The notes beneath the pieces were generated by a model that worked only from the letters and a program-made list of their open reading frames with translations, had not been told where the DNA came from and ran no database searches. Of a stretch of 39,257 nt of DNA, positions 1 to 39,257 are shown piece by piece (position 1 is the first letter of the stretch; the number at the start of each line of letters is the position of its first letter). The DNA comes from a virus. The stretch spans positions 1 through 39,257 of the IMG/VR virus record IMGVR_UViG_3300008105_000027; one strand, 5' to 3'. The position numbers and the translations under genes were made by a program.

Positions 1-34
1 CTCTCTACTAACATTTGGCTTAACAATATATTGA
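1..34 (+). CDS. 3' end of tail fibre gene (wraps from the other end)
   Basis: This is the second copy of the last eleven codons of the fibre gene that begins at 37818. The stop TGA is at 32-34, equivalent to 39186-39188. It is not a separate gene; it is listed so the first bases of the map are explained. Confidence 0.9.
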   Translation, partial: SLLTFGLTIY

Positions 35-103
35 GGATTAAATGGCAACTTCACCAAACTTTACTGCAACACCTAAAATCGCTTGGTCAGGAAACTTGAC
101 TAC
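1..103. repeat. Terminal direct repeat, left copy (circular-map overlap)
   Basis: Bases 1-103 are identical to 39155-39257. The repeat covers the last codons of the long fibre gene and the first 62 bases of the next gene. It therefore lies inside a gene pair and not at a natural genome end, which is what an assembly overlap of a circular or circularly permuted molecule looks like. A true short terminal repeat is less likely because it would split the fibre operon. Confidence 0.95.
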
Positions 104-446
104 AGGTACTAACACTTATGATGGTACGTCTGGTACTACTGTAGTATTTACTGCTGGATCATCTGGATCTTTCCTAAGATCATTAGAATTAGAGGCTGCT
201 GGTACAAACGTTGCAACAGTACTAAGGGTATTTATAAATAATGGATCGGCTGTAGGTACTGCGTCAAACAACGCCTTAGTAATGCAATACTCTTTGCCTG
301 CTACTACTGCCTCTGCTACTGTAGGAACTCCACATGTTACAGTCCCACTTAACTTGGCTATTCCAGCTAACTTTGTAGTGAGAGTTGTATTAGCTACATC
401 TGTATCTGCCGGATGGCAAATATCATCAGTACACGGAGATTATTAA
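42..446 (+). CDS. Small beta-rich tail-fibre-associated protein
   Basis: A 134-residue protein rich in Thr, Ser, Ala and Val with alternating hydrophobic residues, as expected for a beta-sandwich. No signal peptide or membrane segment is visible. It starts seven bases after the long fibre gene stops, with a GAGG ribosome site eight bases upstream, and is followed one base later by the glycine-rich adhesin. Position and composition suggest a structural subunit or distal domain of the host-recognition apparatus. I do not recognise a named family. Its 5' end is repeated at 39196-39257 because of the circular overlap. Confidence 0.75.
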   Translation: MATSPNFTATPKIAWSGNLTTGTNTYDGTSGTTVVFTAGSSGSFLRSLELEAAGTNVATVLRVFINNGSAVGTASNNALVMQYSLPATTASATVGTPHVTVPLNLAIPANFVVRVVLATSVSAGWQISSVHGDY

Positions 447-447
447 G

Positions 448-1416
448 ATGTACTTCATTAATGGTACCCCATCTATAGCTGATAAGATAAGGATAATCAA
501 ACCTGCGAGTGGTACGGCTGGTACTCAGAGTATGATACCAGTAACTATACCACAATGGGCTTCTGCTGTAATGATTATGGCTATTGGAGCTGGTGGGTCA
601 GGAGCTGGTGGTGGAACTGCAGCATTAGGCGCTGCTGTAGCTGGAGCTGGCGGTGGTGGTAGCGGTGCGGTAGCTAAATTATTTATACCTACAATTCTAT
701 TACCTGGTGTTATATACGTAACTGGAGGTATTGGTGGCGCTGCGGTAGCAGCTAACACTGCTGGTAATGCTGGTACATCATTATACGTATTGGCCTATCC
801 AGATACTTCGCTAACGGCTAACACTGTAATAATACGGGCCGATGGTGGTGGTGGCGGTGCCGTGGCTGGTACTGCGGGTACAGCAGGTGGTGTTGCTACA
901 GCTGCACAGACTATATACGGACAATCTGCTAACTTTGTTCTAGCTAACTCTGCAGCAGGTTATATTGCTGGTCAGGCAGGCGGTGCTGGAGCTTCGGGTG
1001 CTGTGGGTGGTTCTATAGCTATAGCTACTGCTGCTACATCGCCGTTATTTACAACTGCTGGAACAGCTGGTGGCGGAGTATCTGCTGCTAATGCTACCTT
1101 TGCTGGCGGAGCGATAACTGGTTCAGGATTATTATGGTCTCAGTATGCTGTGGCTGCAGCTCCTGCTGGAGCTAACGGATCTGGTGGAATGGATTTTACA
1201 GGATCGCTTTTTGGTAGAGCTACCAAAACGGCCTTGATTGGAACTGGTGGACTCGGTGGCGGAAGCGTTAGTGGGACATCTGTAACAGCTGGTAGCGGTG
1301 GTAATGGAGGACCTGGGTGTGGCGGCGGAGGTGGTGGAGGTGCCAATGGTACTACCGTTACAGGCGGTGCTGGTGGACGCGGCGGAGACGGATTAGTAAT
1401 ATTTGTATTTATTTAA
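448..1416 (+). CDS. Glycine-rich tail adhesin
   Basis: A 322-residue protein dominated by Gly, Ala, Thr and Ser, with many GG, GGG and GGGG runs. The densest is near the C-terminus, a stretch of eight glycines around residue 290, followed by a hydrophobic end (LVIFVFI). Phages use glycine-rich proteins of this kind, such as the T-even gp38-type adhesins, as receptor-binding tips built from polyglycine helices. Its place after the fibres and before the holin fits. The link to receptor binding is inference from composition and context. Long antisense frames here are only a by-product of the Gly/Ala-rich codons. Confidence 0.75.
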   Translation: MYFINGTPSIADKIRIIKPASGTAGTQSMIPVTIPQWASAVMIMAIGAGGSGAGGGTAALGAAVAGAGGGGSGAVAKLFIPTILLPGVIYVTGGIGGAAVAANTAGNAGTSLYVLAYPDTSLTANTVIIRADGGGGGAVAGTAGTAGGVATAAQTIYGQSANFVLANSAAGYIAGQAGGAGASGAVGGSIAIATAATSPLFTTAGTAGGGVSAANATFAGGAITGSGLLWSQYAVAAAPAGANGSGGMDFTGSLFGRATKTALIGTGGLGGGSVSGTSVTAGSGGNGGPGCGGGGGGGANGTTVTGGAGGRGGDGLVIFVFI

Positions 1417-1425
1417 AGGTTTAGT

Positions 1426-1866
1426 ATGTTAGCGGGATTAATATCGGGTGCTCTATCGCTTGCGGGATCTGGTGTAAAAGGATTCTTCGGAGTTAAAGAG
1501 CGTCAATTAGATACTGTACAAAGTGGGATATCAGCACTGAGTGATGCCAATTCATCTGCTGCACAGAAAGAAAGAGCTATAGCAGACATCATATCTTCAG
1601 AGATGCAGAGTGGGTATTGGTTAGCAGCTGTATGGCGTCCAATGATAATGGTTGTATTTGCTGGATTGCTTGTGGCTTACTTCTTTGGATATACTACACC
1701 AAACTTAATGATGCCAATGCCAGCTAACTCAGTAATAGGTGAAATATTTAATTTACTTACTATTGGACTAACTGGTTATATACCTGCGAGGACTGTAGAA
1801 AAGATCGCTACGCAAATAAACATTGGTAGAGTTCTATCTAAATTAATTGAAAAGAACGTCAACTAA
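1426..1866 (+). CDS. Holin, 3-TM GTA type
   Basis: A 146-residue protein with an amphipathic N-terminus, a strong hydrophobic segment near residues 70-88 (after the WRPMIMVV motif) and a second hydrophobic stretch around 103-120. The YWLAAVWRPMIM signature and overall layout resemble the three-TM holin family known from gene-transfer agents and proteobacterial phages. It would permeabilise the inner membrane and release the cytoplasmic lysozyme encoded at 14039. It is the last plus-strand late gene. Its stop overlaps the end of a leftward micro-gene, so there is no room for a terminator between them. Confidence 0.8.
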   Translation: MLAGLISGALSLAGSGVKGFFGVKERQLDTVQSGISALSDANSSAAQKERAIADIISSEMQSGYWLAAVWRPMIMVVFAGLLVAYFFGYTTPNLMMPMPANSVIGEIFNLLTIGLTGYIPARTVEKIATQINIGRVLSKLIEKNVN

Positions 1867-1934
1867 TCGTCGTTAAGTAGATTTAGTATTATTACCATAA
1901 ATATAAAGATTGATACTAACATTAATAGGTTCAT
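1863..1934 (-). CDS. Micro membrane peptide, 23 aa
   Basis: The peptide is MNLLMLVSIFIFMVIILNLL followed by Asn-Asp-Asp: one hydrophobic helix with an acidic end. It has a strong AAGGAGG ribosome site at -9, and its ATG overlaps the stop of the upstream DUF5664 gene (TAATG), a typical translational-coupling arrangement. It is the last gene of the leftward transcript. No function is assigned; it is one of several single-helix peptides in this phage. Confidence 0.6.
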   Translation of the reverse strand: MNLLMLVSIFIFMVIILNLLNDD

Positions 1935-2227
1935 TATACTGCCTCCTTATTAAGTTCGTCTTCTAATAAAGCTAGTGCTAGGACTAAGCTGCAGGCTGCG
2001 TGTGCTATATGGTTTAAGCCGGACTCATCATCCAATTTACCTACATGTAGATATTTGTACGTATGTCTTAACGATGCTTCAATAAAGTCTTTTGGATCTC
2101 CCTGCTTCCAGCATTGATCATCTCCATATTTACTTATACCAAACTCTCTAACTTTAGATATAGCTTTTAAGGCCTGATATGGAATCAGGCTTAATCTCTC
2201 TTTACCCTGTACATCTTTAACTGTCAT
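1934..2227 (-). CDS. DUF5664 / MazG-like dNTP pyrophosphohydrolase
   Basis: A 97-residue protein with the layout I associate with the DUF5664 (dATP/dGTP diphosphohydrolase N-terminal) family: an N-terminal GKERLSLIP, then EFGISKYGDDQCWKQ, then EASLRHTYKYL and a C-terminal acidic DDESGLNHIAHAA helix. The E/D and H residues of the last two motifs would bind the metal. Such all-alpha pyrophosphohydrolases cleave dNTPs to dNMP and PPi, either cleaning the nucleotide pool or supplying precursors. It is next to a dUTPase-fold gene, which supports a nucleotide-pool role. Substrate cannot be read from the sequence. Confidence 0.75.
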   Translation of the reverse strand: MTVKDVQGKERLSLIPYQALKAISKVREFGISKYGDDQCWKQGDPKDFIEASLRHTYKYLHVGKLDDESGLNHIAHAACSLVLALALLEDELNKEAV

Positions 2228-2229
2228 GA

Positions 2230-2601
2230 TTAACCTTCTATTTTAATTGTTGCAGTTTTTATTATATGTATGGTTCCTATTATATCACCTGGGTTTACTG
2301 AGAATGACGTATACTTATTATTTACTAACCCTAGTACAACCTCACCAGTAGACTCAGAGTCTAATATTGTTATCCCGTTTACCAATGATACGTTACTATT
2401 TAGTGATAAGAGTGGATCTATAGACAGTAAGCCTATATGACCTTCTGGAAGTGAGATTTTAATACCTGTTGGTATTACTACTGTTGTACCCATACCTATT
2501 AATACTGGTAGATTTATACCAGCTGTAACTACGATTTGAGAATCATCTGGTCGTATTATATGATCCATATGATTAGCTAATTTAGTTATTTTTACTTTCA
2601 T
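2230..2601 (-). CDS. Degenerate dUTPase-fold protein
   Basis: A 123-residue protein that follows the trimeric dUTPase pattern: AGINL in place of motif I AGxDL, then the VVIPTGIKISLPEGHIGLL strand core, then TILDSESTGEVVLGLVN in place of motif III. The phage's other dUTPase (17712) has PRSGLA in motif II and IDSDYRGE in motif III. Here motif II reads SIDPLLSL and the motif III catalytic Asp aligns with Glu. The C-terminal glycine-rich motif V arm is absent, as the protein ends after the motif IV region. It is probably not an active dUTPase. A structural or regulatory role is possible. GGAG ribosome site upstream. Confidence 0.75.
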   Translation of the reverse strand: MKVKITKLANHMDHIIRPDDSQIVVTAGINLPVLIGMGTTVVIPTGIKISLPEGHIGLLSIDPLLSLNSNVSLVNGITILDSESTGEVVLGLVNNKYTSFSVNPGDIIGTIHIIKTATIKIEG

Positions 2602-2780
2602 GTATTATACTCCTCTATATAACCTAATTTAATTAGCGACTTAACTACCAGCGCGTGTGATCCGCTGTGACTTAACATTAAGTAACTAAAATCGTTACTT
2701 GTAAACTGATTGATTACTTTGTATTCTTTTTTATTTATAGTGCGTACACTACCAACTTTATATACAAAAACCTTTGTCAT
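2598..2780 (-). CDS. Hypothetical protein, 60 aa
   Basis: A small basic protein (MTKVFVYKVGSVRTINKKEY at its start) with beta-strand-like alternation. Its stop overlaps the start of the dUTPase-like gene, and its ATG lies two bases after the stop of the 55-residue gene upstream, whose last codons provide an AAGGAG ribosome site. It is part of the leftward operon. No family recognised. Confidence 0.65.
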   Translation of the reverse strand: MTKVFVYKVGSVRTINKKEYKVINQFTSNDFSYLMLSHSGSHALVVKSLIKLGYIEEYNT

Positions 2781-2782
2781 GA

Positions 2783-2950
2783 TTACTCCTTGAAGCCTAG
2801 TCTACGAGCTTCCTCTACTACTGCCTCCTGTCCGTACTCTACTTCTAAGTTTACTACATAGTCTATTGTGCGCTTATCAACTAAGTAAGTAAACATTTTG
2901 TCATATGTTAGACGTGTAATAAAACGTTTCTGATTTGTAAAAACTGTCAT
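2783..2950 (-). CDS. Hypothetical protein, 55 aa
   Basis: A short frame starting MTVFTNQKRFITRLTYDKMF and ending with an acidic helix then RRLGFKE. A good AGGAG ribosome site lies 9-10 bases before the ATG. It fills the gap between the exonuclease and the 60-residue gene with almost no spare bases, as expected for a real gene in a tight operon. Function unknown; no membrane segment. Confidence 0.6.
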   Translation of the reverse strand: MTVFTNQKRFITRLTYDKMFTYLVDKRTIDYVVNLEVEYGQEAVVEEARRLGFKE

Positions 2951-2954
2951 GGCT

Positions 2955-3707
2955 TTACTCCTTTATATTAAAATATTTTGAGCATGATTTGCATAATAGG
3001 ATCTGCTTACGTCCCGTCTTGTTATAGTATGATCCACGTTTAATAACATCGTGTGATGAGCAGTGTGGGCATAGGTTTGGCGCATCTACTGCAAATAGAT
3101 TGCTGTTGATCTTTGTATCTACGTATGGTAATAATCTAATAAATACTTTCTCAAGAAGCTCTACGTCTACTTTATTGTATTCGGCCATCTTCTTAATTGC
3201 CTCGAGATCGCCATTAGCACATCGTACCCAATCCATAGCTTCCATCTTGTTTTTGACACCCTCACCTAACCAATACCCTATATGATCTAGTTTATTAGTA
3301 TTTAGTTTGAAATGTTTCTTAACTAATTTGTATGTATCTATAGACTGCACAGGTTTTAGTGGATCTAACCCGTTAAGTAATACCCTAGAGTTAAACATCT
3401 TAATATCATGCTTATCTCCATAATGAGCTACAGTGTAGTCAGCCTCGTTATATATCTTAGCGAAAGCTTTGATTACTTCACTATCGTCATAGGGATCTTT
3501 CTTAAGATTCTTAGGGAAGTCAGCTGTAGATATTACCTGTGCTTCGCCTTCTTCAAACCACTTGTATGCTATAGATATTATAGAGTGTGTCTTCTCTATA
3601 AAAGGTAGCGTACCCATAGGTCCATTATAGACATTAAAGAAGTATCCTCTATTAGGTAAATTCTCAATATCCCATATTAATATTTTAGGTTTATTAATTG
3701 TTGTCAT
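2955..3707 (-). CDS. DEDD 3'-5' exonuclease with C-terminal zinc ribbon
   Basis: A 250-residue protein. It begins TTINKPKILIWDIENLP (exo I Asp and Glu), continues with AHYGDKHDIKMF (exo II Asp) and NKVDVELLEKVF (exo III Asp), matching an RNase H-fold DnaQ/YprB-like nuclease. The last ~40 residues hold CPHC and CKSC pairs, a zinc ribbon that probably binds nucleic acid. The start chosen (ATG at 3707) has the ribosome site AAGGAGAACAACA immediately upstream; the longer frame to 3761 has none. It may proofread or trim DNA or RNA alongside the adjacent primase-helicase. Confidence 0.75.
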   Translation of the reverse strand: MTTINKPKILIWDIENLPNRGYFFNVYNGPMGTLPFIEKTHSIISIAYKWFEEGEAQVISTADFPKNLKKDPYDDSEVIKAFAKIYNEADYTVAHYGDKHDIKMFNSRVLLNGLDPLKPVQSIDTYKLVKKHFKLNTNKLDHIGYWLGEGVKNKMEAMDWVRCANGDLEAIKKMAEYNKVDVELLEKVFIRLLPYVDTKINSNLFAVDAPNLCPHCSSHDVIKRGSYYNKTGRKQILLCKSCSKYFNIKE

Positions 3708-3873
3708 TGTTGTTCTCCTTAGCATTATATCTATTGTACTTCTGTATTCTATAATTGTCAAGATTTATTATCTCAGCACCTAAATACTTCTTAGTTACTG
3801 GGTTTGTTTGTATTGTTGACAGCATAGATAGCTGCATCTTTAGTAAGTATTCCATAATCATAAACCAGTACAT
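3694..3873 (-). CDS. Hypothetical protein, 59 aa
   Basis: The frame opens MYWFMIMEYLLKMQLSMLST and ends in an Asn-rich tail. An AGGGAGG ribosome site precedes it, and its ATG overlaps the helicase stop (TAATG). Its 3' end overlaps the start of the exonuclease gene by 14 bases. The N-terminal half is hydrophobic and might be an amphipathic or membrane-touching helix. A promoter for the genes further left is embedded inside it. Function unknown. Confidence 0.55.
   Translation of the reverse strand: MYWFMIMEYLLKMQLSMLSTIQTNPVTKKYLGAEIINLDNYRIQKYNRYNAKENNNDNN
3733..3761 (-). promoter_or_regulatory. Sigma70-type promoter, leftward
   Basis: On the minus strand, TTGACA (3756-3761) is followed by exactly 17 bases and then TACAAT (3733-3738). 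This is 6/6 and 5/6 to consensus. It would drive the exonuclease and nucleotide-metabolism genes to its left. Sequence match only. Confidence 0.6.
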
Positions 3874-5528
3874 TAGAAACCTCCCTTACTTTCTACGGAA
3901 GCTTCTACAAGCTTACATCCGTTTGTTGTTTTAAACCCAATAGTTCTTCCTAAACTTCCCTGCCTACTCTTTATAACTTCCACCACGAATGTTCCTGGTA
4001 CATCATCGTAATAATCTGCTTCTATCTTCTCTCTAGGATTGTCTGGGTCTTTTACTTGTTTTACTGTTCCTGTAACTCTAGCTGATTCCTTATTCCACAC
4101 TTTTAATATAAGCGCTGCTGTGAATGATATATCTTTACTCTCACGTGCTTGATCTTGGAATGGGGTATCGCCAGAGGTAAGCTGTGATCCACCTACTATA
4201 ATATACTTAAACTCATTTGCTAGTTGTCTAAATTTCTCCACTATGTTCTTAACTTCTAAGTATCTTTCCTGCCTACCTCTGTTCGCCGGTACTAACTGTA
4301 GGTAATCTATGAATATAACCACTTTGCGCTTAAGCGCTGCTAAATATCTTATTGTCTCCTCAACTTCTTCCACACCTACGTCAGCATCTGTTATGAATAA
4401 CCTATCTTGTTGGATGTATTTATTTACTTCATCAACTTCTGGTAATTCATTATTCTGTATCTTTTGTTTATATACTAAGTCATCTTTATAACCTACTGGA
4501 TCAAAGGCTGTACCATTTAGGGTCTTTATCAACCTTAGTATAATCTCATCATTAGGCATCTCGTAAGATAGGTATATACATGCTGTATTAGTCTGTCTTA
4601 AAAGATTTGCCATCATGTTTATTTGGAATAGTGACTTACCGTGGTTGGTACGTCCTGGTATTACTACTAATCCGTGAGTCGGTAGCTTAATATACTTATC
4701 CATGCCTGGCCATCCTAGAGATAATCCTTCTTCGATATTCTCAAACATTGATTGTACATTATCGGTATCTATTATACCTCTAAGCATTGGCTTAGCTACA
4801 TTCTTACGTGTCTTGTATATCTCAGCTATTGTATCCAAAGATAAGTTATCTGCTAGATCTGTCTTTGGTGGTAAGCTACTCACATCTACTAAGTAGATAC
4901 TCTTACTTTTTAATACTCCGGCTAGTTTATTCATTGCGTCCTTACCGGCTGGATCGTTATCTGGCCATAGTACTATATCCCTATTATCGATTTTGGCCCA
5001 ATCCGCTAATAAGACTGCTGTCGCACCACCTTTCCAGCTAACAACGTCAGCCTTAGTGAATATTTTAGCGGCTGCATCAGCTGCTTTCTCACCCTCTACC
5101 ACTAGTACAGGGCGACCATCATCATGCAGGAACTCTGATCTGTACAAGAAAGGTCCCTTGGTATCTGATGTTACCCACCCCTCATCGGTAAGTATGAATG
5201 GGCGTATCCACTTATCATCTCCAGATCCACGTCTAGCTATCAACATTACGCATTTGTTATCTTTGTAATACTTATGGAATATAGTATCCTCTGATTCAAA
5301 GGGTACTTCCCCATCAGGTATTTCGATAGCGTCTGTAATCTGGACTTTTTCTATCTCATCCTTATCCATGACTATCCTCTCCTTTGTTTGTATGAATTCT
5401 TTATAGCCGCAGTGAAAGCACTTGTAGCTATATCCGGATTCAAATTCTATTACTGAGCATGTAGCTAGATGTTTCTTCTTTCTTGAAGATGCACATTTAG
5501 GACATTGCTGTAGGGTTTTATTCAACAT
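3873..5528 (-). CDS. Primase-helicase, T7 gp4-like
   Basis: A 551-residue replicative protein. Zinc finger: C9, C12, C37, C40. TOPRIM primase core: VLVVEGEKAA (E145) and LWPDNDPAG (D190, D192). RecA-like helicase: Walker A GRTNHGKS (292-299), Walker B VVIFIDYLQL, and a GGSQL motif III near the C-terminal third. It would unwind the fork 5'-3' as a hexamer and make primers for the phage polymerase. Length is close to T7 gp4 (566). It follows a 65-residue gene with an 11-base overlap and is translationally coupled to the next one. High confidence in family. Confidence 0.95.
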   Translation of the reverse strand: MLNKTLQQCPKCASSRKKKHLATCSVIEFESGYSYKCFHCGYKEFIQTKERIVMDKDEIEKVQITDAIEIPDGEVPFESEDTIFHKYYKDNKCVMLIARRGSGDDKWIRPFILTDEGWVTSDTKGPFLYRSEFLHDDGRPVLVVEGEKAADAAAKIFTKADVVSWKGGATAVLLADWAKIDNRDIVLWPDNDPAGKDAMNKLAGVLKSKSIYLVDVSSLPPKTDLADNLSLDTIAEIYKTRKNVAKPMLRGIIDTDNVQSMFENIEEGLSLGWPGMDKYIKLPTHGLVVIPGRTNHGKSLFQINMMANLLRQTNTACIYLSYEMPNDEIILRLIKTLNGTAFDPVGYKDDLVYKQKIQNNELPEVDEVNKYIQQDRLFITDADVGVEEVEETIRYLAALKRKVVIFIDYLQLVPANRGRQERYLEVKNIVEKFRQLANEFKYIIVGGSQLTSGDTPFQDQARESKDISFTAALILKVWNKESARVTGTVKQVKDPDNPREKIEADYYDDVPGTFVVEVIKSRQGSLGRTIGFKTTNGCKLVEASVESKGGF

Positions 5529-5715
5529 AAATTTTACCAGCTAACTTACGTGCTCTTATAGATAGTACTTTAGATCTTTCCATCAATAGTTCTACATCTA
5601 TGATTGCACTTGGGTTATCCTCATTTATAGCTCTAGATGCTCGTATTGCATCATCGACTGTTGTTTTCAACTCTGAGAGTAAAGTCTCTAGTGAGTATTG
5701 TTTAACTGTTTTCAT
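5518..5715 (-). CDS. Hypothetical protein, 65 aa
   Basis: A small helical protein (MKTVKQYSLETLLSELKTTV at the start) with a basic C-terminus and no cysteine or membrane segment. Its ATG overlaps the SpeD-like gene's stop (four bases) and its end overlaps the helicase start, so all three are probably co-translated. It could be a small partner of the primase-helicase, but that is only inferred from position. Confidence 0.65.
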   Translation of the reverse strand: MKTVKQYSLETLLSELKTTVDDAIRASRAINEDNPSAIIDVELLMERSKVLSIRARKLAGKIYVE

Positions 5716-6098
5716 TTTATTCTAACTGTACGATTCTCTATCTCGCCAGTTTCCCTATCAATTATTATTGCTTCGGCTATTAGGCTTCCCATATAATCGT
5801 ATATGTGTTCGAATACAATGTCAATATCAAAATCTCTGCAGCTATATACGTCCATCATTAGTAAGTTTTCCTTATCCCATATATGATATGCTATATGTGA
5901 CGTAGCTAGGTTTACAGATCCGGTTAATCCTTCGTTTCCTTCCTCGGATACATATACTGATCTGGCTGGAGTTACTTGTACCATTCCTATTTTCTCTATA
6001 AGGGATACCATGAATGTATTTCCTTGTGATTCAGATGTTATAGGTAAGGTTACTTTAGCCTTTATTACTAAGTGTTTGTGTATTGGTTTGAATGCCAT
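5712..6098 (-). CDS. SpeD-like S-adenosylmethionine decarboxylase proenzyme homologue
   Basis: A 128-residue protein matching prokaryotic AdoMet decarboxylase in length and motif spacing. The stretch GLTGSVNLATSHIAYHIW, then MMDVYSC, corresponds to GVSGVVV..ESHxxxHTWPE..DxFTC. The pyruvoyl-forming Ser is S67, the proton-donor His is H72 (+5), and the catalytic Cys is C87 (+20): the family spacing exactly. T59 replaces the usual Ser. The Glu normally before the cleavage-site Ser is Thr66. Family members make decarboxylated AdoMet for spermidine, and some phage homologues decarboxylate amino acids instead. GGAGG ribosome site. Substrate unknown; the changed cleavage site could slow processing. 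Confidence 0.85.
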   Translation of the reverse strand: MAFKPIHKHLVIKAKVTLPITSESQGNTFMVSLIEKIGMVQVTPARSVYVSEEGNEGLTGSVNLATSHIAYHIWDKENLLMMDVYSCRDFDIDIVFEHIYDYMGSLIAEAIIIDRETGEIENRTVRIK

Positions 6099-6107
6099 GT
6101 TGTCCTC

Positions 6108-6332
6108 CTATTTATTAATTTTAGATACCATGTTATTAAAGATAGCGTCAACTTTCTCTAACTGAGATAAGCTAGTGTGTTCGTTATGTACTATGTTTAA
6201 ATGATATTTTATAAAACTTTTTAATGCTTTATTTTTTGGAGAAAAATCTTCTAGGGTATTTACGTTTTTATAAATAGAGCCTAAGATGGTTTTGATTCTG
6301 TTCTCGCTAGGTGTTTCTATTATATTTTTCAT
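6108..6332 (-). CDS. Hypothetical protein, 74 aa
   Basis: A helical, Asn- and Lys-rich protein beginning MKNIIETPSENRIKTILG. It is the first gene after the DNA polymerase gene in the leftward direction, and a consensus-like promoter (6358-6386) lies directly upstream. Its initiation region AGGAGAACAACAATG is identical to that of the exonuclease gene. No family recognised. Confidence 0.65.
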   Translation of the reverse strand: MKNIIETPSENRIKTILGSIYKNVNTLEDFSPKNKALKSFIKYHLNIVHNEHTSLSQLEKVDAIFNNMVSKINK

Positions 6333-6357
6333 TGTTGTTCTCCTGGGTTATGATTTA

Positions 6358-6386
6358 AGGATACTACGCAATAAAACCGGTGTCAA
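6358..6386 (-). promoter_or_regulatory. Sigma70-type promoter, leftward
   Basis: On the minus strand, TTGACA (6381-6386) is 17 bases from TATCCT (6358-6363). It lies in the short gap between the DNA polymerase stop and the 74-residue gene, so it would drive the SpeD-like, primase-helicase and downstream genes. Match to consensus only. Confidence 0.6.
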
Positions 6387-6391
6387 CATAT

Positions 6392-8173
6392 TTAATGAGT
6401 TTCTTTCCAAGAATTCCCAACTTTATACTCACCGTCCATTTTACATCTCATTTTAAAATCTTCACCGGCCTTAATAATACCATCTCTAAATAATGATCCT
6501 ATCTTCTCTGCTATCTCTGGTCTGCATTCTATCTGCGCTTCGTCGTGTATGTTTCCCACGTAGTTGTAATCTGTTCCTAGTAAGAACCCTTCTTTAGTGT
6601 ATAGCTCATATGAATTTATTAATGCCTGCTTCATTATTATAGCGCCAGCTGATTGTATTAAAAGGTTCAAGGCTGAGTATTCTTTTCTCGGATGTAGTGG
6701 CCTTCCATCTAAACCATTAAGATATTTCCGTTTTAGAAATACGTTCTGTACATCCTTAAGTAATTCTGAGTATCCAGTGAATTGTTCTTCAATTGTGTGG
6801 CGTAGCTGTGTACCAAGACGCATAAGCTTTACCGGATCCCTCTCTGCGACACCCATGTCATCGGCCTTAATCTTTCCTAACTTAGCATTACCAGCTCCAT
6901 ACACCAGTGCATATATCATGGTCTTAGCACTATCACGTTTAGCTAATCCTGCAAGATCTTTGTTACGTGTGTGTACGTCGCCACTTTCTACCTCGATTGC
7001 AAATAAGCCTTTATCGTAGAATGATAGATAGTGTCCTAGTACTCTTAGTTCTAAGGATGATGCGTCACAGCCTACTAGCTTAAAGCCTTCACGAGGCTTC
7101 CACAAATCACGCATACGTAAATCCTTTTTATCTACCTGTGCTAGATTAGGTTTGGAGTGTGTACATCTAGAGGTGTTTGCCCCGTTGGTTATAACATCTC
7201 CGTGCACTCTTCCTGTGCGGTGATTAACACACTTAATCCACGCATATTGTCCGTCGTTTATCATACCTATTTGTTTCTGAAGTCTAAACATTCTCGCAGC
7301 AATAGCAGATGATTCAGTACCTATAGAGTCTAGGATTTTCTCATTAATTTCTGGCTGTCCTGCTTCGGTAAACTCTTTTGGTACCCACCCTAATTCCTTG
7401 AAGTATGCTATTAATTGTAGTCTACTGGTTGGATTAGGGTCAGTAAATTTAAACTCCTTAGTTACTACCTTTTTGTTAGAAGTATATGTATATGAGGTAT
7501 CATTCTCTGACAGAAGGGCACCTTTCTTAATGACTGTTTTATAATGCGTTAAATCCTTTTGTGCTGGCATTAATGAACTTAATTTCTCTCTGAGTTCTTG
7601 GTACTCTATATTTAATTCGTCGTATAACTTCTTAGCTCCATCTACGTCTAACGTGAATCCAGCCATGATTTGTTGGTTAATTAGATAGGCGAACTTGTGC
7701 TCTATGGTTATGAAGGTAGCGTTGATATCTACTTCAGATATAAGATGGTTATAAAGTTTTTCGGTTACTACTACGTCCTGTATACAATACTTCACCATTT
7801 CTTCAGAGTATTGACTAAAATCATTAAACTCCGATTTATGTACGCCTAATCTTTGTCCCCAAGCGTTAAGGCTATGTCCGTTCTCCCGATCTGGGAGTAA
7901 GGCCCTACTTATTAGTATAGTATCAACTACTTTGGTAAAGTCATACTTTACATTATACAATCTTTTTAAACAAGGTAGGTCGTACATCATTATGTTATGA
8001 CCAACTATCCTATCAGCTTTATCTAATATAGATTGTAATTCTACTAAGTGCTCTGGGTTCTTAAATGGTGTGAAGGTTCTTGTGGCTGTACCATTGCTGA
8101 CTACTACGCACCAAACATCTGTAGCGTCTAAGAGTAATCCGTTTGCCTCAATGTCTAGAAAGTATGTCTTCAT
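6392..8173 (-). CDS. DNA polymerase, family A (T7 type)
   Basis: A 593-residue replicative polymerase with an N-terminal proofreading 3'-5' exonuclease: DIEANG (D7, E9), GHNIMMYD (58-65) and YCIQDVV (D133). The polymerase domain has motif A GCDASSLELR (D370), motif B RDSAKTMIYALVYGAG (413-428) and motif C NIHDEAQIE (H543, D544, E545). Length is shorter than T7 gp5 (704), so the thioredoxin-binding insertion of T7 is probably missing or reduced. It would work with the gp4-like primase-helicase. An AAGG site precedes the ATG. Confidence 0.95.
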   Translation of the reverse strand: MKTYFLDIEANGLLLDATDVWCVVVSNGTATRTFTPFKNPEHLVELQSILDKADRIVGHNIMMYDLPCLKRLYNVKYDFTKVVDTILISRALLPDRENGHSLNAWGQRLGVHKSEFNDFSQYSEEMVKYCIQDVVVTEKLYNHLISEVDINATFITIEHKFAYLINQQIMAGFTLDVDGAKKLYDELNIEYQELREKLSSLMPAQKDLTHYKTVIKKGALLSENDTSYTYTSNKKVVTKEFKFTDPNPTSRLQLIAYFKELGWVPKEFTEAGQPEINEKILDSIGTESSAIAARMFRLQKQIGMINDGQYAWIKCVNHRTGRVHGDVITNGANTSRCTHSKPNLAQVDKKDLRMRDLWKPREGFKLVGCDASSLELRVLGHYLSFYDKGLFAIEVESGDVHTRNKDLAGLAKRDSAKTMIYALVYGAGNAKLGKIKADDMGVAERDPVKLMRLGTQLRHTIEEQFTGYSELLKDVQNVFLKRKYLNGLDGRPLHPRKEYSALNLLIQSAGAIIMKQALINSYELYTKEGFLLGTDYNYVGNIHDEAQIECRPEIAEKIGSLFRDGIIKAGEDFKMRCKMDGEYKVGNSWKETH

Positions 8174-8193
8174 GGTACAACCTTATAAGTTAT

Positions 8194-8664
8194 TTAGAAG
8201 TCGAAGCCGTCTCCTGTTGGTGCAAAGGCTTTATCTGATTTTTTAAATCCAGGTGCCTGGGCTACTGACTTAACTGCGGCTTGTCTTCCCATTGCCTTTT
8301 CTCCGTCATCATCTTCAGCAGGAATGCCTAACATTGCCTGTAGTCCGTATCTTCTAGCGTATGTTATTGCACTACCTAAGGCCTGTGGGTCGTTCTGTTT
8401 AGCTACAACTACGGGCGTGGTACCAGATATAAACTCACCACTTTCGTGTACTAGCGTTGTCTCTACTCCTGCTTCTGTTACTATCTGTAGGAACGCGATT
8501 CCGTTTTTAAGTAATGGCTCTTTGACTACAGAGACTACCTCTGCTAAGTCGGCGTATTTAGATTTAAAGAATGGGTTAGCTGCATCTTTCTTAGCTGATC
8601 CCATTGCTAGCTGTGCTTTTACTAGAGCGGTAGCTAACTTACCTATTGATTCACTTCTATTCAT
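8194..8664 (-). CDS. ERF-family single-strand annealing protein
   Basis: A 156-residue protein with the ERF signature: KDAANPFFKSKYADLAEVV near the N-terminus, then GSAITYARRYGLQAMLGI and DDDGEKA. These proteins anneal complementary single strands and pair with a 5'-3' exonuclease; the YqaJ-like nuclease nearby (9593) is the obvious partner. The C-terminal tail ends GDGFDF, a short acidic-hydrophobic tip. Ribosome site AGGGGGA. It lies between the polymerase and the exported ClpP-like gene in the leftward operon. Confidence 0.9.
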   Translation of the reverse strand: MNRSESIGKLATALVKAQLAMGSAKKDAANPFFKSKYADLAEVVSVVKEPLLKNGIAFLQIVTEAGVETTLVHESGEFISGTTPVVVAKQNDPQALGSAITYARRYGLQAMLGIPAEDDDGEKAMGRQAAVKSVAQAPGFKKSDKAFAPTGDGFDF

Positions 8665-8673
8665 AGTTTCCCC

Positions 8674-9258
8674 CTATAATATTTTTACTCTGTTATGTCC
8701 TATTCTCTCACGAATCTCAGTAGATGTCAAGATAATATCCATACCATTAATGTATGCGAACTTCTGTTCTTCTGTGAGTGCTTTACGTGCTGATGTACTA
8801 TTTAGTAAGTACTTGTTAAATGCTGTATTAAATTTAGGCTCAGTTACTAATAGCCCATCCCTATCTGCTATACGTGGGGTGTGGAATAGAACCACTGCTG
8901 GACTATTTATGTATATATGATCTGCGTGAGCTAGTATGATTGCCCCGGCAGACATTACATATTTAGGTACAATGATATCGAAGCTTCCTGTAATGCTTCT
9001 CAGTAGAGCAATTACATCTACCATAGATTCTAATTCTCCGCCATAAGTAGTTAGATTAATGCAGGGTTTGGAAACCTTTCCCAACAGCTGTTTCTTTACA
9101 CTATCTACCATTTGCTGGTTTACCTCACCATTATATATTACACATGAATTAGCATCGATAGGCTCTGGCTCGGCGTATTGATAAGCAGTATAAAGCATTG
9201 ATGTGGATATTGCCACTGCGCTTACTAATACTATTGCTTGTTTGAATATTGTATTCAT
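8674..9258 (-). CDS. ClpP/SppA-fold serine protease with N-terminal membrane or signal segment
   Basis: A 194-residue protein. Residues 8-25 are hydrophobic (IVLVSAVAISTSMLYTAY) after a short KQ-containing start, so the rest is probably periplasmic, anchored or secreted. The body has the ClpP/crotonase-like layout: NLTTYGGELESM (oxyanion region), KYVMSAGAIILA (nucleophile S103), VVLFHTPR (H126) and GMDIIL (D174), spaced as in ClpP. It is too divergent to call ClpP itself; SppA-like or NfeD-like membrane proteases are alternatives. It sits next to ERF, and the canonical ClpP is 1.6 kb upstream. Target unknown. Confidence 0.75.
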   Translation of the reverse strand: MNTIFKQAIVLVSAVAISTSMLYTAYQYAEPEPIDANSCVIYNGEVNQQMVDSVKKQLLGKVSKPCINLTTYGGELESMVDVIALLRSITGSFDIIVPKYVMSAGAIILAHADHIYINSPAVVLFHTPRIADRDGLLVTEPKFNTAFNKYLLNSTSARKALTEEQKFAYINGMDIILTSTEIRERIGHNRVKIL

Positions 9259-9266
9259 ATTATCCT

Positions 9267-9533
9267 CTATATCAGAGATCTAACTACTAGATTATCATAT
9301 AATTTTAAGTAGTCAATATCTATTTGTTTACATATATCTCTTAGATAGTCGCTATTAAAAAATTCCTTAGCGTCTTTTCTTAGAAATCTATCTGAAGATT
9401 GTAAGTCTATTATACCGTAAACAATTACTGCTAACCACAGTCTTTTATATTCGGATCCGTAATCATCTTGTCTAAGCTGGTTCTTTCTAAGTGTATCTAA
9501 TATCTCTAGTAAATCGCTTACATTAGTTTTCAT
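9267..9533 (-). CDS. Hypothetical protein, 88 aa
   Basis: A helical protein starting MKTNVSDLLEILDTLRKNQL, with charged and aromatic residues and no membrane segment. The start at 9533 is preferred because GAGG lies 9-12 bases upstream; a longer frame to 9554 includes that site. It is the first gene after a minus-strand promoter-like sequence at 9563-9589. Function unknown. Confidence 0.65.
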   Translation of the reverse strand: MKTNVSDLLEILDTLRKNQLRQDDYGSEYKRLWLAVIVYGIIDLQSSDRFLRKDAKEFFNSDYLRDICKQIDIDYLKLYDNLVVRSLI

Positions 9534-9562
9534 CTTATATATCCTCATGTACATATAACTAT

Positions 9563-9589
9563 ATTATATCAGTATGTACAAAAAGTCAA
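9563..9589 (-). promoter_or_regulatory. Promoter-like sequence with two TGTACA palindromes
   Basis: On the minus strand, TTGACT (9584-9589) is followed 15 bases later by a perfect TATAAT (9563-9568). The spacing is shorter than ideal, so an activator may be needed. TGTACA palindromes occur at 9549-9554 and 9575-9580, on both sides of the -10, and could be operator half-sites. Confidence 0.4.
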
Positions 9590-9592
9590 GAA

Positions 9593-10246
9593 CTAATTAT
9601 ATAGCAGTTCTATACCGTCGTATATATGCTGTAGGATAATTCTTTTACTAGGTTGATGCACTACAAAGTTCTTATTATTCTCTAAACAATTCCAAAATCT
9701 ATTGGTCTCTTCTAGTATAAGATCATGTATTATTTTATTAGGTTGTATCTCATATCCTATTCCAGGAAATGGGGCGGTAAGGCTTAGACAAGCCAGGATA
9801 CCTGACTTATATCCACTAATCATTAATTGAGTCTGTACCTGTAGAATGTATGCAATGGGTGGATTTGAATCCCACTCACGTATTTTCTCTATTGTAGTCT
9901 TAGCCTCTACTATATGATTACCTTCTTCACTAATTATATAGCCATCTAAGCTTGCCGATATCTTAACGGTATCATGCGCAATCATTACTACATTACCGTC
10001 TCCGGGTTGTTTAGCAATAATACCTCGTTCACGTAAATCCATAAATACAGAACTCTCAAAGATTCTTCCTGCGCGCATATGTATACTATCAAATGGCGGC
10101 TCAGGTATGAGTTTGGATTTGATTAGTTTATTGGCTGACTTATATGGATTCAATCCAAATAAAGATGCAACTTCGGTAGCAGTTAAATACTGTCTACGTT
10201 TGTGTAGCCACTCTGGAGAACCGTTGGTAAATTTAAATACTTGCAT
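9593..10246 (-). CDS. YqaJ-like recombination exonuclease
   Basis: A 217-residue PD-(D/E)XK nuclease. GSPEWLHKRRQYLTATEVAS at the N-terminus is the YqaJ/lambda-exonuclease hallmark. Later come GRIFESSVF (Glu), SASLDGYI (catalytic Asp near 101), IVEAKTT (E114, K116) and YILQVQTQLM. It would resect double-strand ends 5'-3' so the ERF protein can anneal the single strands. GGGGTAGG lies right against the ATG, an unusually short spacing, so initiation may be inefficient. Divergent from the plus-strand DUF1064 gene. Confidence 0.85.
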   Translation of the reverse strand: MQVFKFTNGSPEWLHKRRQYLTATEVASLFGLNPYKSANKLIKSKLIPEPPFDSIHMRAGRIFESSVFMDLRERGIIAKQPGDGNVVMIAHDTVKISASLDGYIISEEGNHIVEAKTTIEKIREWDSNPPIAYILQVQTQLMISGYKSGILACLSLTAPFPGIGYEIQPNKIIHDLILEETNRFWNCLENNKNFVVHQPSKRIILQHIYDGIELLYN

Positions 10247-10307
10247 CCTACCCCATTTGTATGGTAATATGTATCATCACTATTCAGTGTAACACAGAGG
10301 ATGTATA

Positions 10308-10682
10308 ATGTCAACAAGATTTACTAAACGATCTAGATTTAATAACGTAAAGGTTACTGTTAATGGTCGTAAGTATGACTCAAGGTCTGAGGCTGAGTAC
10401 GCAATGACACTAGTGAGGATGCTAGAGCTTAAGCAGATAAAAAGTATCAAGGAACAAGTAAGATATGCATTACCTAATATGGATGGTAAGTTAAAGATGG
10501 CTTACATTGCAGATTTTGTAGTTATAGGTAATAGTGGTAAGGAATATATAATAGATGTCAAGGGTATGTTAACTCCTGAGATGAAGGTCAAGATGGCGTA
10601 TTTTCAAACATATCACAATAAAAAAGTCCAGCTGGTTTTTACAACTGGACCTAAAGCTTTCGATGTATCGTTCTTAATATAA
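10308..10682 (+). CDS. DUF1064-type nuclease
   Basis: A 124-residue protein, very basic at the N-terminus. It carries KYDSRSEAEYAMTL (E28/E30), AYIADFVV (D69) and YIIDVKGM (D83, K85), the Asp...Asp-x-Lys pattern of a small PD-(D/E)XK fold as in DUF1064 proteins, which phages may use as a Holliday-junction or branched-DNA endonuclease. It is the only plus-strand gene inside the leftward replication block. It starts 61 bases from the divergent YqaJ gene with an AGAGGATG ribosome site, and its stop overlaps a leftward micro-gene by nine bases. Confidence 0.8.
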   Translation: MSTRFTKRSRFNNVKVTVNGRKYDSRSEAEYAMTLVRMLELKQIKSIKEQVRYALPNMDGKLKMAYIADFVVIGNSGKEYIIDVKGMLTPEMKVKMAYFQTYHNKKVQLVFTTGPKAFDVSFLI

Positions 10683-10784
10683 TTTAATACCAAACGTAAT
10701 TGCTAGATAGAGGAATGTTATCATACCTACTATATAGGATGGTAATATAATAAACACTAGTATATTTCTTAATTTAGTTATCAT
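10674..10784 (-). CDS. Micro membrane peptide, 36 aa
   Basis: Begins MITKLRNILVFIILPSYIVG and continues as a second hydrophobic run to FGIKLY, so a basic N-terminus is followed by one long or two short membrane segments. Its ATG overlaps the stop of the 32-residue peptide gene (ATGA). Its end overlaps the plus-strand DUF1064 stop. Function unknown; a small membrane effector is possible. Confidence 0.5.
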   Translation of the reverse strand: MITKLRNILVFIILPSYIVGMITFLYLAITFGIKLY

Positions 10785-10879
10785 TGTATAAGCCCTGATA
10801 AAATTATAAACATTACTATATAAGTGAATGAGGATACTAAGAACATCAAAAACATTATATATTCATTTCTATTATCCAT
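10781..10879 (-). CDS. Micro membrane peptide, 32 aa
   Basis: Begins MDNRNEYIMFLMFLVSSFTY, a charged start then a hydrophobic helix to ILSGLIQ. AGAGGT lies just upstream of the ATG. It lies directly after the ClpP gene in the leftward operon, with the start only two bases beyond the ClpP stop. One of several single-helix peptides; function unknown. Confidence 0.5.
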   Translation of the reverse strand: MDNRNEYIMFLMFLVSSFTYIVMFIILSGLIQ

Positions 10880-10881
10880 AA

Positions 10882-11472
10882 CTACCTCTTTTTCATTATT
10901 GAATCTACTAGGCCGTAATTAACTGATGCCTCTGCATCCAACCATAAATCTCTTGTAGTATCTTTTAGGATCTTACCAAGTGTGTGACCAGTATTATCAG
11001 CTAATATTTGCATAAGTTTTTTGTTAAGTTTTTTAGTGTGTTCGAACGATGCTTCCATATCCTGTACGTTACCACGCGTTCCTGCTGAAACCTGATGTAG
11101 CATGAACTGAGCATTTGGTAATATAAACCTTTTACCTAATGTTCCTGAGGAAGCTATTACTGAGCCCATAGAGCATGCGTATCCAGTTACAACTGTAACT
11201 ACGTCTGGCTTGATTAGATTCATCGTATCTACTATAGATGTTCCTGATACTACGCATCCACCAGGTGAGTTAATGTACATATAAATATCAGCATTCTTAT
11301 CTTCTGATTCTAATAATAATAACTGGGCTATTATATCATCAGACATTAAATGATTAACTTCGCCATTAACAAATATGATGCGTTCCCTGAGTAATCTGGA
11401 ATAAACATCCATGGCTTTGACACCCTTGTCGCTTACTTCGTATGTTGTTGGTATAATTCTATTGTTGGTCAT
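10882..11472 (-). CDS. clpP: ATP-dependent Clp protease proteolytic subunit
   Basis: A 196-residue canonical ClpP: MDVYSRLLRERIIFVNGEV near the N-terminus, YINSPGG (67-72), GYACSMGS (nucleophile S101), FMLHQ (H126) and TTRDLWLDAEASVNYGLVD (D175). Length and triad spacing match bacterial ClpP. It would form the tetradecameric chamber and needs an AAA+ unfoldase; the phage ClpX-like protein (14639) with its IGF loop is the likely partner, though host ClpX or ClpA could also serve. Start at 11472 has GAGG at -8; the frame reaches 11490. Its start overlaps the HNH gene end. Confidence 0.9.
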   Translation of the reverse strand: MTNNRIIPTTYEVSDKGVKAMDVYSRLLRERIIFVNGEVNHLMSDDIIAQLLLLESEDKNADIYMYINSPGGCVVSGTSIVDTMNLIKPDVVTVVTGYACSMGSVIASSGTLGKRFILPNAQFMLHQVSAGTRGNVQDMEASFEHTKKLNKKLMQILADNTGHTLGKILKDTTRDLWLDAEASVNYGLVDSIMKKR

Positions 11473-12133
11473 CGTTATCCTCATGATCAATTACTTTAGG
11501 TTCTTCTTTGGCTGGTATACTGTATTGTATCACATAATTCTTAACATCTTCGTTCTTGGTTTCTATACTAGCCTTACGTGGTGTTTGGTATACAGATAGT
11601 TCCTTAGCTAATTTCATTGCTGTACTTAAGTCTAAGTTAAGCTTACTACCATTTTTCAATATCAATTGTTGGAACTTAACTGCATCCCCATCAGCTTCAT
11701 CAAATATTGCATTGAGTGTGGCCTGCTGATCTTTAGCTATCTTAACAGTTTTAGGTCTACCATTAGCATTTCCTGAAACACCTTTAACGAACTTACCTCT
11801 ATTACGTATTGAGGTAAGACCTTCTATATCTTTTATAGTTATAGATCCAGGCTCTGCCTCATAACGTATATCATTACCTTTTTCTTTATTCTGTGCGTGA
11901 GTTATAACCTGTAAGTTAGCTGGTACGTGTAGTCCGCATACTATTGGATTATTAACTGGTATTATATGATCTACTTCATGCTGTACGCCTGTTGTTGCGC
12001 TTAGATGTTTTGCTAAATCATAGAACTTATTAATATGTGTCTTTTGTTCTACTGTTAGCCAGGAAGGGGTAGCTGATTTAAGGCTATCCCTACGTCCGGC
12101 GCATTTATCTTTGTTTTTATTTATGTCTGCCAT
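11459..12133 (-). CDS. HNH endonuclease fused to a DUF5681-like motif
   Basis: A 224-residue protein. Residues 50-85 carry the HNH core: QHEVDHIIPV (H52, D55, H56), GLHVPANLQVI (N73) and HAQNKEKGN (N82). Residues 114-128 read KFVKGVSGNANGRPK, the DUF5681 signature found at the N-terminus of some putative small-terminase or DNA-binding proteins. A helical, acidic C-terminus follows. Phage HNH proteins often help packaging. No other small terminase was recognised, so this protein may combine a nicking activity with a TerS-like role. That is inference. It could also be a plain homing-type nuclease. Confidence 0.7.
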   Translation of the reverse strand: MADINKNKDKCAGRRDSLKSATPSWLTVEQKTHINKFYDLAKHLSATTGVQHEVDHIIPVNNPIVCGLHVPANLQVITHAQNKEKGNDIRYEAEPGSITIKDIEGLTSIRNRGKFVKGVSGNANGRPKTVKIAKDQQATLNAIFDEADGDAVKFQQLILKNGSKLNLDLSTAMKLAKELSVYQTPRKASIETKNEDVKNYVIQYSIPAKEEPKVIDHEDNDDQQ

Positions 12134-12230
12134 ATCTATGTGCCTTTCTTTCTGCTGATGTTTCTAGTGCAAGTTTTAGTGTTGCTGGTATTACTAAATA
12201 AGCTACGCTTACTAATATTAAAGTTGTCAT
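12117..12230 (-). CDS. Micro membrane peptide, 37 aa
   Basis: Begins MTTLILVSVAYLVIPATLKL and ends in a basic tail (SAERKAHRYGRHK), so one membrane helix with a positively charged C-terminus. AAGAGGT lies at about -11. Its last codons overlap the start of the HNH gene. A longer frame in another phase (12136-12321) crosses the end of the next gene and is treated as spurious. Confidence 0.5.
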   Translation of the reverse strand: MTTLILVSVAYLVIPATLKLALETSAERKAHRYGRHK

Positions 12231-12250
12231 CGTATTTACCTCTTATATTA

Positions 12251-12279
12251 AGTTTATTGTAATTTCTCAAGAATGTCAA
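12251..12279 (-). promoter_or_regulatory. Sigma70-type promoter, leftward
   Basis: On the minus strand, TTGACA (12274-12279) is 17 bases from TAAACT (12251-12256). It lies at the end of the 90-residue gene and would drive the micro-peptide, HNH and ClpP genes. Match to consensus only. Confidence 0.5.
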
Positions 12280-12526
12280 GAGAATCTTTATAGTGTCCAT
12301 ATATTTCTTTATACATCTCAAAGCTTACTACTTTGGATTTACTTGTGTGGGCTTTTAGTAATTCGTACATAGCTTCGTTATGTTGTACTTCGTCTTCTAA
12401 AGACTCTAAATAGCTATCTAATTCGGAACCTTTTACTAACATTACTTGGTTTTCTTCGTCATTTACTGCTACATCGCTCCAACCTAATGTGTCATCAGTT
12501 ACGAAATCTTTATAATATATAAACAT
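12254..12526 (-). CDS. Acidic hypothetical protein, 90 aa
   Basis: Starts MFIYYKDFVTDDTLGWSDVA and contains many Asp and Glu residues, with a helical second half ending DILEKLQ. Its strong net negative charge is like early phage inhibitors or DNA mimics, but no family is recognised. GGAGGAAG ribosome site upstream. Located between a two-helix membrane protein and the HNH/ClpP genes. Confidence 0.7.
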   Translation of the reverse strand: MFIYYKDFVTDDTLGWSDVAVNDEENQVMLVKGSELDSYLESLEDEVQHNEAMYELLKAHTSKSKVVSFEMYKEIYGHYKDSLDILEKLQ

Positions 12527-12535
12527 GGCTTCCTC

Positions 12536-12832
12536 CTATTGGAAAATTTTATTACGTTTTCTTTGTTGTATACTTTGTTTCATGTGTTCTTTGTGAGCTT
12601 CGTTATCGGCTCTTAAGTAACCATTGCTTAAATATACTTTAATACTGTAGGCACAAATTAAACCACCAACTATTAATAAGGTTAATATAACAAGTCTATA
12701 TATTACATATTGGTCTACAGTCAATACTTGGAAGTGTGTAAGTAGTTCACCAACCAACCAAGCTGCGTCTGCAGCTACTACACCCACGCCTGCTGCTGTG
12801 GCGATTATGAATGGGCTTTGAATCTTGGTCAT
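12536..12832 (-). CDS. Two-TM membrane protein, 98 aa
   Basis: Residues about 8-30 (FIIATAAGVGVVAADAAWLV) and 45-67 (RLVILTLLIVGGLICAYSI) are hydrophobic; the C-terminus is strongly basic (MKQSIQQRKRNKIFQ). The topology resembles small phage membrane proteins such as holin-like or superinfection proteins, but its position in the early leftward block argues against a classical lysis role. Function unknown. Confidence 0.6.
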   Translation of the reverse strand: MTKIQSPFIIATAAGVGVVAADAAWLVGELLTHFQVLTVDQYVIYRLVILTLLIVGGLICAYSIKVYLSNGYLRADNEAHKEHMKQSIQQRKRNKIFQ

Positions 12833-12880
12833 CTTATTTTCCTACTTTATTCTGTGAGGGTTAATTCCCTCTATAACTTA

Positions 12881-12909
12881 AGTATCGCTCTTTTCTAAAC
12901 CGAAGTCAA
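12881..12909 (-). promoter_or_regulatory. Sigma70-type promoter, leftward
   Basis: On the minus strand, TTGACT (12904-12909) is 17 bases from GATACT (12881-12886). It lies in the 87-base gap before the two-TM gene. A GAGGG-TTAATT-CCCTC hairpin (12856-12871) follows in the leader and might affect translation or stability. Match only. Confidence 0.5.
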
Positions 12910-12919
12910 TACATTTTAT

Positions 12920-13105
12920 TTAAAAATGTCTACCATCTTCAAAATGATTAGGCATGTCAGTATCTGAGCCGATTAAGCTCTGCTCTATACCTAATTCTGG
13001 TGCAAAGATATATATTAGAGTTATAAGTACTACAGCAATTATTACTAATGATAGTATTATTCTATTACTGTCCCTTTGTTGTGCTATATAAAATTCATCT
13101 AACAT
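12920..13105 (-). CDS. Single-TM protein, 61 aa
   Basis: N-terminus MLDEFYIAQQRDSNRIILSL, then a hydrophobic helix (ILSLVIIAVVLITLIYIFA), then an acidic soluble tail ending HFEDGRHF. Probably an inner-membrane protein. Third gene of the leftward block. Function unknown. Confidence 0.6.
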   Translation of the reverse strand: MLDEFYIAQQRDSNRIILSLVIIAVVLITLIYIFAPELGIEQSLIGSDTDMPNHFEDGRHF

Positions 13106-13109
13106 TTTA

Positions 13110-13190
13110 TTACCCCATTAATATTGTTACTACAATTATGCCTACATAACTTAAGAAGGCTACTAGTTTATATATTTCTGTTGAATTCAT
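13110..13190 (-). CDS. Micro membrane peptide, 26 aa
   Basis: Begins MNSTEIYKLVAFLSYVGIIV and ends VTILMG. A perfect AGGAGG ribosome site lies 5-6 bases upstream, which strongly supports translation despite the size. One membrane helix. Second gene of the leftward block. Confidence 0.6.
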   Translation of the reverse strand: MNSTEIYKLVAFLSYVGIIVVTILMG

Positions 13191-13209
13191 TTCTTCCTCC
13201 TGGCGACAC

Positions 13210-13311
13210 CTACCCGATTAAAGCTACAAGTAGAGTTACTCCTAGTATTATTAATACATATACTGTTACTGATCTTAGTGTTAGGTTTTCTAGTTCGTTA
13301 TTGTTTTTCAT
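13210..13311 (-). CDS. Micro membrane peptide, 33 aa
   Basis: Begins MKNNNELENLTLRSVTVYVL and continues IILGVTLLVALIG: a polar start and one hydrophobic helix. It is the first leftward frame after the divergent control region. Its ribosome site (AAGAG) is weaker than its neighbour's. Function unknown. Confidence 0.45.
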   Translation of the reverse strand: MKNNNELENLTLRSVTVYVLIILGVTLLVALIG

Positions 13312-13466
13312 TTTATTAACTCTTTGGTTATATTATTATTGTACTCCTAAAAAAATATCAATACAAGTAAAATCTTTAGTAGGCTCCTGTGCTAGGTGGA
13401 ACCTAGCTAGATTCAATATTCGTAAAAAGTCAAGTTATTTTTATACAATAATTATGTTACAAACCC
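13312..13466. promoter_or_regulatory. Divergent control region between the two early transcripts
   Basis: No gene is seen here. It separates the leftward block from the rightward promoter at 13467. On the minus strand TTGATA and TAATAA are spaced 17 bases apart (about 13325-13353), a fair leftward promoter. A perfect 7-bp hairpin or palindrome, GCTAGGT-GGA-ACCTAGC, is at 13391-13407. TTGACT is at 13428-13433 (minus) and TGTTACAA at 13455-13462. The AT-rich composition would also suit a replication origin; that is inference. Confidence 0.5.
13391..13407. repeat. Perfect inverted repeat, possible operator
   Basis: GCTAGGT and ACCTAGC are exact reverse complements separated by GGA. Located in the middle of the divergent control region, so it could bind a dimeric regulator or form a short hairpin in the leftward leader. 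No matching site was noticed elsewhere. Confidence 0.5.
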
Positions 13467-13657
13467 TTGACAAGGCTATTTTAAACTTGCTATTATACTA
13501 GAAGCTAACTGTAGTAGACTCAAGATACGAGTTATACTAATAGATAATAAGAGTATCGATGTTATCACATCTTACACGAGTTCGATTAAAATACTCTCTA
13601 CTCTAGAACGATAAACACAATGAAACTAATAGTTACTCTATACACGGTCTAATAGAG
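13467..13657 (+). repeat. Inverted repeat copy A: promoter plus structured leader
   Basis: TTGACA (13467-13472), 18 bases, TATTAT (13491-13496), then a leader of about 150 bases. The whole stretch matches the reverse complement of 18633-18810. Two cores are nearly identical: 13553-13588 against 18701-18736 (35 of 36) and 13605-13626 against 18663-18684 (21 of 22). The arms ATCGA (13555-13559) and TCGAT (13582-13586) can pair around a conserved loop. It would drive the rightward early block starting at 13767. Confidence 0.85.
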
Positions 13658-13766
13658 GTACTCATAAACTAAAATAATAATGCTTAAGGATATCTGTATC
13701 TATTATATTTATCTTGTAATATATGTATATGTGTGATATACTTAAAGTATATAATAGAGGTGTGTT
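13658..13766 (+). promoter_or_regulatory. 5' untranslated region before the early block
   Basis: AT-rich sequence with no supported gene. TTAAGGATA (13684-13692) also occurs in the matching position near copy B. A TATAAT (13750-13755) lies just before the AGAGG ribosome site of the first gene but has no clear -35, so it may be chance. Confidence 0.35.
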
Positions 13767-14039
13767 ATGACAGATAAATTTTCTATGATAGATAGGATGA
13801 ATGAAGCCTTATCATTAAGGGACCACGAAGGTTTCTTTGTACTATTAGATAAATACATAACAACCTACTACGATTACGGCTATGTATCAGATATGCTTGG
13901 TAATAGTACTAGTGCAGAAGTGCTTAGTAATATGGTTAGAAGCGGTAAAATAACACTAAGGATGCTAAATGTAGTATTACGTACGTTAAAAATCAAACTA
14001 CGTCAAGAATCCCCACGCAATTATGAGGAGGTAGAGTAA
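13767..14039 (+). CDS. Antitoxin-like HTH protein (HI1420-like)
   Basis: A 90-residue protein. Its N-terminal helix pair is followed by SDMLGNSTSAEVLSNMVRSG, then KITLRMLNVVLRTLKIKL. This pattern resembles the C-terminal HTH of HI1420-type 'addiction module antidote' proteins (small residue, Ser, then GNPslstllkvlkaLGl), though it is divergent. No toxin gene is adjacent. It is the first gene of the rightward early block, so it could be a transcription regulator of that block or an orphan antitoxin. AGAGG ribosome site; the stop overlaps the lysozyme ATG. Confidence 0.5.
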   Translation: MTDKFSMIDRMNEALSLRDHEGFFVLLDKYITTYYDYGYVSDMLGNSTSAEVLSNMVRSGKITLRMLNVVLRTLKIKLRQESPRNYEEVE

Positions 14040-14629
14040 TGCAGATATCTTCAGCCGGAATTAGATTAATCATGGACTTAGAGGGAATCAGTAACAAACG
14101 GTACAAAGATAGTGCTGGTCTAGATACTATAGGTGTAGGTCATCTTATATTGGATAATGATCCTAACTTGCATAAAGTTACTGGTATATCAAATAGTGAT
14201 GAGGTTAAATCCCTTACTGACGCACAGATAATGAGGCTATTAGAGTTGGATTTGGTAGGTTTCATTGCAGAGATTGATAGGGTAGGAGTTATATTTACTC
14301 AAAGCCAGTTTGACGCACTAGTAAGCCTTGTTTTTAATATAGGCGTAGGAAACTTTAGAGGATCTACACTATTTAAATTATTATCTAGGCATAAAGGATC
14401 TAGGATACCAGATAGTAGAGTAGAGGATATATCACAAGAGTTTGGTAGATGGAGATATGCTGGTAAGAAAGAGATTAGAGGTCTTCTAGTAAGAAGATTG
14501 ATAGAAACATTTATTTTCCTTGACAAAGCTAACGAGGATGCTATAATAGAAGGTGTAAGAGCTTCAGATATGGATTATATAATCTCCGTCTTTGAGGATT
14601 ACAAAGTAAACAGAGCTCAACGAATTTAG
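14039..14629 (+). CDS. Endolysin, T4-type lysozyme (GH24)
   Basis: A 196-residue muramidase. The catalytic triad E15 (DLEG), D24 (YKDSAG) and T30 (DTIGVGH) has the same 9 and 6 residue spacing as T4 lysozyme E11-D20-T26. SQFDALVSLVFNIGVGNF is the conserved second-domain helix region. The C-terminus extends ~30 residues past the usual end. No signal peptide or SAR segment is visible, so it depends on the holin (1426) to reach peptidoglycan. Unusually it sits in the early block next to the ClpX-like gene and far from the holin on the linear map. GAGGAGG ribosome site. Confidence 0.9.
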   Translation: MQISSAGIRLIMDLEGISNKRYKDSAGLDTIGVGHLILDNDPNLHKVTGISNSDEVKSLTDAQIMRLLELDLVGFIAEIDRVGVIFTQSQFDALVSLVFNIGVGNFRGSTLFKLLSRHKGSRIPDSRVEDISQEFGRWRYAGKKEIRGLLVRRLIETFIFLDKANEDAIIEGVRASDMDYIISVFEDYKVNRAQRI

Positions 14630-14638
14630 CGGGTAACT

Positions 14639-15646
14639 ATGATTAACAATTTATACAACATCAGAGACTTAGATCCCGACGTTAAGGTTTATCTAGAACC
14701 ACAGTTTAAACGTACACGTAAACCATCAGATTTGGTAGCAGAATTAGATAAGTTTGTTATTGGTCAAGATGCAGCTAAAAAGGCATTAGCTATTGCTATG
14801 GTTAACCATGAGGTTATAACTGAACACAATAGAAGGATTAAGAAGTCTGAAACTAGATTAAAGAAAACTAACTTAATGCTAGTAGGACCATCTGGTACAG
14901 GTAAGACATACTTATTAGAGGTTATAGGGCGTACATTAGGAAAGGACGTAATGGCCGTAGATATATCATCTTACACTCAAGCAGGCTATGTTGGTAGAGA
15001 TCTAGACTCAATTATAACTGAGGCATGTGCTAGGTGCGACGATAATCCCGAAAGAGTGGAAAACATGATCATCTTCTTAGATGAGGTTGATAAGCTATCA
15101 GACCAAGAGGGCGTAGGTAAGGTCGGTACATTGGCCGTACAACAACAACTACTAACCCTTATTGAGGGTCAAGAGGAGTATAATGTAACCAATGATAAAG
15201 GACGCAATACCGGCTTCCAAGTCGACACCCGTAACATCCTTTGGGTACTAGGTGGCGCATTCACTGCGTACAGAGAATCAGCTATTAAGAAACTTAAGAA
15301 CCCTACCACAATAGGCTTTGCTACGGAAACCAAAGAACCAGAAGAGTTTGTGTTCGATCAACAACAAGCTATTAAAGCTGGATTACTAAGGGAATTAGTA
15401 GGGCGTATAGGGCAAGTTATAGAGTTACATGACTTAAGCAGAGAAGAGTGCTACAGAATTATGGTAGAACCAGTAGATTCTATAGTTAATCAGTATAAGA
15501 TATTAGGGGAATTAAGAGGATTAAATCTAACACTAACCGAGAAGGAGATCTGGGATATAGTGGACGAAGCAATCCGCTTAAAGCTTGGTGCACGTGGATT
15601 AAGGACACTGGCAGACAAGTTAATGAAAGATCGTATGTATATATAA
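14639..15646 (+). CDS. ClpX/HslU-like AAA+ unfoldase lacking the N-terminal zinc domain
   Basis: A 335-residue AAA+ protein. DKFVIGQDAAKKALAIAM (box II), Walker A GPSGTGKT (83-90), pore loop GYVG (116-119), Walker B IIFLDEVDK (144-152), FQVDTRNILWVLGGAF as in ClpX, IGF (225-227), arginine finger GR (255-256) and sensor-2 GARGLR (317-322). IGF is the ClpP-docking loop of ClpX, so pairing with ClpP is expected. The ClpX zinc domain and the HslU I-domain are both absent; GYVGRD is HslU-like. Substrate choice probably lies in the pore or needs adaptors. It follows the lysozyme by nine bases. Confidence 0.9.
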   Translation: MINNLYNIRDLDPDVKVYLEPQFKRTRKPSDLVAELDKFVIGQDAAKKALAIAMVNHEVITEHNRRIKKSETRLKKTNLMLVGPSGTGKTYLLEVIGRTLGKDVMAVDISSYTQAGYVGRDLDSIITEACARCDDNPERVENMIIFLDEVDKLSDQEGVGKVGTLAVQQQLLTLIEGQEEYNVTNDKGRNTGFQVDTRNILWVLGGAFTAYRESAIKKLKNPTTIGFATETKEPEEFVFDQQQAIKAGLLRELVGRIGQVIELHDLSREECYRIMVEPVDSIVNQYKILGELRGLNLTLTEKEIWDIVDEAIRLKLGARGLRTLADKLMKDRMYI

Positions 15647-15660
15647 GGAGGATTTAATAT

Positions 15661-15960
15661 ATGGCAGATCGTAAATTTATATCAAGATTGTTCCTAAACA
15701 AGGCAAAGGACTCAGGTAAAGTATATCTGAAAGGTACAATTAAGATAGCTAAAGAAGAACTAAAGGCCTTCCTACAGAGTGATGGATCAGTAGAGATACC
15801 AGTATTCGGGCACACATTCGAAGGTAAAGACAAACAAGACAATGTATATAAAGCATATAATTTAGAGGTAGTATATGAAAGTAATTCTAAAGACGTTAAA
15901 GGTTTTAAAAAAGAGAATACTAAAACTTTTAAAAACAATTCTCTAGATACACCATTCTAA
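15661..15960 (+). CDS. Possible SSB-like protein with acidic-hydrophobic tail
   Basis: A 99-residue protein, basic at the N-terminus (MADRKFISRLFLNKAKDSGK), with alternating strands (VYLKGTIKIA, GSVEIPVFGHTF, YKAYNLEVVYE) that would suit an OB-like barrel, a Lys/Asn linker and a final LDTPF. The last residues recall the D-x-PF tip of bacterial SSB that docks replication proteins. An AAGGAGG site lies upstream. Assignment as a single-strand DNA-binding protein is inference; the family is not recognised by sequence. Confidence 0.45.
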   Translation: MADRKFISRLFLNKAKDSGKVYLKGTIKIAKEELKAFLQSDGSVEIPVFGHTFEGKDKQDNVYKAYNLEVVYESNSKDVKGFKKENTKTFKNNSLDTPF

Positions 15961-15993
15961 GATAAACATAAGACAATAATAGTTATACAAAGA

Positions 15994-16013
15994 GGGGGCT
16001 AGCAATAGTCCCC
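15994..16013 (+). terminator. Hairpin terminator with GCAA tetraloop
   Basis: GGGGGCTA (15994-16001) pairs with TAGTCCCC (16006-16013), eight base pairs including one G-U, closed by a GCAA loop and followed by TTAAATATTTTA. This suits an intrinsic terminator after the SSB-like gene, although the U-run is interrupted. A TTTACT/TATATT pair downstream (about 16034-16063) may restart transcription. Confidence 0.6.
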
Positions 16014-16085
16014 TTAAATATTTTACTGGACTTTACTTAAGAAATGTAGTACTATTATATTATAGATAAGAAGTTGAGGTACACA

Positions 16086-16256
16086 ATGGCCTACAAATTC
16101 AAAGTAAGAGACGAGTCTCCGGAAGATATGGATACCAAAGATATCTTACAGTATCTAGATAGAATGAGAACTAACTTTAAAGACAGTACAGATAAAGATG
16201 AACTTAAATCATCGCTAGAATTCTTAAAGAATATGTTAGGAGAGGATAATAAATGA
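16086..16256 (+). CDS. Hypothetical protein, 56 aa
   Basis: Starts MAYKFKVRDESPEDMDTKDI and is helical and charged with no membrane part. The ATG at 16086 is chosen because GTTGAGG lies just upstream; a TTG start at 16074 would include that site. Its stop overlaps the next ATG (ATGA). Function unknown. Confidence 0.6.
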   Translation: MAYKFKVRDESPEDMDTKDILQYLDRMRTNFKDSTDKDELKSSLEFLKNMLGEDNK

Positions 16257-16807
16257 CAATAAGAATATTTAAATCTATAGAGTATATGGATAGAGATGGG
16301 GAGCAGCCAAGCTTTCATTTGTACCAAGCAAAGAAGGTTAGGTACAACCCAGAGTCAACAGTTATACAGGCATTTGATAGGGAACCTATACCTCTAGTTG
16401 CATTATCTAAGGATGACCTACTACAGTTAGTTAATGATATCAAATATGCCCTTGAGAATGAGCCTATAGTTAATGAAAAGCTACTATGTGATACTCTAGA
16501 TGTAGACTACCAATCCCCATCTGATATAGAATCTATACGTGTATTAAATGAGGTAACGTCAGTTATAGTGAAAGAAGTGCCACAAATAACACATACTAAG
16601 TTAGATGCTAAGGATGATGATAACATAACTATACAAGAAGAAATATGTCGGCAAATGGTTAAGGACATATCTGATACACTTGATATAGCACGTCTAATGC
16701 GCAACGAAGACCATAGTATGGATTATATATACTATGAACTGATTGACGATCTAAACCAACTAATAAATGAGCTAGCTGACGAGTTAGAAGGAGGAGCAAA
16801 TGAATAA
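16253..16807 (+). CDS. Acidic hypothetical protein, 184 aa
   Basis: A soluble, acidic protein. The N-terminal third (IRIFKSIEYMDRDG) looks beta-rich and includes YNPESTVIQAFDREPIPLVA; the rest is helical with many Asp and Glu residues (KLDAKDDDNITIQEEICRQM) and a helical C-terminus ending ELADELEGGANE. It overlaps the genes on both sides by a few bases, so the three are likely co-translated. No family recognised. Confidence 0.65.
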   Translation: MTIRIFKSIEYMDRDGEQPSFHLYQAKKVRYNPESTVIQAFDREPIPLVALSKDDLLQLVNDIKYALENEPIVNEKLLCDTLDVDYQSPSDIESIRVLNEVTSVIVKEVPQITHTKLDAKDDDNITIQEEICRQMVKDISDTLDIARLMRNEDHSMDYIYYELIDDLNQLINELADELEGGANE

Positions 16808-16991
16808 TGACCTAAAGAAAGTAGCCTTAGCTATCAAAAAAGACCCAGAAATAGTAACTAGAGTGGTACAATCATTATATGAAGACTTTGTAATACATGG
16901 ATCACACGAACGACTAGGGAAAGAGATGATGCAATTCGGTCTAATTATACGTCAAGCAGGACTTATAAACAATAATGGAGGTGTACAATGA
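16800..16991 (+). CDS. Hypothetical protein, 63 aa
   Basis: A small helical protein beginning MNNDLKKVALAIKKDPEIVT, then a HGSHERLGKEMMQFGL segment. AGGAGG precedes the ATG inside the end of the previous gene, and the stop overlaps the next ATG. No family recognised. Confidence 0.6.
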   Translation: MNNDLKKVALAIKKDPEIVTRVVQSLYEDFVIHGSHERLGKEMMQFGLIIRQAGLINNNGGVQ

Positions 16992-17257
16992 ACATGGCAG
17001 TATTACCACAATCAGTTGAGGATGTGTTGTTCGCCACACGAGGCGATATGACAATGGAAGAGTTTGCTGCAGAGTTAGGTGTCAAACTTAAGACATTAGA
17101 AGGTGTAATGTACGATGGTAAGAAAGTACCAGCAGCATTAGACAGGGCATACTGCAATTACGTAGATGTATTCCCAGGTTATCTATTATGGGTAGAACAA
17201 ACCTACAAGAGGGCATTAAAGTCCTATCTAGACTCTTACAATGAAACATGGAGATAA
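16988..17257 (+). CDS. HTH-like small protein, 89 aa
   Basis: The segment MTMEEFAAELGVKLKTLEGV, followed by YDGKKVPAALDRAYC, resembles the helix-turn-helix of XRE-type regulators (x-x-E-x-A-x-x-L-G-V-x-x-x-T-L-x-x). The C-terminal half is aromatic-rich (YVDVFPGYLLWVEQTYKRAL). A GGAGG site lies at -8. It may regulate the early block, but the match is short and weak. Confidence 0.45.
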   Translation: MNMAVLPQSVEDVLFATRGDMTMEEFAAELGVKLKTLEGVMYDGKKVPAALDRAYCNYVDVFPGYLLWVEQTYKRALKSYLDSYNETWR

Positions 17258-17263
17258 GTAGAA

Positions 17264-17401
17264 TGAGATACAGGATCAGATCTAAACGTACATTAGCAGC
17301 AATAGCCTATAATGAGTATCTAGTACACGATGATATTAATAAACTAATCGCAGCCCTAGAGCTAATAGAATTAGGTGAGTTTGAAGATGAACATAATTGA
17401 G
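17264..17401 (+). CDS. Hypothetical protein, 45 aa
   Basis: Begins MRYRIRSKRTLAAIAYNEYL; strongly basic N-terminus, acidic C-terminus ending LGEFEDEHN. Starts seven bases after the HTH-like gene and overlaps the next gene by 15 bases. Size and coupling suggest a real small gene; function unknown. Confidence 0.5.
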
Positions 17402-17725
17402 ACAGAAGAGCAGTATAACCAGGTACTCAGGCGTATTGATGATATATGGGACAATACTGACAACTATGATGAACTAGATAGATTATGTGCACTAGTTGAG
17501 GAATATGAAGCAAAACACTATAATATGGGAGATCCAACGATGTCATATGATTACCTTCTATATCTAGAGAGGAGCTTGGATACAATAGAGAAGCAAGACG
17601 CCTTCATTGAGGCCTCATTTGAGGACTATAAGCGTCACCTAAGCCTAACCTACCTGATATCAGAGCTAGAATTCATAAATAAGATACGTAATACACATGC
17701 GAGGGCCAAAGATGGTACAGATTAA
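17387..17725 (+). CDS. HigA-N-domain-like acidic protein, 112 aa
   Basis: Residues 1-50 (MNIIETEEQYNQVLRRIDDI, then ELDRLCALVEEYEAKHY) follow the pattern of the N-terminal helical region of HigA-type antitoxins: teaeY..al.rie.L, then el..L..LvedYE..hypi..p. The HTH domain of HigA is absent, and the remainder is a helical acidic tail. The start at ATG 17387 has AGGTGAG at about -9; GTG 17375 is a weaker alternative. Possibly an antitoxin mimic or regulator; not certain. Confidence 0.45.
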   Translation: MNIIETEEQYNQVLRRIDDIWDNTDNYDELDRLCALVEEYEAKHYNMGDPTMSYDYLLYLERSLDTIEKQDAFIEASFEDYKRHLSLTYLISELEFINKIRNTHARAKDGTD

Positions 17726-18140
17726 TATAACTAAGGCAGATGGCGTAGATATACCTTCATATGCAACATTATATAGCTCAGGCTTGGATTTACAAGCCAA
17801 TATAACTCAATCTATTATACTACAACCACTAGAACGTGTAATTATACCAACTGGGATATCAATTGAGCTACCAATAGGATACGAAGCTCAGGTTAGACCA
17901 AGGTCAGGACTAGCAGCTAAGTATGGAATTACGGCACACTTTGGCACAATCGACTCAGACTATAGGGGTGAGATTGGAGTTATACTAATTAACATGAGTA
18001 AGGATGAGTTCGAGGTTAAGCCTCTAATGCGTATAGCACAGCTTGTAATAGCTAAGTATGAGTATGCTGATCTACATGTGGTTGAATCATTGAACGGAAC
18101 CACAAGAGCTAGTAATGGCTTTGGATCAACTGGACTGTAG
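17712..18140 (+). CDS. dut: dUTPase (trimeric, dut)
   Basis: A 142-residue dUTP pyrophosphatase with all five motifs: SGLDL (23-27), PRSGLA (63-68), GTIDSDYRGE (78-87, catalytic D83), RIAQ (107-110) and the C-terminal TRASNGFGSTG (131-141). It cleaves dUTP to dUMP and PPi, limiting uracil in phage DNA. The start at 17712 is chosen for GAGGG at -9 to -13; an ATG at 17697 would overlap more of the previous gene. It is the last rightward early gene. A second, degenerate dUTPase-fold gene is at 2230. Confidence 0.92.
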   Translation: MVQINITKADGVDIPSYATLYSSGLDLQANITQSIILQPLERVIIPTGISIELPIGYEAQVRPRSGLAAKYGITAHFGTIDSDYRGEIGVILINMSKDEFEVKPLMRIAQLVIAKYEYADLHVVESLNGTTRASNGFGSTGL

Positions 18141-18472
18141 TAATAACAGTATGAATAACAGAGTTCACGTGTAGGATGAACCACAGTATACACACTACAC
18201 TGTATTGTAGTCCTACATACCACAATGTGTTAATAATCAAGGAGATAGGCTGATGTTGGTGTGTACTATAGTGTACTACTGATCGGTGTCCCATAGCCCC
18301 TAGCTACTACAGTCTCCAAAAACAGGAAAAACCCTATCAAACCCAGGCAGAATCTATCTGTGCGGGATTTGGATCTATATATAGTGTTTGCGGAAAGGGG
18401 TATACCCAAAATATCTGTACCCCCTCGGTGTGGCGTTAAAGTTGATGGTACTAACGGACAACAATATCGAAA
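18141..18472. other. Non-coding, structured region between convergent genes; candidate packaging region
   Basis: No convincing gene. Nested hairpin: TGTAGGA (18170-18176) with TCCTACA (18211-18217), inside it ACAGT (18183-18187) with ACTGT (18199-18203). Further on, a GGGTATACCC palindrome (about 18398-18408) and C-runs (18296-18300, 18420-18424). Weak frames exist (18297-18509, 71 codons, no ATG) but lack a start and ribosome site. The convergent position suits terminators, and the place upstream of terminase would suit a pac or cos site. Both are inference. Confidence 0.45.
18170..18217. ncRNA. Nested stem-loop after the dUTPase gene
   Basis: Two perfect nested stems of 7 and 5 bp, as described for the surrounding region, starting 30 bases after the dUTPase stop. 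Could act as a terminator, an RNase-resistant 3' end or part of an RNA element. No U-tract follows, so a simple terminator is less likely. Confidence 0.4.
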
Positions 18473-18607
18473 TTATTTTTTATCAGCGGAATCACTAAGG
18501 TAGCTAACAAGGTCATTAAGATTGTCTCTAAGGTCAATCCTATTGGATTCTTTCTCGAAGTCATCCATTATGATTAGTAAGTGAGCTAGAATTTGATCAT
18601 CAGACAT
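18473..18607 (-). CDS. Small acidic protein, 44 aa, under inverted promoter copy B
   Basis: Starts MSDDQILAHLLIIMDDFEKE and ends LSDSADKK; helical, acidic, no membrane segment. AAGGATAG lies 6-12 bases before the ATG. It is the only minus-strand gene between 13.5 kb and 39 kb and is the first frame downstream of promoter copy B, mirroring the 13767 gene behind copy A. A transcript continuing past it would be antisense to the dUTPase and other early genes. Function unknown. Confidence 0.6.
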   Translation of the reverse strand: MSDDQILAHLLIIMDDFEKESNRIDLRDNLNDLVSYLSDSADKK

Positions 18608-18632
18608 AGCTATCCTTAAATTGTGAAGTATA

Positions 18633-18810
18633 CTCTATAGACCGTTTAGTGAGTATCTTTATGTTTCATCGTGTTTATCGTTCTTGAGGAGAGGAGAGTC
18701 TAATCGAACTCGTGTAAGATGTGAGAACATCGATACTAGAATTATCTAAAATTATAATCGTATCTTAATCTCACTACAGTATAATAGCAAAGTTAAATTG
18801 GTCATGTCAA
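18633..18810 (-). repeat. Inverted repeat copy B: promoter plus structured leader
   Basis: On the minus strand TTGACA (18805-18810), 18 bases, TATTAT (18781-18786), then a leader closely matching copy A (13467-13657). ATCGA (18730-18734) and TCGAT (18703-18707) keep the same pairing, and the flanking arms TCTA/TAGA (18737-18740, 18699-18702) still pair although their sequence differs from copy A's. It fires leftward toward the 44-residue gene and the early block. Confidence 0.85.
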
Positions 18811-18850
18811 GTAGTTTAACAAAAATTTAACATAACTATCAATCACTAAA

Positions 18851-18868
18851 TGTTACAAATTGTTACAA
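18851..18868 (+). repeat. Tandem TGTTACAA sites, 10-bp period
   Basis: TGTTACAA at 18851-18858 and again at 18861-18868, one helical turn apart. A third copy (13455-13462) lies four bases before the -35 of promoter copy A, and related TGTTAAA sequences lie upstream of copy B. Likely binding sites for a regulator or polymerase UP-like elements. Confidence 0.5.
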
Positions 18869-18881
18869 TCAATGTAGTAGG

Positions 18882-18895
18882 GGGTTTCCACCCCA
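18882..18895 (+). other. GGGGT-TTCC-ACCCC hairpin just before terminase
   Basis: A 5-bp G/C hairpin twelve bases before the TTG at which the terminase frame begins. It could be a terminator for a transcript entering from the left or part of an RNA element at the odd 5' end of the terminase gene. Confidence 0.35.
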
Positions 18896-18907
18896 CATAA
18901 TAGAGTA

Positions 18908-20113
18908 TTGAGTAGAATACCTATCAACGAGATGATCTTTAGAGCGCTACAGTGTCAGAAGAACAGACCGCAGTACGCCTATGTTGCCCCAGAGAAAGCG
19001 CAAGCTAAGAAGATTGTATGGGGTATAATGAAGGACAACACAGGCTTCCTGCCTGACGTGAAGTATAATGAGGCCGAGTTAAAGGTAGAGTTCACTACAG
19101 CTGGTGGTACGAAATGTACTATCTATGTTGAGGGCGCGGATGACCCAGCGCGTCTGCGTGGGATGTACTTTGATGGAGTTGTACTGGATGAGGTTGCACA
19201 GATGCCCGAAGAGATTTGGGATAAGGTATTGATGCCAGCCCTAACCGATAGAGATGGATGGGCAATATTCATTGGTACACCAGAAGGGAAGAATCTATTA
19301 TATAGGCTGTACCAGAGAGGCCTTAAAGAGGATGCTCGAAACTGGTATTCACATTTATTCAAAGCCAGTGAAACTGGCATATTCACTCACGAACAACTAA
19401 AAGACTTTAGAGACGAGATAGGTGATGAGGCATATAACCAAGAGTATGAATGTTCTTTTGATGCGGCAGTTAAAGGTACATATTATGGTAAGAACTTGGC
19501 CATGCTCAAGGAGCAGGGCTTTGTAGGTAATTACCCATGGGACCCTTCCCTACCTGTATTTACTGCTTGGGATATCGGTGGTAATGATCCTACTGCTATC
19601 TGGTTCGCGCAGCAAGAGGGGGACACTGTACGTATTATAGATTTCTATCAAGGACAAGGTCCCGATGTATCATACTACATTAATATAGTATTAGCTAAGC
19701 CATATAAATATAAGAAGCATATATTCCCTCATGATATGCACCAGAATCACTGGGGACAGGGTAAGACTAGGTTAGAGCAGGTAAGAGGTGGTTTAGGTAC
19801 GCACCATATCCAGGTGCTCAAGAGAACGCCAGTAATCGATGGTATAACTGCAGTTAGATCTTTGCTACCTAGATGTAGGTTTAATGCACCAGTAGTTGAT
19901 ACAGGACTTGATGCACTATTCTTATACAGATCTGACTATAACTCTACGACTGGTGTATATAATCAGCAGCCTAAGCACGACTGGACGTCTCACGCAGCGG
20001 ATAGCTTTAGGTATCTTGCATTAGGGTTACGAGAATTGCCTAAAGATCTATTCGATGAATTTGGTGTTAGTAAGCAATATTCTTCGTATGACGACTATAA
20101 TCCGCTTGACTAA
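18908..20113 (+). CDS. terL: Terminase large subunit, N-terminus with Walker A missing
   Basis: A 401-residue packaging ATPase/nuclease. It contains YAYVAPEKAQAKKIVW, the GADDPARLRG block, Walker B GVVLDE (D94, E95), motif III FIGTPEGKN, nuclease start FTAWDIGGNDPTAIWF and the late HAADSFRY Asp. In relatives the Walker A (HRRAGKT) lies immediately before the segment aligning with RIPINEMIFRAL; here the frame begins there. The upstream frame closes at TAG 18878, the TTG start lacks a ribosome site, and no ATG occurs until codon 9. So the 5' ~50 codons are elsewhere, spliced, recoded or lost by misassembly. Confidence 0.85.
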   Translation: MSRIPINEMIFRALQCQKNRPQYAYVAPEKAQAKKIVWGIMKDNTGFLPDVKYNEAELKVEFTTAGGTKCTIYVEGADDPARLRGMYFDGVVLDEVAQMPEEIWDKVLMPALTDRDGWAIFIGTPEGKNLLYRLYQRGLKEDARNWYSHLFKASETGIFTHEQLKDFRDEIGDEAYNQEYECSFDAAVKGTYYGKNLAMLKEQGFVGNYPWDPSLPVFTAWDIGGNDPTAIWFAQQEGDTVRIIDFYQGQGPDVSYYINIVLAKPYKYKKHIFPHDMHQNHWGQGKTRLEQVRGGLGTHHIQVLKRTPVIDGITAVRSLLPRCRFNAPVVDTGLDALFLYRSDYNSTTGVYNQQPKHDWTSHAADSFRYLALGLRELPKDLFDEFGVSKQYSSYDDYNPLD

Positions 20114-20135
20114 GTTGCGTAATTTATGGTATATT
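20106..20135 (+). promoter_or_regulatory. Sigma70-type promoter before the head genes
   Basis: TTGACT (20106-20111), 18 bases, TATATT (20130-20135), overlapping the terminase stop. It would drive the three small TLLG genes, portal and capsid genes. Match only. Confidence 0.5.
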
Positions 20136-20166
20136 AGGTAGTCTTTTTATTTCACAGGGTTATCAT

Positions 20167-20505
20167 ATGGGAGCTCTTACAGCATTATTTAGTTCTATTG
20201 GCGGTGCCGCAGGCGGACTATCTGGATTAGGTAGCATAATATCCGCAGCATCATCGTTCATAGGTAGCGGAAACGATAGGGAAGTGTCTATGCCAAATCA
20301 AGTCAGCATGGCTCCAGCTACAGATGCACCAACCGTACCAGCAGAACCAGCTCAAGTAATGACGGCTGAAGAATCAATCCAAGCACAAGATGAGGATAAA
20401 CGTCGTCGTCTATTAGCACAACAAAAAACCAATTCAAAATCCAATACATTAGCTGGTAATATACAAGAGCAGCCTAAGACTGGATCTACATTACTAGGAG
20501 GCTAA
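20167..20505 (+). CDS. Small pre-portal protein with TLLG-type tail (1 of 3)
   Basis: A 112-residue protein: a Gly/Ala/Ser-rich hydrophobic N-terminus (MGALTALFSSIGGAAGGLSG), a Pro/Ala middle (APATDAPTVPAEPAQV), a basic DEDKRRRLLAQQK segment and the end GSTLLGG. Small proteins with Gly-rich starts and LLG ends are common before the portal in related podoviruses, but no function is known to me. The next two genes share the same tail. Confidence 0.65.
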   Translation: MGALTALFSSIGGAAGGLSGLGSIISAASSFIGSGNDREVSMPNQVSMAPATDAPTVPAEPAQVMTAEESIQAQDEDKRRRLLAQQKTNSKSNTLAGNIQEQPKTGSTLLGG

Positions 20506-20506
20506 T

Positions 20507-21124
20507 ATGGGAGCACCAGGAGGCGGTGGAGGTGGTAGCGGCTTTGATTACACCATGGGTGGCAGAAGTTACACTGATAATGATAATAGAGTTGTTGTAG
20601 GCTATCTAAACGAAAAAGATGCTATGACTGGACCTTATAACATGTCCAATAATTCTGCCCCTGTATTCCAAAGTATGGCAGATTATAATAAAAACTCACG
20701 TATAGTAGATGATACTATACGAACAGGTGGTTACGACGCGTTAAAGAATTTAGTTAATAAAGATCCATATGCGTATTATGATATTTCTAAAACGATCTTA
20801 TTAGGATATACCTCACCAGAATCGCACCAGAGTTATAAAAATTTATATTCAAACCTAGGCGATCTTAATAGGGAAACTGCCTTTGGTCAGGACTCAATAT
20901 TTAGTAATTTCAGTGCTGCCCGCGACGCATCACAAAAACCAGCGGCATCTAGTAGCGCACCTAGTGGCACAGGTCCAGCAGTACCAGCGCCTAGACAAAC
21001 AGGTGGCTTAGATACTCCTGAGGCCCTACTAACGGATTCGCAGAAAGAAGAACGTAGAAGAAAAGAATTAACGCCAGATTCTGGCAATCTATTATTAGGA
21101 ACAACTACATTATTAGGAGGATAA
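20507..21124 (+). CDS. Small pre-portal protein with TLLG-type tail (2 of 3)
   Basis: A 205-residue protein. A glycine-rich start (MGAPGGGGGGSGFDYTMGG), a folded-looking centre rich in Tyr and Asp (DPYAYYDISKTILLGYTSPE), a Pro/Ala/Ser linker and the end LLLGTTTLLGG. It starts one base after the previous gene stops and uses the GGAGG within that gene's last codons as ribosome site. Structural or assembly role inferred from position only. Confidence 0.65.
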   Translation: MGAPGGGGGGSGFDYTMGGRSYTDNDNRVVVGYLNEKDAMTGPYNMSNNSAPVFQSMADYNKNSRIVDDTIRTGGYDALKNLVNKDPYAYYDISKTILLGYTSPESHQSYKNLYSNLGDLNRETAFGQDSIFSNFSAARDASQKPAASSSAPSGTGPAVPAPRQTGGLDTPEALLTDSQKEERRRKELTPDSGNLLLGTTTLLGG

Positions 21125-21125
21125 T

Positions 21126-21356
21126 ATGGGTGGTTTATTTTCAATGTTTGGTGGCGGAGAGCAGGAATCAGCCCCAGTATATCAACAAGCTCCGGCAGCA
21201 GCTGCACCAGCGCCTGTACAAGCAGCGGCAGTTCAAACTAATAATGTGGATACTCCAGTAGGCGGAGAGGATGCATTAAAGAAAAAGAAAAGGGTTGCCG
21301 TACCAGCAGGTAGCACGACTCTTACAGAAGGCTCTACAACGCTATTAGGAGCATAA
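21126..21356 (+). CDS. Small pre-portal protein with TLLG-type tail (3 of 3)
   Basis: A 76-residue protein: MGGLFSMFGGGEQESAPVYQ start, an Ala/Pro-rich centre, a KKKKR patch and the end GSTTLTEGSTTLLGA, in which the tail motif is nearly doubled. The previous gene's TLLGG codons (ttaggagga) supply the Shine-Dalgarno sequence. The low-complexity body suggests a flexible protein. Function unknown. Confidence 0.65.
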   Translation: MGGLFSMFGGGEQESAPVYQQAPAAAAPAPVQAAAVQTNNVDTPVGGEDALKKKKRVAVPAGSTTLTEGSTTLLGA

Positions 21357-21358
21357 CG

Positions 21359-22948
21359 ATGGATGAAAATCATAAATTAATAGGACAGTTTGTTGCCAGG
21401 TTTGACAAGCTTAAATCCGAGAGGGCTACCATTGAAAATACATGGCAAGAGATTGCAGACAACTGCGTATCTAATGGCGCCGACTTTACTAGTACAAGAA
21501 GCGCTGGGGATAACTCAAGAACCAGACGTATATTTGACATAACCGTAATACAAGCAATTGACTATCTTGTATCAGCATTACATAGCGGCTTAACCAACCC
21601 ATCTACAAAATGGTTTGAATTAAGAATGAAGGATAGTGTTCTAAGCCAAGATCCGGAGATCGCAGCATTCCTAACTAAGGCTAGGGACTATATGCTAGAT
21701 TGTTTTAATAGCTCATCATCTGCATTCCCTGGCCAGAATCACGAAGTATTGCTATCTTTAGTTCAGTATGGACCAGGATGTCTACTTGTCGAAGATAACG
21801 TTGAAAAGGGCATTAGATTCTCAGCAATACACATTTCAGAAGTATACATAGCTCAAAATGCATTCGGCATTGTAGATACCGTATATAGAAAGTTTCAAAT
21901 GACTGCTCGCCAAATGGTACAAAGATGGGGCGATGCTGTGCATAGATCTGTTCAGGATGCCTATAAAAAGAATCCCGATACCAAGTTTGAAGTATTACAC
22001 GTAGTAGAGCCTAAGTCTGATAAATATCAGCCTAAGAATAAACTACATAATTTCGTGAGTTATCACATCGATATAACTAATAAGAGCTTAATATCTGTTG
22101 GCGGTTACTTTGAAAGCCCATATATTATAGCTAGATTTAGTAAGTTCTCCTCCGAGGATTATGGGAGGTCTCCAACCTGGCAGACCCTACCGACAGTCAA
22201 ACTTGTAAACAGAATGACCGAAACCATAATCAAGTCCGCTCAGCTACAGGTATCCCCTCCTTTACTACTAGCTGATGACGGAGTTATGATGCCAGTTCAG
22301 GCCAAACCAAATGGCGTCATATATGGCGGTATATCAATGGATGGTACGGCGCGAGTACAACCGCTCAACGTCGGAGGAAACCTAAACATCGGTGCTGAAA
22401 TGCTTGGTCAATTCCAAAAGCAGATTAGGGACTCATTCTTTGTTGATCAATTAGTATTTAGGGATGGTCCTATGATGACCGCTACCGAAGTAATACAGCG
22501 CCAACAAGAAGCATTGAAATTGTTAGGTCCAGTAATTGGAAGGCTACAAACTGAATACTTAACTCCATTAATTGCTAAGATATTTTCTATATATGCGCGT
22601 AGTGGTAAGTTAGGCAGGATTCCACAAAAAGTTCTTGAGAATGAGTATGAGATTGAATACGTAGGTCCAGTACCTATGTTACAGAAGCAGCAAGAATCTG
22701 CTCAGTTCAATCAGTTCATAGGTGCGGCAAGCTCTTTGATACAACTTAACCCAAGTACCTTAGATAACTTTGACTTAGACGTTGCAGCCCGTAAGATGGC
22801 TGATAGCTTGGCTATATGGAAAGATGTTGTACGTCCAGTTGAAGATGTAGCTAAGATTAGAGAAGCTCAGGCGCAAGCTCAACAAGCTCAGATGGCTATG
22901 CAATCAGCTGAACAAGCTGCTACTATTAACTCAATCATGAATAAGTAG
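21359..22948 (+). CDS. Portal (head-tail connector) protein
   Basis: A 529-residue protein of the T7 gp8/podovirus connector type. TRRIFDITVIQAIDYLVSAL and SGLTNPSTKWFEL near the N-terminus, FSKFSSEDYGRSPTWQTLPT in the middle and TEVIQRQQEALKLLGPVIGR toward the C-terminus are the conserved connector segments. The C-terminus is an Ala/Gln-rich helix (AQAQAQQAQMAMQSAEQAAT). Forms the ring through which terminase pumps DNA. It starts two bases after the third TLLG gene. Confidence 0.92.
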   Translation: MDENHKLIGQFVARFDKLKSERATIENTWQEIADNCVSNGADFTSTRSAGDNSRTRRIFDITVIQAIDYLVSALHSGLTNPSTKWFELRMKDSVLSQDPEIAAFLTKARDYMLDCFNSSSSAFPGQNHEVLLSLVQYGPGCLLVEDNVEKGIRFSAIHISEVYIAQNAFGIVDTVYRKFQMTARQMVQRWGDAVHRSVQDAYKKNPDTKFEVLHVVEPKSDKYQPKNKLHNFVSYHIDITNKSLISVGGYFESPYIIARFSKFSSEDYGRSPTWQTLPTVKLVNRMTETIIKSAQLQVSPPLLLADDGVMMPVQAKPNGVIYGGISMDGTARVQPLNVGGNLNIGAEMLGQFQKQIRDSFFVDQLVFRDGPMMTATEVIQRQQEALKLLGPVIGRLQTEYLTPLIAKIFSIYARSGKLGRIPQKVLENEYEIEYVGPVPMLQKQQESAQFNQFIGAASSLIQLNPSTLDNFDLDVAARKMADSLAIWKDVVRPVEDVAKIREAQAQAQQAQMAMQSAEQAATINSIMNK

Positions 22949-22955
22949 GTAATAG

Positions 22956-23255
22956 ATGTTAGATAGAATTAGGAATATATTTAATTTATCAAAGCCTAAA
23001 TCAAGTAATATTGAGCTGGCTAAGGCCTATCAAGATGTATTGGCAACTGAATCTGGTAAGAAGGTCTTGACCGACCTCCTAAAATTTAGTAAAATATATG
23101 ACTCAACGTTTGTACCAAGCGATTCACATACAACTGCCTTTTACGAAGGTATGCGTAGAGTAGGCTTAAGAATAGCTTCGTTGATAAACGTAGACGTTAA
23201 TGATAAACAAAACCACGGGGAAATAAATGATGGATTCGAATCAAACGATCTCTAA
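22956..23255 (+). CDS. Bbp19-like head protein
   Basis: A 99-residue protein between portal and scaffold. AYQDVLATESGKKVLTDLLK, then a Phe/Asp loop and AFYEGMRRVGLRIASLI match the small Bbp19-type phage domain (ayxxvfxsexGxxvLxdL ... xxxeGxRxvxlxI). Conserved location but unclear function. Its end overlaps the scaffold start by 29 bases. Confidence 0.75.
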   Translation: MLDRIRNIFNLSKPKSSNIELAKAYQDVLATESGKKVLTDLLKFSKIYDSTFVPSDSHTTAFYEGMRRVGLRIASLINVDVNDKQNHGEINDGFESNDL

Positions 23256-24102
23256 TACTGAGACAACCGTTTCTGAAGCGATAGTAACTAATACCGTAGC
23301 TCCTGAAGCACCAGCTGTTGCACAAAATGCAACAGTTCAAGCACAACAAGTAACACCAGATGTAGGAGCGCCAAGTCTATTTGATTCATTAAGCGATGAG
23401 TTAAAACAGTTTGCAAACCTAAAAAATTTCAAGGATGTAAACGAGCTTGCTAAAAGCTATATGCACGCACAATCCTTAATAGGTAAGAGAATTCAGGAGT
23501 TATCTCCAGAAGATATAAAACATATTAACTTCCTTAAGGGTGCACCAAAGAGTCATGAAGAGTACGCACTACCAGCAGAGCTTCCTAATGATGTTGTTGA
23601 TTGGTACAAGAAAACCGCACATGATGCAGGATTAAGCCAAGAGCAGGCCAAGAAAGTAGTTGACAAATATATCGAATTAAATAGAGACTTTGCAGCTAAG
23701 CAAGAAGAGCAGATGAAAATCCAAACTACTAACTGGGCTAATGAATTAAAGGCTGAGTTTGGTAATGCATTTGATAACAGGATACAGGTTGCTAAACGTG
23801 CCGTAGAAAATTTCGGTGGTCAGGAATTAAAAGATATCCTTAATCAAACAGGTTTAGGAAGTCATCCAGTAGTAGTAAAAATGTTTGCTAAGATTGGTGA
23901 AAGCTTACTAGAAGATAGTCTAATTCAAAGTGATTATGAGAAAGTTATAGGGTTAACTCCAGCTGATGCTAAAAATACTTTGAATACTAAACTATTAGAT
24001 AACGATTTTAGAGGTGCTTTGTACTCCGCTACACATCCAGCTCACAAGGCTGCAGTAGCAGAATATGAAAGATTATTGAGTGCGATGCATCCCAAAGGAT
24101 AA
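23227..24102 (+). CDS. Scaffolding protein
   Basis: A 291-residue protein. The N-terminal ~50 residues are low complexity (Thr, Val, Ala, Gln, acidic), followed by a helical charged body (FADLKNFKD-like ANLKNFKDVNELAKSYMHAQ, ELSPEDIKHINFLKGAPKSH) and a short basic C-terminus ending MHPKG. This composition and position just before the capsid are typical of T7-like scaffolds that guide prohead assembly and then leave. GGGGA ribosome site; two consecutive ATGs. Confidence 0.85.
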   Translation: MMDSNQTISNTETTVSEAIVTNTVAPEAPAVAQNATVQAQQVTPDVGAPSLFDSLSDELKQFANLKNFKDVNELAKSYMHAQSLIGKRIQELSPEDIKHINFLKGAPKSHEEYALPAELPNDVVDWYKKTAHDAGLSQEQAKKVVDKYIELNRDFAAKQEEQMKIQTTNWANELKAEFGNAFDNRIQVAKRAVENFGGQELKDILNQTGLGSHPVVVKMFAKIGESLLEDSLIQSDYEKVIGLTPADAKNTLNTKLLDNDFRGALYSATHPAHKAAVAEYERLLSAMHPKG

Positions 24103-24220
24103 GCCGTGGTAGGCCCCTGTATAATAACTCGCTAGTGGCGTAACCACAGAATAGCCCCAGAAATGGACAAGCGGTTTCGAAAACAAAAAACAACTTTAAT
24201 TAATTTAAAACGAGGAAAAT
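24103..24220 (+). promoter_or_regulatory. Leader before the major capsid gene
   Basis: A 118-base gap with possible pairings GTGGT (24106-24110) with ACCAC (24143-24147) or the smaller GTGG-CGTAA-CCAC (24135-24147), and two GCCCC repeats (24112, 24153). The GC-rich first half contrasts with an A-rich second half and a clear GAGGAAA site. It may set the high translation of capsid. Structure not tested. Confidence 0.35.
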
Positions 24221-25087
24221 ATGTCTTATACTATGGACTCAATCTTTGTAAATGCTTATAATGCGATGTTGCATCATTTGTCTGAACAAAGAGGATCAAA
24301 ACTAAAAGGCCTCTTCCAAGAGGAACAAGCAAAGGGTGAAAAACACTTCTTTGATAGAGTCGGTGCGTTCTCCGTATCCGAAATCAACAGCTTGGCATCG
24401 CCCGTTCTATTACAGGACAGCTCTATGTCAAGACGTATGGCTACCTTAAAAGCTTACGACGCCGCTACATTAATACACGATGTCGAAAAGATGAAAATGT
24501 TGGTAGACCCTACAAACGACTACGTTGTTAAAATGATGAATGCTCATGGTAAAAACTATGACTTAGCATTGATCAATGCCTTGATTGGTACAGCAGCTAC
24601 AGGTAAAGAAGGCGCAGGCTCACAAGCTTTCGACTCAAACCAACAAATAGCTCATGGATCTACAGGCCTAACAGTAGCTAAACTTCTACAAGGCTTACGG
24701 ATATTGGAAAGCAATGATGTAGACATGGATTCTAATAATGTTTATTTATTAGTTAACGCTCGTGGTCGCGAAGACTTACTTGCTGATTCAAACTTTACTT
24801 CACATGACTTCCAAAACGTTAAGGCTTTGGCAGGTAGAGAGTTACCTTCTTTCAGAGGTATACAATTAGTACACACTGAAAGATTACCAGCTCACACAGC
24901 CGGCTCAGTATACAGAGCAATCCTCTGCACTGATAACGCTCTTAAAGTTGCTAAAGGCATGGATCCAGTTGTTGATATCTCTCAACGTAAAGATATCCAA
25001 GATCTACCATTCCAAATCTATACAAAACAAGCATTCGGTGCTGTACGTATGGAAGAAGGTCTAGTAGTTGACATCTTGTTCCAATAA
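24221..25087 (+). CDS. Major capsid protein
   Basis: A 288-residue protein placed after the scaffold. Repeated conserved-looking segments include FVNAYNAMLHHLSEQRGSKL, the GAFSVSEINSLASPVLLQD region and the C-terminal QAFGAVRMEEGLVVDILFQ, similar to the Bbp17-type capsid proteins of BPP-1-like phages. Codon choice here favours C-ending codons more than its neighbours, consistent with high expression. Expected HK97 fold (family knowledge). Confidence 0.88.
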   Translation: MSYTMDSIFVNAYNAMLHHLSEQRGSKLKGLFQEEQAKGEKHFFDRVGAFSVSEINSLASPVLLQDSSMSRRMATLKAYDAATLIHDVEKMKMLVDPTNDYVVKMMNAHGKNYDLALINALIGTAATGKEGAGSQAFDSNQQIAHGSTGLTVAKLLQGLRILESNDVDMDSNNVYLLVNARGREDLLADSNFTSHDFQNVKALAGRELPSFRGIQLVHTERLPAHTAGSVYRAILCTDNALKVAKGMDPVVDISQRKDIQDLPFQIYTKQAFGAVRMEEGLVVDILFQ

Positions 25088-25114
25088 TAACAATTAAAAT
25101 AGGAGTAATTAACT

Positions 25115-25642
25115 ATGCCAATCGGAACAGTTAAATCAGTAAACGTAACAAACATAGAAGCCAGTCCAACTAGTTTGTTGTGGAAGAAAAAAGGTGAAGT
25201 TAAGCTTATAGATAGAATATCTTTAGCTACCACCGCAATGGACGACGTGGGCGATATAATATTGATGGGCCCAGTAAGATCTGATGCTATCCTAGTAGAA
25301 CTAGCGTTCTATAACGATGCATTGGCAGCTTCTGGTCTAGCATATAATATCGGTCTATACTACTCAGGTATAGGTGGAAACCAAGCAGAACTTGGTAGAA
25401 CATCTGGAACTGTAATAGACGCAGACTGCATAGGAACCGCAGTAGCCTTCAGCACCGCACGTGTTGTACCAGGCTTTGTAGGTTTCGAAGCACGCGACAT
25501 TGTTGACATAACAAAAGAGTTATGGGAAGTTGGTGGACTAGCATCTGATCCAGGTGGACTATTCTACATCGGCTTGACATGCTCTACCGTAGCTACTACA
25601 CCAGCTGCTGGAGACATTGTTATGGTGGCTGAAACACTATAA
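25115..25642 (+). CDS. Capsid cement protein (Bbp16-like)
   Basis: A 175-residue protein with a beta-rich, Gly/Ala/Thr-rich sequence (LATTAMDDVGDIILMGPVRS, PGGLFYIGLTCSTVATTPAA). It lies directly after the capsid gene, where BPP-1-like phages encode the Bbp16 cement protein that reinforces the shell. AGGAGT ribosome site. Family assignment rests partly on context. Confidence 0.7.
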   Translation: MPIGTVKSVNVTNIEASPTSLLWKKKGEVKLIDRISLATTAMDDVGDIILMGPVRSDAILVELAFYNDALAASGLAYNIGLYYSGIGGNQAELGRTSGTVIDADCIGTAVAFSTARVVPGFVGFEARDIVDITKELWEVGGLASDPGGLFYIGLTCSTVATTPAAGDIVMVAETL

Positions 25643-25651
25643 GTAATATTG

Positions 25652-25680
25652 GGGGACTGCCGGATTGTACTGGTGTCCCC
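25652..25680 (+). terminator. Hairpin after the capsid operon
   Basis: GGGGAC (25652-25657) pairs with GTCCCC (25675-25680) around a 17-base loop, followed by TATATAC. It lies nine bases after the cement gene stop, like the terminator after T7 gene 10. The U-run is weak, so termination may be partial. Confidence 0.5.
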
Positions 25681-25687
25681 TATATAC

Positions 25688-25723
25688 ATTTAAGTATGTA
25701 AACTGTACTTAAATCTATATAAT
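25688..25723 (+). promoter_or_regulatory. Inverted repeat overlapping a -10-like TATAAT
   Basis: ATTTAAGTA (25688-25696) and TACTTAAAT (25706-25714) are perfect reverse complements with a 9-base gap. TATAAT is at 25718-25723, directly before the tail tube gene, but no good -35 is present. The dyad could be an activator or repressor site replacing the -35. Confidence 0.45.
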
Positions 25724-25733
25724 AAAGGTAAAC

Positions 25734-26288
25734 ATGGCATCAGTAACACAAATATGTAATAGGGCTTTAATAAGACTTGGAGCCAGTACAATCACAGATA
25801 TAACAGAGAACTCTAAGGAAGCGCGTTTATGTAACATTATTTATGATCAGGTTCGTCAAGAACTTTTAAGATCACACCCCTGGAATTTTGCAATACGTAG
25901 AGCAACCCTAGCTTCCGATACAGAATATCCACCATTTGAATTTTCATACCAATATAGTTTACCATCAGATTGCTTACGTGTATTATCTATGGTTGATAGC
26001 GCAGAAAACTATAAATTAGAAAATAATAAAATACTAACCAACGAAGCAGTAGTAGACATTCTTTATATAGGCGATGTTGAGGATCCAACTCAATTCGATT
26101 CCCTGTTTAATACATTATTAGTATTGCGTATAGCTATGGAATTAAGCTATAATATTACCGGAGCTACCTTTGTATACTCAGCTATTCAATCTGAATTTAA
26201 CCAGGTTAGACGAGAAGCTAAGCTATATGACGCACAAGAGGGTACACCATTAGATTTTGGAGATGGCGACTGGTTAGGGAGTAGGTAA
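25734..26288 (+). CDS. Tail tubular protein A (T7 gp11-like)
   Basis: A 184-residue protein: VTQICNRALIRLGASTITDI, ICNIIYDQVRQELLRSHPWN-like LCNIIYDQVRQELLRSHPWN, then FSYQYSLPSDCLRVLSM, the hallmark pattern of the podovirus gp11/adaptor family. It bridges portal and the tail nozzle. AAAGG ribosome site. Confidence 0.92.
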   Translation: MASVTQICNRALIRLGASTITDITENSKEARLCNIIYDQVRQELLRSHPWNFAIRRATLASDTEYPPFEFSYQYSLPSDCLRVLSMVDSAENYKLENNKILTNEAVVDILYIGDVEDPTQFDSLFNTLLVLRIAMELSYNITGATFVYSAIQSEFNQVRREAKLYDAQEGTPLDFGDGDWLGSR

Positions 26289-26291
26289 ATA

Positions 26292-28925
26292 ATGGCAATT
26301 GTAAATTACATTCAGGCTAGCTTTGCTGCCGGAGTACTAACACCTAAACTAGCAGGACGTACTGATCTATCTAAATACAAGACAGGATTAGCATCATTAC
26401 ATAACTTTCTAGTATCACCATATGGATGTGTGTTTAGAAGGCCTGGGACACGCTTTGTAGAGCCAACAATAAGTACCAGTAATATATCCCGCCTAGTAAG
26501 ATTTGAATACTCTAACGAGCAAGCTTATCAGATAGAATTTTCTGCAGGTAAGATCAGATTCTATAAAGACCAAGGTCAGATCTTAAGAAGTAGAGGTATA
26601 ACTAACGGAACATTTACTTCAGGTATTTCAGGATGGACATCCAATAATGCTGGTACGGGAACTATTTCATGGGATGCTGGTAACCAAAGATTAAGTTTAA
26701 ATGGTGGTGGCGGTGCCAACTATGCTCGCGCCTATCAAGCAGTTGCTAATATAGGCTTGGGTACATTTACTATAACAATGGACGTAGTCACATCTACAAT
26801 AACTTATAGAGTAGGAACTTCTGTAGGCGGATCGTCCTTAGCTACAGGAACCCTAACTGCTGGTACTGGAAAAACATTTAACTTCACTGTTACTGCAAAC
26901 TCTACCGTATATATAGAATTTGAATGCGCTTCTACAGCAGGTATAGATAACATTGTTTTAAACACAGGTAATATCTACGAAATAGATATACCATATACCA
27001 ATAGTGAAATAAACGATTTAAGATTTGCACAATCTTTCGACACACTGTATATTACACATAGGTCTTACGTACCAAGACAACTTCAAAGACTTGGACATGA
27101 TAACTGGGTACTATCAACTGTATTATTTATTGAGCCTCCTTATCTAGATGAAAATACATCAGATACGACAATAACACCAAGTGCTACGACTGGATCCGTA
27201 ACTGTAACAGCCTCATCTGCTATATTTGCTTCAACTGATGTTGGTAGGGCTATCCGATATAAATCCGGACCAGATAGATCTGATGTAACCAATTATACTG
27301 GAACTGGTACACAAACCTACTTTGATATTCCCTTTTACCCACAAGGACCTAGCGATCTAGTAGTAAGTTTTATAGAAAGTTCAGGCGCTCGTACTGCCAA
27401 AACCTATACATCTGGAGCTCCGGGTGCTGGTCAATTTACTATAACTAATGGTCAGATTCGTACTGGCGATACGGCCTCATCATCACAACGTGTTGAGATA
27501 TCTCCGGCATATGCTGGATCCGGAGAGTGGGGATGGATGAAAATAACCGCATATACATCATCTACACAAGTTACAGCCCTGGTACAAAAAGACTTAGCTG
27601 GTACTAATGCATCCACAGAATGGAGGTTAGGTGCTTGGTCTGAGACTACAGGGTACCCACGAGTTGTAGTATTCCATGAACAAAGACTATACTTTGCTAA
27701 TACAGAAAATCAACCACAGACATTCTGGGGCTCGGCAATTGCTGACTACACTAATTTCCAACCAGATAATGTTTTGTATAAAGGTGCTATTGATAACGAT
27801 ACCTCAGTATCCTTTACATTAGCCGCAAATAACTCACAGGCAATAAACTGGTTAGCTTCTAAGGGAGCATTAATAATAGGTACAAGTAACGCTGTATTCT
27901 CTGCTAAGGGAAGTAGTGGATCTATAACGGCATCTAACGTATCAGTTAAAAAAGAAGCCGATATACCGACAGCATTTACACAGGTCGCAGAAACTTATAA
28001 TGAAATTATATTTGTTGAGAGCTTGGGGCAACGCGTCTACTCTGTATTTTACTCTTTCCAATTAGACGGTTATGACGTACAAGAACTAACACTACTATCA
28101 GATCATTTAGGTAAGATAAGCCCAATATTAGAAATTACCTACCAACCTACCTCTAAGATATTGTGGGCTAGACGTGAGGACGGAACTCTATTGAGTTGTA
28201 CCTATATCCGTAACCAAGAGGTTATTGGATGGGCTACTCACAGCATAGGGGGCACTGATTCTGATGTACAATCAATATCAGTTATCCCAGGAGCTACATA
28301 TAGTGAGTTGTGGATGGTTGTAAATAGATCTGGCATGCCATCTGGATTCAGTAGAACTATTGAGTTTATGACACAGGAGTTTGACAACGAAGAAAAAGAA
28401 GATGCTATATTCCTAGACTGCTCCTTAACTTATAACGGCACATCATCTACATCTATCAGTAACCTTGATCACGTAGCCTCTGCTGAAGTATCTGTCTTAG
28501 TAAATGGCTCTGTCCATCCTAATGTAACAGTTAGCTCCGGTGGTGTGGCTACATTAAGTATTGGTGCAACTAAAGCTACATTCGGATTTGGATATGAGTC
28601 ATATTTAGAAACTATGAGTATAGAAGCTGGATCTAAAATAGGATCTGCACAGGGTAGTATAAGTAGAATATCAGAAGTTAGCATACGTTTCTTTGAAACT
28701 ATAGGCGCTAAAGTAGGCTTCGATTCTAACTCAATAGACATCATACAGTTTAGAGAATCCAATGATTTAATGAATACATCTCCAGATCTATATAGTGGAT
28801 TTAAAATAATTAAATTTAACTCTGGATTTAACCCAGAATATAAGGTATACTTAAAGCAAGATCAGCCGTTACCAATTACGGTATTAAATATTGTATTTAA
28901 GGCCCAGATATCAGATGCACAGTGA
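26292..28925 (+). CDS. Tail tubular protein B (T7 gp12-like) with inserted carbohydrate-binding-like domain
   Basis: An 877-residue nozzle protein. The N-terminus ASFAAGVLTPKLAGRTDLSK and the LHNFLVSPYGCVFRRPGTRF stretch are typical of gp12. Residues ~100-235 hold an extra domain (NGTFTSGISGWTSNNAGTG ... STAGIDNIVLNTG) that looks like a CBM4/9-type beta-sandwich. Then DIPYTNSEINDLRFAQSFDT resumes the canonical fold, with GYPRVVVFHEQRLYFANTEN further on. Forms the tail nozzle; the insert could bind surface sugars. Confidence 0.9.
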   Translation: MAIVNYIQASFAAGVLTPKLAGRTDLSKYKTGLASLHNFLVSPYGCVFRRPGTRFVEPTISTSNISRLVRFEYSNEQAYQIEFSAGKIRFYKDQGQILRSRGITNGTFTSGISGWTSNNAGTGTISWDAGNQRLSLNGGGGANYARAYQAVANIGLGTFTITMDVVTSTITYRVGTSVGGSSLATGTLTAGTGKTFNFTVTANSTVYIEFECASTAGIDNIVLNTGNIYEIDIPYTNSEINDLRFAQSFDTLYITHRSYVPRQLQRLGHDNWVLSTVLFIEPPYLDENTSDTTITPSATTGSVTVTASSAIFASTDVGRAIRYKSGPDRSDVTNYTGTGTQTYFDIPFYPQGPSDLVVSFIESSGARTAKTYTSGAPGAGQFTITNGQIRTGDTASSSQRVEISPAYAGSGEWGWMKITAYTSSTQVTALVQKDLAGTNASTEWRLGAWSETTGYPRVVVFHEQRLYFANTENQPQTFWGSAIADYTNFQPDNVLYKGAIDNDTSVSFTLAANNSQAINWLASKGALIIGTSNAVFSAKGSSGSITASNVSVKKEADIPTAFTQVAETYNEIIFVESLGQRVYSVFYSFQLDGYDVQELTLLSDHLGKISPILEITYQPTSKILWARREDGTLLSCTYIRNQEVIGWATHSIGGTDSDVQSISVIPGATYSELWMVVNRSGMPSGFSRTIEFMTQEFDNEEKEDAIFLDCSLTYNGTSSTSISNLDHVASAEVSVLVNGSVHPNVTVSSGGVATLSIGATKATFGFGYESYLETMSIEAGSKIGSAQGSISRISEVSIRFFETIGAKVGFDSNSIDIIQFRESNDLMNTSPDLYSGFKIIKFNSGFNPEYKVYLKQDQPLPITVLNIVFKAQISDAQ

Positions 28926-29376
28926 TTTAATTATACGACCATATAGAATAGAAGACGTATTTCAAATAAGAGTGCGTGACGAGCAGATAGAGTTTCATAG
29001 ATCTCATAGGGGTTTAATGGATTATGCCATAAGTATAGCTAATGGTTATATGCCTATAACAGTTACAACTATTGATAATGAAATTGTTCTTATAGGCGGA
29101 TTGATTCCGTTATACCTAGATAACGCCGAGGGCTTCTTTTTACTTAGTGATACGTTTGAGCATCACTATTTGAAGAACGCACTACTATTGACTAAATCAA
29201 TTAAAAAGTATATAATTAGGTCTCCATTCAATAGGATACAGACTACGGTAAAGCAAGACTTTGCTAAGGCCGAAAAGTTTGTAAAACTACTCGGATTAGA
29301 GAAAGAGGGATGCCTAAGAAAAGGCGGTTGGGATAAAAAAGATTTGTATATTTACGGATGGGTAAGAAATGTTTGA
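28915..29376 (+). CDS. gp13-like GNAT-fold internal protein
   Basis: A 153-residue protein. LIIRPYRIEDVFQIRVRDEQ at the start and the FVKLLGLEKEGCLRKGGWDK end follow an acetyltransferase-fold layout, as in the T7 gp13/DUF2833 family located between tail tube and gp14. The start at ATG 28915, inside the last codons of gp12, is preferred to a TTG at 28891. Catalytic activity is doubtful; T7 gp13 is needed for virion assembly. Confidence 0.7.
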   Translation: MHSDLIIRPYRIEDVFQIRVRDEQIEFHRSHRGLMDYAISIANGYMPITVTTIDNEIVLIGGLIPLYLDNAEGFFLLSDTFEHHYLKNALLLTKSIKKYIIRSPFNRIQTTVKQDFAKAEKFVKLLGLEKEGCLRKGGWDKKDLYIYGWVRNV

Positions 29377-30001
29377 CGTAAGTTTTTTTAGAGAGTATTC
29401 TGGATTTACTCCTAGTAGCAATAAATCCAATATGTATGACTTCCAGAGAAGTCAGATTACAAGCCAGGCCAATAATAGCTTCTTTGATATAATAGGTGGT
29501 ATTGGGTCTAAACTATCTAATGCGTGGGCCGCTAGGGATTACGCTGATCAAGTAGCGGAAGCTAAGGCTATATCGTATCAAAATGCACAGGTAGTAGCTG
29601 AGGCACAGAAAGAGTACAATCTAAAAGCCGCAGAGTTTCAAAACGAACTGCGTCAACGTAACTCTAATATATTAATGAATAACGCGTACAACCTACGTAG
29701 CTTTGCTCTACAAGAGAAAGAGGATGGGTTTGCGTATGCAATGAGGGTTAGCGGTGATTATAAGGCTGAGTTTGCCTCATCTGGAGTACAGTTAAATACA
29801 GGATCAACCAGAGATGTTGAAAATTTCTTAATTGATAGTGCTATGACTAAATCTGATAGGACATATAAAGATAGGTTAAATCAGATATCTGAAGTTGTCA
29901 ATAAAGCTCAGTCAGAAGCTCTCGCAGGTACATATGAACTGTGGAGTGCTAAAGAACGTAATAGATTTATAGATGCTAACGCTCAAATGGTACAATACTA
30001 A
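29369..30001 (+). CDS. Internal virion protein, gp14-like
   Basis: A 210-residue protein. Early Gly-rich IIGGIGSKLSNAWAARDYAD, a long coiled-coil-like region (AKAISYQNAQVVAEAQKEYN) and GDYKAEFASSGVQLNTGSTR, a recurring segment of podovirus internal core proteins. It would be ejected and help form the conduit across the outer membrane. Overlaps the previous gene by 8 bases and abuts the next (TAATG). Confidence 0.8.
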   Translation: MFDVSFFREYSGFTPSSNKSNMYDFQRSQITSQANNSFFDIIGGIGSKLSNAWAARDYADQVAEAKAISYQNAQVVAEAQKEYNLKAAEFQNELRQRNSNILMNNAYNLRSFALQEKEDGFAYAMRVSGDYKAEFASSGVQLNTGSTRDVENFLIDSAMTKSDRTYKDRLNQISEVVNKAQSEALAGTYELWSAKERNRFIDANAQMVQY

Positions 30002-32061
30002 TGGCTAGAATTAATTTACCTACACCAGAGTCAGCAATGACTCCTATACAACAAACAGCACCTTTTAATGCTAGTGAGATCAAATCATTCCAAAATCAAG
30101 TAGGATCTGAATATGATCAATTAACTAGCCGTGCTTTATCAAGTGCAGCTAGTTTTAGAGACAGAGCTGAGGCGGCAGAGATGGCTGCCACAGAAGCAGA
30201 AAATAAAGCCAGCTTAATGAAGCTAATACCACAAGCCATGCAAGATATTGGTGATACCTTTGACAAGGCTACTGCTAAAATTGTTGCATTGGACCAACAC
30301 CAATTTGAAGAAGAAGCTGCTAAAGCCGGAAGAGCATATGTACTAGAAGAAGGTATTGGGCTGCAAGAGCAGTATTTAAAATTCAGACAGCAAAACCCAG
30401 GTAACCCAGCAGCTACACTTAAGTTTGTAAACGGTCAAATAAATGAGGCACTAAGCAGAGCCCCAACCGAGGACGCTAGATTAGACCTATTGTCTAAAGC
30501 CTCACGTATTAAATATTCTGCACTAAGTAATGCCTTCTCAGAGAAAAGAGTTAGGGGTAAGCAAGAAAGACAGTCTCAAGTATCTAAGGCCTATAACTCT
30601 ATCTTGGAGCAGGTTAAAGTAAACCCATATGATGTACAAACATCAGCAGTACAACTAAACGATATTAATAAGACCTTAAGTAATGAGGGCTTACCAGCAG
30701 ATCACGTAGACTACTTAAATAAATCCATGAAATCTGGTGTGTTGAAAACACAGATCCAAACTTTCTTACAGAATGGACAAGTAAATAATGCTGCTGACGC
30801 ATTAAGAGATAAGGGGTATAAGGCTACAATTGAAGCTAATGAGTACAAAGGATTAGTAGATGTAACTGCACAGGCATTTATTGAATCTAAATTAGCTACT
30901 TACAAGAAATCTGATTTACGAACCGGAATAGCTGTATTAAGGGCTGGTGCAATCACACCAGATATGCCTAAAGCTAAGCAGTATGCTGACGCAGATTTCC
31001 TACTAAATGCTGAAACAATGATGCCTAAACCATCAGAAATAACGTCAGATAATTATGCCCGAATTTCTGACAGCCTAAATAGCTACTGGGCCGGTCAAAA
31101 GGTCGTTGGAAGCGATCAAATTGCCTACATAAATAACCGACTTGTTTACAGCGGAAACCCATACGAAGCTGCTGGATATGCACAGGCTATTGATAAACTA
31201 TTTAATGATCCTAATCTTAAGAATATAGAAGTAGCAAGCCAGTATGGTGATTCTAATAAGAGCACTGTAGGCATGGCATTAGACATATCTAGACAGCTTA
31301 AGTTAGGTGTACCTGCTGCTGACGCTGTACAAAACGTACGTAACCACTATGCATCACTAAATAATAAAGAAGAATCTCAGTGGAACAAGGAATTGGATAG
31401 AGCTACAAAAGAAATTAAGTTTGATAACCTAGTAGAATCTGCAATTGATAAGTGGAATGTATACTACAATCCTAATAATCAGCCATATGCAGCTAAGGAG
31501 GCTGAGAATTTATTTAGAGCTGCTTATATGAAGACTGGGAATGTTGATACAGCTAAAGAAATGACTAAGGTTGCACTAGAAAGAGATTACTCTATTACAG
31601 AAGTAAATGGTGTAAAAGAGATCATGAAGAACGCGCCAGACAAAGTATTACCTGGACAAACCAAACGTATAGTCGAAGGGTTCCACTCAGAGATGGGTAA
31701 ATACTTCACTGAGGCCGGACTAAAATACGACAATAATTATAATGTTGTAGGTCCAGATAACAAGCCTGTAAGAATACGTATGCAGCCAATGTATAACGGA
31801 ATTGAAACCAAACCTGGCACAAAAACATTTTTAGTTACTGATGAAGGTGGTAGACTTATAGTAAGGCCTGACGGTAATTTCCTAACATATAACGTAGGAT
31901 ATGACCCAGATGCATTCATAAAGGAAAAAGAAAACCTTATGCAAAATCTTGGGTTTGAAAAAGATATGACCGAGGAACGCTTGAGGGAGTCAGCTAAAAA
32001 TGATATAATGAACTACATATTAGGGGAAGACTTCTCGAAACCAAGCACAGAAGGTAAGTAA
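30001..32061 (+). CDS. Internal virion protein, gp15-like
   Basis: A 686-residue, largely helical protein with charged heptad-like N-terminus (LSSAASFRDRAEAAEMAATE) and long soluble body. Size and order (between gp14-like and gp16-like genes) match the T7 gp15 core/ejection protein. No enzymatic motif is visible. Its ATG overlaps the previous stop, and its stop overlaps the next ATG. Confidence 0.8.
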   Translation: MARINLPTPESAMTPIQQTAPFNASEIKSFQNQVGSEYDQLTSRALSSAASFRDRAEAAEMAATEAENKASLMKLIPQAMQDIGDTFDKATAKIVALDQHQFEEEAAKAGRAYVLEEGIGLQEQYLKFRQQNPGNPAATLKFVNGQINEALSRAPTEDARLDLLSKASRIKYSALSNAFSEKRVRGKQERQSQVSKAYNSILEQVKVNPYDVQTSAVQLNDINKTLSNEGLPADHVDYLNKSMKSGVLKTQIQTFLQNGQVNNAADALRDKGYKATIEANEYKGLVDVTAQAFIESKLATYKKSDLRTGIAVLRAGAITPDMPKAKQYADADFLLNAETMMPKPSEITSDNYARISDSLNSYWAGQKVVGSDQIAYINNRLVYSGNPYEAAGYAQAIDKLFNDPNLKNIEVASQYGDSNKSTVGMALDISRQLKLGVPAADAVQNVRNHYASLNNKEESQWNKELDRATKEIKFDNLVESAIDKWNVYYNPNNQPYAAKEAENLFRAAYMKTGNVDTAKEMTKVALERDYSITEVNGVKEIMKNAPDKVLPGQTKRIVEGFHSEMGKYFTEAGLKYDNNYNVVGPDNKPVRIRMQPMYNGIETKPGTKTFLVTDEGGRLIVRPDGNFLTYNVGYDPDAFIKEKENLMQNLGFEKDMTEERLRESAKNDIMNYILGEDFSKPSTEGK

Positions 32062-34892
32062 TGTCAGTAATTGATAGTGTTACAAATTTTTTTACTACAG
32101 ATTACGAAAGGGCTTTAAATAATTCTGTCAGTACTACGGCTGGAAGCGTATCATATGAACAGATGTTACAATCTATGGTACCTCCTACAATGCCCACCAC
32201 TACGGAGAATCTGGAGCAAGGTAAGTGGGATACATTCACATCTAGAGCTGCACGTCAGGTAAACACTGACATTGGTGGATTGATGAATTTTGCATACGAG
32301 TACTTTGCAAAAGAACCTAATTACAACGTATTTAAAGATCCAGAATTTACCTCACAAAGTCCAGAATTCCAAGTTAAATATGCAAGGAATCTAATGGACT
32401 CACCTAATGCACAGTACACTCGTGGATCTATACAGAAGGCTAAAGAAACTGAAGAGCTAATGGCTAAAACCTCTGAGAATTTCTATACAGGGATAGCTGG
32501 GGATATGGTAGGTTCGTTATTTAATGTAAGTAACTTACTAGGGTTCAGAGCTACATTGGCTAATGTACCACGTATAGTAAATGCTGCTAGAGTATCTGGG
32601 GTTGCTACGGGTGCTGTTGCAATACAGGAGTTAGGCCGTCAGCAAGAAGATATTACAGTATCTGATCAAGAAGTAGCTATGAATGTCGGATCTACTATGG
32701 CATTGGGTGCATTTCTTGGATATTTAGGCTCACCGTCTATGAGTCCAAAGTTTACTCAAAATGCTAAAACTATTTTAAATCCAAACGCCCCTCTTAAAGC
32801 TGAGACTTTAGAGGATGTACTTGCGGCTGGTGGTAATGCTGGAGCTGCGCGAGTAGCTACTGAAGAGGGCTATAACTTAGCTATGACAAACTCAGTATTT
32901 AAAAAACTAGCTGAGGTATCTGATATAACTGGTGCCGAACTACGTGGACTGCAGTCTCCATCAAAACAGATGAACTATTATACAAACCTATTTACTAGTC
33001 ATAACTATCTAATTGAGCGTAACCTAAAGGGTGAGGCGTCTCCTATAAGCTTAGTTAATATGATTGATAGTGAGTTCAAACTTAAATTTAATCCATTAAG
33101 AACAAATCTAGATACTGCATACGCCGGATTTAAAAAGGAAGGTGGTAAACTAAACCAAGACGAGTTTTTGAATGAGGCATTCGAAGTAATGGCTGGAGTT
33201 AAACAGACATCATCTAGAGAAGTATCTGATGCCGCACGTAATATGCGTAACTACTTCGACACTTTTGCACAAAGAATATCTAGTGTAGATCCAACATTTA
33301 AGCCAAGACAGAACTACATACCAGGTATATTTGATAGAAGATCTGTAATAAAAAACCAAGCAGAATTGCGTAAAGATATAACTAACGAATTACTTGAGGT
33401 GTTACGTAGGGAAAATGCTACAGTTAGCACATCTAAGATAGGCAAGGGAGTTAAGGCAGATAAATCCATAAATAAAGAACTAATACCAGCGGATATAGAA
33501 GACCCTGTATTTGCGGAAGCAGTTAACGCCATTTATCAAAAGATAGCACTAGATTCAGCAGGAAACACGTTTTCTCCAGCTCCTAAATCATGGACTGCCA
33601 AAAACTTAAAATCTCGTTATTTAAACTTTAGCAACGAATTCTATAATAAATATAGAAGTAAGGATGTAATGCACATCTTTAATAATTATGGTAGGCAAGC
33701 ATCTAGGGATATAAACTTTCAGAAATATCTCGGCGTGAAAGATCCTTATAAAATCATAGATAATGTGAAAGACGATTATTCAAAGTTATTACAAGATGTT
33801 GAAAAACGTACAGATATATCAAATAGAAATGAATTAATAGAAAGTCTGCAAAAAAACTTAGAAAGAGATATTCTAGATGCAGATAGGCTAATAAGCTTAA
33901 GTACTGGTAAATTTAACCAAGGTGCATCTGAGTTTACTAGAGACACAACCGCAGTCTTAAAAGCCCTAGTATATATGAGGACTATGGGTAAAGTTATATT
34001 CTCAATGGTACCTGACTTAGTACGTGTAGCTACATCTAAACTAACTTCTGTAGGACTTGGTGATGATATACTACAAACATCTACTAAAGTAGCCGATGTA
34101 TTTAAAGCCATCCCAGATAGGGATGTAGGTAGATTATTCGGTGTAGTCTCTGATAGGATTACCGGTGTCGCTAGATCATCTTTATTCTCAGAAGTAATTG
34201 ATCTAAACGTACCTACTAAAATAGAGCAGGGTACTAAATTTGCATCTAGTGTATTCTCTAGATTAAACCTAATGGATCCACTAAACAATATAACGCGTAC
34301 TGCAATAGCTGAGGACGTAAGTAGAAAGGTTCTTAAGTACTCAAGGGATTTGATCGATGGTAAGTTAGTTAAAGGATCTTCGGAATATTTGGAATTATCA
34401 AAACTTGGTATAGACAGCAAGCTTGCTAAAAAAATTATAAATAGCTTTGACACACATCAAGAAGTTACTGAGTTTGGTGGTAAGAAAGTATTAACCACAG
34501 GTATTGATAGCTGGGATCCAAACGTATCGGCACCATTTATAGCTGCTGTACAAAGAGCTGTAGATAACACAATCATTGTACCTACTCCAGGAGCTAAACC
34601 ATTCTGGACGCAAACTCCTTGGGGAAGTGTGATATCTCAGTTAAAAGGATTCAGCTTCATCTCTTTAAACAAATATCTATTACCTGCCATGCAGAACATG
34701 GCTGGGGTTAATCCTAAAGAGTCTATGAAGGCAATGAGTGTTATACTAGCTGACTTACTAGTAGCCTCGCAGGTAGCCATGCTACAAGATTGGAGTGGCG
34801 GTAGGGAAGTTAACTATACACCAGAGGCTTTATTAGCCAGTGCCTTGACAAAGAACTCCACATTTGCTATACTAGGGTTTGGAAAAACTTAA
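32061..34892 (+). CDS. Internal virion protein, gp16-like
   Basis: A 943-residue protein, shorter than T7 gp16 (1318) and without a recognisable lytic transglycosylase motif at the N-terminus. It has possible hydrophobic helices near residues 150-205 and 845-915 that could enter the cell membrane during ejection. Position directly after the gp15-like gene supports a DNA-ejection role. The C-terminal ILGFGKT resembles half a P-loop but lacks the preceding G-x4 context. Confidence 0.8.
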   Translation: MSVIDSVTNFFTTDYERALNNSVSTTAGSVSYEQMLQSMVPPTMPTTTENLEQGKWDTFTSRAARQVNTDIGGLMNFAYEYFAKEPNYNVFKDPEFTSQSPEFQVKYARNLMDSPNAQYTRGSIQKAKETEELMAKTSENFYTGIAGDMVGSLFNVSNLLGFRATLANVPRIVNAARVSGVATGAVAIQELGRQQEDITVSDQEVAMNVGSTMALGAFLGYLGSPSMSPKFTQNAKTILNPNAPLKAETLEDVLAAGGNAGAARVATEEGYNLAMTNSVFKKLAEVSDITGAELRGLQSPSKQMNYYTNLFTSHNYLIERNLKGEASPISLVNMIDSEFKLKFNPLRTNLDTAYAGFKKEGGKLNQDEFLNEAFEVMAGVKQTSSREVSDAARNMRNYFDTFAQRISSVDPTFKPRQNYIPGIFDRRSVIKNQAELRKDITNELLEVLRRENATVSTSKIGKGVKADKSINKELIPADIEDPVFAEAVNAIYQKIALDSAGNTFSPAPKSWTAKNLKSRYLNFSNEFYNKYRSKDVMHIFNNYGRQASRDINFQKYLGVKDPYKIIDNVKDDYSKLLQDVEKRTDISNRNELIESLQKNLERDILDADRLISLSTGKFNQGASEFTRDTTAVLKALVYMRTMGKVIFSMVPDLVRVATSKLTSVGLGDDILQTSTKVADVFKAIPDRDVGRLFGVVSDRITGVARSSLFSEVIDLNVPTKIEQGTKFASSVFSRLNLMDPLNNITRTAIAEDVSRKVLKYSRDLIDGKLVKGSSEYLELSKLGIDSKLAKKIINSFDTHQEVTEFGGKKVLTTGIDSWDPNVSAPFIAAVQRAVDNTIIVPTPGAKPFWTQTPWGSVISQLKGFSFISLNKYLLPAMQNMAGVNPKESMKAMSVILADLLVASQVAMLQDWSGGREVNYTPEALLASALTKNSTFAILGFGKT

Positions 34893-34912
34893 TATACTGG
34901 GGCTGGTTAATA

Positions 34913-34937
34913 AACCAAATAGGAAGACAACCAAATA
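34913..34937 (+). repeat. AACCAAATA direct repeats before the tail fibre gene
   Basis: AACCAAATA at 34913-34921 and 34929-34937, followed by related AACCAAGG and AAACCAC. Found in the 64-base gap before the fibre gene. May be a leader or binding element; function unknown. Confidence 0.35.
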
Positions 34938-34956
34938 ATAACCAAGGTAAACCACA

Positions 34957-36372
34957 ATGACAGTATCTTCAGTAGTCACACCTTTAAAACAGTATAATGG
35001 TAATGGAGTAACAACCTCCTTTGCTACCACTTTCGTATTTACAGCAGCTACTGATTTAGTAGTAATCCTTACTGATACAAGTGATGTTGACACAACACAA
35101 ATATTAAACTCAGACTACACAGTAACCGGCGGATCTGGATCTGTTGGAACAGTTATAATGTCAGTGGCACCAGGAAGCGGTGAAACATTAACAATACAGC
35201 GTAGGACAGCTCGTACACAATCAGTGGACTATATTGAGAATGACTCATTCCCAGCAGAATCTCACGAGGGTGCATTAGATAAACTAACTTTAATAACCCA
35301 GGAGTTAGAAGAATCAATAGGAAGGTCGTTAGTCTTACCTAGTACCTCAGGTATATCAGGATTAGTATTTCCTACTCCAGCATCTGACGAGTTCATAAAA
35401 TGGAATAACGCAGCTACTAACTTAGAATCAGTTTCATTGGCCTCAATAGATGCAATTGTGTTCTCGGGAAATGGAATGCTAGCCTACACAGGAACTACCG
35501 CCTTAACTTCACGCACAATAACTGGAACATCTAACGAAATAACTGTTACTAATGGTGACGGCGTTAGCGGAAACCCTACAATATCACTACCATCAGCACT
35601 AACCTTTACTGGTAAAACAGTAACAAACGGTACGTTCTCTAACCCAACAATTAGTATGCACGACAATGATCTAACAATAAAAGATCAAACCGATACTACT
35701 AAGAGATTTAAATTCGAAGCTTCTGGGATAACCACAGCTACAACACGTACGTTAACTGTACCAGATAGTGATGGTACCATAGCATTAACATCTCCTTCCT
35801 ATGTAACATTAGGTACAGATGGAGTCTTACCAAACGAACGAGTACTTACAGCTGGATCAGGTATATCAATTACTGATGGCGGTGCTGGTAGCACTATTAC
35901 AATAAACCAAGCTGCAGGAGCCGTACTACAAGTAGTATCTACACAAGTTACTGCAACAACAACCTCTACATCTACTACGTTTGCAGATATATCTGGTTTA
36001 ACTGTTAGCATAACCCCATCTAGTTCCTCTAATAAAATACTAGTACTTATTGACTTATCAATTTCAACTGACTCAGCAAACAATGCTAGTATAAGAATAG
36101 ATCGTGGTGGAAGTGCAGTAGGTTCTGGTGTGGCAGTAGGCTCTAGGTTTGCCGTAGGTAGACAATCCTATGTGAATGACTCTATTACGATGCAAAATCT
36201 AACGATGCTGTTCTTAGATTCGCCCGCAACAACCTCATCCACAACTTATAAAGTACAATGGATATGTAATACCGCTGGTACAAACTATTTAAACAGATCT
36301 AGGACAGATACAGACGCATCAAACTTTGCACGTGGATCAAGCTCTATAACAGTAATGGAAATAAAAGGTTAG
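34957..36372 (+). CDS. Tail fibre with T7-type N-terminal domain
   Basis: A 471-residue fibre. Residues 1-130 (LKQYNGNGVTTSFATTFVFT ... SFPAESHEGALDKLTLITQE) match the T7 gp17 N-terminal domain that attaches the fibre to the tail. The rest is beta-repeat-like, with Ser/Thr-rich stretches and a C-terminal module (ISGLTVSITPSSSSNKILVL) common in podovirus fibres. It probably anchors the other fibre proteins encoded downstream. Confidence 0.9.
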   Translation: MTVSSVVTPLKQYNGNGVTTSFATTFVFTAATDLVVILTDTSDVDTTQILNSDYTVTGGSGSVGTVIMSVAPGSGETLTIQRRTARTQSVDYIENDSFPAESHEGALDKLTLITQELEESIGRSLVLPSTSGISGLVFPTPASDEFIKWNNAATNLESVSLASIDAIVFSGNGMLAYTGTTALTSRTITGTSNEITVTNGDGVSGNPTISLPSALTFTGKTVTNGTFSNPTISMHDNDLTIKDQTDTTKRFKFEASGITTATTRTLTVPDSDGTIALTSPSYVTLGTDGVLPNERVLTAGSGISITDGGAGSTITINQAAGAVLQVVSTQVTATTTSTSTTFADISGLTVSITPSSSSNKILVLIDLSISTDSANNASIRIDRGGSAVGSGVAVGSRFAVGRQSYVNDSITMQNLTMLFLDSPATTSSTTYKVQWICNTAGTNYLNRSRTDTDASNFARGSSSITVMEIKG

Positions 36373-36374
36373 TT

Positions 36375-36668
36375 ATGAATATACAAGATGCATTATACTT
36401 TTATAACAAAGATTTGAAAGCAGAGTACACGGTAGGTGAAGATTATGAATCACTTATTTGGCACAGTGTTAGCATACCTAAACCATCATATGAAGAATTA
36501 TTGAATGCCTATATTGCATTTTTAGAATATAAAAATAGCACAAGGTATAAAGAATTAAGAAAAGCAGCTTATCCATCAATTGAAGACCAACTTGATTTAA
36601 TATTTCATGGTGGTTTAGATGCATGGCGAGAAGTTATACAAGACGTAAAAAATAGGTATCCAAAATGA
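36375..36668 (+). CDS. Fibre-associated small protein / possible chaperone
   Basis: A 97-residue protein. The C-terminal half RKAAYPSIEDQLDLIFHGGL ... IQDVKNRYPK is a pattern seen in many phage tail-gene clusters (YPsixdQLDxixhxG ... i..vKxxyPk). It starts two bases after the fibre gene and overlaps the next gene. Role in fibre folding or attachment is inferred from that recurrence. Confidence 0.65.
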   Translation: MNIQDALYFYNKDLKAEYTVGEDYESLIWHSVSIPKPSYEELLNAYIAFLEYKNSTRYKELRKAAYPSIEDQLDLIFHGGLDAWREVIQDVKNRYPK

Positions 36669-37594
36669 TTGACGCAAGCGCACTAACTAAATTTGGCAAT
36701 ATGACATTAGGAGGCGGTCTAAACGCTGTCCTAGACTTAGACACTTCAAACACAGGATACTCAACTACTGCTCAGGGATGGGCCGGAATAACATTATCTG
36801 TACCCACAGCTATAGATAAAGTTGAGCTTGTACCTGCGTCAAATGGATTTGATGCTAGTGGATTAACCTCATCTATTACGATAGATCTATACGGTAAGGT
36901 AGGATCATCTCCAACCTCTCCTACAAATGGTACCAAACTAGGTACACTATCTTTTACTGATGTAAACTCTCAGGTATCTAGAACCATTATGTCTAATAAT
37001 AGAGTTACTAATTACGATCATGTATGGGTAGTAATATCAACAGGTGTTTGGGCAGTTGCCTCATCTGTAAAAATATATAGTGTAGTACTGCCTTCAGCTC
37101 CATCAATTATAAACTCTAATCAATACTCATTACAGCGTTCATTGAATACTAATGTACCTCTAAACTGGTATGCTAGTGAGATCCCAGGATTTAGAATAGC
37201 TACAATTTCAGATGTAGATTCTGTAGCAACATTAACCTTTAGAATGGATGTTATACACAATAACATATACTCAGGGGCAGTAGGTATAGCTGGGCACATA
37301 GTAGTTAGATCTGGTAGCACATGGCAAGAATGTCAGGCGGCATCATTCTCAGATATCACCAACGCTGTAAGCGGTAAGAATATCATAGACGTTACCGATC
37401 ACTATGGTAACATAAATATCAATATAAAGTACCAACTAGTGGCAAACAGATACTATGAATTCTCTGCATCCGGATCTGCTCACTCAACTGGATCCTCTGC
37501 AAACGGGTTGTGCAGTGTTTTAGCTGAGTACGGTCAGGGCCTCAATGCCTTAATATTAACTGTAAATAAAGGGGAGCTGCTATGCATCCTATAA
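36665..37594 (+). CDS. Putative tail appendage protein, 309 aa
   Basis: Beta-rich, Thr/Ser/Asn-rich protein with several long strand-like segments (GYSTTAQGWAGITLSVPTAI, KINVIDVTDHYGN-like KNIIDVTDHYGNININIKYQ). No enzyme motif, signal or membrane part. Located inside the fibre cluster, so probably a receptor-binding or structural tail part. Family not recognised. Confidence 0.65.
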   Translation: MIDASALTKFGNMTLGGGLNAVLDLDTSNTGYSTTAQGWAGITLSVPTAIDKVELVPASNGFDASGLTSSITIDLYGKVGSSPTSPTNGTKLGTLSFTDVNSQVSRTIMSNNRVTNYDHVWVVISTGVWAVASSVKIYSVVLPSAPSIINSNQYSLQRSLNTNVPLNWYASEIPGFRIATISDVDSVATLTFRMDVIHNNIYSGAVGIAGHIVVRSGSTWQECQAASFSDITNAVSGKNIIDVTDHYGNININIKYQLVANRYYEFSASGSAHSTGSSANGLCSVLAEYGQGLNALILTVNKGELLCIL

Positions 37595-37818
37595 AAGAAT
37601 TAGATGACAAACTAGACAGTGTAATTGAAAAGCTTGAGCGTGTAACCTTTCTTAGTGAAATACTAAAAGAAAAGATAGATGATCTAGAGAATCTTGAAAA
37701 TAGAGTAGCTAAAGTAGAAAATTTCCAAAGCTATATGAAGGGTATAATGGTAGCAATATCTGTAGCTGCTGCTAGTGTATCTGGTATGGTAGTAGACGCG
37801 TTTAGGAGAATGTTTTAA
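37582..37818 (+). CDS. Coiled-coil, single-TM protein (XhlA-like)
   Basis: A 78-residue protein. Residues 5-50 are a charged coiled coil (LDDKLDSVIEKLERVTFLSE, DDLENLENRVAKVENFQSYM). Residues ~52-70 (GIMVAISVAAASVSGMVVDA) form one membrane helix with a basic RRMF end. This resembles the small hemolysin XhlA/holin-associated proteins of phages. It overlaps the genes on both sides. It may assist lysis with the 3-TM holin. Confidence 0.55.
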   Translation: MHPIKELDDKLDSVIEKLERVTFLSEILKEKIDDLENLENRVAKVENFQSYMKGIMVAISVAAASVSGMVVDAFRRMF

Positions 37819-39188
37819 TGACCTATATAGACAGGCGTATTGTAAGATTAATACCGGTTGGAACTACTACATTTAGTTCTACTGTGGGCGGTCTTGTACC
37901 AGCTTCTGGATTTGATGACGATAAATTTCTATGCAGTGATAGAACCTGGAAATACGTAACGTCTACATCTATATCTGATTTTAATACGGCTGTGCAGGCC
38001 TTGATAGACGCTTCAGGCGGTGGGGCTGGAGTAACTGATGGTGATAAAGGGGATATCATAGTATCTGGATCAGGATCTGTATGGACTGTGGATTCTTTAC
38101 CAATATCTAGAATAACAGATTTACAGACTTCCTTAGATGCTAAAGTTGACGATTCACAAATATCTGCGTTTGGTGCAACTCTAATAGATGATGCCGATGC
38201 AGCTGCTGCTAGAGCAACACTTGAGTTAGGAACATTAGCGACACAGTCTGGAACCTTCTCTGGAACATCTAGCGGAACTAACACCGGTGACCAAACAATA
38301 ACTTTAACGTCAGACGTTACAGGGTCTGGTACGGGCTCTTTTGCAACAACTATTGCTGCTGGTGCTGTATCCCTATCTAAGATGGCTAATATGGCTACTG
38401 CATCTTTTCTTGGTAGAAATACTGCAGGAACTGGTTCTCCAGAGGTATTAAGTGCTTCAACAGCACGTACTATGTTATCTATAAATAACGTAGAGAACAC
38501 TGCGCTATCTACATGGTCAGGTTCAACAAACATCACTACGCTTGGTACAGTAGCTACTGGAACTTGGAATGCTACAAACATATCCATAGGTAAAGGTGGT
38601 ACTGGTGCTTCTCTAACTGATCCTAACGCGGACAGGCTAATGTTTTGGGATGATTCAGCTGGATCTGTAGCGTGGTTAACGTTAGGTACTAATTTATCCA
38701 TAACAGGCACTACTATAAATGCTACCGGAGGTGGTGGAGGTGGGCTATCAGATGGTGATTATGGGGACATAGTCGTATCTGGTACAGGTACCGTAATGAC
38801 TATAGATTCAGCCGCATCAATTCAAGTTTCTGAAATAGGAGTAGGATCTGCAACAAGCGGTTCTAATGTCTTACAAACTAATGGGGATTTATTATTTGAT
38901 GCTAATGGATCTGGGGACCTAAACGCTAACTTTAATAAGGATTCTTCGGGAGGAAGTGCGCAATTCTTCTTCTCAACGTCGTACTCTACTAGGGCTATAC
39001 TAGGTACACAGGGAGATGATAACTTTACATTTAAGACATCTCCAGATGGCTCAACATTCTATACAGGATTGGTTATTAGTAAGGATAATGGTAACGTAAA
39101 CATACCTACAGTAATAACAGAACAGGATGCTAGGGTAGCTACTTTAGCAACTGCCTCTCTACTAACATTTGGCTTAACAATATATTGA
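37818..39188 (+). CDS. Long tail fibre, repeat-rich
   Basis: A 456-residue fibre. A module DGDKGDIIVSGSGSVWTVDS occurs near residues 75-95 and again as DGDYGDIVVSGTGTVMTIDS near 310-330. Between them lie shaft-like TSSGTNTGDQTITLTSDVTG and GKGGTG segments typical of phage fibres. The C-terminus has a peptidase-free beta domain. It probably forms the distal fibre with the proteins at 42 and 448. Its end is repeated at 1-34 because of the circular overlap. Confidence 0.8.
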   Translation: MTYIDRRIVRLIPVGTTTFSSTVGGLVPASGFDDDKFLCSDRTWKYVTSTSISDFNTAVQALIDASGGGAGVTDGDKGDIIVSGSGSVWTVDSLPISRITDLQTSLDAKVDDSQISAFGATLIDDADAAAARATLELGTLATQSGTFSGTSSGTNTGDQTITLTSDVTGSGTGSFATTIAAGAVSLSKMANMATASFLGRNTAGTGSPEVLSASTARTMLSINNVENTALSTWSGSTNITTLGTVATGTWNATNISIGKGGTGASLTDPNADRLMFWDDSAGSVAWLTLGTNLSITGTTINATGGGGGGLSDGDYGDIVVSGTGTVMTIDSAASIQVSEIGVGSATSGSNVLQTNGDLLFDANGSGDLNANFNKDSSGGSAQFFFSTSYSTRAILGTQGDDNFTFKTSPDGSTFYTGLVISKDNGNVNIPTVITEQDARVATLATASLLTFGLTIY

Positions 39189-39257
39189 GGATTAAATGGC
39201 AACTTCACCAAACTTTACTGCAACACCTAAAATCGCTTGGTCAGGAAACTTGACTAC
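39155..39257. repeat. Terminal direct repeat, right copy
   Basis: Identical to 1-103. See the left copy. Joining 39154 to position 1 gives an uninterrupted fibre gene followed by the 134-residue gene. Confidence 0.95.
39196..39257 (+). CDS. 5' fragment of the 134-aa fibre-associated gene (repeat copy)
   Basis: Duplicate of 42-103 created by the circular overlap. It has the ATG and 20 codons only. It is not a separate gene. Confidence 0.9.
   Translation, partial: MATSPNFTATPKIAWSGNLT

Follow-up and report, generated by a model that had tools for sequence, protein, structure and literature searches.

Three tail-bearing genes upstream of the portal gene

The window, a 39,257-nucleotide stretch of viral DNA (IMG/VR record IMGVR_UViG_3300008105_000027), carries three neighboring in-frame open reading frames on the + strand that encode proteins of 112, 205 and 76 amino acids and terminate in GSTLLGG, TTTLLGG and STTLLGA, respectively. 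One base lies between neighbors, and two bases lie between the third and the start of the gene encoding the portal, or head-tail connector (21359..22948, +; phrog_332 and PF12236, E 1e-115). Profile matches on the same strand identify the genes of the tail adaptor (phrog_394; 25734..26288) and the tail nozzle (phrog_376; 26292..28925), and the three small genes adjoin portal, protease and capsid genes. Directly 3' of the portal gene, positions 22956-23255 encode a Bbp19-like protein (PF25181, E 3.5e-12), as in BPP-1-type phages. A separate observation concerns the large terminase gene, where comparison of positions 18903-18940 with positions 1885-2082 of the L001 record shows that 160 nt between GAGTAGAATACC and TATCAACGAG are present in L001 and missing in the window. 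This gap takes out the start of the large terminase together with its AHRRFGKT (Walker A-like) segment, while 997 of 1000 nt upstream of it are identical; it is either a deletion or an assembly artefact.

Each of the three proteins carries a basic patch, a degenerate internal motif and the C-terminal tail, all on the + strand; the patches, and the motifs of proteins 2 and 3, were read directly from the translations, and the tails were delimited by translation and tail statistics. Protein 1 (20167..20505) has a hydrophobic, Gly/Ala-rich N-terminus, and its orthologue in the L003 sister lineage is identical at 51 of 111 residues and has the same tail. Its patch KRRR (20398..20409) is followed by SNTLAG (20440..20457), which aligns with STILTG in the phrog_831 proteins, and by the tail GSTLLGG (20482..20502). 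Protein 2 (20507..21124) ends LLLGTTTLLGG, with the patch RRRK at 21053..21064, the motif SGNLLLG (compare SGTMLTG in BPP-1 bbp22) at 21080..21100, and the tail TTTLLGG at 21101..21121. Its N-terminal region of about 130 residues is extra, and an AlphaFold model of the protein made with no alignment supplied was uninformative (pLDDT 38.5). The gene is absent from L003, where the genes for proteins 1 and 3 adjoin and both products bear the tail. Protein 3 (21126..21356) is Ala/Pro-rich, ends GSTTLTEGSTTLLGA and matches phrog_24981 weakly (E 7e-4); it contains the patch KKKKR (21279..21293), the motif GSTTLTEG (21309..21332; TSSLLSSDTG in the L003 orthologue) and the tail STTLLGA (21333..21353).

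The bodies of these proteins had been described in the initial annotation as otherwise different and non-aligning. Their likeness is indeed only distant, but they are not wholly unalignable: when the last 20 residues are removed, pairwise local scores exceed those of 496-498 of 500 shuffles, because each of the three has a Pro/Ala-rich stretch and, C-terminal to it, a basic patch, as is also the case in phrog_831 proteins. The three proteins are therefore probably divergent paralogues of one family, protein 2 having the extra N-terminal region.

The sharing of the tail is not due to chance. The expected frequency of [ST]TLLG at this position is about 4e-6 per ORF, and the tail pattern matches no further ORF of the window. 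A profile of seven residues, anchored at the C-terminus and trained on relatives without the window's own lineage, ranked the three ORFs 10th, 13th and 15th among the 4,825 ORFs of the window and 17 isolate genomes. Scores of at least 11.7 were obtained in this set exclusively by small pre-portal proteins or by a relocated counterpart in phage BUCT708. The profile and the ORF translations together confirm that one tail is borne by three adjacent small pre-portal proteins.

A widespread family of pre-portal proteins

The phrog_831/phrog_4566 superfamily has a recognizable design, consisting of a Pro/Ala-rich body or linker, a basic patch, a short [ST]xLLxG(xxG) motif and a terminal xLLGx, which the window proteins follow loosely. 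They match neither the phrog_831 profile nor an unanchored HMM of the module significantly (best E 0.56 for the latter), and membership is therefore placed by architecture, position and tail. Their genes lie between terminase and portal, the position typical of the superfamily apart from the tail/ejection gene block, and their products end in [KST]xLLGx; of the internal GRxSTILTGxxG motif they carry degenerate versions alone. On these grounds they are predicted to be divergent members of the superfamily.

That an LLG-type end occurs in small pre-portal proteins of related podoviruses, as stated in the initial annotation, was borne out. The same slot holds phrog_831 proteins in these phages: epsilon15 encodes gp3 (..RSSTLLTGAQG..GKTLLGQ), BPP-1 encodes bbp22 (..GTMLTGPQGV..KSTLLGQ), and HTVC010P encodes gp03 and gp04, two tail-bearing proteins in tandem; Shamal, AF and EcoM_APEC also have a tail protein there, and Vibrio phage 1.021 has one in the pre-portal region with one gene intervening. 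Searching IMG/VR via the portal gave about 80 relatives, most of which carry the tail in the pre-portal slot. Members lengthened like protein 2, and with a significant phrog_831 C-terminus, are encoded by HTVC028P (217 aa) and by MW202898 (255 aa). Across the 17 isolate genomes a strong tail is essentially confined to small pre-portal proteins, the other case being BUCT708 (phrog_4566; 9059-9340), in which the pre-portal slot has no gene and the tail protein is encoded next to the nozzle gene, on its 3' side, as part of the tail/ejection block. The family, listed as being of unknown function, is thus represented both in the model phages epsilon15 and BPP-1 and among marine pelagiphages, which are abundant. 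Among the papers listed by full-text literature searches, none contained the TLLG string and none named bbp22.

Counted with a loose tail pattern, and with many loci incomplete upstream, the number of tail proteins per locus is one in 38 loci, two in 36, three in 6 and four in 1. Three in a row, which had appeared striking, lies in the upper part of this range, but three or four are also found in relatives. The window is a three-copy addition to a widespread known family; against the background of that family it is no surprise, and its novelty is modest.

Other small proteins share this region. A protein of about 142 residues lies between two pre-portal tail proteins in L029, L030, L033, L070, L091 and Baldr (L017), the Baldr copy being annotated as a putative acetyltransferase. 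Charged proteins of 53-61 residues ending KSSLTFGK sit between tail-bearing proteins in L065, L074, L083 and L099. In L024, L025, L038 and L064 a further family of small pre-portal proteins was observed; its members end KTTMLG[VI] or RTTM[LM]RV, contain GxPRN internally and perhaps carry a variant of the xLLGx module.

The tail may also have reached another protein family. A very common basic family of about 50 residues (phrog_16028 type) normally ends in Lys or Arg; of the 82 loci that could be scored, L069, L145 and L097 have KKTLLG or KKTLMG at its end, and all three contain the portal along with other tail proteins. The only other scorable locus with a tail-like end on this protein is L156 (KSLLS), and in L179 the portal and tail-protein neighbors are present beside a phrog_16028-type protein without the tail. 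Transfer of the tail to this family is possible on the basis of these sequences and, because L069, L145 and L097 are related, may represent one event.

A candidate docking peptide and its alternatives

Placement in virions is documented for one member. Gp3 of Pseudomonas phage vB_PaeP_YA3, which ends SSTILGGALGTPATTATKTLLGG and is encoded between terminase and portal with one ORF intervening before the latter, was identified by mass spectrometry in purified virions, at a low content below gel visibility (PMC7326022). A second guide is T7, whose genes for gp6.7 and gp7.3 occupy the same pre-portal position as the window's tail genes. In the T7 head interior, gp6.7 binds the portal barrel and core in twelve copies, whereas gp7.3, in six copies, is anchored on the nozzle gp12 by a C-terminal loop (residues 84-98 of 99), with K84 and K85 contacting the DNA end (PMC11784390). 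The phrog_376 nozzle profile gives a weak match in T7 as well, located in the gp12 region (E 1.6e-13). The position of these T7 genes, the nozzle match and the post-nozzle gene of BUCT708 together favor docking in the portal-nozzle channel.

On balance, we think that the window proteins may well be low-copy virion proteins with a flexible body, whose C-terminal module docks in the portal-adaptor-nozzle channel. Together, the [ST]xLLxG motif and the terminal xLLGx would make up a bipartite docking peptide holding the protein at a site that recurs in this channel, most plausibly in the lumen of the nozzle or of the adaptor, and the basic patch would touch DNA. A protein so docked could aid tail completion and DNA retention and exit early in ejection, like T7 gp7.3 and gp6.7, and the three copies would suggest several equivalent or stacked sites that accept different bodies on the same plug. 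The docking site, the DNA contact and the ejection role are those that we infer from gene position and from the analogy to the T7 pair. A docking tag for the portal or capsid, as suggested in the initial annotation, is the best available explanation on circumstantial grounds, namely T7 synteny, one virion member and the tail on a different protein family in a few loci; the site is the part supplied by analogy.

Genome scans of phiVC8 and Alteromonas phage ZP6, whose portal, adaptor and nozzle belong to the same families, revealed no tail protein, and the module is therefore not obligatory. Two refinements were discarded: a dependence of docking on a single nozzle type, because phiVC8 has a phrog_376 nozzle yet no tail protein, and a fused adaptor as the cause of absence, which fits phiVC8 only and not ZP6.

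The tail could instead direct the proteins to the head. Encapsulin cargo-loading peptides are short, C-terminal and found on different bodies, and the tail resembles them in these respects, although its consensus differs. By analogy, it might be a packaging tag read inside the prohead, on the major capsid protein, the scaffold/protease or the portal exterior, with the head rather than the tail channel as destination. The adjoining portal, protease and capsid genes, the presence of YA3 gp3 in virions and the location of T7 gp6.7 inside the head are compatible with such a tag. We nevertheless consider it unlikely, as binding to all capsid subunits fits poorly with the low content of YA3 gp3 and the BUCT708 gene follows the nozzle among tail/ejection genes, away from the head genes.

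The initial annotation had also proposed that the tail is a signal for a phage ClpX-like unfoldase. A degradation signal of this kind, read by such an unfoldase or by host proteases, could limit the proteins or clear them after ejection; positions 14639-15646 of the window encode a ClpX-like AAA+ ATPase (AAA_2 plus a weak ClpB_D2-small match), and host proteases are reported to degrade T7 gp6.7 and gp7.3 after ejection (PMC11784390). The proposal is weakened because 17 of 20 records, most of them tail-bearing, have no phage ClpX-like gene (AAA_2 was found in the window and the L003 and L007 contigs), and because residues may follow LLG. Several members have 3-14 residues beyond it (SSLLGGKKV in L017, TLLGGSKRTRSPGG in L072, SLLGGGTPRKAGKQGA in L077), which a degron read from a free C-terminus would not tolerate. 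YA3 gp3, moreover, accumulates in virions, and we regard a degradation signal as improbable, although one read by host proteases may still operate. The L003 record (54.7 kb) has two copies of the ClpX-like gene and may be composite.

It is more improbable still that the tail is a functionless relic of recent tandem duplication. The bodies are distantly alike and tandem members are common, but the tail persists beyond body likeness across phages whose portals are 25-45% identical, and in loci with tail proteins a tail-like end also occurs on a protein of a different family.

The tail codons overlap the ribosome site of the next gene in the first two window genes (TTAGGAGG/AGGAGG; the first tail reads CTAGGAGG), whereas the third has just TTAGGAGC. 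We analyzed the codons of 99 tails that had been selected for containing LLG, and the comparison therefore addresses codon freedom, not frequency. Six codons are used for the first Leu, six for the second and four for Gly (GGA 55, GGT 26, GGC 11, GGG 7). Of the 99 tails, 52 have a Shine-Dalgarno core overlapping the LLG codons and 47 have none there; in 8 of these 47, LLG is kept although no gene begins within 25 nt. AGGAGG occurs in or near 8 of the 99. Least probable of all is thus the view that Shine-Dalgarno supply maintains the codons with the peptide as a by-product, since the overlap noted above is set against free variation of the Leu and Gly codons, retention of LLG in tails lacking it, and an internal STILTGxxG motif too far upstream for such a role. 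These patterns indicate that selection acts on the peptide and that its codons often double as a ribosome site, which may bias codon choice (TTA-GGA). The initial claim that the tail itself is selected thus holds at the protein level; the accompanying idea that ribosome sites partly explain its conservation retains the overlap, including the two window tails, but not as the main cause.

A possible address label and its relation to known systems

A broader reading, which is tentative and which we regard as doubtful, is that xLLGx serves as a general C-terminal address label in podoviruses of the epsilon15/BPP-1/HTVC010P type, movable among unrelated small proteins that would share the same repeated socket of the tail channel. 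If so, a phage could stack several different cargo proteins in the tail channel for early delivery. The module offers a testable handle on the placement of small ejection or tail-channel proteins in non-T7 podoviruses, and could possibly be used as a cargo-loading peptide for phage particles.

Members of phrog_831 and phrog_4566 are the nearest known counterparts of the window proteins, sharing the pre-portal slot (after the nozzle in BUCT708), the Pro/Ala-rich body, the basic patch, [ST]xLLxG and xLLGx; the window differs in having three proteins, a degenerate internal motif, a short spacer and no significant profile match. YA3 gp3, the member found at low content in virions, shares the slot and the C-terminal module and differs by the additional ORF before the portal. 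A match to pelagiphage HTVC019P gp27 was not significant, and this candidate was rejected as a sequence homologue. By sequence, the family profile matched no solved structure significantly, the best PDB match being a gp6.7-like chain (E 0.24). Comparison of the family with T7 gp6.7 and gp7.3 gave hhalign probabilities below 1%, with no detectable sequence homology, and the window proteins did not match the corresponding Pfam families (PF17570, PF11653). The T7 pair lacks the xLLGx end; nonetheless, these small virion proteins resemble the window proteins in gene position, size and low-complexity basic character.
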